This document shows, piece by piece, positions 1-64,000 of a stretch of 64,000 nt of DNA (its first letter is position 1; every line of letters begins with the position of its first letter). This DNA is from Kushneria avicenniae. GTDB lineage: Bacteria; Pseudomonadota; Gammaproteobacteria; Pseudomonadales; Halomonadaceae. Location of the stretch: contig NZ_FOLY01000001.1 of NCBI RefSeq assembly GCF_900112585.1, positions 186,001-250,000 of the forward strand, read 5' to 3'. Under the pieces are notes generated by a model. It did no database searches and had not been told where the DNA came from. It saw nothing but the letters and a program-made list of their open reading frames with translations. The position numbers and the translations under genes are program-made.

Positions 1-55
1 GATGAGTCGACATCATGATGACCTGTTAAAGGCGCTGACGGAGCAGACCGCATGA
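1..55 (+). CDS. C-terminal end of an upstream gene, probably ABC transporter ATPase
   Basis: A reading frame enters the window and stops at the TGA at 53-55. Only the last residues are visible (ending LLKALTEQTA). The stop overlaps the start of the permease gene in an ATGA junction, so the two are translationally coupled. The following genes are a permease and a substrate-binding protein of the pyrimidine/thiamine-precursor type, so the missing partner is most likely the ATP-binding subunit (ThiZ-like). This is inferred from context only; the visible piece has no diagnostic motif. Confidence 0.5.
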   Translation, partial: MSRHHDDLLKALTEQTA

Positions 56-843
56 TACGATCCCTGCTCCTGCCTGCGATGCGGCTGGTGCTCGCGACCG
101 CACTGCTGGTGGGGCTCTGGCAACTGGTGGTGCTTATGGGGGCACCGCGCTACATGCTGCCGGCGCCCTCAAGTGTTGTGCAGACGCTTGTCGCTCAGTC
201 GGCGCTTTTGTGGCATCACGCCCTGGTGACCCTGGGAGAAATCGTGGCCGGCTTTCTTTGCGGCACGCTCTTGGGCATCGGAACAGCGCTGATACTGTCG
301 CGATGGGCCTTTCTGCGCTCTACCGTTTTGCCGCTGCTGTTGTTGACCCAGGCCATTCCGGTGTTTGCCATTGCCCCGCTGCTGGTGCTGTGGTTCGGCT
401 ATGGCCCGGGATCGAAAGTCGTCATGGCCACGCTGATCATCTACTTTCCGATCGCCTCGACCTGCTATGACGGCCTGCGTCAGACCCAGCCCGGCTGGCT
501 CGATCTGGCCGCGACCATGGGCGCCAGCGCCAATCGACGCCTTTTCTATATACGTTTGCCGGCGGCCCTGCCCTCGTTGGCTTCAGGCCTTCGCATGGCT
601 GCAACGGCGGCGCCCATCGGCGCCATCATCGGTGAATGGGTCGGCTCCAGCGCCGGTCTCGGCTATCTCATGCTGCAGGCCAACGGCCGTATGCAGACCG
701 ACCTGATGTTTGCTGCGCTGATCGTACTGCTGGTCATCACCATCACCCTTTATTTCACTGTCGATCGCCTGTGTCGTTTGGCCATGCCCTGGCAGCCGGA
801 CCGTACCGGCAGGCAGACGTTGATCAATGGAGAGAAAATATGA
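52..843 (+). CDS. thiX: ABC transporter permease, ThiX-like (pyrimidine/thiamine precursor uptake)
   Basis: An inner-membrane permease of 263 residues with the binding-protein-dependent transport fold. About six hydrophobic segments are visible, with a helix at the N-terminus. The cytoplasmic EAA-type loop that docks on the ATPase lies at about residues 152-171 (GASANRRLFYIRLP). Size and sequence resemble the SsuC/TauC/ThiX group. The start overlaps the stop of the preceding gene, and the stop overlaps the next start by ATGA, so all three are one operon. The substrate is inferred from the neighbouring NMT1/THI5-type binding protein: probably hydroxymethylpyrimidine or a related thiamine precursor. 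A sulfonate or taurine type permease is the main alternative. Confidence 0.8.
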   Translation: MIRSLLLPAMRLVLATALLVGLWQLVVLMGAPRYMLPAPSSVVQTLVAQSALLWHHALVTLGEIVAGFLCGTLLGIGTALILSRWAFLRSTVLPLLLLTQAIPVFAIAPLLVLWFGYGPGSKVVMATLIIYFPIASTCYDGLRQTQPGWLDLAATMGASANRRLFYIRLPAALPSLASGLRMAATAAPIGAIIGEWVGSSAGLGYLMLQANGRMQTDLMFAALIVLLVITITLYFTVDRLCRLAMPWQPDRTGRQTLINGEKI

Positions 844-1850
844 AAAAACTGCTGGATCGACTGTGTTTCACGGCGCTCATGGCCGCTTTGCTGGCTGGTA
901 TTGCAAGAGCCGATACGGACACCGACGACACACAGACGCCCCTGTCGTCGCCCCCCGAGGCCTCCCTCAACCTGATGCTGGACTGGTACGTCAATCCCAC
1001 TCATGGACCGATCATCATCGCGCAGCAAAAGGGCTTTTTTCGTGATCTCGGGTTAAAGGTCACCATCGATACGCCGGCCGACCCGACCGCTCCGCCCAAG
1101 CTGGTCGCTGCCGGTCGAGAAGATCTGGCGTTAAGCTATCAGCCGCAGCTCCATCTGCAGGTTGATGAAGGCTTGCCGGTCAAGCGAGTGGGTACGCTGA
1201 TCGGTACGCCACTGAACGCGCTCATGGTGCGGGCCGACAGCGATATCCATCAGGTCAGCGATCTCAAGGGCAAACGAGTGGGCTACTCGGTTGGCGGCGT
1301 CGAAGAAGTACTGCTGGCGGCAATGCTTAACCACTCTGGACTCGATATGGACGATGTCGAGCCGGTCAACGTCAACTTTGCCCTGACGCCTGCCCTGCTG
1401 AGCCGGCAGGTCGATGCGGTCACGGGAGCTTTTCGCAATTTCGAGCCGGCGCAGATGGCACAGGAAGGTGTTGAGGGCCGTGCCTTTTATATCGAGGAGG
1501 AAGGCGTCCCCATCTATGACGAACTGATCTTTCTCGCCAACACCGACACGCTCGATAACCAGCGGGCTCTGATATCGCGGTTCATGAGGGCCGTCGAAAA
1601 GGCAACCATGTGGATCGTGAATCATCCCGAAGAGGGCTGGACACTTTTCAAGAGCTACGACGCCTCACTGGACAATGAAGTCAACCACAAGGCATGGGAG
1701 GCCAGCATTGTGCGCTTTGCGCTGCGCCCCGCGGCGCTGGATACCGCACGCTATCGGGATTTCGAGAATTTCCTGCTGGATCGTGGGGTCATCAAAAAGC
1801 GGGTGCCCGTCGAGCGTCTGGCGGAGGACGTCAACGCCACCGGTAACTGA
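840..1850 (+). CDS. thiY: ABC transporter substrate-binding protein, NMT1/THI5-like (ThiY type)
   Basis: A periplasmic binding protein of 336 residues. An N-terminal signal peptide covers about residues 1-24, with a basic start, a hydrophobic core and cleavage near ARA-DT. The mature protein opens with the pattern LDWYVNPTHGP at about 47-57, typical of the NMT1/THI5-like family that binds hydroxymethylpyrimidine-type ligands. A lobe with KLVAAGREDLALSY follows, and then DLKGKRVGYSVGG, common in SsuA/ThiY proteins. It is coupled to the permease by an ATGA overlap, which also fixes the start at 840. A role in salvage of thiamine pyrimidine precursors follows from the family; the exact ligand is inference. 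Confidence 0.78.
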   Translation: MKKLLDRLCFTALMAALLAGIARADTDTDDTQTPLSSPPEASLNLMLDWYVNPTHGPIIIAQQKGFFRDLGLKVTIDTPADPTAPPKLVAAGREDLALSYQPQLHLQVDEGLPVKRVGTLIGTPLNALMVRADSDIHQVSDLKGKRVGYSVGGVEEVLLAAMLNHSGLDMDDVEPVNVNFALTPALLSRQVDAVTGAFRNFEPAQMAQEGVEGRAFYIEEEGVPIYDELIFLANTDTLDNQRALISRFMRAVEKATMWIVNHPEEGWTLFKSYDASLDNEVNHKAWEASIVRFALRPAALDTARYRDFENFLLDRGVIKKRVPVERLAEDVNATGN

Positions 1851-1963
1851 CAGGATGCCGTCATGGGGCGTTAACGGCACAGAAGGGTTGATCGAAACCG
1901 GGATAACCATAAAAATCAGGGACATAACGTTTCATGAATGCCATCATGTGTCCGCCCTGACAG

Positions 1964-1985
1964 ACGCCGCCGCAGATGGCGGCGT
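1964..1985 (+). terminator. Hairpin downstream of the thiXY genes
   Basis: A perfect 8-bp stem, ACGCCGCC/GGCGGCGT, with a 6-nt loop lies about 110 bases after the thiY stop. The following sequence is only moderately T-rich (TTACAATCCTTATTA). It could end the transporter transcript before mntR; the weak U tract keeps confidence low. Confidence 0.4.
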
Positions 1986-2061
1986 TTACAATCCTTATTA
2001 TAACAGTCAACTTTTCTGTGTTACTTTTATTCCCGTTTCGGCGATCGATCAAGAGAGAGTC

Positions 2062-2514
2062 ATGCCATCAACGTCCCACCACGAACACTTTGAGCGCGTG
2101 CGCCAGGATCACCAGCGTGAACTGGTGGAGGACTATGTCGAGGAAATAGCGCATCTGCATCGTCATCTGGGGGAAGCGCGGGCCAGTGACCTCGCCGATC
2201 GTTTCGGTGTCAGCCCGGCCGCTGTTTCCAAGGTGGTGACGCGTCTCAAGCGTGATGGCCTGGTCAATGCCCGTCCCTATCGCGGTATCTTTCTGACCGA
2301 ACTGGGTGAGGAACTGGCCCATAAGGTGGCCGCACGCCATCGAGTGGTACTTCAGGCACTACTCGCCCTTGGGGTGCCCGAAAGCATTGCACGGGCAGAT
2401 TCCGAAGGTATCGAGCATCACTGCAGTGATGAAACCGTGGCCGCCATGCACCGTTTTCTGGCCGATAACCCTCATCTGGTTCCCGACTCCATCTCTCGAA
2501 TGACCAGCCGCTGA
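2062..2514 (+). CDS. mntR: Manganese-responsive transcriptional regulator MntR (DtxR family)
   Basis: A metal-dependent repressor of 150 residues, close to the usual MntR length. A winged helix-turn-helix occupies about residues 39-80 (DLADRFGVSPAAVSKVVTRL). The dimerisation and metal domain follows, with the family pattern DSEGIEHHCSDET at about 113-125, whose Glu and His residues match MntR metal ligands. MntR binds Mn(II) and represses manganese uptake genes; no manganese transporter is in the window. The ATG at 2062 follows an AAGAGAGAG purine-rich ribosome site. The frame is open further upstream, but the homologous region begins here. Confidence 0.88.
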   Translation: MPSTSHHEHFERVRQDHQRELVEDYVEEIAHLHRHLGEARASDLADRFGVSPAAVSKVVTRLKRDGLVNARPYRGIFLTELGEELAHKVAARHRVVLQALLALGVPESIARADSEGIEHHCSDETVAAMHRFLADNPHLVPDSISRMTSR

Positions 2515-2536
2515 CGCCTGCCCTTTCACGCCCTGA

Positions 2537-2572
2537 CGCTTTAATGTCCATCCTCGCTTTAATGTCTATCCT
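2537..2572. repeat. Tandem direct repeat, 2 x 18 bp
   Basis: Two adjacent copies of an 18-bp unit (CGCTTTAATGTCCATCCT and CGCTTTAATGTCTATCCT) differ at one base, in the short gap between mntR and the nuclease gene. It could be a slippage duplication or paired sites for a regulator. Nothing in the sequence decides between these. Confidence 0.7.
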
Positions 2573-2666
2573 CAATGAGGCCTGCCCCTGACTTCAGCCG
2601 TGAGCGGCTGTGAGCGGGCACACTTTTGTTTTTTCTTGAGTCACCAAAACGCCGCAGGCGTCGGGG

Positions 2667-4115
2667 ATGTCCTTCATGTCGTCTCATCCGGGAGAGCGCT
2701 CGCATCCGCCGCTGGCGGATACGCCGCTGATCTTCATCGATCTTGAAACCACCGGCACACGTGCCACGCGTGATCGAATTACCGAGATTGCTGCACTGCG
2801 TGTTATCGACGGGCAGATTGTGGATCGTTTTGTCACGCTGCTGGATCCCGGCATCGATATTCCAGCCCGTATTGCCACGCTGACCGGCATCGATAATGCT
2901 CTGGTGACCGGTGCCCCCGGTTTTGAAGAGGTTGCTGATGATTTTGAACGGTGGCTGGGCGATGGCTGGCTGGTGGCGCACAACGCCCGCTTTGATTACA
3001 GCTTCCTGCGCAACGAGTTTCGCCGGCTGGGGCGGGAGTTTCGTCGTCGTGTGGTCTGCACGCTCAAGCTGTCCCGAGCGCTGGACAAGAGCTCGCATCA
3101 CCACGGGCTGGATGCCCTGCTGACGCGTTATCAGCTCGAGCCTCACGCGCCGCGCCATCGGGCGCTGGGGGACGCCATGACGCTGTTTTCAGTCTGGCAG
3201 TACTGGGCCAGACATCACTACGTCGAGCAGATCGAGACCCTGGTGCTTGATCAGGAGCGACGGCGCAGCCTCCCTGCCCAGCTTGATCCGGGCTTGCTGG
3301 ATGAGCTGCCCGCAAGGCCCGGGGTCTATCTCTTTTATGGTCATAATCAGCTACCGCTGTATGTCGGCAAGAGTGTCAATCTGCGCTCACGGGTGCTGAG
3401 TCATTTCAACAACGATCATCGAAACGATCGTGAAATGAAGATATGCCAGCAGACCCGTCATCTGGAGTGGCACGAAACGGCGGGAGATCTGGGGGCGCAG
3501 TTGCTCGAGGCGCGTCTGGTCAAAAAGCTCTCGCCCATCTACAACCGGCGCCTGAGGCGCAGCGCCGGTCTGCACACCTGGTACTGGCCTACAGACGCTC
3601 AGGCACCACAATTGGCGGGGCAGAAAATGCTGCAGGAGGAAGCCACCGGGGCGCGCTATGGCATGTTCCGATCCCGGCGCGAGGCTACTCACGCCCTGAC
3701 CGGCATTGTTGAGCAGCAGCGTCTATGCCCAAGGGTCATGGGGCTTGAGCGAGGCAGGGGGCGCTGCTTTGCCTATCAGATCGGACGCTGCGCGGGCGCC
3801 TGTTGCGGTGAGGAAAGTCTGGAATCGCATACAGCTCGCGCCCGGGACGCACTTGAGAGTCTGCGCATTCGACACTGGCCCTGGGAGGGACGGGTAGCCT
3901 TCCGAGAAGCGGCCAGTGAGCAGGACGTGGTCTATCACCTCGTGGATCAGTGGTGCTATCTCGGTAGCGTCGAGAATCTGGATCAGGCACCGACGGCGAA
4001 TGATATCGCCTTCGATGTCGATACCTACCGGATCCTGACGCGCTTTCTTGCCAATGAGCATGACTGCGTCAGCGTTATCCCGCTGGAAGATCAGCGTCCA
4101 GTCGGGACAACGTGA
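2667..4115 (+). CDS. Fusion of DnaQ-like 3'-5' exonuclease and UvrC/Cho-like GIY-YIG endonuclease
   Basis: A two-domain nuclease of 482 residues. Residues about 20-190 form a DEDDh exonuclease: DLETTG at 25-30, AHNARFDYSFL in the middle and HRALGDA near the end. A GIY-YIG domain starts near 213, with GVY at about 219, LYVGKS at about 231, an Arg in NLRSRV and the catalytic-type Glu in LLEARLVKK. A UvrC-like cysteine cluster (CP at about 354, then CFAYQIGRCAGACC) follows, as in UvrC and Cho. Cho makes an alternative 3' incision in nucleotide excision repair; here the same protein could also trim DNA. A second ATG (2676) is possible as start. No partner genes adjoin it. Confidence 0.85.
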   Translation: MSFMSSHPGERSHPPLADTPLIFIDLETTGTRATRDRITEIAALRVIDGQIVDRFVTLLDPGIDIPARIATLTGIDNALVTGAPGFEEVADDFERWLGDGWLVAHNARFDYSFLRNEFRRLGREFRRRVVCTLKLSRALDKSSHHHGLDALLTRYQLEPHAPRHRALGDAMTLFSVWQYWARHHYVEQIETLVLDQERRRSLPAQLDPGLLDELPARPGVYLFYGHNQLPLYVGKSVNLRSRVLSHFNNDHRNDREMKICQQTRHLEWHETAGDLGAQLLEARLVKKLSPIYNRRLRRSAGLHTWYWPTDAQAPQLAGQKMLQEEATGARYGMFRSRREATHALTGIVEQQRLCPRVMGLERGRGRCFAYQIGRCAGACCGEESLESHTARARDALESLRIRHWPWEGRVAFREAASEQDVVYHLVDQWCYLGSVENLDQAPTANDIAFDVDTYRILTRFLANEHDCVSVIPLEDQRPVGTT

Positions 4116-4122
4116 CAGCGTC

Positions 4123-4920
4123 TTACGTCTTCCGGTCAGCGTTCAGAAACGTATCAATGGCTTTCAGGAAGGCTTCGGGCTGCTCGGCGTGAAGCCAGTG
4201 GCCGGCGCCCTGAATGGTCTCAACCCGAGAGTGCGGCATGACATCGGCAATAGTAGAGAGCATGTCATCGCTGATGTAATTGGAATGTTCACCCCGCAGT
4301 ACCAGGGTGGGTCCGTCGTAGGGCGCGTCTCCACCGGGCGGCGCCACGATGTCGCCGTACCCTTCCTCGATGAAATCGAGCCCGACACGCCAGCCCAGAA
4401 TGCCCTGATCATCGCGTAGCAGGTTGGTGGCCAGAAATTGTCGAGTGACCTTGTTATCGATGGCTTCGGCCATGGCCTCGTCGGCCTCGCTGCGGGATTC
4501 GGGCAATGCATCCTCTACCAGCCGGTGAGCACGAAAGATATCGTCGTGGCCATGGTCGTAGGTAACCGGCGCAATATCGCCCACGATGAGACGATTTACA
4601 CGTTCCGGGTGGCGACGTGCCAGCGTCATGGCTACCTTGCCGCCCATGGAGTGTCCCAGCAGATCACACTGCTGAATCTCAAGGCGCGTCATGACTGCCA
4701 GAACCTCCTCTGCCATGTCGTCATAGACCATACCGGGAGCATGGGGTGAACGGCCGTGATTGCGCAGGTCGATGGCCACAACGCGGCGCATCTGACGCCA
4801 GTGCTTGATGTGAGAGCGCCAGTTGTCGGCACTGCCAAAAAGGCCATGCAACACGATGAGTGGCGGAGCCTGTGACTGATCTGTCAGGCCTGAATCCGCA
4901 TGATGAAGCTCAATGCTCAT
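4123..4920 (-). CDS. ybfF: Alpha/beta-fold hydrolase, YbfF-like esterase
   Basis: A cytoplasmic alpha/beta hydrolase of 265 residues. The oxyanion-hole segment VLHGLFGSADNW lies at about 24-35 and the nucleophile elbow GHSMGG at 89-94 (Ser91). A C-terminal GAGHWLHAEQP supplies the catalytic His at about 241. The DLRNHGRSP segment is typical of YbfF, an esterase active on short acyl thioesters and esters; the physiological substrate is uncertain. It converges on the nuclease gene with only a few bases between the stops, and no terminator fits between them. Confidence 0.82.
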   Translation of the reverse strand: MSIELHHADSGLTDQSQAPPLIVLHGLFGSADNWRSHIKHWRQMRRVVAIDLRNHGRSPHAPGMVYDDMAEEVLAVMTRLEIQQCDLLGHSMGGKVAMTLARRHPERVNRLIVGDIAPVTYDHGHDDIFRAHRLVEDALPESRSEADEAMAEAIDNKVTRQFLATNLLRDDQGILGWRVGLDFIEEGYGDIVAPPGGDAPYDGPTLVLRGEHSNYISDDMLSTIADVMPHSRVETIQGAGHWLHAEQPEAFLKAIDTFLNADRKT

Positions 4921-4983
4921 GAAGTCTCCGTAACCCTGTACGTGTCCGCACCATGGTGCTCCATATTCCCTGGAACACGCATC

Positions 4984-5676
4984 CTATATTCGTTCGCCCT
5001 GCTCCTGTGAGGCTTCTTCTCGTGATGCTTCAACACCCGAGAGTCGCAGCAGGCAACGCTTCAGCCAGACCAGCAGCATGGCGTAGAGTGGCAGAAACAG
5101 CAGCAGGCTGATGGTGAGTTTCACACCATAGTCGACCAGCGCTATCTCAATCCAGTGCTGCGCCATGAAGGGGTCGGGACTGTGCCAGAACGCCACGAAG
5201 AAAAAGATAAAGGTATCCAGTAGATTGCCGAAAATGGTCGAGCCGACCGGTGCCAGCCACCAGGGGCGCTGCCGGCGGAGACGATCAAACACTGCGATAT
5301 CCAGCGCCTGCCCCAGTGCATAGGCCATGAAACTTGCCAGCGCGATACGACCGACAAACAGATTGAACGAGCCAAGCGATTCCAGCCCGCGCCACTGCCC
5401 CTGCTGGAATACCACGGAGACGAGATAGGAAATCACCAGAGCAGGCAGCATGACGCGGGCGATAAGACGCCTTGCTGCGTGGCGACCCATCAGACGCACC
5501 GTCAGATCGGTGGCAAGAAACAGAAAGGGAAAGCTGAAGGCCCCCCAAGTGGTATGAAAGCCCAGTAGCGTGATGGGAAGTTGAACCAGATAATTACTGG
5601 CGGCAATCACCAGAATATGGAAGGAACAGAGTAAAAAAAGCGCAAAGCGCATTCTGGCATAGTCAAATATGAGCAT
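4984..5676 (-). CDS. yhhQ: Queuosine precursor transporter YhhQ (VUT family)
   Basis: An integral membrane protein of 230 residues with about six hydrophobic helices and the VUT-family segments FLATDLTVRLMG (about 53-64) and FGNLLDTFIFFFVAF (about 148-162). YhhQ imports 7-deazaguanine queuosine precursors such as preQ0 and preQ1. De novo preQ0 genes (queC, queE and a queD-like gene) lie about 39 kb away in this window, so the cell appears able both to make and to salvage the precursor. The C-terminal tail is charged and low in complexity. A start at a later Met (MRFALF) is possible. No preQ1 riboswitch was seen upstream. Confidence 0.87.
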   Translation of the reverse strand: MLIFDYARMRFALFLLCSFHILVIAASNYLVQLPITLLGFHTTWGAFSFPFLFLATDLTVRLMGRHAARRLIARVMLPALVISYLVSVVFQQGQWRGLESLGSFNLFVGRIALASFMAYALGQALDIAVFDRLRRQRPWWLAPVGSTIFGNLLDTFIFFFVAFWHSPDPFMAQHWIEIALVDYGVKLTISLLLFLPLYAMLLVWLKRCLLRLSGVEASREEASQEQGERI

Positions 5677-5815
5677 TATAAGGTTTTTTTAATCGATTTC
5701 CGTGAACCAGAAAGGTATAAAATCATCTAACCGTGAGCGCTAATCCAGAGGCCCTTTGATGAGAGAGTTCATCAATGCCGTGGGACACGGTGCTGCAATG
5801 TTCGAACGCCAAGGA

Positions 5816-5838
5816 TTTACCGGATATTTTACCGGTAA
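5816..5838. promoter_or_regulatory. Possible operator for the downstream ArsR-family gene
   Basis: The 10-bp palindrome TTACCGGTAA at 5829-5838 is preceded 12 bases earlier by a copy of its left part, TTTACCGG (5816-5823). It lies about 46 bases upstream of an ArsR-family start. ArsR proteins commonly autoregulate through inverted repeats near their promoter, so this is a reasonable operator candidate, by position only. Confidence 0.4.
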
Positions 5839-5883
5839 CAGCGCGTCGACATGCAGAGCGTTTTTATTCACAAGGAGTTAAAA

Positions 5884-6201
5884 ATGAGTGTATGTGCCAC
5901 TGCACCGATCGCGACAGCGGGGTGCGAAATGGTCATTCTCGATTCTGCACCGCTGCTCAAGGCCATGGCCAACGAAAATCGGCTGCGCATTCTCTGTCTT
6001 CTCAGAGAAGGTGAAATGTCCGTATCGGAACTGAACAGCAAACTTGACCTGAGCCAGTCAGCGCTGTCACAGCATCTTGCTGTGCTGCGTCGCGAGGAGC
6101 TTGTTAATACACGCCGTGCTTCCCAGACGATCTATTACTCCCTGCGTGGCAAACACGCCGAGGCAGTCATCGATACGCTGGCAGGACTTGATCGGTCCTG
6201 A
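5884..6201 (+). CDS. ArsR-family winged-helix regulator (HlyU/BigR/SqrR-like)
   Basis: A small DNA-binding regulator of 105 residues. The helix-turn-helix core is LSQSALSQHLAVLRREEL (about 54-71), followed by the wing with QTIYYSL, a segment shared with HlyU, BigR and SqrR, which sense sulfide or redox state through a Cys pair. Cys38 matches the first Cys of that pair, but position 104, where the second would lie, is Arg. Extra Cys residues occur at 4 and 14 near the N-terminus. The effector may therefore differ, or a different pair may be used. The ATG is preceded by a strong AAGGAGTTAAAA site. No sulfide or arsenic genes adjoin it. Confidence 0.8.
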   Translation: MSVCATAPIATAGCEMVILDSAPLLKAMANENRLRILCLLREGEMSVSELNSKLDLSQSALSQHLAVLRREELVNTRRASQTIYYSLRGKHAEAVIDTLAGLDRS

Positions 6202-6221
6202 CCCTAACGCGTGGTTTCAAT

Positions 6222-6256
6222 AAGCGGCCCGCTCCCCTGACAGGAGCGGGCCGCTT
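6222..6256. terminator. Bidirectional hairpin between the ArsR-family gene and sohB
   Basis: A 14-bp perfect stem, AAGCGGCCCGCTCC/GGAGCGGGCCGCTT, with a short loop lies between two convergent genes. There is no clear T run on either side, but the position and the stability of the stem fit a shared terminator. Confidence 0.65.
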
Positions 6257-6278
6257 GTCGTCTGGCAGGCCTTGTTGG

Positions 6279-7328
6279 TTACTGTTTTTCCCAGCGCAGT
6301 CGCACCACCCGCTCAATTGCCCGATCGACGCCACGCTCAAGACTGTTTTCGGCGCCCTTGCCAAGACGCTCGAGCATCGAGCGCTGCGGTTTGAGACCTA
6401 CTTCCAGAATTCGCCACTGCTCACTGCGTGCCTGCAGCCAGGCTTCGCTGGTATTGACTTCATCGATCAGCTTCAGATCGATGGCCTGCTGACCGTACCA
6501 GATGTCGCCTTCACTGACCTGCTCGATATCAAGCGCCGGCCGCCGCTGGGCGATCCATGACTTGAAAAGGTCATGTGTCTTTTCAAGATCGTCCAGAAAC
6601 TTTTGACGCCCTTCTTCGGTATTTTCCCCCAGCATCGTGAGCGTTCTCTTGTGACGCCCGGCGGTCAGGATCTCGACATCGACATCATTTTTTTTGAGCA
6701 GTCGATGCACGTTGGGCACCTGAGCCACCACCCCGATCGAGCCGATGACGGCAAAGGGAGCCGCGATCAAATGATCCGCGCAGCAGGCCATCATGTAGCC
6801 GCCGCTGGCGGCTACCTTGTCGACGCTGACCGTCAGCTTGAGACCCGCCTCGCGCAGGCGATCAAGCTGGGCACTGGCCAGACCGTAGGCATGGACCAGC
6901 CCACCGCCCGATTGCAGACGCACCAGCACCTGATCGTCGGTCCTGGCGGCCATCAGTATGCTGGTGATCTCCTCCGTGAAGGCGGGAACGCGAGAGGCGC
7001 GCAGGTCACCGTCAAAATCGAGTACCCAGAGCGTGTGATGTGCGTCATCGGACTGTTTCTGCTTCTTCGCACGCTTTTGTTCTGCCTTGCGTGCTTTCAG
7101 GCGGGCCTTGATGTGACGCTCGCGCTCGCCGTCTTTGCAGGTGGCATCCTCAAGTGTTTCGCGATGACGCCGAAAATATTCTCCGCGATTGCGCACATGA
7201 AGTCGGGCACTGCGCTCCTGACGCTGACCGCGTGCTCTAACCACAAGCATCAGCACCACGGCAATGGCCACAACGACCGTAATACTCTGTGCCAGAAACA
7301 GCGCGTAGCTGGATAACCATTCGCCCAC
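6279..7328 (-). CDS. sohB: Signal peptide peptidase-like inner-membrane protease SohB (S49 family)
   Basis: A membrane-anchored serine protease of 349 residues. One hydrophobic helix lies at about 8-30, then a long Lys/Arg-rich linker (about 60-92), then the S49 catalytic domain. The nucleophile is Ser175 in KVAASGGYMMA and the general base Lys227 in GRHKRTL; PFAVIGSIGVVAQ between them is typical. It resembles SohB, an inner-membrane protease thought to act in the periplasm. It starts with GTG, which is supported by GGAGG eight bases upstream. It stands alone as a transcription unit. Confidence 0.88.
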   Translation of the reverse strand: MGEWLSSYALFLAQSITVVVAIAVVLMLVVRARGQRQERSARLHVRNRGEYFRRHRETLEDATCKDGERERHIKARLKARKAEQKRAKKQKQSDDAHHTLWVLDFDGDLRASRVPAFTEEITSILMAARTDDQVLVRLQSGGGLVHAYGLASAQLDRLREAGLKLTVSVDKVAASGGYMMACCADHLIAAPFAVIGSIGVVAQVPNVHRLLKKNDVDVEILTAGRHKRTLTMLGENTEEGRQKFLDDLEKTHDLFKSWIAQRRPALDIEQVSEGDIWYGQQAIDLKLIDEVNTSEAWLQARSEQWRILEVGLKPQRSMLERLGKGAENSLERGVDRAIERVVRLRWEKQ

Positions 7329-7455
7329 GTTTTCAACCTCCCGGGTATAACGGATAGAATGCGCGCCATCATCGCACAGGACGCTCTGATCTGCTGAGCC
7401 ACACGCATACGTACCATGACCTGGCTATCATGGACTCTTTAATCATCAACCGGAT

Positions 7456-7788
7456 ATGACGATGGTCGACACCGCGCCACTTATTGCAAAACTTCACGAC
7501 CGCTTTGACGCTGAAGCGGCAGCGGGCGTCCATGAGACCCTGCAGCTCGAGCTGGATGAGGGACCACGCTATTTCGTGGCGATCAACGATGGCACGCTGG
7601 ACATCCAGGAAGGCAATCATGATGCTCCCTCCGTGACCCTGATGACAGACACCCGCACCTTCGAGCGGCTGATCAACAAGGAGCTCAGCGGTATGCAGGC
7701 CGTCATGTCAGGCAAGGTCCGCGCCCGCGGCGATATCATGCTTGCTTCACGCCTGACTCGCCTTTTCCGCCGCAGTGGCGGCGCCTGA
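7456..7788 (+). CDS. SCP2 sterol-binding domain protein
   Basis: A single-domain soluble protein of 110 residues with the SCP2 fold pattern: IAKLHDRFDAEAA at the N-terminus, then LELDEGPRYFVAINDGTLDI and SVTLMTDTRTFERLI, ending in SGKVRARGDIMLASRLTRLF. The fold binds lipophilic ligands. Bacterial one-domain members are common and mostly uncharacterised, so no substrate is assigned. The start is the ATG at 7456 or the one two codons later. Confidence 0.8.
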   Translation: MTMVDTAPLIAKLHDRFDAEAAAGVHETLQLELDEGPRYFVAINDGTLDIQEGNHDAPSVTLMTDTRTFERLINKELSGMQAVMSGKVRARGDIMLASRLTRLFRRSGGA

Positions 7789-7812
7789 GTCTTTCGGCGC
7801 CGCCATGCCCTG

Positions 7813-8589
7813 CTACTCTCTGGCAGCACTGCCTCGAAGAAAATTTTCGATCAGAGCGCTCGAGATGGAATAGGATGGCGGCAGCCCCGGCAGTTGATCT
7901 GTTGTGAACCAGTCGGCTGCCTCGATCTCGATCCCGTCGATCTGGATGTCACGACTGGCTGCCTCGGCGTAAAAGCCCATCATGAAAGAGTGCGGCATCG
8001 GCCACGACTGACTCTTGAAATAGCTGACACGCCCTACCTGTACCCCGACCTCCTCGAACACCTCACGCCTGACGGCCTCCTCGGCGGATTCACCAGGTTC
8101 GATGAAGCCGGCCAGCGTACTGAAGCGCCCGGCAGGAAAGCGCGGACTGCGCGCCAGCAGGAGCTGGTCGCGCCAGGTCACCAGCGTAATGATGCAGGGT
8201 GAAATCCTGGGATAGCTTCGAAAGCTGCAGGATGGACACGCCATCATGAACTCACCGGGACGGCGACGCATGCGCTTGCCACATCGCCCACAGAATCGAT
8301 GATCCTGCGCCCAGCGCACGATCTGCAGGGCTGTGGAAAGCAGCCCGAAGGACTTTTCGGGCAGCGTGCCCAGCCAGTGTCGTGCCGGTGGCCACTGCTC
8401 ATCGCCCTGCTCCGATAGCACGGCCACCGGTGCGTTGTCCCAGTAGCCGATGGCAATGGCGCCGTCAGGCCAGCGAGCGCGGGGTTGCAGGATACCGCCC
8501 TGGCCGTTGTCGGCAATGCCGTGCTCGCCGATGCGAATCAGATAACCTTCGTGACAGTTGGCCAGCGTGCGAATGTCGCGTGTCAGCAC
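7813..8589 (-). CDS. nudC: NAD(+)/NADH pyrophosphatase NudC (NUDIX)
   Basis: NudC hydrolyses NAD(H) and also removes NAD caps from RNA. The protein is 258 residues, almost the length of the E. coli enzyme. A four-Cys zinc site lies at about 100, 103, 118 and 121 (CGRCGKRM and CPSC). The Nudix box starts at about 161 (GFIEPGESAEEAVRREVFEE). The NudC-specific signature SQSWPMPHS lies at about 193. The start is the GTG at 8589, right after the dnaQ stop with GGGAG six bases ahead; longer frames would run into dnaQ. It is therefore the promoter-distal gene of the rnhA-dnaQ-nudC unit. Confidence 0.9.
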   Translation of the reverse strand: MLTRDIRTLANCHEGYLIRIGEHGIADNGQGGILQPRARWPDGAIAIGYWDNAPVAVLSEQGDEQWPPARHWLGTLPEKSFGLLSTALQIVRWAQDHRFCGRCGKRMRRRPGEFMMACPSCSFRSYPRISPCIITLVTWRDQLLLARSPRFPAGRFSTLAGFIEPGESAEEAVRREVFEEVGVQVGRVSYFKSQSWPMPHSFMMGFYAEAASRDIQIDGIEIEAADWFTTDQLPGLPPSYSISSALIENFLRGSAARE

Positions 8590-8590
8590 C

Positions 8591-9325
8591 TCAATCTCCC
8601 AGCGTGTCCCAGAGGCAGGCACCCTTTTCGCGCATTCTGGCCAGTTTCTGCTGATGAGCCTGTACTTCCTCATCGCTGGCATTAATCACGCGCAGCGGCG
8701 AGCGCTCGCTGCTCAGCCGACGAATGGCAAAGCCGGTGTTGCCACTGCCGCTGCCGGCGCTCTCCTGTTCGGCGCCCAGCGTCAGTGCCGTCTGTCCGCC
8801 GGTCATTGCCAAGTAGACGTCGGCCAGAATCTCGGAGTCCAGCAGGGCGCCGTGAAGCTCGCGGTGGCCGTTGTCGATATCGTAGCGCTTGCACAGCGCA
8901 TCCAGGCTGTTTCGCTGGCCGGGATGGCGGTCGCGCGCCATTTTCAGGGTATCGAGAATGCTGCACTTCGAGGCCAGCGGCCCCAGGGCATCGTTACCGC
9001 GCGCTCGATTGACCAGCGAAAATTCGTGATCGATGAATCCGACGTCAAAGGGCGCGTTGTGAATGACCAGCTCGGCCCCCTGCACGAACGCCCAGAACTC
9101 ATGGGCAATGTCGGCAAAGACCGGCTCGTTGGCCACGCGATCGTTGGTGATGCCGTGAATCTCGACGGCTTCGGCATCAATGTTGCGCTCGGGATTGATG
9201 TACTGGTGATAGTGACGGCCGGTCAGTCGACGATTGATGACCTCGACCCCGCCGATTTCGATCAGGCGATGCCCGTCCCTGATTTCAATACCGGTGGTTT
9301 CGGTATCGAGAACGATCTGTCTCAT
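8591..9325 (-). CDS. dnaQ: DNA polymerase III epsilon subunit (proofreading exonuclease)
   Basis: A proofreading 3'-5' exonuclease of 244 residues that works in the replicative core with the alpha and theta subunits. The DEDDh motifs are visible: DTETTG at 7-12, [14 protein letters not shown] in the middle (about 98-111) and [15 protein letters not shown] with the final His/Asp. The C-terminal tail contains a Gly/Ser-rich linker ([10 protein letters not shown]) before a segment that would bind the polymerase subunit. The start overlaps the rnhA stop by ATGA. The gene order gloB, yafS, rnhA, dnaQ matches E. coli. Confidence 0.95.
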
Positions 9326-9789
9326 GACGTTTTCTCGCTTGTCCTGAGTTCATCCATGGCGTCATTGGCCAGTCGGTCGGCCAGTTCATTGCCTTCATGG
9401 CCCGCATGGCCCTTGAGCCAGTGCCATTCAATGTCGTGGCGATGGGACTCTTCCAGCAGCATCTTCCAGAGCTCGGCATTTTTGACCGGTGCCTTCGAGG
9501 CCGTCTTCCAGCCCTTTTTGACCCAGTTATGGACCCACTGTGTAATGCCCTGGCGGACATACTGGGAGTCGGTCCAGAGCTCGATGCGACACGGACGGGT
9601 CAACGCCCGCAGCGCGGAAATGGCCGCCATCAGCTCCATGCGGTTATTGGTGGTATGCGCTTCGCTGCCTTTCAGACACTTTTCATGAGAGCCGCTGCGC
9701 AGAACAGCGCCCCATCCGCCCGGCCCCGGATTGCCACGGCAACCGCCGTCCGTATGGATAACGACATGGGGACGTTGTTCATCACTCAC
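9322..9789 (-). CDS. rnhA: Ribonuclease HI
   Basis: Cleaves the RNA strand of RNA-DNA hybrids. With the GTG start at 9789 the protein is 155 residues, the same length as E. coli RNase HI. GAGG lies about six bases upstream, and the frame would otherwise run into yafS. Catalytic acids are visible: Asp14 in [11 protein letters not shown], Glu in NNRMELMAA (about 52), Asp in WTDSQYV (about 74) and Asp near ADRLANDAM. The basic handle [14 protein letters not shown] is present. The stop overlaps the dnaQ start. Confidence 0.94.
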
Positions 9790-9823
9790 TGCGCGCCTCG
9801 TGGTCTTCGGGATCAGGTGTCCA

Positions 9824-10771
9824 TTATGCCACGACAGCCGGGGGGACTGTCGGATGGCCTGTGCTGTCCGACGCGCTGTTTTCAAAAGTACTGTTGTTCA
9901 AGGTACTGCTGTCCAAAACACTACTGTCTGAAGTGCTACCCTCGAAAGCGCCATCGACCGGGTAACCGCGTCCTGCCAGCCGGGTCGCGGGGTCAGTGCC
10001 GGCGAGTATGCCGGTCGATGTTTCGGGACCGTGAGTTACGCGCGCCAGTGTCGAGGCTCTGGCGCCGAGCACGGCGGTAGGATCAAAGCGTTTTTTCAGC
10101 GGAATCATTTTACACATCTGACGCTTTGCACTGATGATCCATGCCCGACCCAGCGGCAGATTGTGACGGCGGCCCCAGTGCTCCATGAGCAGCCAGTCCG
10201 GTGTGTTCTCGAAGGGAACGAAGCCGCAGTAGTCGATCCGCTCGATATCGAAGTCGATAAAGCCCAGCCAGTCGCGCAGCCGGCGCGGCGTCAGCCAGCG
10301 GCTGCGTTGATAGAAACGCTCATGGCAGCGCTTGAGCCGTGCCGGGCCCGCAATACCCAGCGGATGCCAGCCGATCAGGATCAGGCGACCACTGTCGCTG
10401 GTCACGCGAGCCGCCTCGCGCAGTACCGGTCCCGGCTGGGGCGAGACTTCCAGCAGATGATGCACCAGTACCAGCTCCAGGGCCTCATCAGCCAGCGGTA
10501 GCGCCTCCGGGCGACAGATCAACGTCGAGGGGTGTTCGGCCAGATCACGCTGTGGCGCCCAGCTGATGCGATGGCGAATGCTGTCATGCGGCAGAAGCGT
10601 CGGTGCTGTGCCAAGCTCAAGCGCATGCTGCATGCCAGAGCGACCCAGTGCCTGACGCAGACAATGTTGCTCGGCCTGCCACTGTCGTTTGCCGTGGGAT
10701 GTCTGCCAGTACCGCTGCCCGGCCAGGAACTGTTCTCGTAACGTTTCCTGATCTTCGTGGTGATTTGACAT
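9824..10771 (-). CDS. yafS: SAM-dependent methyltransferase-like protein YafS
   Basis: A class I methyltransferase-fold protein of 315 residues. Recognisable parts are HALELGTAP (motif I region), [21 protein letters not shown] (motif II/III) and [13 protein letters not shown], then [20 protein letters not shown]. Its place between gloB and rnhA matches E. coli yafS, a methyltransferase of unknown substrate. The core ends around residue 235. A long tail follows, ending in a run of five-residue Ser/Thr-rich repeats (about 279-303). The tail makes the protein clearly longer than the roughly 240 residues usual for the family. Confidence 0.82.
9863..9937 (-). repeat. Five 15-bp repeats coding a pentapeptide-like Ser/Thr tail in yafS
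   Basis: In the 3' part of yafS the frame reads [25 protein letters not shown]: five consecutive five-residue units with the pattern S-(T/V/A)-(S/L/F)-(D/N/E)-(S/N). The DNA copies are diverged, so this is a degenerate minisatellite and not a fresh duplication. It encodes a disordered-looking tail after the methyltransferase core. Confidence 0.7.
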
Positions 10772-10900
10772 GCAGGGCCCCTGATCGCATGGTTATCGCT
10801 TTTAATGACTACCCCGGTTGTCGAGGCTGGCGGCGACCCGAAACGTTCATTATCCCGGGCACATTACACCTTTTTTCAACCCACTTTATCGAGGATTGTC

Positions 10901-11668
10901 ATGTTGACCGTCAAACCACTGCCGGCGTTCCAGGATAATTACATCTGGGTCCTGCAACAGGATAATACGGGCAGCGTTGTTGTGGTCGATCCGGGTGAAG
11001 CCCAGCCGGTCATCGACTATCTGGAGCGCACGGGTGCCAGACTTGAAGCCATTTTGATCACTCACCATCATCAGGACCACACTGGTGGGCTGAACGAGCT
11101 CAAGAGCCGGTATTCCCCACGTGTCATAGGGCCTGATAACCCGGCCATTGCCGGTATCGACGAGACCGTGGGAGAAGGTGATCGCTTCCGGCTGATGGGC
11201 CGTCATTTCGAGGTCATGGCGACCCCCGGTCACACCCTGGATCATATCTCCTTTCTCTCCAGCGGTACGCCGTCTCTGCTCTTTTGCGCCGATACCCTGT
11301 TCTGCGGCGGTTGTGGACGCCTTTTCGAGGGCAGCCCCGAGCAGATGTATAAGGCCCTGACGCGTTTTGCCGAGCTTGATGATGACACGCTGGTCTTCGG
11401 TGCACATGAATACACGCTGGCCAATCTGAAGTTCGCAAAGGCCGCCGAGCCGGACAACAGCACGCGTGATGCGCTGTTTGAGGAGTGCCAGAAGGCGCGC
11501 GAGCTCGACCGTCCTACCCTGCCCAGCACCATCGGTCGTGAGCGCGACATCAACCCGTTCATGCGTACGCATCTGGAAAGTGTACAGCGCGGTGCCGCCG
11601 AGCAGGGAGAGGCGCACGATGCGCAGTCTACCTTTACTACCCTCCGCGCATGGAAGGATCGATTTTGA
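10901..11668 (+). CDS. gloB: Hydroxyacylglutathione hydrolase (glyoxalase II)
   Basis: A 255-residue metallo-beta-lactamase-fold enzyme that hydrolyses S-lactoylglutathione to lactate and glutathione in methylglyoxal detoxification. The metal-binding motif is THHHQDHTGG at 54-63; further ligands lie in ATPGHTLDH and FCADTLFCGGCGR. The C-terminal substrate domain has the family ending PSTIGRERDINPFMR. The ATG at 10901 follows GAGGATTGTC; the frame is open upstream but homology starts here. It is divergent from yafS, as in other gammaproteobacteria. Confidence 0.95.
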   Translation: MLTVKPLPAFQDNYIWVLQQDNTGSVVVVDPGEAQPVIDYLERTGARLEAILITHHHQDHTGGLNELKSRYSPRVIGPDNPAIAGIDETVGEGDRFRLMGRHFEVMATPGHTLDHISFLSSGTPSLLFCADTLFCGGCGRLFEGSPEQMYKALTRFAELDDDTLVFGAHEYTLANLKFAKAAEPDNSTRDALFEECQKARELDRPTLPSTIGRERDINPFMRTHLESVQRGAAEQGEAHDAQSTFTTLRAWKDRF

Positions 11669-11683
11669 GGATCAGTGCCTGAC

Positions 11684-13528
11684 ATGAGCCGTATGACTCG
11701 ATGGCACGGCCGGCTCCGGGCCGGCCTTGTGATGGGGCTTTTCGCCTGCGGCGTGCAGGCCGCGCCCGTCAGTGATGTGCCAACCGTGCACGGCATTTCA
11801 CTGTATGACGCACCGGCGCTTCCCGACGACTTCGATCATTTCCCGTGGGTGAACGCACAGGCACCAAAGGGCGGCGACATGGTGCGTGCCGCTCAAGGCA
11901 GTTTCGATTCGCTCAATCCCTTTATCGTCCGCGGTGATCCGGCCAGCGGACTCACCGCCTTTGGCGGACTGCCTTTCGACACGCTGATGGTGGAAAGCCC
12001 TGACGAGCCCTTTACCCTGTACGGGTTGCTGGCAGCGGGTATTCGGCTGGACCCGGATCGGCGCTGGATGGAGATCGATCTCGATTCGAGAGCCCGATTC
12101 CACGACGGCAGCCCGGTTACGGCCGAGGACGTGGTGACCACTTTTGAAACCCTGAAGACGAAGGGTTCGCCCATGTATCGGGCCTACTATGCCGACGTTA
12201 CTGGCGTAGAGATGCTGTCGCCCTCTACCGTGCGTTTCGAGTTCAGCGAACACAACTCGCGCGAGCTGCCGCTGATCGTCGGGCAACTGCCGGTACTGTC
12301 GGCCTCGGATATTCGCAGCCGCGACATTACTCGCCCCACGCTTGATCCGCTGATGGGTTCCGGCCCCTATCGCATTGCCTCGGTTCAGCCCGGACAGCGG
12401 ATCGTCTATCAGCGTGATGATTACTGGGGCAAGAACCTGCCGGTCAATCGCGGGCGTTACAATATCGATCGTTTGATCTTTGACTACTACCGCGACCCGA
12501 GCGTGGCTTTCACCGCCTTCCGGGCCGGAAGGGTCGACCTGCGTGTCGAAAACATCGCACGTAACTGGGTAACCGGCTATGACTTCCCCGCGGCTCGTCA
12601 GGGGCTGGTCAAGCGCGTTGAAGTCGAGGATCACAATCCGGCGCCCATGCAGGGGTTCGTGATGAACCTGCGTCGGGATATTTTCAAGGATCGGCGCGTT
12701 CGGCAGGCGCTGGGGCTGGCGTTCGATTTTGACTGGCTCAACCGCAATCTTTTTTATGGCCTTTACGCCCGTACCCGGGGTTTTTTTGACCACTCCTCCA
12801 TGGAGGCCAGGGGGCTACCGAGTGCCGCCGAGCGCGCCCTGCTGGCGCCCTGGCGTGATCGACTCCCCGAGGAGGTCTTCAAGGCGTCTCTCCCCATCAA
12901 GGCGCCCGAGGCGCTGCGTCCTAGATTGAAGGAGGCACTGAGCCTTCTTCGGGACGCCGGTTACGAGGTGCGTGATAACCGGATGGTGAATCGGGAGACG
13001 GGCCGGCCGCTGCGCTTTGAGCTGCTGCTGAGCGATTCAAGTCTTGAGCGTATGGCGCTACCGATGGTGCGCAATCTGGCGCGCCTCGGAATCGAGGTCA
13101 ATCTGCGTACCGTGGACCCGAGCCAGTACTTGGTAAGACTGCGCCAGTTTGATTTCGACATGACCACCACCGTCATTGCCCAGAGCACCAACCCCGGCAA
13201 CGAGCAGCGCGAATACTGGGGTAGCGAGTACGCCGACCAGCCGCAGAGCCGCAATCTCATGGGCATCGACAGTCCGGCCGTCGATGACCTCATCAATCAT
13301 ATCATCCGGGCAGATTCCCGCGAGGCGCTGGACACAGCCGTATCGGCGCTGGATCGCGTGCTGCGCTGGGGCTTTTACGTGATTCCCCAGTATCATTCGC
13401 CGGTCACTCGACTGGCCTACTGGAAAAAATTTGCCATGCCCGATCAAAGCCCGGAGTACGGTATGGATCTCGACAGCTGGTGGGTCGACCCGAAGGGTGC
13501 CCGCGCCATTGATAATCGTCAGGAGTAA
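11684..13528 (+). CDS. yejA: Periplasmic peptide-binding protein YejA (family 5 extracellular solute-binding)
   Basis: The substrate-binding subunit of the YejABEF peptide importer (614 residues from the ATG at 11684). A signal peptide covers about the first 26 residues, cleaved near VQA-AP. The mature part opens with the YejA-type stretch [20 protein letters not shown] and [11 protein letters not shown]; the family 5 pattern continues with [14 protein letters not shown]. YejABEF imports oligopeptides, including the antibiotic microcin C in E. coli. A GTG at 11675 is an alternative start and sits closer to a GAGG site. The next gene starts five bases after the stop. Confidence 0.93.
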
Positions 13529-13533
13529 CGCTC

Positions 13534-14604
13534 ATGGCGCGCTATATCGTGATGCGGCTCCTGCTGATGGTGCCGACACTGCTGGCGGTGCTGCTGCTCA
13601 ATTTCATCATCGTACAGGCCGCTCCCGGAGGGCCTGTCGAGCAGATGCTGTCGCGCATCGAGGGGATGAACAGCGGTGCCGCTCTGGGGGGCAGCAGCGA
13701 CGGCGTCGTGGCCAGCGGTGACGCCACCCGGGGCACCCGGGGCATCGATCCCGTGTTTATCGAAGAGCTCAACACGCAGTTCGGCTTTGACAAACCACTG
13801 TGGCAGCGCTTTGTGACCATGGTCGGTAACTATGCGCGGCTGGATTTTGGCGAGAGTTTTTTTCGAGGCCGCTCGGTCACCGACCTGATCATTGATCGAC
13901 TGCCGGTGTCCATCTCGCTGGGGCTCTGGAGCACGCTGCTGGTCTATCTCATCTCGGTACCGCTTGGGATTCTCAAGGCGGTGCGCCAGGGCAGCCGATT
14001 TGATCTATGGAGCTCGGCACTGGTGATCGTGGGCTACGCCATTCCCGGCTTTCTGTTCGCGCTGCTGCTGATCGTGGTGTTTGCCAGCGGCAGCTATCTC
14101 AACTGGTTTCCGCTGCGCGGGCTGACCTCGCCCGATTTTGATCAACTCTCATGGGGCGGGAAGATCATCGACTACTTCTGGCATATCGCGCTGCCGGTGA
14201 CGGCGCTGACCATCGGCAGTTTTGCCACCCTGACCTTTCTGACCCGCAACAGCTTTCTCGAAGAGATCCACCGACAGTATGTGATGACCGCTCGCGCCAA
14301 GGGCGCCTCGGAGCGGCGCCAGCTCTACGGCCATGTCTTTCGCAACGCGATGCTGATCGTGATTGCGGGCCTGCCCTCTGCGCTGGTGGGCATTTTCTTT
14401 ACCGGGGCGCTTCTGATCGAGGTGCTCTTCTCCCTCGACGGCCTCGGCATGCTCGGTTACGAGGCCGTATTGCAGCGCGACTATCCGGTAATCTTTGGCA
14501 CTCTGTTTCTCTTTACGCTGATCGGTCTGGTGCTGAAACTGATCTCCGATCTGACCTACGTGGCCATCGATCCGCGTATCGATTTTGAACGACGGGAGAG
14601 CTAG
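13534..14604 (+). CDS. yejB: Peptide ABC transporter permease YejB
   Basis: An inner-membrane permease of 356 residues with about six helices. It starts with the hydrophobic [20 protein letters not shown] typical of DppB/OppB/YejB. The long periplasmic loop after helix 1 (about 40-85), with [20 protein letters not shown], is characteristic of YejB. The EAA-type loop lies at about 254-285 ([20 protein letters not shown]). It is tightly spaced after yejA and before yejE in the yejABEF operon. Confidence 0.94.
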
Positions 14605-14607
14605 CCC

Positions 14608-15684
14608 TTGCCGATTCATGCCTCGTCTGCTGCCGGGTCACGACTTTCCCCCATCATGCGTCGCCGGTTGGCCACCTTTCGCGCCAACCGGCGAGCCATG
14701 GTGGCAAGCGTCGTGTTTCTGGCCCTGCTGGTGGTAAGCCTGCCCGCCGAGTTGATTGCCAACGATACGCCTCTGGTGGTGCGCTTTGATGGCCAGTGGT
14801 ACTGGCCGCTGCTGGTCGACTACCCCGAAACCACCTTTGGCGGTTTTTTGCCGACCACTGCGCTCTATAGCGATCCGGCCGTACTGGCCCTGATCCGCGA
14901 TCAAGGCTGGCTGATCCAGCCCCCCATTCCCTTTTCCTGGCAAAGCATCGACATGATGCTTGATACTCCCGCACCGGCGCCGCCGAGCCTGACCCACTGG
15001 CTGGGCACCGACGACCAGGGCCGCGATGTACTGGCCCGCGTGATCTACGGATTTCGACTGTCGGTGCTTTTTGCCGGTCTGGTCACGCTGGGGTCGGTCC
15101 TGATTGGCGTTATCGTAGGCGCTGTACAGGGCTATTTCGGCGGGCGAGTGGATCTGGTCGGACAGCGCGTGATCGAGCTTTGGGCCGGGCTGCCGATGCT
15201 GTTCATTTTGATCATCCTCTCGAGTCTGGTAGTGCCCAGCGTCTGGTGGCTGGCACTGATCATGATCGCTTTTTCATGGCTGGGGCTGGTCGATATCGTG
15301 CGTGCCGAGTTTCTGCGGGCTCGCAATCTCGATTATGTCCGCGCCGCCCGTGCCATGGGGCTGCCGGCCCGATTGATCATGTGGCGCCACGTTCTGCCCA
15401 ATGCCATGGTCTCCACGCTGACCTTTCTGCCCTTCATCTTTACAGGCGCGATCACCACACTGACAGCGCTGGACTTTCTGGGCTTTGGCCTGCCGCCGGG
15501 ATCGCCCTCGCTGGGCGAGCTGGTGGCGCAGGGCAAGAACAATCTGCAGGCGCCCTGGCTGGGCATGACCGCCTTCATGACGCTGGCGATACTGCTGTCG
15601 CTGCTGGTCTTTATCGGTGAAGGGCTGCGGGATGCCTTTGACCCACGCCACGCGGCGCTTGCCATGCGCGGGAGTACGGCATGA
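14608..15684 (+). CDS. yejE: Peptide ABC transporter permease YejE
   Basis: The second permease of the Yej transporter, 358 residues. It has an N-terminal cytoplasmic segment (SRLSPIMRRRLATFRANRRA) as in E. coli YejE, a first helix, a long periplasmic insert with WLGTDDQGRDVLARVIYG, and the EAA loop at about 242-265 (ARAMGLPARLIMWRHVLPN). The start is TTG at 14608, four bases after the yejB stop; an ATG at 14656 would remove the conserved N-terminal segment. The stop overlaps the yejF start by ATGA. Confidence 0.93.
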   Translation: MPIHASSAAGSRLSPIMRRRLATFRANRRAMVASVVFLALLVVSLPAELIANDTPLVVRFDGQWYWPLLVDYPETTFGGFLPTTALYSDPAVLALIRDQGWLIQPPIPFSWQSIDMMLDTPAPAPPSLTHWLGTDDQGRDVLARVIYGFRLSVLFAGLVTLGSVLIGVIVGAVQGYFGGRVDLVGQRVIELWAGLPMLFILIILSSLVVPSVWWLALIMIAFSWLGLVDIVRAEFLRARNLDYVRAARAMGLPARLIMWRHVLPNAMVSTLTFLPFIFTGAITTLTALDFLGFGLPPGSPSLGELVAQGKNNLQAPWLGMTAFMTLAILLSLLVFIGEGLRDAFDPRHAALAMRGSTA

Positions 15685-17279
15685 CCCACGCTTCCGGCAG
15701 GCCTGTATTTTCACTGGAAAAACTGCGGGTATTGGCAGGCGATATACCGCTGGTCCACGGCGTCAGTCTCACCGTCGCGGCCGGTGAGACGCTGGCACTG
15801 GTAGGAGAATCCGGGTCCGGCAAGACCATGACCGCCATGGCAGCGCTGGATCTGGTGCCCCCCGGCATCCGGGTTGAAGGTCGTCGAACACTGGGTGATA
15901 CCTCGCTTGAGACGCTGTCCCCACGTGATTGGGAGGACCTCCATGGCGGCCGGGTGGGCGTGGTGTTTCAGGAGCCGATGAGCGCTCTGAACCCATTACA
16001 TCGCATCGGGCGCCAGATTGGCGAGGCCATTACCCTGCACCAGCCGCTTCGTGGTCGGGCCCTGCGAAAGCGCGCTCTCGAGCTGATGCAGCAGGTCCGA
16101 CTGCCCCGCCCCGAGCAGCTGATCGATGCCTGGCCGCATGAGCTTTCCGGCGGACAGCGCCAGCGTGTGGTCATCGCCATGGCGATTGCCAATCGTCCAG
16201 AGCTTTTGATTGCTGACGAGCCCACGACCGCACTTGATGTCACCGTGGCCCGCGACATTCTACTGCTGCTGAAGGAGCTGGCAGATTCGCTGGGTATGGC
16301 GATGCTTTTGATTACGCACGATCTCAATCTGGTACGGCGCTGGGCAGATCGTGTCTGTGTGCTGCATCGAGGGCGTGTTCAGGAGACCGGCAACACGGAT
16401 GAGGTTCTCGTGCGCCCGACCAGTATCCATACCCGCGCCCTGATTGATGCCGAACCGGAAGGCACGCCGGCCCCCGTGCTGGCACAGGCCCCCGAGGTCC
16501 TGTCGACGCGCGATCTATCGGTGGCCTTTCAAAGGCCGAAAGCGCTGTTCAGACCTCGCCCGTCACCTTTCGTGGCGCTTCATCCCGTGTCACTGACCCT
16601 GCGGCAGGGAGAAACGCTCGGGATTGTGGGTGAGTCCGGCTCCGGCAAGAGCACGCTGGCCCAGGCACTGCTGCGTCTGGTGGCTTCAACCGGCGAGATA
16701 AGACTGGGAGATACTCGGCTTGATCAATTGGGTGGCCGCGCGCTGCGATCAGAGCGCCGGCATGTGCAGATCGTCTTTCAGGATCCCTTCGGCGCGCTTT
16801 CCCCGCGCATGACTATCGAGGATATCGTCAGCGAGGGTTTGCGTTTTCACTTTCCCGAACTGGATCGTGATGCATTGCGTGATCAGGTGGCTCGGACACT
16901 GTCTTCGGTTGGAATTTCACTGGACGCGCTGGCGCGCTATCCGCACGAATTTTCCGGCGGTCAGCGCGCGCGCATCGCGCTGGCACGCGCGCTGATTCTG
17001 CAACCGCGCATTCTGGTGCTCGATGAGCCGACATCGTCGCTGGATCGTACCGTGCAGCGCCAGTTGATCGAACTGCTGCGGACGCTCCAGCAGGAGCGTC
17101 AGATCAGTTATCTGTTTATCAGCCATGATCTGGCTGTGGTCAGGGCCATGGCCCATCGCCTGATGGTCTTGAAAGAAGGTGAGTTGATCGAGCAGGGATC
17201 GACCCGGGAGGTAATCGAGCAGCCCCGCCACGTCTATACGCGTCAGCTTATAGAAGCGGCGTTTTATCGGTCGAGCTGA
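15681..17279 (+). CDS. yejF: Peptide ABC transporter, double ATPase subunit YejF
   Basis: A 532-residue ATPase with two fused nucleotide-binding domains. Domain 1 has Walker A GESGSGKTM (about 38-46), signature LSGGQRQRVVIAMA and Walker B LLIADEPTTALD. Domain 2 has Walker A GESGSGKST (about 316-324), signature FSGGQRARIALARA and Walker B ILVLDEPTSSLD. Each is followed by the His of the H-loop (ITHDLN, ISHDLA). It powers YejABE peptide import and ends the operon at a hairpin terminator. Confidence 0.95.
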   Translation: MTHASGRPVFSLEKLRVLAGDIPLVHGVSLTVAAGETLALVGESGSGKTMTAMAALDLVPPGIRVEGRRTLGDTSLETLSPRDWEDLHGGRVGVVFQEPMSALNPLHRIGRQIGEAITLHQPLRGRALRKRALELMQQVRLPRPEQLIDAWPHELSGGQRQRVVIAMAIANRPELLIADEPTTALDVTVARDILLLLKELADSLGMAMLLITHDLNLVRRWADRVCVLHRGRVQETGNTDEVLVRPTSIHTRALIDAEPEGTPAPVLAQAPEVLSTRDLSVAFQRPKALFRPRPSPFVALHPVSLTLRQGETLGIVGESGSGKSTLAQALLRLVASTGEIRLGDTRLDQLGGRALRSERRHVQIVFQDPFGALSPRMTIEDIVSEGLRFHFPELDRDALRDQVARTLSSVGISLDALARYPHEFSGGQRARIALARALILQPRILVLDEPTSSLDRTVQRQLIELLRTLQQERQISYLFISHDLAVVRAMAHRLMVLKEGELIEQGSTREVIEQPRHVYTRQLIEAAFYRSS

Positions 17280-17283
17280 TCGA

Positions 17284-17316
17284 CAAGAGCCCCGAGTGCT
17301 GTTGCCGGGGCTCTTG
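17284..17316. terminator. Hairpin between yejF and yafV
   Basis: An 11-bp perfect stem, CAAGAGCCCCG/CGGGGCTCTTG, starts five bases after the yejF stop, between convergent genes. There is no strong T tract on either side, but the position fits a shared terminator. Confidence 0.65.
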
Positions 17317-17348
17317 TACGATGGTTTGTCGGCGAAGGGCAATCGATA

Positions 17349-18131
17349 TCAGGGATGCAGCGTAAAACGATCCGCATCGTAATGGACCGGAAACTTCTCG
17401 CGGAAATCTTCCAGACTCTGCTTGCCGATTACCCCGGTGCGCACAAAGGCTCGGTCGGGTGCCTCGTCGATCAGCGCATCACCGCGGTAATCGATCAGCA
17501 TCGAGTCGCCGCTGTAATTCAGTCCCCGGGCATCATCTCCCACTCTGTTGACACCAATCACATAGCTTGCGTTTTCGATGGCACGCGCCTGCAGCAGCGT
17601 GCGCCAGGGGAGACGTCGCGCTGAAGGCCAGTTGGCGACGCAGAGCAGCACGTCGTATTCGCAATCAATGTTGCGCAGCCAGACGGGAAAACGCAGGTCA
17701 TAGCAGACGGTCAGCAGGATGTTGAAGCCGTTGAGCGAGACGACCGCACGCTGGCTGCCCATCGTGTAGTGATCGTTTTCCTCACCCATGCGAAACAGGT
17801 GACGCTTGTCATAGGTGGCCATGGTGCCATCGGGGCGAGCCCAGATCAGGCGATTGAAGTAATGGCCGTCTTCGACAATCGCCACGCTGCCGGTGACCAC
17901 CGCATTATGCGACTGCGCGGTTTTTTGCATCCACGCGACGGCTCGACTCTCCTGCATGGATTCGGCCATGCGCTCCGGCGCCATGGTGAAGCCGGTGGCA
18001 AACATTTCCGGCAAAACGATCAGGTCACTGGTGGTGACGTCCTGAAGCCACTCATCCAGCAGTTGGCAGTTGGCGTCAATATCTTCCCAGCGCAGATCGG
18101 CCTGTACCAGTGTGGTTCTCAGTTCATTCAT
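17349..18131 (-). CDS. yafV: Omega-amidase/nitrilase-family amidohydrolase YafV
   Basis: A 260-residue carbon-nitrogen hydrolase. The catalytic triad is visible: Glu42 in LPEMFATGF, Lys109 in YDKRHLF and Cys143 in TVCYDLRFP. The RHLFRMGEENDHY segment is characteristic of the YafV/Nit2 group, which removes the amide from alpha-ketoglutaramate or alpha-ketosuccinamate (metabolite repair after glutamine transamination). It is a single-gene unit, convergent with yejF. Confidence 0.9.
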   Translation of the reverse strand: MNELRTTLVQADLRWEDIDANCQLLDEWLQDVTTSDLIVLPEMFATGFTMAPERMAESMQESRAVAWMQKTAQSHNAVVTGSVAIVEDGHYFNRLIWARPDGTMATYDKRHLFRMGEENDHYTMGSQRAVVSLNGFNILLTVCYDLRFPVWLRNIDCEYDVLLCVANWPSARRLPWRTLLQARAIENASYVIGVNRVGDDARGLNYSGDSMLIDYRGDALIDEAPDRAFVRTGVIGKQSLEDFREKFPVHYDADRFTLHP

Positions 18132-18229
18132 GATGATAATCCAGTGCCTGCAAGCGGTTTAAACGAGTCCCGGCGTGGCACCTGACAGTGGTCTTCTTTG
18201 GTCGAAGATGATGGCCCTATCACATTCCT

Positions 18230-18437
18230 GTCATCTTGATCGGCCATGGTGGTCATGCCGGGAAAGAAAAGAAGATCGTGCAGGGAAGCACATGGACAGG
18301 GAGTCCAACGGTAACAGGAGGTTGACCGGGCTCAGCACGACTTCCGACAACAGTGGCACGTGTCATGCCTGGCGGCCAGCGAATCTGCTGGTCGGATCTT
18401 TCTCAAGGGGAAGGCCTGCAAGGGCCTTCCCCTTTTT
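18230..18437 (+). ncRNA. Candidate CsrA/RsmA-sequestering small RNA (CsrB/RsmY/RsmZ type)
   Basis: This 340-base gap between two minus-strand genes shows no convincing coding frame but strong RNA structure on the plus strand. Three consecutive hairpins each present a GGA in the loop. They are GTGC-AGGGAA-GCAC at 18278-18291, TGGAC-AGGGA-GTCCA at 18293-18307, and CGGTAAC-AGGAG-GTT(G)ACCG at 18309-18328 (seven pairs with one bulged G). Four more GGA triplets occur between 18261 and 18411. The transcript would end at a canonical U-tailed terminator (18405-18437). Exposed A(N)GGA loops are the known binding sites of CsrA/RsmA. The 5' end is a guess from a weak TATCAC -10 at 18218. I could not find a GacA-type upstream box. 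Confidence 0.65.
18405..18437 (+). terminator. Rho-independent terminator of the candidate sRNA
   Basis: A 12-bp perfect stem, AAGGGGAAGGCC/GGCCTTCCCCTT, with a six-base loop is followed by further T residues (T run 18433-18437). The U tract lies on the plus strand, while both flanking genes are on the minus strand. This independently points to a plus-strand transcript here. Confidence 0.85.
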
Positions 18438-18473
18438 CACTAGTGTTTATTCTCGGTTAGTGTTTCTTTTTGA

Positions 18474-19313
18474 TTAGTGCCCCTTCTCGAGAAAGTCGAT
18501 CAAAAGCGTATTGAGCTCCTGAGCATGGGTAAAATTCAGGCCGTGTGGGCCATCCTTCACAATCTCGAGACGAGCGTTCCTGATCATTTCACTTGAGCGC
18601 TGACCGCTCGCTGCCAGAGGCACAATCTGGTCATCGTCGCCGTGAATAACCAGCGTCGGCACATCGATGGTTTCCAGATCCCGGCGGAAATCGGTAAAGC
18701 CAAAGGCCTTGATGCACTCCTGAGTAGCACGCGGAGAAGCAAGGTTGGCAATGCTCTGGTTATAGGCCAGAAGCTCATCGGAAAGCGTGGGTGCCCTGCC
18801 CTCGTGATTGACAAACAGCTTGCCAAAGCCGCCCAGAAAACCGGGGCGATCCTTTTTAACGTTGGCCAGCATGTCATCAAAGATGGACTGATCCACGCCT
18901 TCCGGATTGTCATCGGTTTTGAGCATGAAGGGCGGCACAGCGCCCACCAGAACGGCACCGCGAACACGCTTGCTGCCATGACGCCCCAGATAACGAGCAA
19001 CCTCGCCGCCGCCCATCGAGAAACCGACCAGCGTGGCATCGTCGATGTCCAGATGCTCAAGAAGTCCGGCCAGATCATCGGCGAGCGTATCGTAGTCATA
19101 GCCGTGCCATGGCTTTTCCGAGTCACCAAAGCCGCGGCGATCGTAGGCTATGCAGCGATAGCCGGCGTCGGTCAGCGCGTTGATCTGGTACTCCCACATG
19201 CGATGACTCAGGGGCCAGCCGTGAATCAGCACTACGGCGGGGCCCTGACCGCAATCCTGATAATAGAGATCGATAGCGTTGTTGTTGCTGTCGATGATAT
19301 TGGCGTAAGCCAT
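18474..19313 (-). CDS. Alpha/beta hydrolase, arylesterase/non-haem chloroperoxidase-like
   Basis: A 279-residue alpha/beta hydrolase. The oxyanion-hole motif is LIHGWPLSHRMW (about 29-40), the nucleophile Ser99 sits in GFSMGGGE, an Asp lies in HGDDDQIVP, and the His is in KDGPHGLNFTH near the C-terminus. AYDRRGFGDSEKP is the usual strand 4 region of the cofactor-free haloperoxidase/esterase group. The natural substrate cannot be told from sequence. It stands alone on the minus strand. Confidence 0.82.
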   Translation of the reverse strand: MAYANIIDSNNNAIDLYYQDCGQGPAVVLIHGWPLSHRMWEYQINALTDAGYRCIAYDRRGFGDSEKPWHGYDYDTLADDLAGLLEHLDIDDATLVGFSMGGGEVARYLGRHGSKRVRGAVLVGAVPPFMLKTDDNPEGVDQSIFDDMLANVKKDRPGFLGGFGKLFVNHEGRAPTLSDELLAYNQSIANLASPRATQECIKAFGFTDFRRDLETIDVPTLVIHGDDDQIVPLAASGQRSSEMIRNARLEIVKDGPHGLNFTHAQELNTLLIDFLEKGH

Positions 19314-19404
19314 GAATCAGCCTCCCTTGTCCGATGGGTAATATAAGGCACAGTCTGCAAGGTAGCTCAGCAGCGTGATGGCTGCATGTCATGGCAGCGC
19401 GCAT

Positions 19405-19520
19405 AAAAAACCGCCTTCCCGGAGGAAAGGCGGCGAAAGGACCTGATGATGAGGAGAGAATCCATTTCAGCACCTGACATACTGAAATGAACCAGACGCC
19501 GTGGCGTCTGAGAAACACTC
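19405..19520 (-). ncRNA. Candidate small RNA B, structured, with intrinsic terminator
   Basis: Read on the minus strand, this segment has three ordered hairpins. First is the perfect 8-bp palindromic stem CAGACGCC/GGCGTCTG (19493-19510). Second is CATTTCAG/CTGAAATG with an 11-nt loop (19463-19489). Third is a terminator, CCGCC...GGCGG, followed by six Ts (19405-19433). Between hairpins two and three lies a single-stranded pyrimidine-rich stretch, TCTCTCCTCATCATCAGG, complementary to Shine-Dalgarno-like sequence, a usual feature of antisense-acting sRNAs. No coding frame ends at this terminator. A clear promoter was not found, so the 5' end is approximate. Confidence 0.5.
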
Positions 19521-19600
19521 TGGACGATTCAGAAAAGGAAATCAATGCAAAAGAGAATTATTTTTATTTGATACGTAATGCCATCCACATTCCTGCGGCC

Positions 19601-19700
19601 AAAAAAAACCGCCTCATCGAGGCGGTGTGAGGTTTGGACAGCCAACCGTTTAGTCAGGGTAAGTCGGCTGTCGCTGCTCCTCATCAAGCAGTAATTTGAT
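19601..19700 (-). ncRNA. Candidate small RNA A, about 100 nt, with promoter and terminator
   Basis: On the minus strand a -10 box, TATACT (19707-19712), would start a transcript near 19700. It contains a 5' unpaired stretch with TGATGAGGAG, a 10-bp stem (GACAGCCGAC/GTTGGCTGTC, one G-U pair, 19637-19672) and a terminator ACCGCCTC-GAT-GAGGCGGT with a run of at least seven Ts (19601-19626). The terminator cuts through the only open frame, which argues against a protein. The architecture is that of a typical trans-acting sRNA, but I recognise no family. Confidence 0.6.
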
Positions 19701-19706
19701 AAAAGC

Positions 19707-19735
19707 AGTATACCGCACAATTTGTGGGGATTTAA
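19707..19735 (-). promoter_or_regulatory. Putative sigma70 promoter of small RNA A
   Basis: On the minus strand, TTAAAT (19730-19735) is separated by 17 bases from TATACT (19707-19712). The -10 box is strong and the -35 weak. It lies just downstream of a long inverted repeat. Confidence 0.5.
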
Positions 19736-19737
19736 CG

Positions 19738-19770
19738 TAAATCTGCCAATGGGGTCCATTGGCAGATTTA
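19738..19770. repeat. Perfect 15-bp inverted repeat with 3-base loop
   Basis: TAAATCTGCCAATGG and its exact reverse complement CCATTGGCAGATTTA are separated by GGT. The repeat lies between the stop of the lipoprotein gene (19782) and the promoter of small RNA A. It may act as a terminator for the lipoprotein gene. However, the T-rich side (TTTTTT on the minus strand) comes before the stem for that gene, so an operator or RNA-processing role is also possible. Confidence 0.7.
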
Positions 19771-19781
19771 AAAAATACAAA

Positions 19782-20135
19782 TCACCCCTGACCTTCACAG
19801 GGATACCACTTGTTGCGCTGGTCGATGATCTCACGCGGATAGCCGGTCATCTGAATGGACGGCTGTTTCATCGCCTCGGCGCGCAGGACATTGACGTGCA
19901 TGTTGTCCGGTGAGTCCACGGAAACCACTTTTCCGATCATCAGAAAGTTGCCCCACAGCTTGTCGCTATAGGGCTGACAGACATTCATGCCGTTATAGCC
20001 CACCAGTGTCGGCGGAGGCGGCACAGCCGCAGCACCCTGGGGTTTGTCTGAAGAAAACAGGGAACAGCCTGATAGTGCACCGATGGCGACCGTAATACCC
20101 AGCCACAGTGTTGCGCTTTTCAATTGACGAGCCAC
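19782..20135 (-). CDS. Small lipoprotein of unknown function
   Basis: A 117-residue protein with a lipoprotein signal: a basic start (ARQLK), a hydrophobic core and the lipobox LSGC at about residue 24, followed by SLFSSDK. Lipid attachment at the outer membrane is likely, since Ser and not Asp follows the Cys. The mature part contains a Pro run (PPPP) and a pair of Cys residues (NVCQPYSDK and KWYPCEGQ) that could form a disulfide. The start is GTG at 20135, preceded by AGGAGAAAGGC; the longer frame lacks a sensible start. No family is recognised. Confidence 0.75.
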   Translation of the reverse strand: MARQLKSATLWLGITVAIGALSGCSLFSSDKPQGAAAVPPPPTLVGYNGMNVCQPYSDKLWGNFLMIGKVVSVDSPDNMHVNVLRAEAMKQPSIQMTGYPREIIDQRNKWYPCEGQG

Positions 20136-20282
20136 GCCTTTCTCCTGAACCTGCAATGGACAAGGATCAATAATGCTTAAGCGCCAGAAAAGGTATCGGG
20201 CGCGGGCGCCAGCATAACCGTGATGCTCAAGGCTTGTCCCGAGTATTTTCGCAGGCATCCATCGACTTTCGTCGCGATGCGA

Positions 20283-20420
20283 TCAGGTTCGCTTGCGCCA
20301 TAGATCCCAGGCGACACCACAGGCAACGCCAAGAAGAATGGAAGGCGCCACGCTCTGGGTAGGTAACCATACCGCCAGACCGATGATGGTGCCGACCAGC
20401 ATACCCGGAAGTTTTTTCAT
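20283..20420 (-). CDS. Small membrane protein, 45 residues, unknown function
   Basis: A short frame from ATG at 20420: it begins MKKLPGMLVGTIIGLAVWLP and ends VAWDLWRKRT. It has two hydrophobic segments (about 7-19 and 27-38) separated by a Pro/Gln/Ser turn, and a basic C-terminus, the look of a small inner-membrane hairpin protein with the tail in the cytoplasm. A larger overlapping frame in another phase has no such character. The ribosome site is weak (CAGGAC). It lies just upstream of the unknown lipoprotein gene on the same strand, so co-transcription is possible. No function is assigned. Confidence 0.6.
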   Translation of the reverse strand: MKKLPGMLVGTIIGLAVWLPTQSVAPSILLGVACGVAWDLWRKRT

Positions 20421-20555
20421 CGCATTTGTCCTGATCAGTAAATTCCGACCCATTCAAGCGGCCACTTCACCCCTGGAGGCGATATCTTGAGGTGTGAATG
20501 AGCATGTCCAGCAGGATAGAGAAAGGTCACCGCCATACAAGGAGGCATACAGACA

Positions 20556-20592
20556 CGAAAAAGCCGCTTCGGCAATTAACCGTAAGCGGCTT
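20556..20592 (-). terminator. Terminator of the tRNA-Pro transcript
   Basis: On the minus strand a 9-bp stem, AAGCCGCTT/AAGCGGCTT, is followed by TTTTTC, about 15 bases downstream of the tRNA 3' end. Confidence 0.8.
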
Positions 20593-20606
20593 GTTCATGA
20601 TGTTTC

Positions 20607-20683
20607 TGGTCGGGGCGACAGGATTCGAACCTGCGACCTCCACAACCCCATTGTGGCGCGCTACCAAACTGCGCTACGCCCCG
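20607..20683 (-). tRNA. tRNA-Pro (GGG anticodon)
   Basis: A 77-nt cloverleaf on the minus strand with encoded CCA. The acceptor is CGGGGCG/CGCCCCG with discriminator A, the D-arm contains AGCGCAGTTTGGTAGCG, the anticodon stem CCACA/TGTGG encloses ATGGGGT (anticodon GGG), and the T-arm reads GGTTCGAATCC. It is a single tRNA gene with its own promoter and terminator. Confidence 0.96.
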
Positions 20684-20716
20684 ACACTGTTCCCGATATC
20701 GCCGAGAACGGTGCGT

Positions 20717-20745
20717 ATCCTACATTACTGTTCTGCAAAAGGAAA
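20717..20745 (-). promoter_or_regulatory. Putative promoter of tRNA-Pro
   Basis: On the minus strand, TTTCCT (20740-20745), a 17-base spacer and TAGGAT (20717-20722) lie about 34 bases before the tRNA 5' end. Both boxes are imperfect, but the spacing is right. Confidence 0.4.
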
Positions 20746-20770
20746 GGGATGTTCACGAACTTTCAGGAAA

Positions 20771-21424
20771 TCATTCCGAGGTCATCATTGCTGCGATATC
20801 ATCAATACGCGTCAGACAGATCCGACCGCTGAAAAACGAGCCAAGATCGATATAGCGTACGTTGCCAAGCGTTCTGGGCTCGGGCACTGGAGTATGCCCT
20901 ACGACCACGGCATCGATATTGGCAACCACACGCTGGTCGCTGGACTCGATACGCTTTCGCGACCATAACAGCGTTTCTCGAGAGGTTTTTCGAATATCGG
21001 CCCAGTCCAGCGGTGGTTCGGCATGAACGATGCCCACGACGCCATGAGCGGTTTCGACCTCAAAGGCCAGCGGCATTTTCATCATGGCCTCGGCAAGGCG
21101 GTTTCTCAGTGAGACCTTGTCATACTGTTGTGACCACTCTCCCCCGTTGCTCAGCCACTGTCCCCAGTGGTTATCGAAAAGCGCGTTGCGCGCCATCATT
21201 TCGTGATTGCCGGTCACCGCATGACACCCCGGCTGGTGGACCAGCTCAAGACACCGCAGCGAATCGGGCCCACGATCGATCAGATCGCCCACGCTGAAAA
21301 GCCGGTCTTTATCGGCGTCGAATTCAACCCGAGTCAGCGCCTGCTCGAGTAACGCGTAATGCCCGTGCAGATCGCCCACCACATAGTCATGACCGCTGAC
21401 ATTGCGCTCGAATCGCTTGAGCAT
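20771..21424 (-). CDS. PPP-family metallophosphatase (PrpA/PrpB-like)
   Basis: A 217-residue phosphoprotein phosphatase with the full motif series of bacteriophage lambda/PrpA-type enzymes: GDLHGHY at 17-23, [10 protein letters not shown] at 46-55, GNHE at 72-75, and the later His residues in VHAEPPLDW and VVVGHTPVP. These bind a dinuclear metal centre, usually Mn. Family members dephosphorylate Ser/Thr (sometimes Tyr) residues; PrpA in E. coli is linked to misfolded-protein signalling. The substrate here is unknown. It is a single gene. Confidence 0.85.
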
Positions 21425-21497
21425 TCATGAACTCCAGAAATTATTGAGCAAACGCCACATCATAAACGATGCAGACAGTATTTTTGACGCGATGACA

Positions 21498-21653
21498 TCA
21501 GGTCACAACGATCAGGGCGTGAATAATACCGGGTATGTAGCCCATGAGGGTAAGCAGAAGGTTAAGCCAGAGCGCATCGCCTGCGCCAACGGCCAGATAA
21601 ACTGCCAGAGGTGGCAACAAAAAGGAGAGAACGATCAGTGACAGGGGATCCAT
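21498..21653 (-). CDS. yqaE: YqaE/Pmp3-family small membrane protein
   Basis: A 51-residue hydrophobic protein with two transmembrane helices in the Pmp3/YqaE pattern: PLSLIVLSFLLPPLAVYLAVG, then LWLNLLLTLMGYIPGIIHAL. The family is widespread and often induced by salt or membrane stress, which fits a halophile, though its function is unclear. The start is chosen at the Met that begins the family domain (MDPLS). A ten-residue upstream extension is possible but lacks family similarity. Confidence 0.88.
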   Translation of the reverse strand: MDPLSLIVLSFLLPPLAVYLAVGAGDALWLNLLLTLMGYIPGIIHALIVVT

Positions 21654-21703
21654 GAGTGCGGTCCCGCCGGCAGGGCCATACAATGCCCTGCCGACACAAG
21701 AGC

Positions 21704-22228
21704 TTACCAGCTGATGGCGTTTTTGACCTGCTCGGGACTCAACACATGACGTGCAAACTGTTGTCCCAGCATGGAAGACGCATCGTACGGATTTTGCGTA
21801 TTGATGTAGGCGACCAGCACCTGATCATTCTTGGTACCGATAACGTGAGCCGGCGTTGAACCGCTGCGATCCCTGGCCTGATCCTGCATCTGATCCCACT
21901 CCTGCTGAGGATAGGCGACCAGCGCCAGCAGCGGCGCAGGCGTGCTGTCGATCTCGTAGTTCTTGTAGTAGAACACCGCCATGTTGCGGGCTTCGATGCG
22001 CTGATTGTTCCACTCAAAGGTGTCACGCTGCACAACGCTGTTTTGCCAGCTTTCGGGATAGGTGAAGGTGTAACCTACAGTCGTGTTTCGATAGCCCTGC
22101 TGGGACGACTGGATCACGCTGTCAATGTTGGGATCATTTTGCTTCGGCTCGGAGCTTGAGCAGCCTGCCACGGCGAACATGGCACCTGCGATGGCCAGCG
22201 CGGTGGCCCCTTTTTTAGTAAAAGACAT
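21704..22228 (-). CDS. Lipoprotein of unknown function
   Basis: A 174-residue protein with a clear lipoprotein signal ending in lipobox VAGC at about 20-23, followed by SSSEPKQ. The mature part has the pattern of a PsbP/DUF-type beta protein: TVGYTFTYPESWQNSVVQ and NMAVFYYKNYEIDSTP, but I cannot place it firmly. The start ATG at 22228 has a perfect AGGAGG seven bases upstream. It probably faces the periplasm on the outer membrane. Confidence 0.75.
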   Translation of the reverse strand: MSFTKKGATALAIAGAMFAVAGCSSSEPKQNDPNIDSVIQSSQQGYRNTTVGYTFTYPESWQNSVVQRDTFEWNNQRIEARNMAVFYYKNYEIDSTPAPLLALVAYPQQEWDQMQDQARDRSGSTPAHVIGTKNDQVLVAYINTQNPYDASSMLGQQFARHVLSPEQVKNAISW

Positions 22229-22388
22229 CCAGCATCCTCCTTGAGTCAATAAGTCCTGCACAAATCAATATAGTCCATATCATGATTTAACAAATACTCT
22301 GGTGACTTCTGAAGTATTAATTTTAAAGTACTAATCCGGGCATCAAGATCAGAAAAGGTGGACGGACACGCCAACGCCGGTGCTGAAA

Positions 22389-23033
22389 CTATTCAGGCCA
22401 GCCATCAGTGCCGATCAATGACATCAGCGAGCGGCGTTGATCCCACCCCTGCTGCGCCAGCATGGGAGCATCGTAAAAGGCCTCGACGTGACCCATGCAT
22501 AAAATGGCGATGGGCCAGGCCCCCTCTGGTGCGTTGATCAGCGCACCCAGAGCGTCGGGATCAAAAAGGGATACCCAGCCAACGCCGATGCCTTCGGCTC
22601 GACCGGCCAGCCAGAGGTTCTGGATCGCGCAGCTGGCAGAGGCAAGATCCATTTCGTTGATGGTTCGCCGTCCAAATACGTACTGCTCGCGTGCTTCGCA
22701 AAGCGCCACCACCCAGAGTTCCGGACACTCTCGTATGCCTTCGACCTTGAGCTCGAGAAACGCCTGCCCGCGCTCATCCAGTGCCTGCGCCGTGGCATGA
22801 CGTTCATCATCGACGAGCTGTGCCATGGCCTCGCGCAGGTCAGGGTCGCGAATGCAGACAAATCGCCAAGGCTGCATATACCCCACGCTGGGCGCGTTGT
22901 GGGCTGCTTCAAGCATGCGTCGTATGACATCCTGATCCACCGGGTCCGGCAGAAAGTGACGCATGTCCCGGCGTTCGCGAATCGTCCGATAGATGGCCTC
23001 ACGCTCTGCATGGCTGTAGCCCTGTTGACTCAT
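22389..23033 (-). CDS. bluB: 5,6-dimethylbenzimidazole synthase BluB
   Basis: A 214-residue flavin-destroying enzyme that turns reduced FMN and oxygen into 5,6-dimethylbenzimidazole, the lower ligand of cobalamin. The nitroreductase-like fold shows RRDMRHFLPDPVDQ near the N-terminus, AAHNAPSVGYMQPWRF (about 43-58) and GIGVGWVSLFDP. Need for oxygen fits the CobN-type aerobic route coded divergently. It is the last gene of the minus-strand cobalamin operon; its start overlaps the stop of the preceding gene by ATGA. Confidence 0.93.
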   Translation of the reverse strand: MSQQGYSHAEREAIYRTIRERRDMRHFLPDPVDQDVIRRMLEAAHNAPSVGYMQPWRFVCIRDPDLREAMAQLVDDERHATAQALDERGQAFLELKVEGIRECPELWVVALCEAREQYVFGRRTINEMDLASASCAIQNLWLAGRAEGIGVGWVSLFDPDALGALINAPEGAWPIAILCMGHVEAFYDAPMLAQQGWDQRRSLMSLIGTDGWPE

Positions 23034-24136
23034 GAGTATCCTTTGGTGGTCCTTTGAACTGCCCGCATGGCATGACGCAGCTGCTGTCCTGCCCGTAGGC
23101 TTTCATCATGCAGGCCGAAGCGCAGGATAGCGTGCTGCTCGTTGACCACCCACAGGCGGGTCAGTACGGCCTGCTGCAGAAATCCGTCGTGCCATCGTTG
23201 CGCGTGAGCAAGTGGCATATCAAATCCGTTGAAAAGCGCACTCTGACGCCAGCGTGTCGCTCCATCACAGCCCATGAGCCGCTCTGCCAGCCAGCGCCCC
23301 TGCTCCCGGCTGGCACGCTCCAGCGTGGTTTGCATTTCAATCTGCCAGTGATGATCGTTCAAAGCTTCCTGGCCGGCTCGTTGAGAAGGCGCAGTTACCC
23401 GCCAGGGGCCCTGCATCGATGACAGTTGCTGCATGATGGCTGACCGTCCTGCCCCTGCAATAGCCCCCAGCCGTAGCCCGGCCAGCCCGAAGAACTTGCC
23501 CAGCGAACGCAACACGATGATGTTGTCAGCGATATTCGGCAGCAGACTCTGCCCGGGAGTGGCATCTACAAAGGCTTCATCGACAATCAGCACGGCGCCT
23601 TTTTGATTCAGTTCGTCAGCCAGCGCCCGCAGGGCGTCGGGCGCGATATGCTGACCACCGGGATTGTTGGGATTGACCACCACCACGGCACGCAGATTAT
23701 CCGCATCTGAAGCGATACTCCGCACGGCCTCGGGATGATCCGCATCATAAAAACATCGTGTGTGCCCGGCCTTTTGCCAGTGCCACTGGTGCTCTCGATA
23801 GCCGATATCGGGCAGTGCCACACGGCCTGGCTCAAAGCACAATGGCAGCGTCTCTATGGCCCACTGAGAACCAGGAATGTTCAGGAGCATGAGTGACCGG
23901 CCATCGTCGCTGTTGATCACCTTACCAAAGTAATAGTGAAGCGCCGCCTCATGAAGGGCCTGGTCCTGATCCGGCAGCGACTGGCACGCCTTCGCATCGA
24001 TCGGCGTTATCGGATAGGGCCAGGGGTTGATGCCGGTAGACAGATCCAGCCACTCATGGCGTTTGATACCGTAGTGCTGGCTCATGTCCGACAGCCTGCC
24101 GCCATGTTCAGGGGGCGCATCAAAAACCCTGGTCAT
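23030..24136 (-). CDS. cobD: Threonine-phosphate decarboxylase (CobD of Salmonella, CobC of Pseudomonas)
   Basis: A PLP-dependent enzyme of 368 residues that makes (R)-1-amino-2-propanol phosphate, the linker attached to the corrin ring by CbiB. Class I aminotransferase-type landmarks are HGGRLSD and DLSTGINPWPYP near the start, VVVNPNNPGGQ in the middle, and the PLP lysine in LRSLGKFFGLAGLRLG. The start at 24136 forms an ATGA overlap with the cbiB stop; a longer frame would intrude into cbiB. Confidence 0.92.
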   Translation of the reverse strand: MTRVFDAPPEHGGRLSDMSQHYGIKRHEWLDLSTGINPWPYPITPIDAKACQSLPDQDQALHEAALHYYFGKVINSDDGRSLMLLNIPGSQWAIETLPLCFEPGRVALPDIGYREHQWHWQKAGHTRCFYDADHPEAVRSIASDADNLRAVVVVNPNNPGGQHIAPDALRALADELNQKGAVLIVDEAFVDATPGQSLLPNIADNIIVLRSLGKFFGLAGLRLGAIAGAGRSAIMQQLSSMQGPWRVTAPSQRAGQEALNDHHWQIEMQTTLERASREQGRWLAERLMGCDGATRWRQSALFNGFDMPLAHAQRWHDGFLQQAVLTRLWVVNEQHAILRFGLHDESLRAGQQLRHAMRAVQRTTKGYS

Positions 24137-25074
24137 GCCAGTACCCACTCGATGAAAAGAAGCACTGTCAGCCATATCAGAAGCGCTTTGAAAATCAGCG
24201 TGCAGGTACGCTGAATATCTCTTGTTACAGCAGGCCGACCTGTGCCCAGAACTGGACTTTCAACGTGATGACCATGATAGATACCGCCGCCACCCAGCTG
24301 TATACCCAGCGCTCCGGCGCCGGCGGCCATGACGGGCCCGGCATTGGGGCTTTTCCAGCTTCTGCCCTGCTGCCACCAGCACTTGATGGCCGAGCCAAGG
24401 GTATTTTGCGAGGCGCGCCAGTGCCAGCCGGCCAGCGCATAGGAAAGCGCGGTCAATCGTGCCGGTATCCAGTTCATGGCATCATCCATACGGGCTGCAG
24501 TACGTCCGAAATACAGATAGCGCTCGTTACGGTATCCCCACATGGCATCAAGGGTGTTGACGATCCGGTAAAGAACGACGCCGGGAATGCCTGCAATGGC
24601 GAACCAGAAAATGGCAGCAAAGAGTGCGTCACTGCCGTTTTCGAGTACGGACTCACAGGTTGCGCGAGAGATTTCAGAGGCATCAAGCTGTTGGGTATCC
24701 CGACTGACCAGCATGCTTACCTGCCGGCGTGAGGTATTCAGGTCTCCCCTGGCGAGCGGTTGATAAACACGCCGAGCATGCTCGATCAGACTTTTGCGAC
24801 CGATAGCCAGATAGAGCACAAGCACGGCCAGCAAAGTATGCCAAAAGCCCTCAAGGAAATGGTCAATCAAGACTGCAAAGCCCATGAAAGGCGCAATGAC
24901 CAGCACCCATCCTACTGAGCCAGTCATCAACATGGCTGCATTGTGCTGTTTCAAAGGATAAAGGTTTTCCTCAACGATACTGATCCACCATCCCAGACCA
25001 ATCAGCGGATGAAATCGTCGAGGTTCCCCCCACCATTGATCAAATAAAAGAGGAGCCAAAATCATTAACCACAT
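24133..25074 (-). CDS. cbiB: Adenosylcobinamide-phosphate synthase CbiB (CobD of Pseudomonas)
   Basis: An integral membrane protein of 313 residues with several hydrophobic helices. Family segments are PRRFHPLIGLGWWIS near the N-terminus, SRDTQQLDASEISRATCES (about 124-142) and NTLDAMWGYRNERYLYFGR (about 173-191). It joins aminopropanol phosphate to adenosylcobyric acid. It is coupled downstream to the decarboxylase by ATGA, and about 40 bases of AT-rich sequence separate it from cobC. Confidence 0.92.
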   Translation of the reverse strand: MWLMILAPLLFDQWWGEPRRFHPLIGLGWWISIVEENLYPLKQHNAAMLMTGSVGWVLVIAPFMGFAVLIDHFLEGFWHTLLAVLVLYLAIGRKSLIEHARRVYQPLARGDLNTSRRQVSMLVSRDTQQLDASEISRATCESVLENGSDALFAAIFWFAIAGIPGVVLYRIVNTLDAMWGYRNERYLYFGRTAARMDDAMNWIPARLTALSYALAGWHWRASQNTLGSAIKCWWQQGRSWKSPNAGPVMAAGAGALGIQLGGGGIYHGHHVESPVLGTGRPAVTRDIQRTCTLIFKALLIWLTVLLFIEWVLA

Positions 25075-25114
25075 TATAGATAACGGTATAAAATTATTAT
25101 AAAGTCACACATCA

Positions 25115-25783
25115 TCACTGCCCCGATGCACCCAGATAGCTCAGCTGCTCAAACCGTTCTTCACTATCTAAATCAATATCGATTCGTATCCGTGCCACGC
25201 CGGCATAAGGCAGCGACAGGCGATGAAGCCAGGCGCCCTGCTGCATTGACATACCCAGGCGCATGGCCACCCAGCTTTTGATCACGCCGGCGTGGCCGCA
25301 GACCAGTAGCCGTACAGGATTTTGCCCGTTGCTTTTGGGCTGCTGCTCCGCCAGCGCCAGGCCCTGATTCAAAATGCTCTGCCAGCCCCGCTCAATGCGT
25401 TCCAGAAACACATCGAGCGTCTCCCCTCCCGGAGGTGGAAAAGCCCAGGGATCCGACCAGAAACCTTCAAGCGCCGCATGGGAGTGCTGCCAAAGTGTCT
25501 CCGTCGGGATGCCATCCCATGCGCCGAAGTTCATCTCCATGATGTCCGGGACGATATGCAGCGGTGTGTCCCAGGCGTCAGCCAGCATCTCCCCTACGCT
25601 TGCGCAACGCACCAGCGGCGAACTGATGATGGCATCGGGGCGCTGTAATCGTTCTGCCGCCGCCAGCATGTCCTCACGGCCCTGACGGCTCAGGGCCACA
25701 TCGGTATGCCCGCGCAGACACTGTTGCGGCCCTTCACAGGCACCATGACGCAAGCAGTCAATCATCAGGGTCTGAAACGTCAT
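25115..25783 (-). CDS. cobC: Alpha-ribazole phosphatase CobC (histidine phosphatase family)
   Basis: A 222-residue phosphoglycerate-mutase-like phosphatase. The catalytic LRHG lies at 11-14 (His13), ISSPLVRCASVGEML follows, the acid is in EMNFGAWDG, and the second His is in VCGHAGVIKSW. Its place in the cobalamin operon supports removal of phosphate from alpha-ribazole 5'-phosphate or adenosylcobalamin 5'-phosphate. The start overlaps the cobU stop. Confidence 0.88.
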   Translation of the reverse strand: MTFQTLMIDCLRHGACEGPQQCLRGHTDVALSRQGREDMLAAAERLQRPDAIISSPLVRCASVGEMLADAWDTPLHIVPDIMEMNFGAWDGIPTETLWQHSHAALEGFWSDPWAFPPPGGETLDVFLERIERGWQSILNQGLALAEQQPKSNGQNPVRLLVCGHAGVIKSWVAMRLGMSMQQGAWLHRLSLPYAGVARIRIDIDLDSEERFEQLSYLGASGQ

Positions 25784-26301
25784 GCCCCGTCACCCTTGAG
25801 GCATTGAGGCAAACCGGCGACCACCCACCACACACGCTGACACCGCGCGGCCAGTGCCTGATGCAGGCGGCCGGCTTCATCCACGAAACGTCGTGACAGC
25901 GCATTCATGGGCACCACGCCCTGTCCGACCTCATTACTGACCATGACGACACGCCCCGGAGCAGCATCGAGTGCTTCCAGCAGCCGGGCGCGCTCGCACG
26001 TGAATCGCGCCTCGTCATCAAGCAGAAGGTTGGTCAGCCACAGGGTCAGACAATCCACCAGCAGCAGGTGGTCGGCTCGGGCATGGCGATCAATGGCATC
26101 ACCAAGGGCAAGCGGCGCTTCTTCCAGCGCCCAGTGCTCCGGCCTGCGGAGACGATGCGCCTCGATACGCGAGTGCATTTCGCTGTCGCCATGGACCTGC
26201 GCTGTGGCGATATAGGTCACATGACAGCCGCTCTGTACAGCCAGCGCTTCGCCATGAGCGCTCTTGCCACTGCGTACGCCTCCCAGAATCAGCTCATGCA
26301 T
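25780..26301 (-). CDS. cobU: Adenosylcobinamide kinase/guanylyltransferase CobU (CobP)
   Basis: A 173-residue bifunctional enzyme that phosphorylates adenosylcobinamide and transfers GMP to it. The P-loop GGVRSGKS is at 7-14. The guanylylated His is probably in RIEAHRLRRPEHW (about 45-57), and VDCLTLWLTNLL and VSNEVGQGVVPMN are family blocks. It overlaps cobC at its end and cobS at its start. Confidence 0.94.
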   Translation of the reverse strand: MHELILGGVRSGKSAHGEALAVQSGCHVTYIATAQVHGDSEMHSRIEAHRLRRPEHWALEEAPLALGDAIDRHARADHLLLVDCLTLWLTNLLLDDEARFTCERARLLEALDAAPGRVVMVSNEVGQGVVPMNALSRRFVDEAGRLHQALAARCQRVWWVVAGLPQCLKGDGA

Positions 26302-27076
26302 GCAGCGTCACCAGCGTCAGGTATAAAAGAATTTCGGTGATCTGTTGAACCGCGCCCAGCGTATCTCCTGTCACGCCGCCAAGCTGCCGGCTCAGCCAGC
26401 GATACAGGACCAGTCCCGACAACGCCGTGACCAGCAGGAGCATCGCGCCCGACGCCAGACCGGCAGCGAGCAGGGCCACAACGGCAGCCACGCCGATCAG
26501 CCAGCCACGGTCACTCGGGCGGTGATGACCGGTCAGCGCGTGCACCTTGCTGTCACTGTCATACCGCAGATATGGCAACAGACCCATCATGCAAGCCGCC
26601 AGACCGCGGCTCAGACTATGAGAAACGATCAGGGCAGTCATCACCAGCACAGCGTTCTGCTGCGCCAGCGCGCTCAACAGCAGCCAACGCCCGACCAGAC
26701 TCACGATCAGCGCCAGTACACCGTAGCTGCCCACCCGGCTGTCCTTCATGATGGCCAGCCGCTGCGCCACGCTCTGCCCGCCACCGAGGCCATCCATGCA
26801 GTCTGCCAGCCCATCCTCATGCAGAGCACCGGTGAGCCACAGCGACAGGCCCAGGATCAGGAACACCGCAACCGGTGCTGGCAGAAAGAGCTCGAGGCTG
26901 GCGTACACCAGAGCCAGGGCCAGACCAATCAAGGCGCCAGCCAGCGAGAACCAGCGATGGCAGCGCCCCAGTGCCTGCGGTGTCACCTCGCCATGAACGC
27001 GCACCGGCAGGCGAGTCAGAAAGCTCATCGACAGGCAGAACCACTGCCACTGGCGCTTCAGATCCTCATGACTCAT
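26294..27076 (-). CDS. cobS: Adenosylcobinamide-GDP ribazoletransferase CobS (cobalamin synthase)
   Basis: An inner-membrane enzyme of 260 residues that joins alpha-ribazole (phosphate) to adenosylcobinamide-GDP. It has multiple hydrophobic helices, the N-terminal SFLTRLPVRV and the acidic motif HEDGLADCMDGLGG (about 92-105) of the CDP-alcohol-like active site, then RLAIMKDSRVGSYG. It overlaps cobU by a few bases and cobT by ATGA. Confidence 0.94.
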   Translation of the reverse strand: MSHEDLKRQWQWFCLSMSFLTRLPVRVHGEVTPQALGRCHRWFSLAGALIGLALALVYASLELFLPAPVAVFLILGLSLWLTGALHEDGLADCMDGLGGGQSVAQRLAIMKDSRVGSYGVLALIVSLVGRWLLLSALAQQNAVLVMTALIVSHSLSRGLAACMMGLLPYLRYDSDSKVHALTGHHRPSDRGWLIGVAAVVALLAAGLASGAMLLLVTALSGLVLYRWLSRQLGGVTGDTLGAVQQITEILLYLTLVTLHA

Positions 27077-28104
27077 AGCGTCAGACCGGCGTCATCCAGC
27101 GAGGCCATCTCATGATAAAAGGCCAGTGCCGAACGCAGAAGCGGCAGCGCCAGCGCGGCACCTGATCCCTCTCCCAGCCGTAGCCCCATGTGCAGCAGCG
27201 GCTCCGCCTCGAGCTGGTTCAGCAGTGGCTTGTGACCGCGCTCGTCACCGCAATGTGAAAAGATCAGGTAACCCCGCACTGCCGGCTCGATACGACAGGC
27301 GCAAAGCGCTGCCACAGTGGTGATAAAACCATCGACCAGAATCACCATGCTCTTTTCGGCCGCCGCCAGAATCGCCCCTACCATGCTGGCGATTTCAAAC
27401 CCGCCCAGCGCTGCCAGAGCCGAGCGCGTGTCCTTGAGCGCCTGCGAGTGACGCTGAAGTCCCAACTGAACAATATCCTGCTTGCGCTTCATGATGGTGG
27501 AGGTCACACCGCTTCCGGCCCCGATGCACACGTCAAACGGCAGATGCGTCAGCGCCGCCATCAACGCACTGGCGCTGGTCGTGTTGCCGATACCCATCTC
27601 ACCCAGCGCAATCAGATTGCAGCCATCGGCGTGCAGCTCATCGACCAGTCGACGACTATTGGCAAACGCTGTCTCGAGCTGCTCGAGCGTCATGGCGGGC
27701 TCGCGATGAAAGGGTGCCGTCATTTCGCCCAGCCGATGACTGACCAGCTGCGGATGCGGGTCATGCGCTGTCAGTGTCCCACAGTCGATTACCCGTAGCG
27801 CCAGATCGGCCTGGCGACAAAAAACATTGATGGCGGCATTCCCCTCAAGAAAATGATGCACCATCAGTTGTGTTGTCGAGGGATCAACGATGGAGACGCC
27901 CTCGGCGGCCACGCCGTGATCGCCGGCAAAAAGCAGCATGACCGGGGCGTCGATGGTAGTCCGGGATGGCCCCAGAATGCGCACCAGTGATGCGGCGGTG
28001 GTCTCCAGCGTGCCCAGCGATCCCGGCGGCTTCAGCCGGCTATCAATATGGGCCTGAATACTGGCATCGCTTGCACCGTCAGGGGGTGAAATGTGAAAGG
28101 TCAT
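27073..28104 (-). CDS. cobT: Nicotinate-nucleotide:dimethylbenzimidazole phosphoribosyltransferase CobT
   Basis: A 343-residue enzyme that activates dimethylbenzimidazole to alpha-ribazole phosphate. Family blocks are KPPGSLGTLE near the N-terminus, LLFAGDHGVAAEGVS (about 62-76), GEMGIGNTTSASAL, GFITTVAALCA and the C-terminal LRLGEGSGAALAL with the catalytic Glu. It is the first gene of the minus-strand operon, so dimethylbenzimidazole synthesis (bluB) and its activation are co-expressed. No riboswitch lies on this strand upstream of it. Confidence 0.95.
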   Translation of the reverse strand: MTFHISPPDGASDASIQAHIDSRLKPPGSLGTLETTAASLVRILGPSRTTIDAPVMLLFAGDHGVAAEGVSIVDPSTTQLMVHHFLEGNAAINVFCRQADLALRVIDCGTLTAHDPHPQLVSHRLGEMTAPFHREPAMTLEQLETAFANSRRLVDELHADGCNLIALGEMGIGNTTSASALMAALTHLPFDVCIGAGSGVTSTIMKRKQDIVQLGLQRHSQALKDTRSALAALGGFEIASMVGAILAAAEKSMVILVDGFITTVAALCACRIEPAVRGYLIFSHCGDERGHKPLLNQLEAEPLLHMGLRLGEGSGAALALPLLRSALAFYHEMASLDDAGLTL

Positions 28105-28214
28105 GACATTGGCTCGGATAAACGTGCACAGACGCTACCAGGCACCCGGCACCGGAACAATAATAATGAAGTGATCTCATCCGCCGGGCGGGCCCGCGTG
28201 CCACCGCGCCAGAC

Positions 28215-28243
28215 TTGACTCCATGATTGCCCCGGCCCACGAT
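28215..28243 (+). promoter_or_regulatory. Putative promoter of the riboswitch-controlled cobalamin operon
   Basis: TTGACT (28215-28220), a 17-base spacer and CACGAT (28238-28243) place a start point near 28250, exactly where the riboswitch begins. The -35 is good and the -10 poor. Confidence 0.45.
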
Positions 28244-28249
28244 GAGCAG

Positions 28250-28435
28250 CGCTCGGGTGCCCGTGTCGTCTGCACGGGATAATCGGGAAAGTGATGCAAG
28301 TTCACTGCTGTCCCCGCAACGGTAATCGAGTGGCCTGAAGCAGGCATATCACCACTGACCCTCATGGTCGGGAAGGTGCTTCGGCCCGGCAGAACAATGC
28401 TCTGCCAGCTCGTCAGCCCGGAGACCGGCCCGGCG
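28250..28435 (+). ncRNA. Cobalamin riboswitch
   Basis: The conserved blocks of the adenosylcobalamin-type riboswitch appear in order on the plus strand: GGGTGCC near 28255, CGGGAAAGTGATGCAAG (28284-28300), the B12 box GCTGTCCCCGCAACGGTAAT (28306-28325), CCACTGACC..GGTCGGGAAGGTG (about 28352-28378) and the closing AGCCCGGAGACCGGCC (28415-28430). Cobalamin binding would lower expression of the chelatase-cobO-cobB-cobE-cobW-cobN-cobQ operon downstream. About 200 bases separate it from the first large gene. I saw no clear terminator, so translational control or an unseen structure is possible. Confidence 0.93.
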
Positions 28436-28513
28436 ATAATACAGGGTGGTGATGCTCACGACATCATCAGTAACGACTGCCACGCGTACGGGTCGATACG
28501 CAGGAGCATACGA

Positions 28514-28645
28514 TTGACACATTATCTGCCCGGGTGGCTGTCCCTGCCGACAGCCGCTGCGCCTTCTGGTGCCACCACGGCCCATCAGGGAGCCGTGCAT
28601 GGTCATGTCATGCCGTCACACCTCGCCCATGGGGAGGTGACATGA
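28514..28645 (+). CDS. Possible small His-rich leader protein before the chelatase gene
   Basis: A 43-residue frame starting with TTG at 28514, seven bases after AGGAG, and ending in an ATGA overlap with the chelatase ATPase start. It contains six His residues (for example HQGAVHGHVMPSHLAH). Both the ribosome site and the coupling suggest it is translated, perhaps to pass riboswitch control on to the next gene or to bind metal. It resembles no family I know, including CbtB. A non-coding leader remains possible. Confidence 0.35.
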   Translation: MTHYLPGWLSLPTAAAPSGATTAHQGAVHGHVMPSHLAHGEVT

Positions 28646-30594
28646 CTCGCGCCACACGTCCTCTTTTTCCCTTCGCCGCCGTTACCGGCCATGAGCGTCT
28701 CAAGCTGGCTCTGATTCTGGCCGCGCTGGATACCCGTCTAGGCGGCGTGCTCGTCAGTGGCCCGCGAGGCACCGCCAAATCCACGCTGGCACGCAGCCTG
28801 GCCGAACTGCTTCCCTTTTCCCGATCGTCTCTGGTGACGCTCCCGCTGGGCGCCGATGAAGCCCAGTTGACCGGTACGCTTGATCTGGGGCGAGCGCTCG
28901 GGGAGCGTGAAGTGGCCTTTCAGCCCGGGCTGCTTGCCCGCGCCCACGAGGGCGTACTCTATATCGATGAGGTCAACCTGCTGCCCGATGCGCTGGTGGA
29001 TCTGCTACTCGATGTCGCCGCCAGCGGCATCAACCATATCGAACGTGACGGCATCAGCCATCAACACCCATCGGAATTTCTGCTGATCGGTACCATGAAC
29101 CCGGATGAGGGCGATCTGCGCCCCCAACTGCTGGATCGCTTCGGACTCGCCGTACTGGATCACCCCGCCCCGGATATCGAACAACGTCTGCAGATTGTCG
29201 AGCGCCGGCTGGCCTTTGATCATGACCCCGAGGACTTCATGGCGGTATGGCAGGAGGCGCAGTCGCATTTGAGCGATCGGCTGCAGGCGGCTCGTGACAG
29301 ACTCGCAATGGTCACTCTGCCCCCCGAGCTGGCGCGTGTCATTGCCATTCGCTGCGTCGAGGCCGGTGTGGAAGGCGTTCGTGCCGATCTGGCCTGGCGG
29401 CGTGGCGCACTGGCCCATGCGGCCTGGCAGGGTAGAAGCGCTGTGACGCTCGAGGACATTGACGCCCTGGCGCCGCTGGTCATGGCGCATCGGGCCCCGG
29501 CATGGACACCGGACGAAACGCCCGAAGACGGCGATGACGGTCATCAGGGCAAGGGTAGTGACGGCGACGAATCAGCGAGTGCCCCGTCCCCTGATCACTC
29601 ACCAGGCCGCTATCAGGGCCGCCGCCCTCCATCCGATGCGCCGAATCGTCCGGACCTTGCCCCGGGTCACGATGCCTCGAGTGCCGATGCCGAGAGCGAG
29701 TCGAAACAGCAGCTGTCGTCAACCCGCTCTGACGAGCACCACATCCACGAGCAGGCCCCTGGTGATCAGAGCAGCGGTGACTGGGGCAGCCTCCCGGCTC
29801 GACCCGTCTCTCCCGTGCTGGAAAACGCTGCCAGCGGGACCATTCAGCTTCCTTCTGTCCTGCAACAGGCTGTGGGGCGGTTCCCCCAGCGACAGGCATT
29901 AACCCAGTTGAAAGGCCGTCATGCCCTCGGCCGTCAGCGTATCGACTGGCCCGGTAGCTTTCGTCGGGCAGCGACCGCTCACGACCACCCGATACCCGCG
30001 TCACCGCAGTCGCTGGTTCACCGGCGCGACCGTCGCCGTCCCGACACACTGACCTGCATCGTGCTGGATATTTCCGGCTCCAGCCTCAGCCGCCAGAGCA
30101 GCAATCAGCGCCAGCTCGAGAAAGCCATGGCGCTGGTCGAGCGAATTACTGCCAGCGCCTACCCCGCACGTGAAAAGCTGATGCTGCTGACACTGGGAGG
30201 CGACGGCATTAACGAGATCATGGCGCCCGGCCGCGCACCGCGCACGATCGCCACTCTGCTGGCCGGGCTTGCACCGGGCGGCGGCACCCCCCTTCGACAG
30301 GGGCTCGAAGAGACTCGACAACGCCTGACCCGATATCAACGCCAGGCTTCTGCGATGATTCGACTCTGGATATTGACCGATGCCCGCAGTCGGGACGATC
30401 TTCAGCTCGCACCATTTGGCTGTGACACCCATGTCGTGGACTGTGAATCCGTAGGGCAGTCGCTGGGTCGAGCACGAGAGCTGGCCACATCCCTTGATGC
30501 GACCTGCCACACCCTTGATGCCCTGATGGACACCACCTCGAACACGCCGCGCTCCCATTGCCATACGGCGATCTCGCCTTGGAGAACTCCGTGA
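28642..30594 (+). CDS. Magnesium-chelatase-type ATPase with VWA domain (ChlI-ChlD fusion), cobaltochelatase partner
   Basis: A 650-residue AAA+ and von Willebrand factor A protein. The N-terminal ATPase has Walker A GPRGTAKST (about 40-48), Walker B VLYIDEVNLL and the chelatase segment TMNPDEGDLRPQLLDRFG. A Pro/Ser/Asp-rich, probably disordered linker follows (about 290-390). The C-terminal VWA domain has a MIDAS motif, DISGSS. Such BchI/BchD-like fusions work with CobN in place of CobS/CobT to drive cobalt insertion into hydrogenobyrinic acid diamide. The ATG at 28642 follows GGGGAGGTG. GTGA overlap couples it to cobO. Confidence 0.88.
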   Translation: MTRATRPLFPFAAVTGHERLKLALILAALDTRLGGVLVSGPRGTAKSTLARSLAELLPFSRSSLVTLPLGADEAQLTGTLDLGRALGEREVAFQPGLLARAHEGVLYIDEVNLLPDALVDLLLDVAASGINHIERDGISHQHPSEFLLIGTMNPDEGDLRPQLLDRFGLAVLDHPAPDIEQRLQIVERRLAFDHDPEDFMAVWQEAQSHLSDRLQAARDRLAMVTLPPELARVIAIRCVEAGVEGVRADLAWRRGALAHAAWQGRSAVTLEDIDALAPLVMAHRAPAWTPDETPEDGDDGHQGKGSDGDESASAPSPDHSPGRYQGRRPPSDAPNRPDLAPGHDASSADAESESKQQLSSTRSDEHHIHEQAPGDQSSGDWGSLPARPVSPVLENAASGTIQLPSVLQQAVGRFPQRQALTQLKGRHALGRQRIDWPGSFRRAATAHDHPIPASPQSLVHRRDRRRPDTLTCIVLDISGSSLSRQSSNQRQLEKAMALVERITASAYPAREKLMLLTLGGDGINEIMAPGRAPRTIATLLAGLAPGGGTPLRQGLEETRQRLTRYQRQASAMIRLWILTDARSRDDLQLAPFGCDTHVVDCESVGQSLGRARELATSLDATCHTLDALMDTTSNTPRSHCHTAISPWRTP

Positions 30595-31223
30595 CTCAGC
30601 ATCGCGACGACGATACCCGTGCGACCGATCAGGACCCCGCCCGCTATCAACAGCGCATGGCCACCAAAAAGCGCATTGTCGACGAGCGCATCGCCAACGC
30701 CGATCAGGAGCGTGGGGTTGTGATCGTGCTCAAGGGCAACGGCAAGGGCAAAAGCAGCTCGGCATTCGGCACCATGGCGCGCGCCCTCGGGCACGGTCAG
30801 CGCTGTGCGGTGATTCAGTTCATCAAGGGGCGGCGCGCCACCGGTGAATACCTGTTTTTCAATGAGCATCCTCGCGTTGACTTCCACGTCATGGGCCACG
30901 GCTTCAGCTGGGAGGTGCGCGACCCCGAGCGGGAGCGCCAGGCCGCACAGGAAGCCTGGGCGCTGGCAGAACGGCTCCTTCGTGATCCGCAGTATCACTT
31001 TCTGCTCTTTGACGAGCTCTCCTACATGATCAAGTACGGCTATCTCGACGCCGAACGAATCGCCCGGGCGCTCAGTGAACGGCCGGCACACCAGAACGTG
31101 ATGATGACCGGGCGTACCATGGCACGCGAAATTCAGGACATCGCCGACACCATCAGCATCATTCAGGACGAGCGCCACGCCTTCCGGCTGGGCGTCAAGG
31201 CACAGGCGGGGATCGAATACTGA
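30591..31223 (+). CDS. cobO: Corrinoid adenosyltransferase CobO (CobA/BtuR type)
   Basis: A 210-residue ATP:cob(I)alamin adenosyltransferase that adds the upper 5'-deoxyadenosyl ligand. The reversed-type P-loop GNGKGKSSSAFG lies at about 49-60; AVIQFIKGRRATGEY and FLLFDELSYMIKYGYL are family blocks, and the protein ends HAFRLGVKAQAGIEY. The GTG start at 30591 overlaps the previous stop and has GGAG upstream. The N-terminus is longer and more acidic than the core needs. Confidence 0.95.
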   Translation: MTQHRDDDTRATDQDPARYQQRMATKKRIVDERIANADQERGVVIVLKGNGKGKSSSAFGTMARALGHGQRCAVIQFIKGRRATGEYLFFNEHPRVDFHVMGHGFSWEVRDPERERQAAQEAWALAERLLRDPQYHFLLFDELSYMIKYGYLDAERIARALSERPAHQNVMMTGRTMAREIQDIADTISIIQDERHAFRLGVKAQAGIEY

Positions 31224-32578
31224 TGGCGGATACCGCGTACTGCCCGGCACTTTTTCTCTCCGCCATGGCCTCCGGCCAGGGCAAGACCACCGTCACAGCC
31301 GCTCTGGCCCGCTATCATCGGCGTCAGGGGCGTCGGGTCACGGTGTTCAAGACCGGGCCGGACTATCTGGACCCGCAGATTCTGGCCCAGGCCTCCAACG
31401 CGCCGGTCGAGCCACTGGATCTGTGGATGGCCGGCGATGCCTTCTGCCGCGAGCAGCTTCATCGCGCCGCACTGACCTCCGATCTGATTCTGATCGAGGG
31501 TGCGATGGGACTTCATGACGGCACGCCCTCCAGCGCCGATCTGGCCGTGGCGTTTGATATTCCGGTGGTCTGTGTCATTAATGCCCGAGGCATGGCTCAG
31601 ACCGTTGCCGCCATTGGCCTCGGGCTGGCTCGCTATCGCCCCGAAATGCGCTTTCACGGACTGGTGGCCAACGCCCTCGGCAGCGAGCGACACCGCCAAT
31701 TGATCGAGGACAGCCTGCCCGAGGATGTCCAGCTGCTGGCCGCCATGCCCAGAGAGGAACGCCTTGCCCTGCCCTCGCGCCATCTGGGACTGGTCCAGCC
31801 CGGTGAACAGGATGACCCGGATAATCTGTCGCTCGAGGCACGACTGGAGGCTGCCGCCGATTTGCTGGAAGGCCAGACGCTGACCGAGCTGCCGCCCGCG
31901 GTGGCTTTCGCCTCCCAATCGATCGATACGCCGCCTGAAGCGCTGGCCGGCAAACGCATCGGTATCGCGCGGGATGCCGCCTTCAGCTTTGTCTACGCCG
32001 CCAATGTCCGACTGCTGGAAGCCATGGGTGCAGAGCTCTGCTGGTTCTCACCGCTTGCCGATACGACCCTGCCAGAAGGCCTTGATGCCCTGTGGCTGCC
32101 GGGCGGCTATCCGGAACTCCATGCAGAGACACTGGGCGGCAATCACGCCATGTGTCAGGCCATTCGTGATGTCGATGCGCGTGGCCTGCCGATCGTGGCC
32201 GAGTGCGGCGGCATGCTCTATCTGCAGGAGACCCTGACCGACCGGGCCGGCACCTGCTACCCCATGGCAGGCGTGCTGCCCGGTCACGGCGAAATGCGCA
32301 CCAAACGCGGCTGTCAGGGCATGCAGAGCGCGCCCCTGCCGGAAGGCGAGATTCGCGGTCATGCCCATCACCATTCGCGAAGCCACGACACGCTGACGCC
32401 GATGGCCCACGGCCGACGCGCCAGTCATCCGGCGCCGGGCGAGGCCATTTTCCGCCGCGGCCGGCTGACAGCCAGCTACCTGCACCTGTTCTTCCCCTCC
32501 AACCCGGCGGCCGTCGCGGCCCTGCTGGGCGGAGTGGCAGAACCTGAACGCTCGACGCCCACCGGGCAGCCTCTCTAA
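31223..32578 (+). CDS. cobB: Cobyrinate/hydrogenobyrinate a,c-diamide synthase CobB
   Basis: A 451-residue glutamine-dependent amidotransferase that amidates the a and c side chains. The N-terminal synthetase domain has a P-loop (MASGQGKTTV, about 15-24), FKTGPDYLDP and EGAMGLHDG. The C-terminal glutaminase domain has WLPGGYPELHA, the catalytic Cys in AECGGMLYL, and a His in YLHLFFPSNP. The start overlaps the cobO stop by one base, and the stop overlaps the cobE start by one base. Confidence 0.94.
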   Translation: MADTAYCPALFLSAMASGQGKTTVTAALARYHRRQGRRVTVFKTGPDYLDPQILAQASNAPVEPLDLWMAGDAFCREQLHRAALTSDLILIEGAMGLHDGTPSSADLAVAFDIPVVCVINARGMAQTVAAIGLGLARYRPEMRFHGLVANALGSERHRQLIEDSLPEDVQLLAAMPREERLALPSRHLGLVQPGEQDDPDNLSLEARLEAAADLLEGQTLTELPPAVAFASQSIDTPPEALAGKRIGIARDAAFSFVYAANVRLLEAMGAELCWFSPLADTTLPEGLDALWLPGGYPELHAETLGGNHAMCQAIRDVDARGLPIVAECGGMLYLQETLTDRAGTCYPMAGVLPGHGEMRTKRGCQGMQSAPLPEGEIRGHAHHHSRSHDTLTPMAHGRRASHPAPGEAIFRRGRLTASYLHLFFPSNPAAVAALLGGVAEPERSTPTGQPL

Positions 32579-33009
32579 TGCAGAGTGATGGCGTTGGCCC
32601 GGTGGCCATGGGGGTGGGCTGTCGACGTGACTGTCCGCCCGGGGTGCTCGAGGCGCTTGCCATGACCACGCTGGCACGCGCCGGTCTACATCTTGATCAG
32701 GTCACGCTGGTGGCGACGCTGGCCGGCCGTCAGCACGAAGCCGCCATCACTTCACTGGCGCAAAGGTGCCACTGCCCACTAATGGCGCTACCGCCCGAAG
32801 CATTGAGAGCGCGCGAGTCGGCCATGAGCCATGTCAGCGACACCACCCGGCGCGTCCACAACGTACCGGGGGTGGCCGAGGCCGCCGCGCTGGCCGCCAT
32901 TCACGATCATACCGGCCGACAGGCGCAGCTGCTGGTCGGCCGCCAGCATTGCGACCGCGCCACCTGTGCGCTGGCCATACCGGTCGCCACGACGCCCATG
33001 GCCGAATAA
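32578..33009 (+). CDS. cobE: Cobalamin biosynthesis protein CobE (CbiG C-terminal domain)
   Basis: A 143-residue protein of the CobE/CbiG-C family: VAMGVGCRRDCPPGVLEALA near the N-terminus and the typical HNVPGVAEAAAL (about 93-104) toward the end. CobE is needed for full cobalamin synthesis in Pseudomonas denitrificans but its chemical role is not settled. It starts on the last base of the cobB stop codon, so translation is coupled. Confidence 0.88.
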   Translation: MQSDGVGPVAMGVGCRRDCPPGVLEALAMTTLARAGLHLDQVTLVATLAGRQHEAAITSLAQRCHCPLMALPPEALRARESAMSHVSDTTRRVHNVPGVAEAAALAAIHDHTGRQAQLLVGRQHCDRATCALAIPVATTPMAE

Positions 33010-33032
33010 TTTCCATGATTCAGGAGAACATC

Positions 33033-34142
33033 ATGACATCCATTGAGACCTCCCGCCCCGAGCTGCACAAGATTCCCGCCACCGTGGTGACCGGTTTTCT
33101 CGGCAGCGGCAAGACCACCCTGCTGTCCCATCTTTTGCGTCACGCCGGCGGCAAGCGTATCGCCGTGATCGTCAACGAGTTTGGCGAACTGGATGTCGAC
33201 GCCGAACTGGTGCGCAGCTGCCAGCTCGAGGCCTGCGAGGAGAACGAGGCTGTCGAGCGCGAAGAAGGTGTATTCGAGCTGGCCAACGGCTGCATCTGCT
33301 GTACGGTGGAAGAAGAGTTTCTGCCGGTGATGCAGAAGCTGGTCGAACGACGCGACCAGATCGATCACATTCTGATCGAGACTTCCGGCCTTGCGCTGCC
33401 CAAGCCGCTGGTACAGGCGTTCAACTGGCCCGATATCAAGCAGTTCTGCACGGTGGACAGCGTGATTACTGTCGTCGACGGCCCGGCACTGGCCGCCGGA
33501 CGGGTCGCCCACGATCACGAGCGTATCGAAGCGCAGCGTCAGGCCGACAAAAGTCTGGATCACGACCCGAGCCTGCAGGAGCTGCTTGATGATCAGCTCG
33601 CCTCGGCGGATCTGGTGATCATCAGCAAGGGCGATGCGCTGGATGATGAGGCGCGACGTGTTCTCGAGCAACAGCTGCGCGGCGAATTGCCCGAACGCGT
33701 CAAGACGCTCTGGGCCACCCATGGCGAAGTCGATGTGGCCGCTGTCATGGGCATGCAGCTGGCCTCGGAAGGTCGAGCCGATGATATTCATACCCATCAC
33801 GACGATCATCACGCGCACGGGCGTGAGCACCACCATGCCCATGATGATTTCGACGCCTGCGTGGTCACGCTGGGTAGCGTGGACAGCGCCACACTGATTC
33901 CGGCGCTGGAGCAGGCGCTGGCCGAGCAGACCATCTACCGGGTCAAGGGCTTTGTTGATGTCGGCAAACCCATGCGCCAGGTGCTGCACGCTGTCGGCAA
34001 TCGCCTTGCCCATCACTTCGACCGGCCGTGGCGCAGCGATGAAACACGCCAGACCCGACTGGTGGTTATCGGCAAGGATCTGGACCGTGACCGCCTGCAG
34101 AGCCTGCTGTCTGCAGCCGAGCACCACGAGCGCGTCAGCTGA
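33033..34142 (+). CDS. cobW: Metal-chaperone GTPase CobW
   Basis: A 369-residue G3E-family GTPase thought to deliver cobalt to the CobN chelatase. Walker A is GFLGSGKTT (about 17-25), the switch metal site is CICC (about 87-90), and ISKGD serves as guanine-specificity element. A long His-rich metal-binding segment lies at about 249-270 (HTHHDDHHAHG, then EHHHAHDD). The C-terminal CobW domain follows. The ATG at 33033 has AGGAG six bases ahead. It sits immediately before cobN. Confidence 0.94.
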   Translation: MTSIETSRPELHKIPATVVTGFLGSGKTTLLSHLLRHAGGKRIAVIVNEFGELDVDAELVRSCQLEACEENEAVEREEGVFELANGCICCTVEEEFLPVMQKLVERRDQIDHILIETSGLALPKPLVQAFNWPDIKQFCTVDSVITVVDGPALAAGRVAHDHERIEAQRQADKSLDHDPSLQELLDDQLASADLVIISKGDALDDEARRVLEQQLRGELPERVKTLWATHGEVDVAAVMGMQLASEGRADDIHTHHDDHHAHGREHHHAHDDFDACVVTLGSVDSATLIPALEQALAEQTIYRVKGFVDVGKPMRQVLHAVGNRLAHHFDRPWRSDETRQTRLVVIGKDLDRDRLQSLLSAAEHHERVS

Positions 34143-34180
34143 TGCGATTGATTCGTCCCTTGCATAGCGGAGCGTAAGGC

Positions 34181-37100
34181 ATGCACCTTTTCGCCGCCCA
34201 GCCCGGCGGATTCAGCGATGACAACGGCATTGTCGATCTCGGCCAGTCGCCTGCCGAGCTGGTGATCCTGTCGGCGGCCGACAGCGTGCTGGCCCTGCTG
34301 GCCACCGTGATCGAAGCCGAAGAGACCGAGCGCCTGACCAGCGTTCGCCTTGCGAACTGGATGAATCTTTTAAAGCCCGCCGCGTTTGACCTCTATCGCG
34401 ACCGGGTGCTGGATCAACGCGGCGCTGAGGCGCCCAGGGGTGCTCGCGTGGTCGTGCTGTCGCTGCTGGGCGGTGCATCCTACTGGCGCTACGGTCTCGA
34501 GCAGCTGACAGAGTGGGCGCAGCGCGAAGGCCGTACGCTGATCGTGGTGCCGGGCGAAGACGTCGAAGATGACAGCCTGCTCCGTGCCGGCACCGTCAGC
34601 TACCAGGACGCCCACCGGGTGTGGCGCTACCTGCGCGAGGGCGGCCCGGACAATACCCGTGCCATGCTCGACTGGCTCGAGGATCGCTTTTTACAGCGCC
34701 CCCGCGTCTTTCGAGAGCCTCGACCGCTGCCGAGGGTTGTGTTGCATGCCCCGCCTTGTGAGGAGAGTGCCTGCCCTGGCCGGGTAACGCTGGCCGACTG
34801 GCGAGCGCGCTGGCAGCCGGAATCCCCGGTAGCGGCACTGGTGTTCTATCGAAGCCACCTTCAGCAGGGCAATACCGGCGTCTTCGATGCGCTGATCGAG
34901 ATTCTCGAATCCGGCGGCTTCAACGTCCTGCCGGTGGCCGTGGCCTCACTCAAGGAACGCCTGTGTCTGGACACGCTCGATGAGCTCATTGAGCAAAGCG
35001 ACGCCTCGATCATGCTCAACACCACCGGCTTTGCCCTGGCCGGCGGCTCGGAGGCCGCACAGACGGGCTATCAGCATCCCTGGACGCGCCACATCCCGAT
35101 CCTGCAGCTGATCATGGTAGGCACCACGCTCGAGGACTGGCAGGGCCAGACCATGGGGCTTCGACCGCGCGATATCGCCATGCAGGTGGCACTGCCAGAG
35201 CTGGACGGGCGCATCATCACCCGCCCTATCGCCTTCAAGTCAGCGCACTATTACTCCACGCGCTGTCAGCACGATATCGTGATTCACGCCCTTCATGAAG
35301 AGCGCGCCCGCTTTGTCGCCGAACTGGCACGGCGCTGGGTGCGGCTTTCCGAAAAGGCCAACCGCGACAAGCGCGTGGCGCTGGTACTGGCCAACTACCC
35401 CTCAAGCGACGCCCGTATCGGCAACGGCGTGGGGCTTGATACGCCGGCCTCGACGCTCAATATTCTGCTTCAGTTGCGCGACACCGGCTATCCGGTCAGC
35501 GATGCCCTGCCCCATGATCCGACGGCACTGATCGAGTGGCTGACGCAGACCGTCACCAACGATGCAGAACACCGCGATTCCCGACCCGCCGCGCAGAGCC
35601 TGTCGCTGGGTGAGTACGAACAGTATTTCTCGCAGCTGCCTCAAGCCTGTCAGCAGGCCGTGCTTGATCGCTGGGGGGCACCCACGAATGACCCGCTCCA
35701 TCGTCATGGGCGCTTGATGATTGCCGGCATGCGGCTGGGCGAGACCTTTGTCGGCGTCCAGCCAGCGCGCGGTTTTGATATCGATCAGAACGCCGCCTAT
35801 CACGATCCGGACCTGCCGCCGACTCACGGCTATCTGGCGTTCTATTTCTGGCTGCGTCACGTCTACGGCGTTGATGCCTTCGTTCATGTCGGCAAGCATG
35901 GCAACCTCGAGTGGCTGCCAGGCAAGGGCACGGCGCTCTCGGACGCCTGCTGGCCGGACATTGTGCTCGGCCCCATGCCGCACCTTTATCCGTTCATCGT
36001 CAATGACCCCGGTGAAGGCGCCCAGGCCAAGCGCCGTACCCAGGCAGTGATCATCGATCACCTGATGCCGCCGATGACGCGTGCCGGCATTCACGACGAC
36101 CTGGCCGAACTCGAACGCCTCACCGATGAGTACTATCAGGCCCTTGGCCTTGATCAGCGCCGCGAGCAGTTTCTGCGCGAGGCCATCATCGAACGGGTGC
36201 GCAACACCCACGTGCTTGAGGAACTGAGTCTGTCGCCTTCGGCGGCCGAAGGCACACGGCCCACCGTGGATGAAGCGCTCAAGGATGATCAGGTGCTGCT
36301 GGACGCGCTGGACAACTATCTCTGCGATATCAAGGAAGCCCAGATTCGTGACGGTCTGCACGTGCTGGGCAAGCTGCCCGATCACGACGCGCTTCGCGAT
36401 ACGCTGATGGCGCTGGTGCGACTGTCCCGGGGCAGCCAGCCCCACGAGCAGAGTCTCCTGCAGGCGATGGCCGTGGATCTCGGGCTTTTCGACGTGCATG
36501 ACAATTTCGATCTGCTCGCTGCGGATGCCTGGCCCTGGCAGGGCCCGTGGCCCGAAAGGCTGATGGCGATCGAGGCGACCGGCTGGCGCAGCTCGAGCCA
36601 TACCCGTGAGCGTCTTGAGCTGCTGGGCGCGCGGCTGATCGAGCAACACCTCCTGACGTCTGATGCTGCTCGTCTCTGCGATCAGGAGTGGCCGCAGACA
36701 CGTGCCGTGATCGATTTCATGCAAGAGACGCTGCTGCCGGTGCTGCACCAGAGCGTGGACAACGAACTCTCGGCGCTCATGGACGGTCTTTCCGGCAGAT
36801 TCGTGCCCCCCGGGGCAAGCGGCGCGCCCAGCCGCGGCCGGCTCGACACGCTGCCCACGGGGCGCAATTTTTACAGCGTCGATAGTCGCGCCATGCCCAC
36901 AAGAACCGCCTGGACGCTGGGACAGAAATCGGCCGAGGCACTGATCATGCGTCATCTGCAGGAGCACGGTGACTACCCGACAAGCCTGGGGCTGTCGGTC
37001 TGGGGCACCGCCACCATGCGCACCGGCGGCGATGACATCGCTCAGGCCTTTGCCCTGATGGGGATACGTCCGATCTGGGCGTCCGGGTCCCAGCGGGTCA

Positions 37101-38062
37101 TCGACTTTGAAGTCATCCCCGGCTTTCTGCTCGGCCGGCCGCGGGTGGATGTCACCCTGCGGGTCTCAGGCTTTTTCCGTGACGCCTTCCCGGGGCTGAT
37201 CGCACTTTATGACAGCGCTGTTCAGAAGCTGGTCGATCTTAATGAGCCCGGCAACGGCAATACCATCGCCACCAACGTCTCGGAAAGATGCCAGGCCCTG
37301 CGCGCCGAAGGATTTGATGACGCCACGGCGCGTCGTCAGGCCGGCTTTCGCATCTTCGGGGCGCGCCCGGGCACATTCGGCGCCGGCGTTCAAAAGCTGC
37401 TGGACAACGGTCACTGGCAGGAGGAAGCCGACCTGGCCCGGGCCTACGTCAACTGGGGCGGCTACGCCTACGGCAAGAATGTTGAGGGCGAGCCCGCCAT
37501 GGAGGCGTTTCAGAAGCGGCTCTCGACACTTGAAGGCATCGTCCAGAATCAGGACAACCGCGAGCACGATCTGCTCGATTCCGGCGATTACAGCCAGTTT
37601 CAGGGGGGCATGAGTGCCGCCGCCCACCAGCAGGGTGCAAGACCGGCACTCTATTTCGGCGATCACGCCAATCCCGCCAGCCCGCGCATGCGCACGCTCA
37701 AGGAAGAGCTCAATCGGGTCATGCGCTCGCGCGTGACCAATCCGAAATGGATCAGCGCCATGCAGCGCCACGGCTACAAGGGCGCCTTCGAGATGGCCGC
37801 CAGCGTGGACTATCTCTTTGCCTGGGATGCCACCACCGCGCTGGTCAGCGACTACCAGTACGAGCAGATCTCCGAGGCGCTGGTGCTGAATGAAGACAAC
37901 CAGCGCTTTTTGAACGACCACAATCCGCAGGCGCTCAAGGAGATGGGGGAAACCCTGATGGAGGCCATTTCTCGAGGCCTGTGGCAGTCTCCGGCGGCGT
38001 ATCAGGCGCGTCTGCGCGATCTGCTGCTGAGCATTGATGAACAGGAGGAGCGCGCATCATGA
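34181..38062 (+). CDS. cobN: Cobaltochelatase subunit CobN
   Basis: A very large cytoplasmic subunit (1293 residues, near the usual length of about 1270) that binds hydrogenobyrinic acid a,c-diamide and inserts cobalt with ATPase partners. Family landmarks include [18 protein letters not shown] (about 569-586), [51 protein letters not shown] and [15 protein letters not shown] toward the C-terminus. It is the defining gene of the late-cobalt-insertion (aerobic) route. It lies 38 bases after cobW and overlaps cobQ by ATGA. Confidence 0.97.
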
Positions 38063-39585
38063 GTCGGATACATCGGTTCCGGTCGTCCCGTACCCTGATG
38101 GTACAGGGCACCACCTCGGATGCCGGCAAGAGCGCGCTGGTCACCGCGATCTGCCGAATACTGAGGCGTCGCGGACACAGGGTCGCCCCGTTCAAGCCGC
38201 AGAACATGGCGCTCAACAGTGCCGTCACGGTCGATGGTGGTGAAATCGGTCGCGCTCAGGCGGTACAGGCCATGGCCGCCGAGGTCGATGCCCACGTGGA
38301 TTTCAACCCGGTGCTGTTAAAGCCGACCTGCGATCAGGGCTCTCAGGTCATCGTGGCCGGCCACGCCATCGGCCACATGAAGGCGGCCGAATATTACGCC
38401 TACAAGCCTCAACTGCTGGAACAGGTCGTGGCCGCCCATGATCGACTCTACAGCGGCCATGATCGCGTCGTGGTTGAAGGTGCTGGCAGCGCCGCCGAGA
38501 TCAACCTGCGCGAGCACGATCTGGCCAATATGGGCTTTGCCGAAGCCGTTGACTGCCCGGTGATTCTGATTGCCGACATCGACCGCGGCGGTGTATTTGC
38601 ACATCTGGTGGGCACGCTGGACATTATCAGCGCCTCGGAGCGTGAGCGCATCGTGGGGCTGGTCATCAATCGCTTTCGCGGCGACATCAATCTGCTCAAA
38701 CCAGGGCTTGAATGGCTTGAAGCGCGTACCGGCAAGCCGGTACTGGCCGTGGTGCCCTGGCTCGAGGATCTGCATCTGGAGGCCGAGGACGGTCTGTCCC
38801 GCGGAGGTGACAGTACAGGCGTGCCTGGAGGGCTCAACATTGCGGTGATTCTGCTGCCCCGCATCAGCAATCACACCGATTTTGATGCCCTGCGTCTGCA
38901 CCCGCAGGTCAACGTGCGCTTTGTGCGCCATCCCGAAGCGCTCGGCGCGGCCGATGTGATCATCCTGCCCGGCAGCAAGCATGTGCGCGCCGATCTGGAC
39001 TGGCTGCGCGAGCGAGGCTGGTCAGACGTGCTGGCGCGCCACCTGCGCTACGGCGGGCGGATCATCGGGATCTGCGGGGGCTATCAGATGCTGGGCACGC
39101 GCATTGAAGATCCTGAAGGTGTGGAAGGCCCGGCCGGTGCCAGCGAGGGGCTGGGCTGGCTGGATCTTGCCACAACGCTCAGGGCCACCAAGCAGCTGCA
39201 TCGCGTCACCGGGCACTGCCTGCTGGGAGAGGCGCGCGCCCCCGTCACGGGCTATGAGATTCACGTCGGAGAAAGCCTGGGCGAAGGACTCACGCGCGGC
39301 GTGTTTGCGCTTGATGACGGCCGGCGGGACGGCGCCATTTCCGAGGACGGCCGGATTCTCGGCACCTATCTACATGGGGTATTCGATCATCCGGCCACGC
39401 TGAAAGCGCTACTGGGGTGGGCAGGTCTCGTGGAACCTGTGCCCTTTGATTACGACGCCCATCGCATGAGTGAGATCGACCGGCTGGCCGACCATGTCGA
39501 GGCGGCAATTGACTGGGAAAAATGGCCGATGCCTGAGGATGTTTCGACTCCAACCGATCCGGTAACGCTAATTCAAGATCTCTGA
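38059..39585 (+). CDS. cobQ: Cobyric acid synthase CobQ (CbiP)
   Basis: A 508-residue glutamine-dependent amidotransferase that amidates the four remaining side chains (b, d, e, g). The synthetase domain has [12 protein letters not shown] (about 18-29), [11 protein letters not shown] and [14 protein letters not shown]. The glutaminase domain has [15 protein letters not shown], the nucleophile Cys in [10 protein letters not shown], and a His in YLHGVFDHP. It is the last gene of the plus-strand operon; its 3' end overlaps the convergent eutC by 13 bases. Confidence 0.96.
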
Positions 39586-40403
39586 TTTCGAGGCAACAGG
39601 AAATTGCCCTGACTCCCATCTCCCAGTTCGGAGTCCACAACTGAGTCATCCTTGAGCTCAACGCCGGAGACCTCCCGGCGGCTGGCTTCATCCAGCAGAT
39701 ACAGGATCAGCTTTGCGGCGCTCTCGAATGACTGCCCGCGCGGGCGAATATTGGAGATGCAGTTGCGCTCGCTGTCACGACGCCCGTTCTGTGGCTGCCA
39801 GGTGAAATAAACGCCCAGGCTGTCCGGCGAGCTGAGCCCCGGGCGTTCGCCAATCAACACCAGTCCCATGTGCGCGCCCAGCACCTCGCCGATCGGATCG
39901 CCGATGGCTACCCGTCCCTGTTCAACCAGTGCCACCGGCCCCACCGACCAGCCGCGCGATTCAACACCCGGGATCAGGTGATCCAGCAGCGTGGCGGCGT
40001 GCTCGTGAATGGCGCGCGCCGACAGGCCATCCACGACCGCAATGGATAGATCACACTGCTCGACGTTCATGGCACTCAGCTGTTCGAGACTTTTCTCATC
40101 AAGCTGGCGCCCCAGATCGGGACGACGCAGATATTCGCCTCGATCACCGGCCCGACTGTGCAGGCGTACCACCTGATCAAACCGCGCATTGAGCGCGTCC
40201 ATCATCTGCTCGGTATCCAGTGGCAGATGCACGGCGTCACGGGCCTGCGCATGGGCCAGTTGAAAGGCCAGATGCGGCGCGGTCGGCAGGCTGCCGCCGG
40301 CGCGACCCAGCCCGATCCGGGCATCGGTGTGTTCACTCAACTGTCGCCACGGGTTGTCCGTGACCGTATCGGAGGCGTCTTTTCCGGCAGGATGGTCTGT
40401 CAT
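39573..40403 (-). CDS. eutC: Ethanolamine ammonia-lyase small subunit EutC
   Basis: A 276-residue subunit of the adenosylcobalamin-dependent enzyme that cleaves ethanolamine to acetaldehyde and ammonia. Family blocks: [14 protein letters not shown] (about 29-42), [24 protein letters not shown] (about 153-166), [20 protein letters not shown] and [14 protein letters not shown] near the end. It lies 15 bases after eutB. It ends inside the last codons of cobQ, placing a B12 consumer directly against the B12 operon. Confidence 0.94.
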
Positions 40404-40418
40404 GGTGTGCTCCCGTCA

Positions 40419-41807
40419 TCAGGCTCGCGTCAGGGCATGGGCAAAGGGGGCCGGCAGGTGCTGATCGACGATGATTCGACCCTGCCGGTTCGTGATGGCC
40501 ATGCGCTCGAGCCACGCTTCAAACTCCGGTGCCGCGCGCAGGCCCAGCACCTCGCGCACGTAGAGCGCGTCGTGAAAGGAGGTGGTCTGATAGTTGAGCA
40601 TGATGTCGTCAGACCCGGGAATGCCCATCACATAGTTACAGCCGGCGGCCCCCAGCAGGGTCAGCAGCGCGTCCATGTCATCCTGATCGGCTTCGGCATG
40701 GTTGGTGTAACAGACATCACAGCCCATCGGCACGCCCAGTAGCTTGCCGCAGAAATGATCCTCGAGACCTGCGCGAGTAATCTGCTTACCGTTGAACAGA
40801 TATTCCGGGCCGATAAAGCCCACTACCGTATTGACCAGCAATGGGCTGAATTCACGCGCTACCGCATACGCGCGCGCCTCAAGCGTTTGCTGATCGACAT
40901 CGTGATGGGCGTTGGCCGACAGCGCACTGCCCTGACCGGTTTCAAAGTACATGACGTTGTTGCCCACCGTGCCACGCTTGAGCGACAGCGCCGCCTCCCG
41001 GCCTTCGCGCAGTACGGCCAGATCGATACCAAATCCCTGATTGGCGGCCTGGGTGCCGGCAATGGACTGAAAAACCAGATCAGTCGGCGCACCACGATTA
41101 ATCGCCTCGATGGCGGTCGTGACATGGGTGAGCACGCAGCTCTGGGTGGGAATCCCGTAGTGGCTGATGATGTCGTCGAGCATTTTCAGAAGGGTGACGA
41201 CGGCGCCGGTACTGTCGGTGGCCGGATTGATGCCGATGACCGCATCGCCGTTGCCGTACAGCAGCCCGTCAAGGATGCTGGCTGCAATGCCGGTCGGATG
41301 ATCGGTGGGATGGTTGGGCTGCAGCCGGGTCGACAAACGCCCTTCCAGCCCGATCGTATTGCGAAAGGCGGTCACCACGCGACACTTGCGCGCTACCAGC
41401 ACCAGATCCTGCAGGCGCATGAGCTTGGCCACGGCCGCGACCATTTCAGGAGTCAATCCAGCTGACAGGGCCGCCAGCGCGTTGCTGTCGACCTCATGAG
41501 ACAGCAGATAATTGCGAAACTCGCCCACGCTCATATGTCCCACGCGTGCAAAGGCTGCCTGATCATGGCTGTCAACGATCAGACGCGTGACCTCATCGTC
41601 TTCATAGGGCACCAGCATCTCTTCGAGAAAGCGCGTCAGCGGCACCTCAGCCAGCGCCAGCTGGGCCGCCGCCCGTGTTTCACTGTCCGGGGCGGCAATG
41701 CCTGCGAGCTGATCACCGGAGCGTTCGGGTGTGGCGCAGGCCATCAGCGTTTTCAGGCTTTCAAAGCGATAGCGTCTGCTGCCGACATCATGGTAATAAC
41801 CGCTCAT
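40419..41807 (-). CDS. eutB: Ethanolamine ammonia-lyase large subunit EutB
   Basis: The 462-residue catalytic TIM-barrel subunit that binds ethanolamine and, with EutC, the cobalamin cofactor. Typical segments are TRLQPNHPTDHPTGIAAS, GLLYGNGDAVIGINPATDS, MYFETGQGSALSANAHH and GVPMGCDVCYTNHAEADQDD. The ATG at 41807 has GGAGG five bases upstream; a GTG two codons earlier is less likely. Only eutBC are present: no eutA reactivase, microcompartment genes or ethanolamine permease lie in the window. Acetaldehyde must be handled elsewhere. Confidence 0.96.
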   Translation of the reverse strand: MSGYYHDVGSRRYRFESLKTLMACATPERSGDQLAGIAAPDSETRAAAQLALAEVPLTRFLEEMLVPYEDDEVTRLIVDSHDQAAFARVGHMSVGEFRNYLLSHEVDSNALAALSAGLTPEMVAAVAKLMRLQDLVLVARKCRVVTAFRNTIGLEGRLSTRLQPNHPTDHPTGIAASILDGLLYGNGDAVIGINPATDSTGAVVTLLKMLDDIISHYGIPTQSCVLTHVTTAIEAINRGAPTDLVFQSIAGTQAANQGFGIDLAVLREGREAALSLKRGTVGNNVMYFETGQGSALSANAHHDVDQQTLEARAYAVAREFSPLLVNTVVGFIGPEYLFNGKQITRAGLEDHFCGKLLGVPMGCDVCYTNHAEADQDDMDALLTLLGAAGCNYVMGIPGSDDIMLNYQTTSFHDALYVREVLGLRAAPEFEAWLERMAITNRQGRIIVDQHLPAPFAHALTRA

Positions 41808-41965
41808 GCACACCTCCGAATCGTTATTGGTCTTGTCGTGATGGCGAGTGTCAGCATAAACGAGACCGAACGGCGATGCCCATCGGTACGGCTGCCGTCG
41901 ACACAGGCACAGCCCGGCAGACTGCGCTATGATCGAGCCCGACCCCTCCCGGATGCGAGAACGGC

Positions 41966-42562
41966 ATGACGCTGACGCTTTTACTTATCGCGGTGACCTG
42001 CGCGGTCTCCCTGCCCTGTTTCAACAATCATCGACTGATCGAAAAACTGCTGTTCTGGCCCCCGGCCGTGGCACGCGGTCAGGTCTATCGCTTCGTGACG
42101 CACGGCTTCGTGCATGCCAACGGCGCGCACCTGTTTTTCAACATGTTCACGCTCTTTTTCTTCGGTCGTGCCATCGAGCGCTTTTTTGTCTCCTATATCG
42201 GCGCGGCAGGATTTATCGCGTTCTATCTGGGCGGCATTGTCGCGGCGATCATTCCCAGCTATCTGGCGCATCGAAACGACCCCAACTATCGCAGTCTCGG
42301 CGCCTCGGGCGCTGTATCTGCGGTACTGTTCGCCTTCATTCTGGCCGCACCATGGACCACGCTCTATGTGCTGGTCATTCCGGTACCCGCCATCGTCTTT
42401 GCCATCGTCTACACCGCCTGGTCGATTTATGCCGGCCGCCGCGGTGGCGACAACGTCAACCACAGTGCGCATCTGTGGGGAGCTGCCTACGGCGTTGTCT
42501 TTGCCCTGCTCATGGAGCCGGCGCTGGGCCCCCGGTTTCTGGAGCAGATCGTGGCGTTCTAG
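41966..42562 (+). CDS. Rhomboid-family intramembrane serine protease
   Basis: A 198-residue membrane protein with six hydrophobic helices. The catalytic Ser114 lies in LGASGAVSA and the catalytic His169 in NHSAHLWGA. The L1 loop carries GFVHANGAHLFFNM (about 47-60), the conserved His/Asn region of rhomboids. Rhomboids cleave transmembrane segments of membrane proteins; the substrate here is unknown. The frame in the same region that starts slightly upstream is a shadow. Confidence 0.9.
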   Translation: MTLTLLLIAVTCAVSLPCFNNHRLIEKLLFWPPAVARGQVYRFVTHGFVHANGAHLFFNMFTLFFFGRAIERFFVSYIGAAGFIAFYLGGIVAAIIPSYLAHRNDPNYRSLGASGAVSAVLFAFILAAPWTTLYVLVIPVPAIVFAIVYTAWSIYAGRRGGDNVNHSAHLWGAAYGVVFALLMEPALGPRFLEQIVAF

Positions 42563-42585
42563 CCTCCAGAAGCCAGTGCTGATCT

Positions 42586-42619
42586 CAAAAAAGGCCCCTT
42601 GCCATCAAGGGGCCTTTTT
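42586..42619. terminator. Bidirectional terminator after the rhomboid gene
   Basis: An 11-bp stem, AAGGCCCCTTG/CAAGGGGCCTT, is flanked by an A run on the left and TTTTTA on the right, so it can end transcription from both convergent genes. Confidence 0.9.
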
Positions 42620-42641
42620 ATCGGCATCAACAACGTTTTGA

Positions 42642-43235
42642 TCAGGGCTTCGGCTGCCAGCCGGTATCGTCTTCGCCGGGCTGATTGGTGGCGCCGCGCT
42701 CAAGACAGGACTGCATTTGATCAGCGACGGCTTCCAGCCCTTCCGTGACCTGCAGGGGCGATGCCGCCGCCCAGGCACCGATCGGCACGAACTGATCATT
42801 CTGGCCGCTGGCTTCACCCAACCGGTCAAAATAGTAGTAGTTGGCTTCCGGCATACGCTGTATTTCCAGACGATAGGCAATATCGCGCGCTTCATGGCGA
42901 GTAACACCGGTCACGCTCGAGTCGTTGCCTTCCCCGGGCATGGCGTTGAAGGTCATGGCCTCTTCACGGTCGATCGGATCACGCAGTACGCCCGTGGCCA
43001 GATTGACCTGGCGTTGCGCCACGCTGGCATCAAGACACTGTGCAAACTGCGTGGGCGTCACTTCCGTATAGGGTCTGCGTACGGCAAAGGAGCCCAGATA
43101 GTTACCATCGACGCCCTGAACGGGATTGATTTCACGGCTTTCGGAAACCTTCTCATCCATGATGTATTGCCCCGAGACGCAGCCGGTCATCAGCGTCAGT
43201 GCAGCGATGCCCATCCATGTTCTTTTCATCGTCAT
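42642..43235 (-). CDS. Lipoprotein of unknown function
   Basis: A 197-residue protein with lipobox LMTGC at about 15-19 after a basic N-terminus. The mature part is soluble, with SFAVRRPYTEVTPTQFAQC and MPEANYYYFDRLGEASG; several segments suggest a small alpha/beta domain with a possible Cys pair. The C-terminal tail is polar. I do not recognise a family. The start could be the second Met (43229). It is convergent with the rhomboid gene and shares its terminator. Confidence 0.72.
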   Translation of the reverse strand: MTMKRTWMGIAALTLMTGCVSGQYIMDEKVSESREINPVQGVDGNYLGSFAVRRPYTEVTPTQFAQCLDASVAQRQVNLATGVLRDPIDREEAMTFNAMPGEGNDSSVTGVTRHEARDIAYRLEIQRMPEANYYYFDRLGEASGQNDQFVPIGAWAAASPLQVTEGLEAVADQMQSCLERGATNQPGEDDTGWQPKP

Positions 43236-43434
43236 CTTGATCCACTTCCCATCGGTATCAGCCTGTCAGATGCGCTGATTGTAACGGATGGCGGCCCGAT
43301 CTGCCTGATACCGTTCGAACACGACGTGCTTTCAGCGTCGGGACGAGTCATATTTTGGGGGACGGACTGGCGAGAAGCGTCATGTATCGGCAAGATAGCC
43401 TCCGACACGATTATCTCAGCGACCGATAACAGGG

Positions 43435-43935
43435 ATGGATGTGACTTCAATCTTAGAGGAATACCGACACTGGCAGCGTTTTTCCAGACAGGAAAAACTG
43501 GATCAGGAACATCGAGGCGCGGTGCAGAAGCTGGCCAAATCGGGTGCCATGGCAACGCGCATGGCAGCATCCTACAAGAGCATGGCAGAGCGGGCCGCGG
43601 CTGAGGGTGCCTGCTATCGCACGCTGTTCAGTCGCCGCCAGGACAATGGCGAAGAACTTGCCTGTGAGGGCTGGCTGTTCGTGCGTCGTGTGATTGCGGA
43701 AGGCGGTACCACCCGTGTCAGGGCTTCCCTGCTGGAAACCTTCACACTCGAGCACGGCGAGATCACTCCGGGATCGATGCCGGGCGTCGGCGTCACGCTG
43801 GAAATCTTTGACGAGCTGCTGGTCAAGAACACCATGCAGCTGGGCTGCCGGGTCGATCGCAGCGATGATGATCGCGATACCCGATTCATTACCTTCGTGG
43901 ATATTGTCCGGGGCGATCTAAAGCCCCATCTGTAA
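43435..43935 (+). CDS. Uncharacterised 166-residue protein
   Basis: A soluble, charged protein with no signal peptide or membrane segment. The N-terminal half (about 5-55) is Gln/Lys/Arg-rich and predicted helical (HWQRFSRQEKLDQEHRGAVQ). The C-terminal half looks like mixed strand (GWLFVRRVIAEGGTTRVRAS, then RFITFVDIVRGDLKPHL). I cannot assign a family. No good Shine-Dalgarno site is seen, but the frame is long, follows a gap, and uses GC-rich third positions like its neighbours. Confidence 0.65.
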   Translation: MDVTSILEEYRHWQRFSRQEKLDQEHRGAVQKLAKSGAMATRMAASYKSMAERAAAEGACYRTLFSRRQDNGEELACEGWLFVRRVIAEGGTTRVRASLLETFTLEHGEITPGSMPGVGVTLEIFDELLVKNTMQLGCRVDRSDDDRDTRFITFVDIVRGDLKPHL

Positions 43936-44004
43936 TCGGACCACGTCCGGTTTCAGTCTTTCATGTTTGAGTAGAATATCAGAAGGCATGCACAGGAGAC
44001 GCTC

Positions 44005-44622
44005 ATGAATACGACCCCTACCCCCTACAGTTCACTGCCGCTCAAGGAAATGGACAGCGTCACCAGCATCTGCCGTCCGGGCCACCATACGGCCTCTGCC
44101 TCGCTGGACATGGATAGCCCGGCGCTGTCTCTGCTGACGGATTTCCAGCAGGTGCGCGCCTTTACCGTCTCCCATGAAAGCAGCGTCGATGATGCTCTGC
44201 AGACAATGAAGCAGAACAGCATTCATATGCTGCTGGTCATCAACGGCGACGGTGAATTTACCGGTGTCATCAGTGCTCGAATCCTGTTCGGCGGCAGTGC
44301 CATCACGCGCGCGATGCAGGAGCGTGGCATTGATCGAACCGATGTCACGGTCGATATGATCAAACTGCCGCGTGAAGAAATGCATGCCATCGATTATGAA
44401 CGCATTCAGCGAGCCACACTGGGAGATCTGGTACAGACTCTGAAAACATCAGGCGATCGTCACGTGCTGGTTACCGATCATGACGAGAATGGCGGACTTC
44501 GCATTCGTGGTGTCATTTCGGCCCGGGAAGTCAGTAACGCCCTCGGTGTCGATCTGGATCATCCGCCCGAAGCGCACAGCTTTTCTGCCATCCGCTCGGT
44601 AGTGCTGGGACACGATCTGTAA
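44005..44622 (+). CDS. CBS-domain protein
   Basis: A 205-residue protein with two CBS motifs. The first is at about 49-95 (FTVSHESSVDDALQTMKQN, LLVINGDGEFTGVISA) and the second at about 137-185 (TLGDLVQTLKTSGDRHVLVT, IRGVISAREVSNALG). CBS pairs bind adenosine nucleotides and often regulate partner proteins or respond to ionic strength. There is no fused effector domain, and its place before queC does not reveal a target. It starts with ATG after CAGGAGACGCTC. Confidence 0.82.
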   Translation: MNTTPTPYSSLPLKEMDSVTSICRPGHHTASASLDMDSPALSLLTDFQQVRAFTVSHESSVDDALQTMKQNSIHMLLVINGDGEFTGVISARILFGGSAITRAMQERGIDRTDVTVDMIKLPREEMHAIDYERIQRATLGDLVQTLKTSGDRHVLVTDHDENGGLRIRGVISAREVSNALGVDLDHPPEAHSFSAIRSVVLGHDL

Positions 44623-44633
44623 ATGGTGATGCA

Positions 44634-44662
44634 GGAATGGGACTGCCCTCCAGTCCCATTCC
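44634..44662 (+). terminator. Hairpin downstream of the CBS-domain gene
   Basis: A 12-bp perfect stem, GGAATGGGACTG/CAGTCCCATTCC, with a five-base loop lies 11 bases after the stop. No T run follows, so termination efficiency is uncertain. Confidence 0.6.
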
Positions 44663-44854
44663 TATCAAGAACGTTCCTTCACGCCCACTTCTCTCGATGT
44701 TGATGACTGAAAATTCCAAGTGTCTTTCTGTTTCTGGAGATAACGGTATAAACATAATCGCTGACAACATCGTGATTTGGCGTTAAACTGCCGCCCCTCA
44801 TTCGTCCGGACCGGATCCCGGGCGTCGATTTCATCGGCAAAGAAATTCTCCGTC

Positions 44855-45538
44855 ATGACACAACAGACTGCATCACGCGCCGTCGTTATCTATTCCGGCG
44901 GCATGGATTCCTACACCGTTCTACATCGTGCCCTTCGTGAAGGTCATGAAGTTCACGCGCTCTCCTTTCATTACGGGCAACGCCATGCCCGTGAACTGGA
45001 TGTCGCAAGCCGGGTCTGTCAATCGCTGGGCATCGCCCATCAGGTCGTGGATATACGTGCCATCCACGGGCTCATCGGCGCCTCGGCCCTGACCGATGCA
45101 ACGCAGGCGATGCCGCGCGCTGATTACGCCGAAGACAACATGAAGGCCACGGTCGTCCCCAACCGCAACATGATTCTGCTCTCTCTGGCCATCGCTCACG
45201 CTGTCAATCTGGAAGCAGAAATCTGCTACTACGGTGCCCACGGTGGTGACCACGCCATCTATCCCGATTGCCGCCCCGAGTTTGTCGAGCGCATAAACGA
45301 TGTCGCGGCGATTGCCAACTATACCCCAGTGGAGATACGCGCTCCCTATCTGCATGCCAGCAAGGACGACATCCTCGCCGAAGGGCTACAGATGGGGCTC
45401 GACTATGCCCAAAGCTGGACCTGCTATCTGGGCGAGACGCTGGCCTGTGGGGAGTGCGGCAGCTGTCGCGAGCGTCTTCAGGCCTTTGCCGCCATGGGCA
45501 TGACAGACCCGCTGCCCTATCGCACGCGGGAGGCCTGA
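44855..45538 (+). CDS. queC: 7-cyano-7-deazaguanine synthase QueC
   Basis: A 227-residue ATP-dependent enzyme that converts 7-carboxy-7-deazaguanine to preQ0. The PP-loop is SGGMDS (14-19), [17 protein letters not shown] is the family block, and the zinc cysteines lie near the C-terminus ([20 protein letters not shown]). The ATG at 44855 begins the conserved region; the frame is open further upstream without a ribosome site. It lies two bases ahead of queE in the order queC, queE, queD-like. Confidence 0.94.
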
Positions 45539-45540
45539 GG

Positions 45541-46185
45541 ATGTACAGCGTCAAGGAAGCGTTTTACACCCTGCAGGGGGAAGGCGGTCAGGCCGGTCGT
45601 GCCTCGGTATTCTGTCGGTTTACCGGCTGTAACCTGTGGTCCGGACGCGAGCAGGATCGCACCAACAGTATCTGTCGCTTTTGTGATACCGACTTTATTG
45701 GCACCGATGGCCAGAACGGCGGCAAATTTCGGCAGGCCTCCGAGCTGGCGACGCACCTCGAGGCGTTGTGGCCGGCGCAGGCAGCGTACGCACGCCCCTA
45801 TGTGGTGTTTACCGGTGGCGAGCCCCTGCTCCAGCTGGATGCGGTGCTGATCAATGCCATGCACGCGCGTGGCTTTGAAATTGCCGTGGAAACCAACGGC
45901 ACGCTGCCGGCTCCTGACGGTATTGACTGGCTCTGCGTCAGCCCCAAGGGCCGCGCCGACATCAAACAGCGCTCCGGCAATGAGCTCAAGCTGGTCTATC
46001 CGCAGGAGGATGCCATGCCCGAGCGGTTCATGGCGCTCGAGTTTGACCACTTTTTCCTGCAGCCGATGGACCTTGCCCCCCGCGGTGAAGCCGGTAACAC
46101 CACGGCCAGGACGGTAGCCTACTGCATGGCAAACCCGCAGTGGCGACTCTCCCTGCAGACGCACAAGATTGCAGGTATCGATTGA
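45541..46185 (+). CDS. queE: 7-carboxy-7-deazaguanine synthase QueE (radical SAM)
   Basis: A 214-residue radical SAM enzyme that converts carboxytetrahydropterin to 7-carboxy-7-deazaguanine. The iron-sulfur cysteines are Cys30, Cys45 and Cys48, a C-x14-C-x2-C spacing; this is the known QueE variant of the usual C-x3-C-x2-C motif. GEGGQAGRASVFCRFTGC precedes it, VFTGGEPLLQLD binds SAM, and ETNGTLPAPDGIDW follows. The stop overlaps the next start (TGATG), so the operon is coupled. Confidence 0.94.
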   Translation: MYSVKEAFYTLQGEGGQAGRASVFCRFTGCNLWSGREQDRTNSICRFCDTDFIGTDGQNGGKFRQASELATHLEALWPAQAAYARPYVVFTGGEPLLQLDAVLINAMHARGFEIAVETNGTLPAPDGIDWLCVSPKGRADIKQRSGNELKLVYPQEDAMPERFMALEFDHFFLQPMDLAPRGEAGNTTARTVAYCMANPQWRLSLQTHKIAGID

Positions 46186-47033
46186 TGATGCTTTTCGTAA
46201 ATGCCTTGAGCGCACTGGATGTGTCCATCTGGTGCCCCCAGCGCGGTCTTATTGGCGCCAGTTACCATGTTGATGTCGAGCTGGAAGGCCCGCTCGGTGA
46301 AGACGGCATGCTGTTCGACTTTGGCGAGGTCAAACCCTGGATCAAGTCACGTATTGATAATAGCGTTGACCATACGCTGCTGGTGCCGGCAAAAGCGCAC
46401 GACATCAGCGTCAACGAATGTCCCGAGGGCCTGCGACTGCAGACGCGCCATCCCTGGTCGATGGAGCTTAGGGCCCCGCGTCAGGCCTATACCCTGCTAC
46501 CGTGGCAACAGATCACGCCCGAGCGACTGGGCGACTACCTCTCCACAGAGCTTTCCCGACGTCCGCCCGCGCAGGTTGAAAAAATACGCGTGACGCTGCG
46601 CGAAGAATCCCATGAGATCGGCGGCTATACCTACAGCCACGGCCTTCGACGCCACAAGGGCAACTGTCAGCGCATTGCGCACGGTCATCGCTCGAGGCTG
46701 GCCATCTGGCACAATGGCCAGCGCAGCGAAGTACTGGAAGCACAGTGGTCACAGCGCCTTGAGGATATCTACCTGATCGATCAGGCAGACCTGATCAGCG
46801 AAGAGAACGATATCTGCCATGTCGGGTATGAATCGGCACAGGGGCGTTTTTCGATACGCCTGCCACGCGAGCGTGCCGAGATTCTGCCCACGCCCACGAC
46901 GGTCGAACAGATTGCCAACTGGATGGCAGGTGAGATCGCGTCACTGCACGGTGGCAGCGTCCGCGTTCAGGCCTTCGAGGGCATTGACAAGGGCGCCGTG
47001 GCTACCGCCTGGGGTGACCGGATGCCGACATGA
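46185..47033 (+). CDS. queD: QueD-like 6-carboxytetrahydropterin synthase, double T-fold
   Basis: A 282-residue protein, more than twice the length of E. coli QueD (about 120). The C-terminal half carries canonical QueD elements: SHGLRRHKGNCQRIAHGH (about 160-177), with zinc histidines and the active Cys. The N-terminal half (about 5-80) also has the T-fold pattern, GASYHVDVELEGPLGEDGML and FDFGEVK, plus a DH at about 65, but its HGH is lost (GASYH). It looks like a tandem T-fold with a divided or partly decayed active site. Context (after queC and queE) supports carboxytetrahydropterin synthesis. It overlaps the queE stop and the next start. Confidence 0.82.
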   Translation: MMLFVNALSALDVSIWCPQRGLIGASYHVDVELEGPLGEDGMLFDFGEVKPWIKSRIDNSVDHTLLVPAKAHDISVNECPEGLRLQTRHPWSMELRAPRQAYTLLPWQQITPERLGDYLSTELSRRPPAQVEKIRVTLREESHEIGGYTYSHGLRRHKGNCQRIAHGHRSRLAIWHNGQRSEVLEAQWSQRLEDIYLIDQADLISEENDICHVGYESAQGRFSIRLPRERAEILPTPTTVEQIANWMAGEIASLHGGSVRVQAFEGIDKGAVATAWGDRMPT

Positions 47034-47326
47034 GCAGCGATGATGCACCGCTGACCATTACCAGCCAGAGCGATGGGTGCCGTGCAGGCTGCGGCGCCTG
47101 CTGTATCGCGCCTTCCATCAGCTCCGCCATTCCGGGCATGCCCAACGGAAAACCGGCGGGTGTCCGCTGTATTCAGCTCGACGATGATAATCTGTGCCGG
47201 CTGTTTGGCGATCCCCGCAGGCCCAGGGTCTGCCATGATTTCACCTTTGACCGCGAGCTTTGCGGTCGCTCGCGCGACATGGCGCTGCATAACATTACTC
47301 TGCTCGAATCAGGCAGTGCGCCATGA
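47030..47326 (+). CDS. YkgJ-family cysteine-cluster protein
   Basis: A 98-residue protein with the zinc/iron-chelating pattern C-x3-C-x2-CC at residues 17-25 (DGCRAGCGACCIAP) and later Cys residues in CIQLDDDNLCRLF, RVCHDF and RELCG. The family probably binds an iron-sulfur cluster or zinc; the function is unknown. ATGA overlap places it as the last gene of the que operon. That is notable but does not prove a role in queuosine synthesis. Confidence 0.82.
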   Translation: MSSDDAPLTITSQSDGCRAGCGACCIAPSISSAIPGMPNGKPAGVRCIQLDDDNLCRLFGDPRRPRVCHDFTFDRELCGRSRDMALHNITLLESGSAP

Positions 47327-47330
47327 ACGA

Positions 47331-47356
47331 CTGACCCCGCCATAAGGCGGGGTCAG
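47331..47356. terminator. Terminator between the que operon and the reductase gene
   Basis: An 11-bp stem, CTGACCCCGCC/GGCGGGGTCAG, with a four-base loop lies between convergent genes. It lacks a long T run but is very stable. Confidence 0.75.
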
Positions 47357-47377
47357 TATCAGATATCACGTCTTCGC

Positions 47378-48385
47378 TTATCCGTTCAGCCTGACCAGCA
47401 TCTTCCCGTCATTGCTACCCTCGAACAGGGCAAGGAAAGCGTCCGGAGTTTTCTCGAGCCCCTCTTCCACGGTTTCGCGATACTCGATGATGCCGTCGGC
47501 CACCAGCGGGCCTACCTGCTCATAAAAGCGCTGCTCATGGCCCTTGCCCCATTCATGCACGATAAAGCCCTGCATGCGCAGCCTTTTGGTCAGCACAGCC
47601 GCAATGTTGGACGGCCCAGCCGAGGGTGCCGACTCATTGTAGCGTGCAATCATGCCACACACGGCGATGCGTCCGAAGTCGTTCATGGCATCGAGCGCCG
47701 CCTCCAGCATGGGGCCGCCGACGTTTTCGTAATAAACATCGATCCCCTGAGGGGCAACGTCTTTCAGAGCGCTTTTGATGTCATCAGCGCTCTGGTGATG
47801 ATCAATGGCCCTGATGCCATGCGCTTCGAGCCACTCACGCTTTTCCTGACTACCTGCACTGCCGATCACCGTGCATCCCTTCTGAGCAGCCAGCTGCGCC
47901 GCCAGTGACCCCACAGCGCCACTGGCGGCCGAAATCAACACGGTGTCGGACGATTTGAGCTCGGCCACCAGCGTCAGTCCAACCCAGGCCGTCATACCGG
48001 GCATGCCCAGAACGCCGAGAAAGGCCTGCGGCGGCACATCGATATCCGGCAGGGGCTGCACCTGATCACCGTCCAGCTGCGCAACATCACGCCAACCGCC
48101 CATATGGATGACGCGATCCCCCTTCTTCAGCTGCTGATGACGGGATTCAATGATTTCCCCGAGCGCTCCGCCTTCCATGGGTTCATTCAATCTGAAAGGC
48201 TCAACGTAGGTCTTGACGCCGCTCATGCGGCCACGCATGTAGGGATCCACGGAAAGCCACTGATTGCGGATGCGCACTTCGCCGTCCTTGAGCTCGGGCA
48301 ACTCTCGAGTCTCGAAATTGAACAGCGACCGCTCGGGCAGTCCTTCAGGATGTTCGCCGATCGTAAAGTAGCGCGACTGGGTCAT
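47378..48385 (-). CDS. curA: NADP-dependent alkenal/one oxidoreductase, CurA-like (zinc-free MDR family)
   Basis: A 335-residue medium-chain reductase of the leukotriene B4 12-hydroxydehydrogenase/CurA group, which reduces alpha,beta-unsaturated carbonyls. The N-terminal part has NQWLSVDPYMRGRMSG (about 41-56); the Rossmann motif is SAASGAVGSLAAQLA (about 150-164); DVYYENVGGPMLEAAL is a group signature. Zinc-binding Cys residues are absent, as expected. The ATG at 48385 has AGGAG six bases upstream. It is a single-gene unit. Confidence 0.88.
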   Translation of the reverse strand: MTQSRYFTIGEHPEGLPERSLFNFETRELPELKDGEVRIRNQWLSVDPYMRGRMSGVKTYVEPFRLNEPMEGGALGEIIESRHQQLKKGDRVIHMGGWRDVAQLDGDQVQPLPDIDVPPQAFLGVLGMPGMTAWVGLTLVAELKSSDTVLISAASGAVGSLAAQLAAQKGCTVIGSAGSQEKREWLEAHGIRAIDHHQSADDIKSALKDVAPQGIDVYYENVGGPMLEAALDAMNDFGRIAVCGMIARYNESAPSAGPSNIAAVLTKRLRMQGFIVHEWGKGHEQRFYEQVGPLVADGIIEYRETVEEGLEKTPDAFLALFEGSNDGKMLVRLNG

Positions 48386-48446
48386 GGGGTTCTCCTGTTT
48401 CTTCATGGGGAATGTCAGCGATGAACAGGATGGTCAATCGCAGGAT

Positions 48447-48475
48447 AAAAAAAGGGCGCAACTCATGTTGCGCCC
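48447..48475 (-). terminator. Terminator downstream of ppiD
   Basis: On the minus strand a 9-bp stem, GGGCGCAAC/GTTGCGCCC, is followed by a run of seven Ts, about 20 bases after the ppiD stop. Confidence 0.9.
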
Positions 48476-48495
48476 CGAGAAAGATAGCAGACTAT

Positions 48496-50337
48496 TCAGT
48501 TTGTCGAGATATCAGCCTGGTCACGAATCGTATCCGTCATGACATCGATCATCTGGCTGGCCTGGGCATTCCAGAGACCCTCCGATACCGTTGAGAGCTG
48601 ATCGGCGCTGACATCGGTATCGACGTGATCGATCGCAAAAATGACCTGCTCGTTTCCGATACCGGCATGGCCATAACCGGGCTGATTGTCATGCGGATAC
48701 GGCATGCCGAATGCGGCGTTGATCAATTCGGCAGAAAGCTCTCCCTGACCATCACGCGTGACGCCGCTGACTTTCTGCCAGTTCACGCCAGCAGGAGACT
48801 CACCGCGACGAAGCGCTGCCAGAGTCTGCTCGGCCTGATCGGACAGGGCCTGACGACGCTTTGCTTCCAGCGCTGCCTGTTCTGCCTGATCGCGGACGTT
48901 CTCCAGTGGCAGCGTCGTGGCAGGGCGATGCTCGGTCACGCGTACTACCACACGACGATCCTGCCCCAGCTCTACAGGTTCGCTGTTATAGCCGTTGTTG
49001 ATGACATCGTCGCTGAAAGCAGCATCCATGACACCGGCTTCACCCAGCACGGCATTATCACCGTCGAACTGATCATCGCGGGACACCCAATCCGTGCGAT
49101 GCAGGGACAGGTTCAGCTGATCGGCAACGCTTTTGAGATCATCGGCCGAAAAGCTGTCGTCGCTGAGCTGCTGTGCAAGCTGCTGGAAACGATCGTTGTT
49201 CTGATTCTGGCGCACTTCCTGAGCCAGCTCGTCGCGCATGTCATCAAAGCTTTCGATATCGATATTATCGACTCGAATGATGTGAAAAACGCCATCACTT
49301 TCGATGCCCTGTGACACCTCTCCCTGCGACATCGAGGCGACGGCTTCATCAAAGGACTGACCAAAGATTCCCTCGCTGACCGCCCCCATCTGACCGCCTT
49401 TCTGGGCACTGGAAGGATCATCGGAATATTGCTTTGCCAGGTCAGCGAAGTTCTCGCCGTCATTCAGACGAGACTCGATCTCGTCGACACGCTCCTGTGC
49501 CTCTTCACGGGTGCGCTCGCCCCCGAAGGTGACCACAATGTCCGATATCTCACGCGGCGCCGTGGCGCGATGCTGTTCATAGCGCTGGCGAAGCTGCTGC
49601 TCGTCGACCGATTGGTTGTCGGTATCGGGCAGCTGGCGCCTATCCAGCACAACGTATTCAAGCTTGACCTCTTCAGGGCGCTGATAGGCGTCCCTGTGCG
49701 CGTCATACCATGACTGTACTTCGTCATCACTGACACTGACCGGCTTTTCAAGCGAGTCGGCATCCAGCGTGGCATAGCGGAAGTTGCGCTTCTGGTAGCG
49801 AAGCTCGGCCAGGCGCTGTGCTTCTGGAGGCAGCAGGAAGGTCCCTGCCACCAGTCCGTTCTGCAGCTGCTGAGTCAGCATGTCTTCCTGAAGCTGGCGA
49901 CGAAACTCTGCGGCGGTATAGCCGGCACTGCCCAGTCTTCTTTGAAAAAGCTCGGCAGAGAAGTGCCCGTTGCTGTCCTGAAATTCCTGCCGATTGACCA
50001 GAAGCTGGTCCACCTGCTGATCGGAAAAGCTCATGCCGCCGTCACGGGCGTACTGCTCCATGGCCGTGCGGGTAATCATGGCGTCGAGTATGGCGCGACG
50101 CGCTTCGCCCTGCTGCTCCGGCGGTACGCGTCCGGAACGAACCGCGCGCTGAACCTCGGTATCCAGACTCTGACGGCTGATTTTTTCGCCATTGACGGAA
50201 GCGGCCTCGTCACGCTGGCTACCATTGAAATAACTCACCAGCGATTCTGCGCCAAACAGTGTGAATGTCAGCGCGATCAGAGCCACGATGATTTTGGCGA
50301 TCCAGCCCTGTGCCCGATCTCTGATCTTTTGCAGCAT
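48496..50337 (-). CDS. ppiD: Periplasmic folding chaperone PpiD (SurA-N/parvulin)
   Basis: A 613-residue membrane-anchored chaperone at the Sec translocon. One N-terminal transmembrane helix (about 12-34) follows MLQKIRDRAQGWIAK. A SurA-like N-terminal domain comes next (SVNGEKISRQSLDTEVQRAV, about 46-65). A parvulin domain lies at about 270-365, with FADLAKQYSDDPSSAQKGGQ and then SQGIESDGVFHIIRVD. The C-terminal region is helical. The neighbours hupB and lon are in the same order as in E. coli (lon-hupB-ppiD). Confidence 0.92.
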   Translation of the reverse strand: MLQKIRDRAQGWIAKIIVALIALTFTLFGAESLVSYFNGSQRDEAASVNGEKISRQSLDTEVQRAVRSGRVPPEQQGEARRAILDAMITRTAMEQYARDGGMSFSDQQVDQLLVNRQEFQDSNGHFSAELFQRRLGSAGYTAAEFRRQLQEDMLTQQLQNGLVAGTFLLPPEAQRLAELRYQKRNFRYATLDADSLEKPVSVSDDEVQSWYDAHRDAYQRPEEVKLEYVVLDRRQLPDTDNQSVDEQQLRQRYEQHRATAPREISDIVVTFGGERTREEAQERVDEIESRLNDGENFADLAKQYSDDPSSAQKGGQMGAVSEGIFGQSFDEAVASMSQGEVSQGIESDGVFHIIRVDNIDIESFDDMRDELAQEVRQNQNNDRFQQLAQQLSDDSFSADDLKSVADQLNLSLHRTDWVSRDDQFDGDNAVLGEAGVMDAAFSDDVINNGYNSEPVELGQDRRVVVRVTEHRPATTLPLENVRDQAEQAALEAKRRQALSDQAEQTLAALRRGESPAGVNWQKVSGVTRDGQGELSAELINAAFGMPYPHDNQPGYGHAGIGNEQVIFAIDHVDTDVSADQLSTVSEGLWNAQASQMIDVMTDTIRDQADISTN

Positions 50338-50465
50338 GCAGCAGGCCCTTGCAATTGATGGATGATAAAGAAGGTTGGCGAAGGATTATAACGACACATA
50401 GTGCAAACCGACACGCCATAAGCGGGACTCTGACTGAAGCCCCGGCCTGCGTGAGGTTATTCCAT

Positions 50466-50495
50466 AAAAAAACGCATCGTTTTCACGATGCGTTT
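50466..50495 (-). terminator. Terminator of hupB
   Basis: On the minus strand a 10-bp stem, AAACGCATCG/CGATGCGTTT, is followed by a T run, about 55 bases past the hupB stop. Confidence 0.9.
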
Positions 50496-50550
50496 ATCTC
50501 ACATGGGGAAGATACCGTCTGGTCTGTCTCCCCCTGCATTAACACCGCTA

Positions 50551-50823
50551 TCAGTTGACAGCGTCTTTCAGCGCCTTGCCGGCCTTGAAACTTGGCACGT
50601 TGGCAGCGCTGATTTCAATGGTCTTGCCGGTCTGCGGGTTGCGACCAGTACGTGCCGCCCGCTCCTTGATGCTGAATGTTCCGAAACCTACCAGTGCTAC
50701 GGAATCACCCTGTTTAAGGCTATCGGTAACGGAATCGATCATGGCATCAAGAGCCCGACCGGCCGCTGCCTTGGGAATATCTGCAGAAGCAGCAATAGCC
50801 TCAATCAGCTCGGATTTATTCAC
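50551..50823 (-). CDS. hupB: DNA-binding protein HU-beta
   Basis: A 90-residue nucleoid protein of exact HU length. It starts [20 protein letters not shown]; the DNA-binding arm contains [20 protein letters not shown] (about 46-65) with the signature GRNPQTG, and it ends [16 protein letters not shown] dimers bend DNA without sequence specificity. It has its own strong promoter and terminator, so it is expressed apart from lon and ppiD. Confidence 0.97.
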
Positions 50824-50904
50824 TCTTCACCCCTTAACTATAACAATCGTTGCTAGGATTAAGCGCGGCAATCGAACTGCATACGCAATCATAACGAGCC
50901 GCAT

Positions 50905-50933
50905 TTTATATCAACGACCACAAATACCGTCAA
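50905..50933 (-). promoter_or_regulatory. Promoter of hupB
   Basis: On the minus strand, TTGACG (50928-50933), a 17-base spacer and TATAAA (50905-50910) give a near-consensus sigma70 promoter about 80 bases before the hupB start. Confidence 0.75.
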
Positions 50934-50996
50934 GCAATGTTGGCAACAAAGCCCGTCATTTCAGGCTTTGCTGGCCGACATTATTTAAAAATCATA

Positions 50997-53411
50997 CTAA
51001 TGAGTATTCACAGAGGGTTGCGAAGTACTTTTTTCTTCTACCCGTCTCTCTTCGAAATCGTCGTCACCCTTTTGCACCAGAGCGATATCGAGAACTTCAT
51101 CGATCCAGCGCACCGGTCGGATGTCGAGTGCATCCTTGATGGTATCCGGTACTTCCTTGAGATCGCGACGATTTTCTTCAGGGATCAGGGCAATCTTTAT
51201 ACCACCACGCCGGGCAGCCAGCAATTTCTCCTTGAGACCACCAATCGGCATGACTTCGCCCCTGAGATTGACCTCGCCGGTCATGGCAACATCTGCTCGC
51301 ACGGCCCGACCGGTATAGGCCGATACCATGGCAGTTACCATGGCCACACCCGCACTCGGGCCATCCTTGGGCGTTGCCCCCTCAGGCACGTGAATGTGCA
51401 AGTCTTCCTTCTCGAATCGCTCGGGGTCAATTTCAAGCAATGCAGCACGTGAACGTACGACGGTGTGAGCAGCGCTGACCGACTCCTTCATGACATCGCC
51501 CAGTGAACCAGTCTTGTTGACCCGGCCCTTGCCGGGCGTTACCACAGACTCGATGTTCAGGATCTCACCGCCCACCGACGTCCACGCCAGACCTGTGACG
51601 CGGCCGACCTGATGGGCCTCATCGGCCAGCCCGTAGGTAAAGCGCCTGACACCAGCATAGCGCTCGATATCGGCCGCTTCCAGACGCTGGCCTTCGCTCT
51701 TGCCCTGCGATGCCTCATTACCGATGCGCTCACGCAGTACCTTGCGGGCGACCTTGGCAATCTGTCGTTCGAGTTCGCGAACGCCGGCCTCGCGCGTGTA
51801 GTAACGGATCAGCTCAAGCAGCGCTTCATCCGAGAGTACCAGCTCATCCTTTTTCAGACCGTTGGCCTTGAGCTGCTTGGGCGCCAGATATCGTCGCGCG
51901 ATGCCCAGCTTTTCGTCTTCGGTGTAACCGGGAATACGGATAACTTCCATACGATCCAGAAGCGGACCGGGAATGTTCATCGAGTTGGCGGTACAGATGA
52001 ACATGACATCCGACAGATCGTAGTCCAGTTCCAGATAATGATCGCTGAACTTGTCATTTTGTTCGGGATCGAGCACTTCCAGCAGTGCCGATGAGGGATC
52101 ACCGCGATGATCCATACCGACCTTGTCGATTTCATCCAGCAAAAACAGTGGATTGCGAACGCCGGTCTTGCTCATGCGCTGCAGCAGCTTGCCGGGCATT
52201 GAGCCAATATAGGTGCGACGGTGACCACGAATTTCTGATTCGTCGCGTACGCCTCCCAGTGCCAGACGCGTGTACTTGCGGTTGGTGGCGCGGGCAATGG
52301 ACTGTCCCAGCGATGTCTTGCCCACGCCCGGCGGGCCAACCAGACACAGCACAGGCCCCTTGAGCTTGCGCACGCGCTTCTGAACCGCAAGATAGTCAAG
52401 AATGCGCTCCTTGACCTCTTCCAGACCGTAATGGTCCTCTTCCAGTACCTTTTCGGCGTGGTCGATATCGTGGCGAACCCTGGTACGCTTTTTCCACGGG
52501 ACCGCCAGAACCCAGTCCAGATAGGAACGTACCACGGTTGCCTCGGCAGAGGCCGGCGCCATCATCTTGAGCTTGTTGAGCTCCTGGCGCGCCTTTTCTT
52601 CGGCTTCCGCCGACATACCGGCTTCAGCGATCTTCTGCTCGTACTGATCCGCCTCGTTGGGCGTATTCTCAAGCTCACCCATTTCCTTCTGGATGGCCTT
52701 CATCTGCTCGTTGAGATAGTACTCACGCTGAGACTTCTCCATCTGCTCCTTGACCCTGGAGCGGATGCGCTTTTCTACCTGTAGAAGATCAATCTCGGAT
52801 TCGATCAACGTCATCAGATGCTCGACCCGGTCGCGCACCTTGTCCATTTCAAGCAGAGACTGCTTGTCACCGATCTCAAGAGACAGATGAGCACTGATGG
52901 TATCCACCAGACGGCTGGCATCCTCGATACCCTGAAGCGAACTCAGCACTTCGTTGGGCACTTTCCTGGAGAGCTTCACATACTGATCGAACTGGTCGAG
53001 CAGAACCCGCACCAGAGATTCCTGCTCACGTTCGCTCAGCGGCTCGCTTTCTCTCGAGGTCACGCTGGCCTTTGGATAGCCTTCCTCGCTGTCGTCGTCT
53101 TCGATGTGATCGATATCGGCGCGTGAGCTACCCTCGATGAGCACCTTGACGGTGCCGTCCGGTAAACGAAGCAACTGCATGACGCTGGCAATCGTTCCGA
53201 TCTCGAACAGATCCTCGATGCCGGGGTTATCCTGACCCGCATCACGCTGAGCAACCAGCAGCACCTGCTTGTCCGATTCCATCGCCGCTTCGAGGGCACG
53301 AATCGATTTTTCGCGACCCACGAACAGCGGTATGACCATCTGCGGATAGACAACGACATCACGCAGTGGCAACAGGGGTATGTTTAACGTCTGTGCGGGG
53401 TTACGCTCCAT
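50997..53411 (-). CDS. lon: ATP-dependent protease Lon
   Basis: An 804-residue AAA+ protease for damaged and regulatory proteins. The N-terminal substrate domain starts PLLPLRDVVVYPQMVIPLF; the ATPase has Walker A GPPGVGKTS (about 357-365) and Walker B PLFLLDEIDKVG. The C-terminal protease domain has the catalytic Ser in KDGPSAGVAM and the Lys in the later GGLKEKLLAA. The ATG at 53411 matches the family N-terminus and has GAGG nine bases ahead; the longer frame starts with TTG and adds unrelated residues. The C-terminal tail after about 775 is polar. Confidence 0.96.
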   Translation of the reverse strand: MERNPAQTLNIPLLPLRDVVVYPQMVIPLFVGREKSIRALEAAMESDKQVLLVAQRDAGQDNPGIEDLFEIGTIASVMQLLRLPDGTVKVLIEGSSRADIDHIEDDDSEEGYPKASVTSRESEPLSEREQESLVRVLLDQFDQYVKLSRKVPNEVLSSLQGIEDASRLVDTISAHLSLEIGDKQSLLEMDKVRDRVEHLMTLIESEIDLLQVEKRIRSRVKEQMEKSQREYYLNEQMKAIQKEMGELENTPNEADQYEQKIAEAGMSAEAEEKARQELNKLKMMAPASAEATVVRSYLDWVLAVPWKKRTRVRHDIDHAEKVLEEDHYGLEEVKERILDYLAVQKRVRKLKGPVLCLVGPPGVGKTSLGQSIARATNRKYTRLALGGVRDESEIRGHRRTYIGSMPGKLLQRMSKTGVRNPLFLLDEIDKVGMDHRGDPSSALLEVLDPEQNDKFSDHYLELDYDLSDVMFICTANSMNIPGPLLDRMEVIRIPGYTEDEKLGIARRYLAPKQLKANGLKKDELVLSDEALLELIRYYTREAGVRELERQIAKVARKVLRERIGNEASQGKSEGQRLEAADIERYAGVRRFTYGLADEAHQVGRVTGLAWTSVGGEILNIESVVTPGKGRVNKTGSLGDVMKESVSAAHTVVRSRAALLEIDPERFEKEDLHIHVPEGATPKDGPSAGVAMVTAMVSAYTGRAVRADVAMTGEVNLRGEVMPIGGLKEKLLAARRGGIKIALIPEENRRDLKEVPDTIKDALDIRPVRWIDEVLDIALVQKGDDDFEERRVEEKSTSQPSVNTH

Positions 53412-53467
53412 CGCAGACAACCTCGAATCTTGTGTGTGGGCCGCAGGAAGCGACTTCGATGGCATCA

Positions 53468-53496
53468 ATATGGGGATGACGGCGGGAAAAACAACC
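53468..53496 (-). promoter_or_regulatory. Possible heat-shock (sigma32) promoter of lon
   Basis: On the minus strand, GGTTGTTT (53489-53496), a 13-base spacer and CCCCATAT (53468-53475) resemble the sigma32 consensus CTTGAAA-N13/14-CCCCATNT; the -10 is an excellent match and the -35 only partial. It lies about 57 bases before the lon start. Confidence 0.45.
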
Positions 53497-53523
53497 GTTT
53501 ATCAGGCAGGAGTCTGATACGAA

Positions 53524-53546
53524 CGGGGGGCCATGACGGCCCCCCG
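53524..53546 (-). terminator. Terminator of clpX
   Basis: A 9-bp GC stem, CGGGGGGCC/GGCCCCCCG, with a 5-base loop lies about 24 bases after the clpX stop on the minus strand. A short T-containing tail follows (TTCGTAT). Confidence 0.65.
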
Positions 53547-53569
53547 ATCAATCATCAGCGTACTGACGA

Positions 53570-54856
53570 CTACTCGTCGCCGACCACCAGCTTGCTTTCC
53601 TGCTGGTTGGCATAGATCAGCAATGGCTTGCTGTCGCCGTTGATGACGGTTTCATCAATCACCACCTTGACGACGTTCTCGGCGGATGGAATCTCATACA
53701 TGGTATCCAGCAGCACGGATTCCAGTATCGAGCGCAGGCCGCGAGCACCCGCTCTTCTGATGATGGCCTTGTTGGCCACCGCCTTGAGCGCATCCTCACG
53801 GAAATCCAGCTCAACACCTTCCATTTCGAAAAGACGAACGTACTGGCGGATCAGCGAGTTCTTGGGTTCGGTCAGAATCTGAATCAGTGCCTGCTCGTCC
53901 AGCTCATTGAGCGTGGCGATCACGGGCAGTCGACCCACGAATTCCGGAATCAGACCATATTTGACCAGATCCTCGGGCTCGACACCGGCGAGTATATCGC
54001 CAACGCCCTTGTTGGAATCCTTGCTTTTGACCACCGCATTAAAGCCGATGCCACCACGTTCGGCACGGTCACTGATCACCTTGTCCAGCCCGGCAAAGGC
54101 GCCACCCACGATAAACAGGATATTGCCGGTATCAACCTGCAAGAACTCCTGCTGTGGATGCTTGCGCCCACCCTGAGGCGGAACGGACGCCGTAGTCCCT
54201 TCGATCAGCTTGAGAAGCGCCTGCTGAACCCCCTCACCCGAGACATCACGAGTGATGGACGGATTGTCCGATTTACGGGAAATCTTATCGATTTCATCGA
54301 TATAGACAATACCACGCTGGGCCTTTTCTACATCGTAATCGCACTTTTGCAGAAGCTTCTGGATGATGTTTTCGACGTCTTCACCCACGTAACCTGCTTC
54401 TGTCAGCGTGGTAGCGTCGGCAATGGTAAAGGGAACGTTCAACAGACGAGCCATGGTTTCTGCAAGCAACGTCTTGCCGCTACCAGTCGGGCCGATCAGC
54501 AGAATGTTGCTCTTGCCAAGCTCGACGCGATCTTCACCTTTTTGCTGTCCCGTCCTCAGACGCTTGTAATGGTTGTAAACCGCAACGGACAGCACCATCT
54601 TGGCGCGATCCTGCCCGATGACATAGTCATCAAGCGTATTGCGAATTTCCCGCGGAGCAGGAAGACGCTCGTCGTCGGAAGACGCTTCGGACTCCACGAC
54701 CTCTTCGCGAATAATGTCGTTGCATAGATCAACACATTCATCGCAGATGTAAACAGAGGGTCCAGCGATCAGCTTGCGTACTTCATTCTGGTTCTTGCCA
54801 CAAAACGAGCAGTAAAGCAGCTTGCCGCCTTCGTCCTTGCCTTTGCCGTCAGCCAT
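53570..54856 (-). CDS. clpX: ClpXP protease ATPase subunit ClpX
   Basis: A 428-residue AAA+ unfoldase. The N-terminal zinc-binding domain has Cys pairs ([12 protein letters not shown], then [10 protein letters not shown], about 15-43). The ATPase domain has Walker [13 protein letters not shown] (about 121-132), Walker [12 protein letters not shown] and the pore loop GYVGEDV. It ends in the usual sensor 2 region ([11 protein letters not shown] type). The ATG at 54856 with AGAGGT upstream gives the family length; a longer frame adds nine unconserved residues. It follows clpP in the usual order. Confidence 0.96.
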
Positions 54857-54922
54857 TCGCGTACCTCTTGAAGATGGCGGCACGCTAGCGCGCCATCATG
54901 GTCAGACTCTGAATCAACGCTA

Positions 54923-55543
54923 TCAGGATACCGGGCGATGCGCCAGCGTTGCGTCAATCAGTCCGTACTCGACGGCCTGCTCGCCATTCATGAAATTGTC
55001 GCGATCGGTATCGCGTGCAATCTTCTCGATATCCTGTCCGGTGTGATGCGCCAGAATTTCATTCAGGCGCTGTCGAATCGTCAGAATTTCGCGCGTATGA
55101 ATTTCGATGTCACTGGCCTGCCCCTGGAAGCCGCCCAGCGGCTGGTGAATCATCATGCGCGAGTGTGGCAGGCAGTAACGCTGGCCTTCTGCACCACCTG
55201 CCAGCAGCAATGCGCCCATGCTGGCAGCCTGACCGATACACACCGTTGACACATTGGGCTTGATAAACTGCATGGTATCGTAGATCGACATGCCGGCAGT
55301 CACTGCCCCACCCGGAGAGTTGATGTAGAGATGAATATCCTTGTCAGGATTCTCTGACTCCAGAAAGAGCAACTGTGCCACGATCAGGTTGGCGCTGTAG
55401 TCTTCGACCGGGCCAACGAGAAAGATGACACGTTCCTTGAGCAGACGTGAATAAATGTCGTAGGCCCGCTCGCCACGTGCGTTCTGCTCCACCACCATGG
55501 GGACCAGCCCACCAGCATTGGTAATATCAGACTCGCTTCTCAT
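54923..55543 (-). CDS. clpP: ATP-dependent Clp protease proteolytic subunit ClpP
   Basis: A 206-residue serine peptidase that forms the double-heptamer chamber for ClpX. The catalytic triad is visible: Ser109 in [10 protein letters not shown], His133 in MMIHQPLGG and an Asp near 182 (RDTDRDNFM). The N-terminal LVPMVVEQ and [15 protein letters not shown] are typical. It lies between tig and clpX, about 66 bases before clpX, so the two are probably co-transcribed. Confidence 0.96.
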
Positions 55544-55576
55544 GTAGCAACCTTACAATAGTGTGGGCCAATGATA

Positions 55577-55598
55577 GAACCCGGCTTTCGCCGGGTTC
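55577..55598 (-). terminator. Terminator between tig and clpP
   Basis: A 9-bp stem, GAACCCGGC/GCCGGGTTC, with a four-base loop follows the tig stop on the minus strand. Only weak T richness follows, so part of the transcription may read into clpPX. Confidence 0.65.
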
Positions 55599-55634
55599 TG
55601 ACTGCCAGCCCTGGCATGGCTGTAATGCCAGCTA

Positions 55635-56981
55635 TCAGCCGGCCTGCTCTTCGGTTTCTTCGGCTTCTTCAGCGCCCTGCTGCTGCGCAGCCTGAAGGGC
55701 TTCCTGATAACTCATGGGCGTTTCAACGACGCTGGCCTTTCCCAGCAGCCCATCGATGGCCTTGCGCTCAAGCACAGCAGATTTCACCTGATTTTTCATC
55801 TGCTCATTGCCCATGTACTGCTCGACAACCTGTTCGGGCTGCTCGAACTGACCGGCCTGTTCTTCGATGAAGGCACGGATTTCAGCGTCGTCGGCGTCCA
55901 GCTCGAAATGGCTGACCACTTCTGCCAGCAGCAGACCCACCTCAACACGACCACGCGCCTGTTCGGCGAACAGTTCATCCGGCAGCTGGGAAACGTCAAA
56001 ATCGTCGCCCAGACCGAACTGCTGCGCTGCCTGACGCTTGAGCCCTTCAACTTCCTGAGAGATCAGAGCACTGGGGACAGAAACCTCGTTGCGCGCTTTC
56101 AGTGCATCGATCAGCTGCTGACGAACACGGTTGTCGATGGCGTTGTCCAGTTCACGCTGCATGTTACTGCGAATTTCAGTACGGAAACTGTCACTATCAC
56201 CGTCTTCAACACCAAAGCGCGACATGAATTCACTGTCGACTTCCGGCAGCTCCTGCGCCTGCACCTTGTGCATTGTCGTCTTGAAACGCGCTTCCTGACC
56301 GGCCAGATGCTCGGCCTGATAATCTTCCGGGAAGGTGACCGTGATTTCACGCTCTTCACCCGCCTGAACGCCCACGAGCTGCTCTTCAAAACCGGGGATG
56401 AAACTGTTGGAGCCCAGTACCAGCTGGTGACCTTCCGCACTACCGCCTTCAAAGGCTTCATCACCAAGATAGCCTTCAAAGTCGATGGTGACCTGGTCAC
56501 CGTCGGCTGCTGCACGCTCGACATCGTTCCACTGAGCATTCTGCTTGCGCAGCGTGTCGATCATTTCGTCGATATCGGCATCAGTGATCTCGGCCTGAGG
56601 GCGCTCGATCTGCTCGCCTTCCGGCAGCGTCAGCTCGATGGAGGGATATACCTCCAGAGTGGCGACAAATTCGAGATCCTTGCCGGCTTCATTGACGGTG
56701 GCTTCCAGCGAAGGATGACCGGCAGGATTCAGTTCGTTTTCGGTGATGGCACGCACATAGTGCTGACGCATCATTTCATCGACAACTTCGTTGCGGACAT
56801 CACGACCGAAACGCTGACGTACCACGCTCATGGGCACGCGTCCTGAACGGAAACCATCCAAGCGCACACGACGAGCGGTATCCTTGAGTCGCTCATCGAC
56901 GGTGTTGTCCACTTCTTGAGCCGGGACCTGGACGGTGACGCGACGCTCGATCGGTGAAGTCGTTTCGACTGAAACTGGCAT
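55635..56981 (-). CDS. tig: Trigger factor
   Basis: A 448-residue ribosome-bound chaperone with peptidyl-prolyl isomerase activity. The N-terminal ribosome-binding domain has the signature GFRSGRVPMSVVRQRFG (about 43-59). The FKBP-like domain spans about 150-245, with DQVTIDFEGYLGDEAF and GFEEQLVGVQAGEEREI. The helical C-terminal domain ends in a Glu-rich tail. The ATG at 56981 follows AGAGGATCATTC. The order tig-clpP-clpX-lon is the conserved proteostasis block. Confidence 0.96.
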   Translation of the reverse strand: MPVSVETTSPIERRVTVQVPAQEVDNTVDERLKDTARRVRLDGFRSGRVPMSVVRQRFGRDVRNEVVDEMMRQHYVRAITENELNPAGHPSLEATVNEAGKDLEFVATLEVYPSIELTLPEGEQIERPQAEITDADIDEMIDTLRKQNAQWNDVERAAADGDQVTIDFEGYLGDEAFEGGSAEGHQLVLGSNSFIPGFEEQLVGVQAGEEREITVTFPEDYQAEHLAGQEARFKTTMHKVQAQELPEVDSEFMSRFGVEDGDSDSFRTEIRSNMQRELDNAIDNRVRQQLIDALKARNEVSVPSALISQEVEGLKRQAAQQFGLGDDFDVSQLPDELFAEQARGRVEVGLLLAEVVSHFELDADDAEIRAFIEEQAGQFEQPEQVVEQYMGNEQMKNQVKSAVLERKAIDGLLGKASVVETPMSYQEALQAAQQQGAEEAEETEEQAG

Positions 56982-57205
56982 GAATGATCCTCTACCCACT
57001 CAGGTGGCGTGTTCAAAATAAAAAACTCAGGGGCGCAGATTCTAAGAACCCCGTTGGATACTGGCAAGCTCGAAGCCTTATCTGGCGCCGATTAATACGA
57101 TTTCAAGGGGAAAATCCGCATTTCTTCACCCTGAAGCATTACTCGCTCTATATGGGCACAATCTCTATATGGTCACGATGTCTGAAAGCAGATCGTGCGC
57201 ACAGC

Positions 57206-57237
57206 AAAAAGGGCAGCCCTTTCGGACTGCCCTTTTT
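57206..57237. terminator. Terminator of the tRNA-Pro/Arg/His transcript
   Basis: An 11-bp stem, AAAAAGGGCAG/CTGCCCTTTTT, lies about 37 bases after tRNA-His on the minus strand and gives a U tail in both directions. Confidence 0.88.
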
Positions 57238-57273
57238 GGCAGGGATACCGACTGCTGCCGATATCCGAAATAA

Positions 57274-57349
57274 TGGGGTGGATGATGGGGATCGAACCCA
57301 CGACCACCGGAGCCACAATCCGGGGCTCTACCACTGAGCTACACCCACC
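57274..57349 (-). tRNA. tRNA-His (GTG anticodon)
   Basis: A 76-nt cloverleaf on the minus strand. It has the extra 5' G of histidine tRNAs (GGTGGGTG), D-arm AGCTCAGTGGTAGAGC, anticodon stem CCGGA/TCCGG around TTGTGGC (anticodon GTG), T-arm GGGTTCGATCCC and encoded CCA. Confidence 0.96.
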
Positions 57350-57395
57350 ATTATTGCTGCTACAAAGCTTGTGCAAGGAATGCGCTTTAAAAGCT

Positions 57396-57472
57396 TGGCA
57401 CGCCCAGCAGGACTCGAACCTGCAACCTACGGCTTAGAAGGCCGTTGCTCTATCCGGTTGAGCTATGGGCGC
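57396..57472 (-). tRNA. tRNA-Arg (TCT anticodon)
   Basis: A 77-nt cloverleaf on the minus strand. The acceptor is GCGCCCA with 3' TGGGCGT, G discriminator and CCA. The anticodon stem ACGGC/GCCGT encloses CTTCTAA (anticodon TCT, reading AGA), and the T-arm is AGGTTCGAGTCCT. It lies between tRNA-Pro and tRNA-His on one transcript. Confidence 0.96.
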
Positions 57473-57537
57473 ATTCTATTGACCGTGGCTTTTGCTGTCA
57501 ACCCTTGATTGAAAAATCTTTATCACAATCAAGGAGT

Positions 57538-57614
57538 TGGTCGGGGTAGAGGGATTTGAACCCCCGACATCCTGCTCCCAAAGCAGGCGCGCTACCAGAC
57601 TGCGCTATACCCCG
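57538..57614 (-). tRNA. tRNA-Pro (TGG anticodon)
   Basis: A 77-nt cloverleaf on the minus strand. The acceptor is CGGGGTA with 3' TACCCCG, discriminator A and CCA. The anticodon stem CCTGC/GCAGG encloses TTTGGGA (anticodon TGG), and the T-arm is GGGTTCAAATCCC. It is the first tRNA of the Pro-Arg-His cluster. Confidence 0.96.
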
Positions 57615-57656
57615 AACGCCAGCACCTCTGCCGAGGCCGCTGCCAATGCGAGGCGC

Positions 57657-57684
57657 ATTTTAACTGATCATCGTTCGGGGTCAA
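57657..57684 (-). promoter_or_regulatory. Promoter of the tRNA-Pro/Arg/His cluster
   Basis: On the minus strand, TTGACC (57679-57684), a 16-base spacer and TAAAAT (57657-57662) are followed by GCGCC, a GC-rich discriminator typical of stringently controlled stable-RNA promoters. It lies about 43 bases before the tRNA-Pro 5' end. Confidence 0.75.
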
Positions 57685-57821
57685 GCATAACTTGTCACAT
57701 TGCCCTTCCGGCCTTTCTACGGTACTGAAATGAACATTGATTGACTGCATGCAGCGGGATGCGACAATTGCAGCCCTTAATGAGCGAAGCTCGCTTGAAT
57801 CGCTACCGGGACAGAATATAG

Positions 57822-58679
57822 ATGAGTGCACAGTTGATTGACGGCAAGGCTACGGCACAGAAGGTGCGTGACAAGGTTACCCGACAGGTAGCCGAGCGCC
57901 GCCAGGAAGGTAAAAGAGTGCCTGGACTGGCCGTGGTACTGGTAGGCGATGACGCTGCATCGGAAGTCTACGTACGCAACAAGCATCGCGCCTGCGAACA
58001 GGCCGGCATTCTTTCCTTCCAGCATCATTTACCAGCGGACACTACCCAGCAGGCGCTGCAAGACCTGATCGACCAGCTCAATGCTGACCAGAGCGTTGAC
58101 GGCATTCTGCTACAGCTCCCCCTGCCCGGCCATCTGGATGCACGCCCCCTGCTCGAGCGTATTCATCCGCACAAGGATATCGACGGATTTCATCCCTACA
58201 ATGTCGGACGCTTGGCGCAGCGCATGCCAACGCTCCGGCCCTGCACACCCATGGGGGTCATGACGCTCCTCGACGAACATCAGCTTGATGTGCGCGGCAT
58301 GACCGCCACCATTGTTGGCGCCTCTAACATCGTTGGTCGTCCGATGGCGCTCGAGCTTTTGCTGGCAGGCTGCACCATCACGGTATGCCATCGCTTTACG
58401 CGCGATCTTCAAAAACATGTCGAAGATGCCGAGCTTTTGATCGTGGCCGTGGGCAACCCGGGACTCATCAAAAGTGAATGGATTCGCCCCGGCGCAATCG
58501 TGATTGATGTCGGCATCAATCGAACTGCCGATGGCAAACTTGTCGGCGACCTGGAATTCGAGAGCGCCCGGGATCGAGCTTCCTACATTACACCAGTACC
58601 GGGCGGTGTAGGCCCGATGACCGTGGCATCACTGCTCGAAAATACGCTGACGGCTGCCGAGCTGCACGACCACGGTTGA
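57822..58679 (+). CDS. folD: Methylenetetrahydrofolate dehydrogenase/cyclohydrolase FolD
   Basis: A 285-residue bifunctional enzyme of one-carbon metabolism (NADP-dependent dehydrogenase and methenyl-THF cyclohydrolase). Family signatures are [20 protein letters not shown] (about 42-61), with the catalytic Tyr/Lys pair, [13 protein letters not shown], and [17 protein letters not shown] near the end; the NADP motif is [11 protein letters not shown]. It is divergent from the tRNA cluster. Confidence 0.96.
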
Positions 58680-58710
58680 AACCAGTTTTTAACAGCAGTT
58701 GCGATACGAC

Positions 58711-58735
58711 AAAGCCCCGCCATTGGCGGGGCTTT
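58711..58735. terminator. Terminator between folD and cysS
   Basis: An 11-bp stem, AAAGCCCCGCC/GGCGGGGCTTT, with a 3-base loop separates two convergent genes. Confidence 0.85.
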
Positions 58736-58769
58736 ATCAGCATTGCGTTTCAGGACAATCACGACGTGG

Positions 58770-60146
58770 TCAGCGGTTTTCACTGACCCAGGTCGTGCCT
58801 TCACGGCTATCCTTTAAAATGATGCCCTGCTCAGCCAGCGCATCTCGAATGCGATCGGCTTCCGCGAAGTCCTTGTTGCGTCGCGCAGCGTTTCTGGCCT
58901 CGATCTGACGGGCAATTTCCTCATCATTGATGCCTGAGGAAGCTCCCTTGAGAAACGTTTCTGGTGAACGCTCAAGTAGTCCCAGCAGATTACCGAGCCG
59001 AACAAGCTCATGCGCCAGGGCACCCGCATGCGCAGCATTCTCGCGGTGACGATTGATCTCCCGCACCAGCTCGAACATGACCGCCAGCGCCTCGGGCGTA
59101 TTGAAGTCATCATTCATGGCCCGGGTAAAGCGCTCTGCAAACTCGTCGCTGACCTCACCCTCGATGATCTCGACGTCTGCCAGCGCGTTATAAAAGCGCT
59201 CCAGCGAGCGTCTGGCATCCTTGAGTGTCTCCGGAGCGTAATTGATGGCGCTGCGGTAGTGACTGGCCACCAGAAGATAACGCACGACCTCCGGATCATG
59301 CGCTTTCAGGACGTCGCGTACCGTGAAGAAGTTGCCCAGTGACTTGGACATTTTCTCGTTATCGACGCGCAGCGCCCCGGCATGCATCCAGGTATTGACA
59401 TATTTCTGCCCCGTAGCGGCCTCACTCTGGGCAATTTCGTTTTCATGGTGCGGGAATGACAGGTCCGGACCGCCGCCATGAATATCAAACGTATCGCCCA
59501 GACAGCAGGTCGACATGGCCGAGCATTCGATATGCCAGCCCGGACGGCCCTCGCCCCACGGCGATGACCAGCTCTCCTCTTCCGGCCGCGCACGCTTCCA
59601 GAGCACGAAATCCAGCGGGTCTTCCTTGGCCTCATCAATATCGACGCGCGCACCGGAGCGCATGTCATCCGGATTGCGATTATTGAGCGCCCCGTAGCGC
59701 TCAAATCGTCGAACTCGATAGAAGACATCGCCGTTGTCGGCATGATAAGCATAGTCCCGCTCGATCAACGTCTCGATCATGGCAATGATGTCGCTGATAT
59801 GCGCCGTGGCGCGGGGTTCGCGGTCCGGCGGCAGTACGCCCAGCTGGCGCTCATCCTCGTGCATGGCATCGATCATGCGCTCGGTCAGATCGGCAATGGG
59901 CTCACCGTTGTCTCTGGCACGCACCAGAATCTTGTCATCAACGTCGGTGATGTTACGCACGTAAGTCAGCTGATAGCCGCTGGCGCGCAGCCAGCGAGCG
60001 ATGACATCAAAGGCCACGAGCATGCGCGCATGTCCCAGATGACAGTAGTCATATACCGTCATGCCGCAGACATACATGCGTATGCGACCGGCTTCCAGAG
60101 GAACAAAGGCTTCCTTCTGTCGTGTCAGGGTATTGTAGATCTGCAT
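58770..60146 (-). CDS. cysS: Cysteinyl-tRNA synthetase
   Basis: A 458-residue class I synthetase. MYVCGMTVYDYCHLGHAR (about 24-41) holds the HIGH-type motif HLGH (36-39) and the first zinc Cys; GWHIECSAMS and HHENEIAQSEA supply further zinc ligands. The KMSKS motif (EKMSKSLGNFFT) is at about 265. The C-terminal anticodon-binding region is helical. It lies 12 bases after glnS on the minus strand, so the two are probably co-transcribed. Confidence 0.97.
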   Translation of the reverse strand: MQIYNTLTRQKEAFVPLEAGRIRMYVCGMTVYDYCHLGHARMLVAFDVIARWLRASGYQLTYVRNITDVDDKILVRARDNGEPIADLTERMIDAMHEDERQLGVLPPDREPRATAHISDIIAMIETLIERDYAYHADNGDVFYRVRRFERYGALNNRNPDDMRSGARVDIDEAKEDPLDFVLWKRARPEEESWSSPWGEGRPGWHIECSAMSTCCLGDTFDIHGGGPDLSFPHHENEIAQSEAATGQKYVNTWMHAGALRVDNEKMSKSLGNFFTVRDVLKAHDPEVVRYLLVASHYRSAINYAPETLKDARRSLERFYNALADVEIIEGEVSDEFAERFTRAMNDDFNTPEALAVMFELVREINRHRENAAHAGALAHELVRLGNLLGLLERSPETFLKGASSGINDEEIARQIEARNAARRNKDFAEADRIRDALAEQGIILKDSREGTTWVSENR

Positions 60147-60158
60147 GTCCGCTCTTCC

Positions 60159-61838
60159 TTAACCGGCCTTGTTTTGCGCCCTGGCCCAGCCATCCTTCAG
60201 GCTGACCGTGCGGTTGAAGACCAGATGGCCGTCCCTGTGATCGTGACGGTCGGCGCAGAAATAGCCAACGCGCTCGAACTGGAAGCGCTGCTCGGCGCCA
60301 GCCTGTGCCAGCGAGGGCTCGGCAATGCCGTGAACGACCTCCAGCGACTGCGCGTTGAGATGCTCCAGAAAATCGACATCCTTGTCACGATCCGGCGCTT
60401 CGACCTGGAACAGGTTGTCGTAGTTGCGTACTTCAACGTCAACACCGTGACGGGCACTGACCCAGTGAATGACGCCCTTCACCTTGCGACCCTCGGGGTT
60501 CTGCCCCAGGGTCTCCAGATCGACACTGCAGTGCAGCGCCTCTATATCGCCCTGCTCGTTTTTGATCACTTCATCGCAGCGAATCACATAGGCATTGCGA
60601 AGACGTACTTCCTTGCCGGGCGCCAGACGAAAGAACTTTTTCGGCGGTTCCTCCATGAAATCTTCCTGATCAATCCAGATTTCGCGATTGAGCGGCAAAC
60701 GGCGTGTATCCATGTCTTCACGAGCAGGGTGCCCTGCCACTTCAAAGACCTCTTCGTGATCTTCAGGCAGATTGGTCAACACAACCTTGAGCGGTTTCAT
60801 GACACACATTGCACGGGGCGCATTGTCTTCAAGGTCCGAGCGAATGGCGTGATACAGCATCTGGATATCGACGACGCCGGCGGCGCGGGAAACGCCCACC
60901 ATGTCGCAGAATTTGCGAATGGAGGCCGGCGTATAGCCGCGACGACGCATGCCCGAGATGGTCGGCATCCGCGGATCGTCCCAACCGTCCACGATGTTCT
61001 GATCCACCAGTAATTTCAGCTTGCGTTTGGAGGTAACGGTATAATTCAGATTCAGACGCGCAAATTCGATCTGTCGCGGACGAGCCGGAACCGGCAAATT
61101 GTCAAGGAACCAGTTGTACAGCGGGCGATGATCCTCGAACTCGAGCGTACAGATGGAGTGTGTAATTCCTTCGATGGCATCGGACTGGCCATGCGTGAAG
61201 TCATAGGAAGGATAGATCTTCCACTTGTCGCCACTCTGATGGTGCGAGGCGTGCCGAATTCGATAAAGGGTCGGATCACGCAGATTGATGTTGGGAGAGG
61301 CCATGTCGATCCTGGCGCGAAGCACCTTTTCGCCTTCTGCGAATTCGCCATTTTTCATGGCTTCAAAAAGAGCCAGATTCTCTTCAACGCTGCGATCACG
61401 CCAGGGACTGGGACGACCAGGCTCGGTCAGCGTGCCCCGATACTCACGCATCTGTTCGGCGTTGAGATCATCGACATAGGCCAGACCGTCACGAATCAGC
61501 TGACAGGCCCACGCATGAAGCTGGTCGAAGTAGCTGGAGGCATAACGCACCTCACCGCTCCACTCAAAACCGAGCCACTCGATGTCTTCACGAATGGCAT
61601 CAATGTAGATCTGTTCTTCCTTTGCAGGATTGGTATCGTCAAAGCGCAGATGACACTGTCCTCCGAGCTGTTCGGCCAGGCCAAAATTGAGACATATCGA
61701 TTTGGCATGACCGATGTGCAAAAAGCCGTTGGGTTCGGGCGGAAAGCGCGTCACGATCGTATCAACGCGCCCCTGCTCGATCTCTTCACGAATCTGTGTA
61801 CGAATGAAATTCGGTGCGCTGGTACTTTCTGAGCTCAT
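60159..61838 (-). CDS. glnS: Glutaminyl-tRNA synthetase
   Basis: A 559-residue class I synthetase, close to the E. coli length. It has [20 protein letters not shown] with HIGH at 41-44, FDDTNPAKE, the KMSKS-equivalent [10 protein letters not shown] (about 267-276), and the C-terminal beta-barrel anticodon domain that begins after [14 protein letters not shown]. It is upstream of cysS on the same strand and divergent from ppiB. Confidence 0.97.
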
Positions 61839-62044
61839 GGGGCGTGATCAGGCCTTGTTGACAACGGATACCGACAGGCGCGGTTTCGCCTGTCCGGATA
61901 AAGTCGCTATTATAGCGTGAGCGCCCGGGACCATGCCACGCGGGTATCAGTACCGACGTCATGAGTGACCGGCAGCTCGGTGTGCGCTACGTTTCATGGC
62001 TTCTTTGAAGCCGTTCCATTGCTGTCCTTTCCAGAGAATCTTTC

Positions 62045-62542
62045 ATGATCATTCTTTCCACCAGCGCCGGCGATATCAAGATCGAACTCTTCCATGACGA
62101 GGCGCCCCAGACGGCCGCCAACTTTGAGCGCTACGTCAAGGAAGGTCATTACGACAACACCCTGCTTCACCGCGTCATCGACGGTTTCATGGTTCAGGGT
62201 GGCGGATTTGATACCGACTTTTCTCAAAAGCCCGTGCACGCTTCCATCGCCAATGAGGCCAACAACGGCCTCAAGAACAGCCGTGGCCACCTTGCCATGG
62301 CACGCACCGGCGACCCGCACTCGGCGACGGCACAGTTTTTCATCAATGTCGCTGACAACGACTTTCTGAACCACACCTCTCCCACTCCGCAGGGCTGGGG
62401 CTACTGTGTGTTTGGTCGAGTGGTTGAAGGCATGGACGTTGTCGACAGGATCAAGGGTGTGGCCACCACCCGTCGTCACGGGCACGCCGATGTTCCTGCC
62501 GAAGATGTTGTGCTCGAGTCGGCTCGCCTGGCCGATGCCTGA
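62045..62542 (+). CDS. ppiB: Cytoplasmic peptidyl-prolyl cis-trans isomerase B (cyclophilin)
   Basis: A 165-residue cyclophilin without a signal peptide, so cytoplasmic. The active-site region is [16 protein letters not shown] (about 40-55), then [20 protein letters not shown] and [16 protein letters not shown]. The order ppiB-lpxH next to cysS is conserved in gammaproteobacteria. Its start is about 200 bases from the divergent glnS. Confidence 0.95.
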
Positions 62543-62602
62543 TTGCCGAACAATGATGTTTCAGGCGCAGCGCCATGCTGCGCCCCTTTAGCAGGAGAGG
62601 TC

Positions 62603-63358
62603 ATGACGACACTGTTTATTGCCGATCTGCACTTGCAGCAGGATACCCCCGAGCTGACCCGGGCGTTCCTGAACTATCTGGAGTATCGCGCCCGGAGTGC
62701 TGATGCGCTCTATATCATGGGCGATCTGTTCGAAAGCTGGATCGGTGATGATGCCATCGGCGAGTTCGAGCAGGAAATCATTGATGCCCTGCGCCGCTTT
62801 AGTGCCAGTGGTAGACAGCTCTACATCATGCATGGCAATCGCGATTTCCTGCTGGGTGAACGCTTCGCCGAGCTCGCGGGTGCCATGTTGATTGATGATC
62901 CCGCCATCATGACCATCGGCAATGATACGCCGGTTCTTTTGATGCATGGCGACAGCCTCTGCACTCAGGACAACGAATACATGCAGTTTCGCGCCATGAC
63001 GCGCGACCCGCAATGGCAGCAAAAAACGCTGGCACTGCCGGTCAAGCAGCGCCGCCAGCTGGCAGACCGCATGCGAGAAGGTTCCGGCAGTGCCAACGGC
63101 AGCAAGTCTGATGAGATCATGGATGTCAGTCAGGACGCCGTGGAAAACATCATGCAGCAGTGCCACGTTCGCACGTTGATTCACGGCCACACGCATCGTC
63201 CTGATGTGCACGATTTCTGCCTGCAGGATGACGGCGTCGGCAAACGCTATGTACTGGGCGACTGGCAGGCGGGTCGCGACCGGGGCTGGGAAGTGCGTCT
63301 GGACGGCACGACTCTGACGCTGGAACATTTCAGCCTGTCGGAACTTTCTCACCACTGA
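62603..63358 (+). CDS. lpxH: UDP-2,3-diacylglucosamine diphosphatase LpxH
   Basis: A 251-residue calcineurin-like hydrolase that cleaves UDP-2,3-diacylglucosamine to lipid X in lipid A synthesis, at the inner face of the membrane. Metal motifs: FIADLHLQ (about 5-12), MGDLFESWIGDD, HGNRDFLLG, MHGDSLCTQD and the C-terminal IHGHTHRPDVH. The ATG at 62603 follows AGGAGAGGTC; the frame is open upstream but unconserved. It lies 60 bases after ppiB. Confidence 0.95.
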   Translation: MTTLFIADLHLQQDTPELTRAFLNYLEYRARSADALYIMGDLFESWIGDDAIGEFEQEIIDALRRFSASGRQLYIMHGNRDFLLGERFAELAGAMLIDDPAIMTIGNDTPVLLMHGDSLCTQDNEYMQFRAMTRDPQWQQKTLALPVKQRRQLADRMREGSGSANGSKSDEIMDVSQDAVENIMQQCHVRTLIHGHTHRPDVHDFCLQDDGVGKRYVLGDWQAGRDRGWEVRLDGTTLTLEHFSLSELSHH

Positions 63359-63366
63359 CGTGCTCT

Positions 63367-63387
63367 GACGCCCCGAGCCGGGGCGTC
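63367..63387. terminator. Terminator after lpxH
   Basis: A 9-bp stem, GACGCCCCG/CGGGGCGTC, with a 3-base loop lies eight bases after the lpxH stop, between convergent genes. CTTATAT follows. Confidence 0.75.
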
Positions 63388-63417
63388 CTTATATGGCGCC
63401 AGTTGCACCATTCGCTA

Positions 63418-64000
63418 TCATGCAGCGACCGGAACGCCGCTGTGAAAGCGAAATTCATGATCGGGTGATTCAATCAGCGACTTTTCCACTTCACCAAAAA
63501 AGGCCACCCGCTCGTCGATCGGTCCGTCGGCATACTGCGCGGCCAGCTCCAGATAATCTTCAAAGTGCCGCCCTTCGGATTTCACCAGACTGCGATAAAA
63601 CTTCGCCAGCGTGTCATCAAGGTGAGGAATCAGACAGGCGAAGCGCTCGCATGAGCGTGCTTCAATGTAGGCCCCCACAATCAACACATCGATCAGCCTT
63701 CCGGGCTCCTGCTCACGCACGTGCTCGCGCAGTCCCTGGGCATAGCGCGAAGCAGAGACATGCTCATAATCGATACCGCGCTCACGCATCAGCGTGACGA
63801 CCTGTTCAAAGTGTAAAAGCTCCTCACGCGCCAGCTGTGACATCTTGGTCAAAAGATCGACACGGCTCGTGTAGCGATACATGAGGCTCATGGCCGTTGA
63901 AGCGGCTTTTTTCTCACACTGGGCGTGATCAATCATCAAAAGGCGTTCATTGCCAAGTGCTGCATTCACCCAGCTCCGAGGTGTTCGGCAGGGCAGAAAA
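63418..64000 (-). CDS. miaE: tRNA-(ms2io6A)-hydroxylase MiaE, 5' end cut by the window
   Basis: A di-iron monooxygenase that hydroxylates the isopentenyl group of ms2i6A37 in tRNA. Iron-ligand motifs are visible: HAQCEKKAASTAMSLMYRY, REELLHFEQV (E-x2-H pattern), EARSCERFACLIP and KSEGRHFEDYLELA. The frame stays open to the window edge with family-like residues before the first possible start (FLPCRTPRSWVNAAL). The true start therefore lies beyond base 64000, and the GTG at 63969 is internal. Confidence 0.9.
   Translation of the reverse strand, partial: FLPCRTPRSWVNAALGNERLLMIDHAQCEKKAASTAMSLMYRYTSRVDLLTKMSQLAREELLHFEQVVTLMRERGIDYEHVSASRYAQGLREHVREQEPGRLIDVLIVGAYIEARSCERFACLIPHLDDTLAKFYRSLVKSEGRHFEDYLELAAQYADGPIDERVAFFGEVEKSLIESPDHEFRFHSGVPVAA

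Follow-up and report, generated by a model that had tools for sequence, protein, structure and literature searches.

RsmX, RsmY and RsmZ of Pseudomonas are short RNAs that combine a few GGA-loop hairpins with a terminator. The element described here, located in the window (the whole 64-kb stretch of DNA that was analysed) of a Kushneria genome (G000), is like them in these respects but unlike them in having neither an Rfam match nor a nearby GacA box and in belonging to a genus where no GacA orthologue was found. CsrB and CsrC of E. coli and Vibrio likewise consist of arrayed A(N)GGA hairpins for the titration of CsrA. Three good sites are few for the Csr/Rsm sponge class. The three sites of the window RNA contrast with the 23 to 28 putative motifs given for the Vibrio cholerae RNAs in the accessible part of a review (PMC7366521). 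The same part of this review describes RsmV and RsmW of P. aeruginosa as sponges that are independent of GacA. The window RNA can be likened to these two, by description only, as a lineage-specific and GacA-independent sponge, although RsmV and RsmW coexist with a GacA system and none was found in Kushneria. CsrR1 and CsrR2 of Alcanivorax dieselolei, also compared by description, differ in that they are reported to be conserved within Alcanivorax only.

The element is likely to be a plus-strand gene for a small noncoding RNA that acts as a CsrA sponge, shares G000 with at least one other GGA array and is not switched by GacA, and we hold this reading with good confidence. It is preferred because the GGA hairpins are conserved, the base changes fit the plus strand, no reading frame is conserved, a terminator-like hairpin is conserved and a csrA gene is present. 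Within the sequence and literature searches made, this member is new and its kind is already known, since GacA-independent sponges have been described in RsmV and RsmW (PMC7366521, accessible part). Among open-licence papers, as far as their searchable text goes, none joining Kushneria and CsrA was found, and those retrieved for Kushneria and small RNA were off-subject. The cognate sRNA of Halomonas anticariensis is listed as unknown in a table of the review (PMC7366521, accessible part), and the window RNA is a candidate CsrA antagonist for the family to which that entry refers.

Location and hairpins of the candidate RNA gene

The element occupies a plus-strand intergenic segment between two minus-strand genes, and the gene neighbours agree in this with the initial annotation. 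The divergent neighbour is a carbon-nitrogen hydrolase gene (17349-18131, PF00795) and the convergent neighbour an alpha/beta hydrolase gene (18474-19313, PF00561). The three consecutive GGA-loop hairpins that had been reported were recovered by direct reading of the plus strand at 18278-18324, and folding gave the same structures: hairpin 1 (18278-18291; GTGC-AGGGAA-GCAC, loop AGGGAA), hairpin 2 (18293-18307; TGGAC-AGGGA-GTCCA, loop AGGGA) and hairpin 3 (18312-18324; TAAC-AGGAG-GTTG, loop AGGAG). Hairpin 3 has a weak stem, closed by a U-G pair and containing a single G-C pair. The previously reported count of seven GGA triplets between 18261 and 18411 is correct, their starts being 18261, 18284, 18294, 18300, 18317, 18394 and 18409. 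In a fold of the window sequence, stem pairing conceals the GGAs at 18294 and 18394, and the GGAs in the three hairpin loops have probabilities of 0.86 to 1.00 of being open. The GGAs of the hairpin loops are spaced by 16-17 nt, which suits the binding of one CsrA dimer to two hairpins.

Upstream of the array, the minimum-free-energy fold contains a possible 5' hairpin (18240-18261, plus strand), with a GGA starting at 18261; the RNA includes this hairpin only if its start point lies further upstream. Downstream, a linker (18325-18372, plus strand) may form an imperfect stem near CACG/CGTG; this helix (helix 4) extends back to about 18329, and 84.3% of its cells are paired. A first terminator-like hairpin with a weak tail (18373-18394, plus strand) was listed by the terminator scan and is present in all seven species that carry the element. 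A second and stronger one with a T tail (18405-18437, plus strand), not present in all species, corresponds to the strong U-tailed terminator of the initial annotation: reading and folding gave a 13-bp stem at 18405-18434 followed by TTT, and it is counted as a terminator on this basis, as it was absent from the list given by the scan. In 18000-18600, the scan listed two terminators against 0.4 expected in shuffles, namely 18373-18394 on the plus strand and hairpin 1 on the minus strand, where the latter scored as terminator-like with the tail ATCTTCTTTT.

Single GGA-loop hairpins are common, with 38 per strand in the window and 39 on average in shuffles. An array of three within 60 nt (stems of at least four pairs with at least one G-C pair) occurred once in the 64-kb window when both strands were searched, once in total in 100 shuffles of 64 kb (one strand each) and never in 5000 shuffles of 18240-18402. 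The requirement for one G-C pair was adopted after hairpin 3 had failed a stricter first rule of at least two G-C pairs per stem, which was passed by hairpins 1 and 2 only. Folding of the segment also beat 200 of 200 dinucleotide shuffles in both tests (z of -3.89 and -4.78).

No covariance-model match to a Csr/Rsm family of Rfam (CsrB, CsrC, RsmX, RsmY and RsmZ) was obtained at the gathering score in the 64-kb window or up to an E-value of 10 in 17900-18700, and none of relevance was obtained up to an E-value of 0.5 in eight loci, which comprise six orthologues together with the arrays of G008 and G001 described below. A comparison with Rfam models had been proposed in the initial annotation. 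Elsewhere in the window, a cobalamin riboswitch is located at 28237-28447 on the plus strand (108.9 bits).

Conservation in Kushneria and alternative readings

A DNA search placed the element at the same genomic position in 7 of the 10 Kushneria genomes, including G000, and its pattern was also matched in records of Kushneria indalinina, K. phyllosphaerae, K. pakistanensis and an uncultured Kushneria. A covariance model built from the seven orthologues (R1) had these same seven as its strong matches, and its application to 201 family genomes, with stricter filters under which weak matches are lost, yielded no further strong match. The element was not matched in plasmids (blastn) or in viral contigs (one pattern), and 26 carbon-nitrogen hydrolase loci outside the genus, drawn from 50 non-Kushneria genomes with a match, contained neither a three-hairpin array nor an R1 match. 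Five weak R1 matches in other genera (L028-L032, E-values of 1.5e-5 to 8.4e-3) were judged to be chance matches because they overlap with open frames of at least 90 codons and contain no array by the 4-in-110 test. Ten weak matches were found inside the genus; those in G008 (L018) and G001 (L020) were kept as array holders, and the other eight were dropped, six on inspection and two (L026 and L027) unread. All 10 Kushneria genomes have the carbon-nitrogen hydrolase, and the element is absent beside it in G001, G006 and G008. In G001, where the hydrolase gave two part-length matches, its first half was matched twice at sites about 4 kb apart (L052 and L053; C2:97016 and C2:101197), and one of these copies sits in an 818-codon open frame, as if by partial duplication or insertion.

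Within the intergenic stretch, conservation is highest in the hairpin region. Mean pairwise identity among the seven species is 0.52 in 18132-18211, 0.79 in 18212-18240, 0.83 in the A-rich stretch 18263-18277 and 0.90 in the three hairpins; it is 0.77 in both the linker (18328-18372) and the first terminator stem, 0.43 in 18395-18437 and 0.10 in the final 36 bases before the alpha/beta hydrolase gene (18438-18473). The upstream conserved block (18212-18240, plus strand, with TATCACATTCCTGTCATCTTGAT from 18218) is a candidate promoter or regulator site, which could also serve the divergent minus-strand gene. The A(N)GGA motif is kept in loops 1 and 3 of all seven species and in loop 2 of six, the exception being G005, whose loop 2 reads AGGCA and has lost its GGA. 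By the array rule, five of the seven species have three hairpins and two (G005 and G007) have two; in G007, one pair of stem 2 is broken. The stem of hairpin 1 is paired and invariant throughout, that of hairpin 3 is paired in all seven species with UG/CG and AU/GU variants, and that of 18373-18394 is paired in all seven with one compensatory pair and is followed by T-rich tails in the relatives.

In the alignment of the orthologues (A5), a 31-pair structure has standard pairs in 94.5% of its cells. Both sides have changed in only 1 of the 31 pairs, and the covariation score was reached by 53 of 500 shuffles; the stems are therefore conserved rather than proven by covariation, and the expectation that they would hold in relatives stands for conservation but finds little covariation behind it. 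Read as plus strand, the stems of the three hairpins and of the first terminator have standard pairs in 146 of 147 cells, against 135 of 147 when read as minus strand, because most variants are of G-U types that keep pairing on the plus strand and would break it on the minus strand. These base changes favour the plus strand and speak against coding. When hairpins 1 and 2 were aligned with a similar pair in the arrays of G006 and G008, hairpin 1 gained two compensatory pairs and the score was reached by 7 of 500 shuffles, a result that presupposes that those arrays and the window RNA are homologous. It is weakened by a control in which sliding the partners by +2 gave almost as high a score (0.254 against 0.262), with 50% of cells paired against 98%.

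Some folds compete with the array. In the RNAalifold consensus, hairpin 3 pairs instead with a downstream CUUCC. In single-sequence folds, loop GGAs are buried in G003 (loops 1 and 2), G009 (loops 1 and 3) and G002 (loop 2) and partly buried in G007 (loops 1 and 2) and G004 (loop 3).

A 100-codon open frame on the plus strand (18175-18477) could be taken for a short protein gene, and the same frame is open across 18212-18400 in G005 and G003 as well. It is interrupted in four of the six relatives, and the length of 18212-18400 is 188, 189 or 190 in the seven species and therefore shifts the frame; a protein gene is scarcely credible here. We also give very little credence to a cis-acting element, in which hairpin 1 would be the minus-strand terminator of the alpha/beta hydrolase gene or the element would be part of the upstream region of the carbon-nitrogen hydrolase gene. 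The minus-strand score of hairpin 1, with its tail drawn from the conserved A-rich stretch, and the position kept beside the hydrolase in seven species are what such an element would give, and the block at 18212-18240 may belong to the carbon-nitrogen hydrolase promoter. However, such an element leaves hairpins 2 and 3 and the GGA in their loops unexplained, the G-U variants of the plus strand become A-C mismatches on the minus strand, T-rich tails follow 18373-18394 and 18405-18434 on the plus strand, and G001 (where the gene is split), G006 and G008 have the carbon-nitrogen hydrolase without the element. Within the sponge reading, hairpin 1 together with the A-rich stretch (18263-18291) may still double as a minus-strand terminator for the alpha/beta hydrolase transcript.

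A conserved noncoding stretch with terminator-like ends would also be expected of a small RNA that acts mainly by base-pairing with mRNAs, its GGA loops being seeds for pyrimidine-rich targets. The AGGA and AGGGA loops could pair with UCCU stretches, and the linker is conserved likewise. This explanation seems unlikely, however, as the conserved loops of these short hairpins match A(N)GGA, the signature of CsrA sites, three times over, and hairpins of this type form longer arrays in the Kushneria genomes that lack the gene.

CsrA, GacA and the predicted mode of action

One csrA gene, the presence of which the sponge proposal had called for, was found in G000 (3.6 Mb, 16 contigs) at G000:C11:284586-284741 (PF02599 over the cut-off, 91 bits), and its product keeps L4 and R44, which are important residues of CsrA. 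In G000, the best score of the model for GacA/UvrY (NF007018) was 67 bits, below its cut-off of 280. In the 151 family genomes searched, the curated cut-off was exceeded in none of the 10 Kushneria genomes and in 86 of the 141 others. Many genomes of other genera fall somewhat under the cut-off, at 231 to 280 bits, and the gap in E-values is therefore a better guide: at 1e-30, matches were present in 132 of the 141 other genomes, 131 of which reach 1e-56 or better, and in three of the 10 Kushneria genomes, all at about 1e-31. Nine non-Kushneria genomes from six genera are also without a match at this threshold, and the absence is thus not unique to Kushneria.

The earlier failure to see a GacA-type box upstream was borne out by a search of 17253-21771, which gave no match with up to three mismatches to the box consensus; with this consensus, the whole window contains eight matches against 8.5 expected by chance. 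As the genus yielded no GacA orthologue, control of the element is probably not of the GacA type and probably differs from the textbook scheme, in line with the initial annotation, which had suggested that it might differ from the known cases. The element raises the question of how CsrA is controlled where GacA is missing.

A noncoding transcript is predicted from the terminator-like hairpins and the lack of a conserved frame, without a promoter consensus: the promoter scan gave no sigma-70 consensus promoter, and no convincing -10/-35 pair was seen by eye. The RNA would be about 140-210 nt long, starting within about 18225-18262 and ending at about 18400 or at 18437. Transcription would be directed toward the alpha/beta hydrolase gene, would stop at one or both of the terminator-like hairpins and would probably not be switched by GacA, unlike that of the E. 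coli or Pseudomonas sponges. The site of a regulator would be sought in the block at 18212-18240. The loops are predicted to present A(N)GGA, to bind CsrA dimers and to keep them off mRNA targets; with two to three exposed CsrA sites, each molecule would therefore bind one or two dimers.

Other GGA arrays in the genus

A pattern search in G000 gave 12 matches against four in the control, and two of them were taken further, namely the element and a second array outside the window; further arrays may exist in this genome. The initial annotation had called the window RNA the Csr/Rsm sponge of its lineage or one of several. The second wording fits better because G000 has a further GGA array, if not more, and additional ones occur in other Kushneria genomes, and on sequence grounds the window RNA is probably one of several sponges.

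The three Kushneria genomes without the window RNA have larger GGA arrays elsewhere. In G008 and G006 (L091 in G008:C5 and L092 in G006:C1), eight GGA hairpins follow a HAD-type hydrolase gene at a distance of about 300 bases. Among the 10 Kushneria genomes, an array is found at that place in these two only. R1 matched the G008 array (E-value of 1.4e-4) through a similar hairpin pair, and these eight-hairpin arrays look more CsrB-like than the window RNA. The array of G001 (L093:700-950 in G001:C28; R1 match L020) lies behind a gene for a PAS/LuxR-type regulator. With seven genomes carrying the window RNA and three carrying other arrays, the genus provides natural replicates that could show the origin, expansion and replacement of sponge RNAs.

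The second array of G000 (L084:1460-1624, corresponding to G000:C10:566459-566623) comprises seven GGA-loop hairpins by pattern search and folding. It forms a leader with a GGA-rich ribosome-binding region directly before an 83-codon frame, the product of which has two Cys-x2-Cys pairs, appears zinc-ribbon-like by eye and has no Pfam match, and it is preceded by the palindrome TGTACAAGGCTTGTACA. The leader array passes the 4-in-110 test in eight Kushneria genomes, i.e. the seven with the window RNA and G001, and the palindrome or a close variant accompanies it in each of them. G006 has a related small protein, the leader of which fails both array tests, and G008 was not among the matches listed for this protein. 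Outside the genus, the leader array was found in 5 of the 11 best-per-genome loci inspected (L114-L124), all five in one genus (g4). The leader array may be a CsrA-bound mRNA leader, a sponge or both.

A broader proposal, which we regard as tentative, is that the Csr system of Kushneria has been rewired: GacA would have been lost, lineage-specific sponges that titrate CsrA would replace one another between species (the window RNA in seven genomes and other arrays in three), and a GGA-array leader before the gene for a small Cys-rich protein, with an operator-like palindrome upstream, would have expanded to twelve loops in one species. That species is G003, whose leader (L085:1334-1606, minus strand of G003:C1) contains twelve AGGGAC loops in a 23-bp tandem repeat of 11.9 copies. 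The repeat unit spans the distance between loops 1 and 2, the pattern expected if identical loops had recombined.
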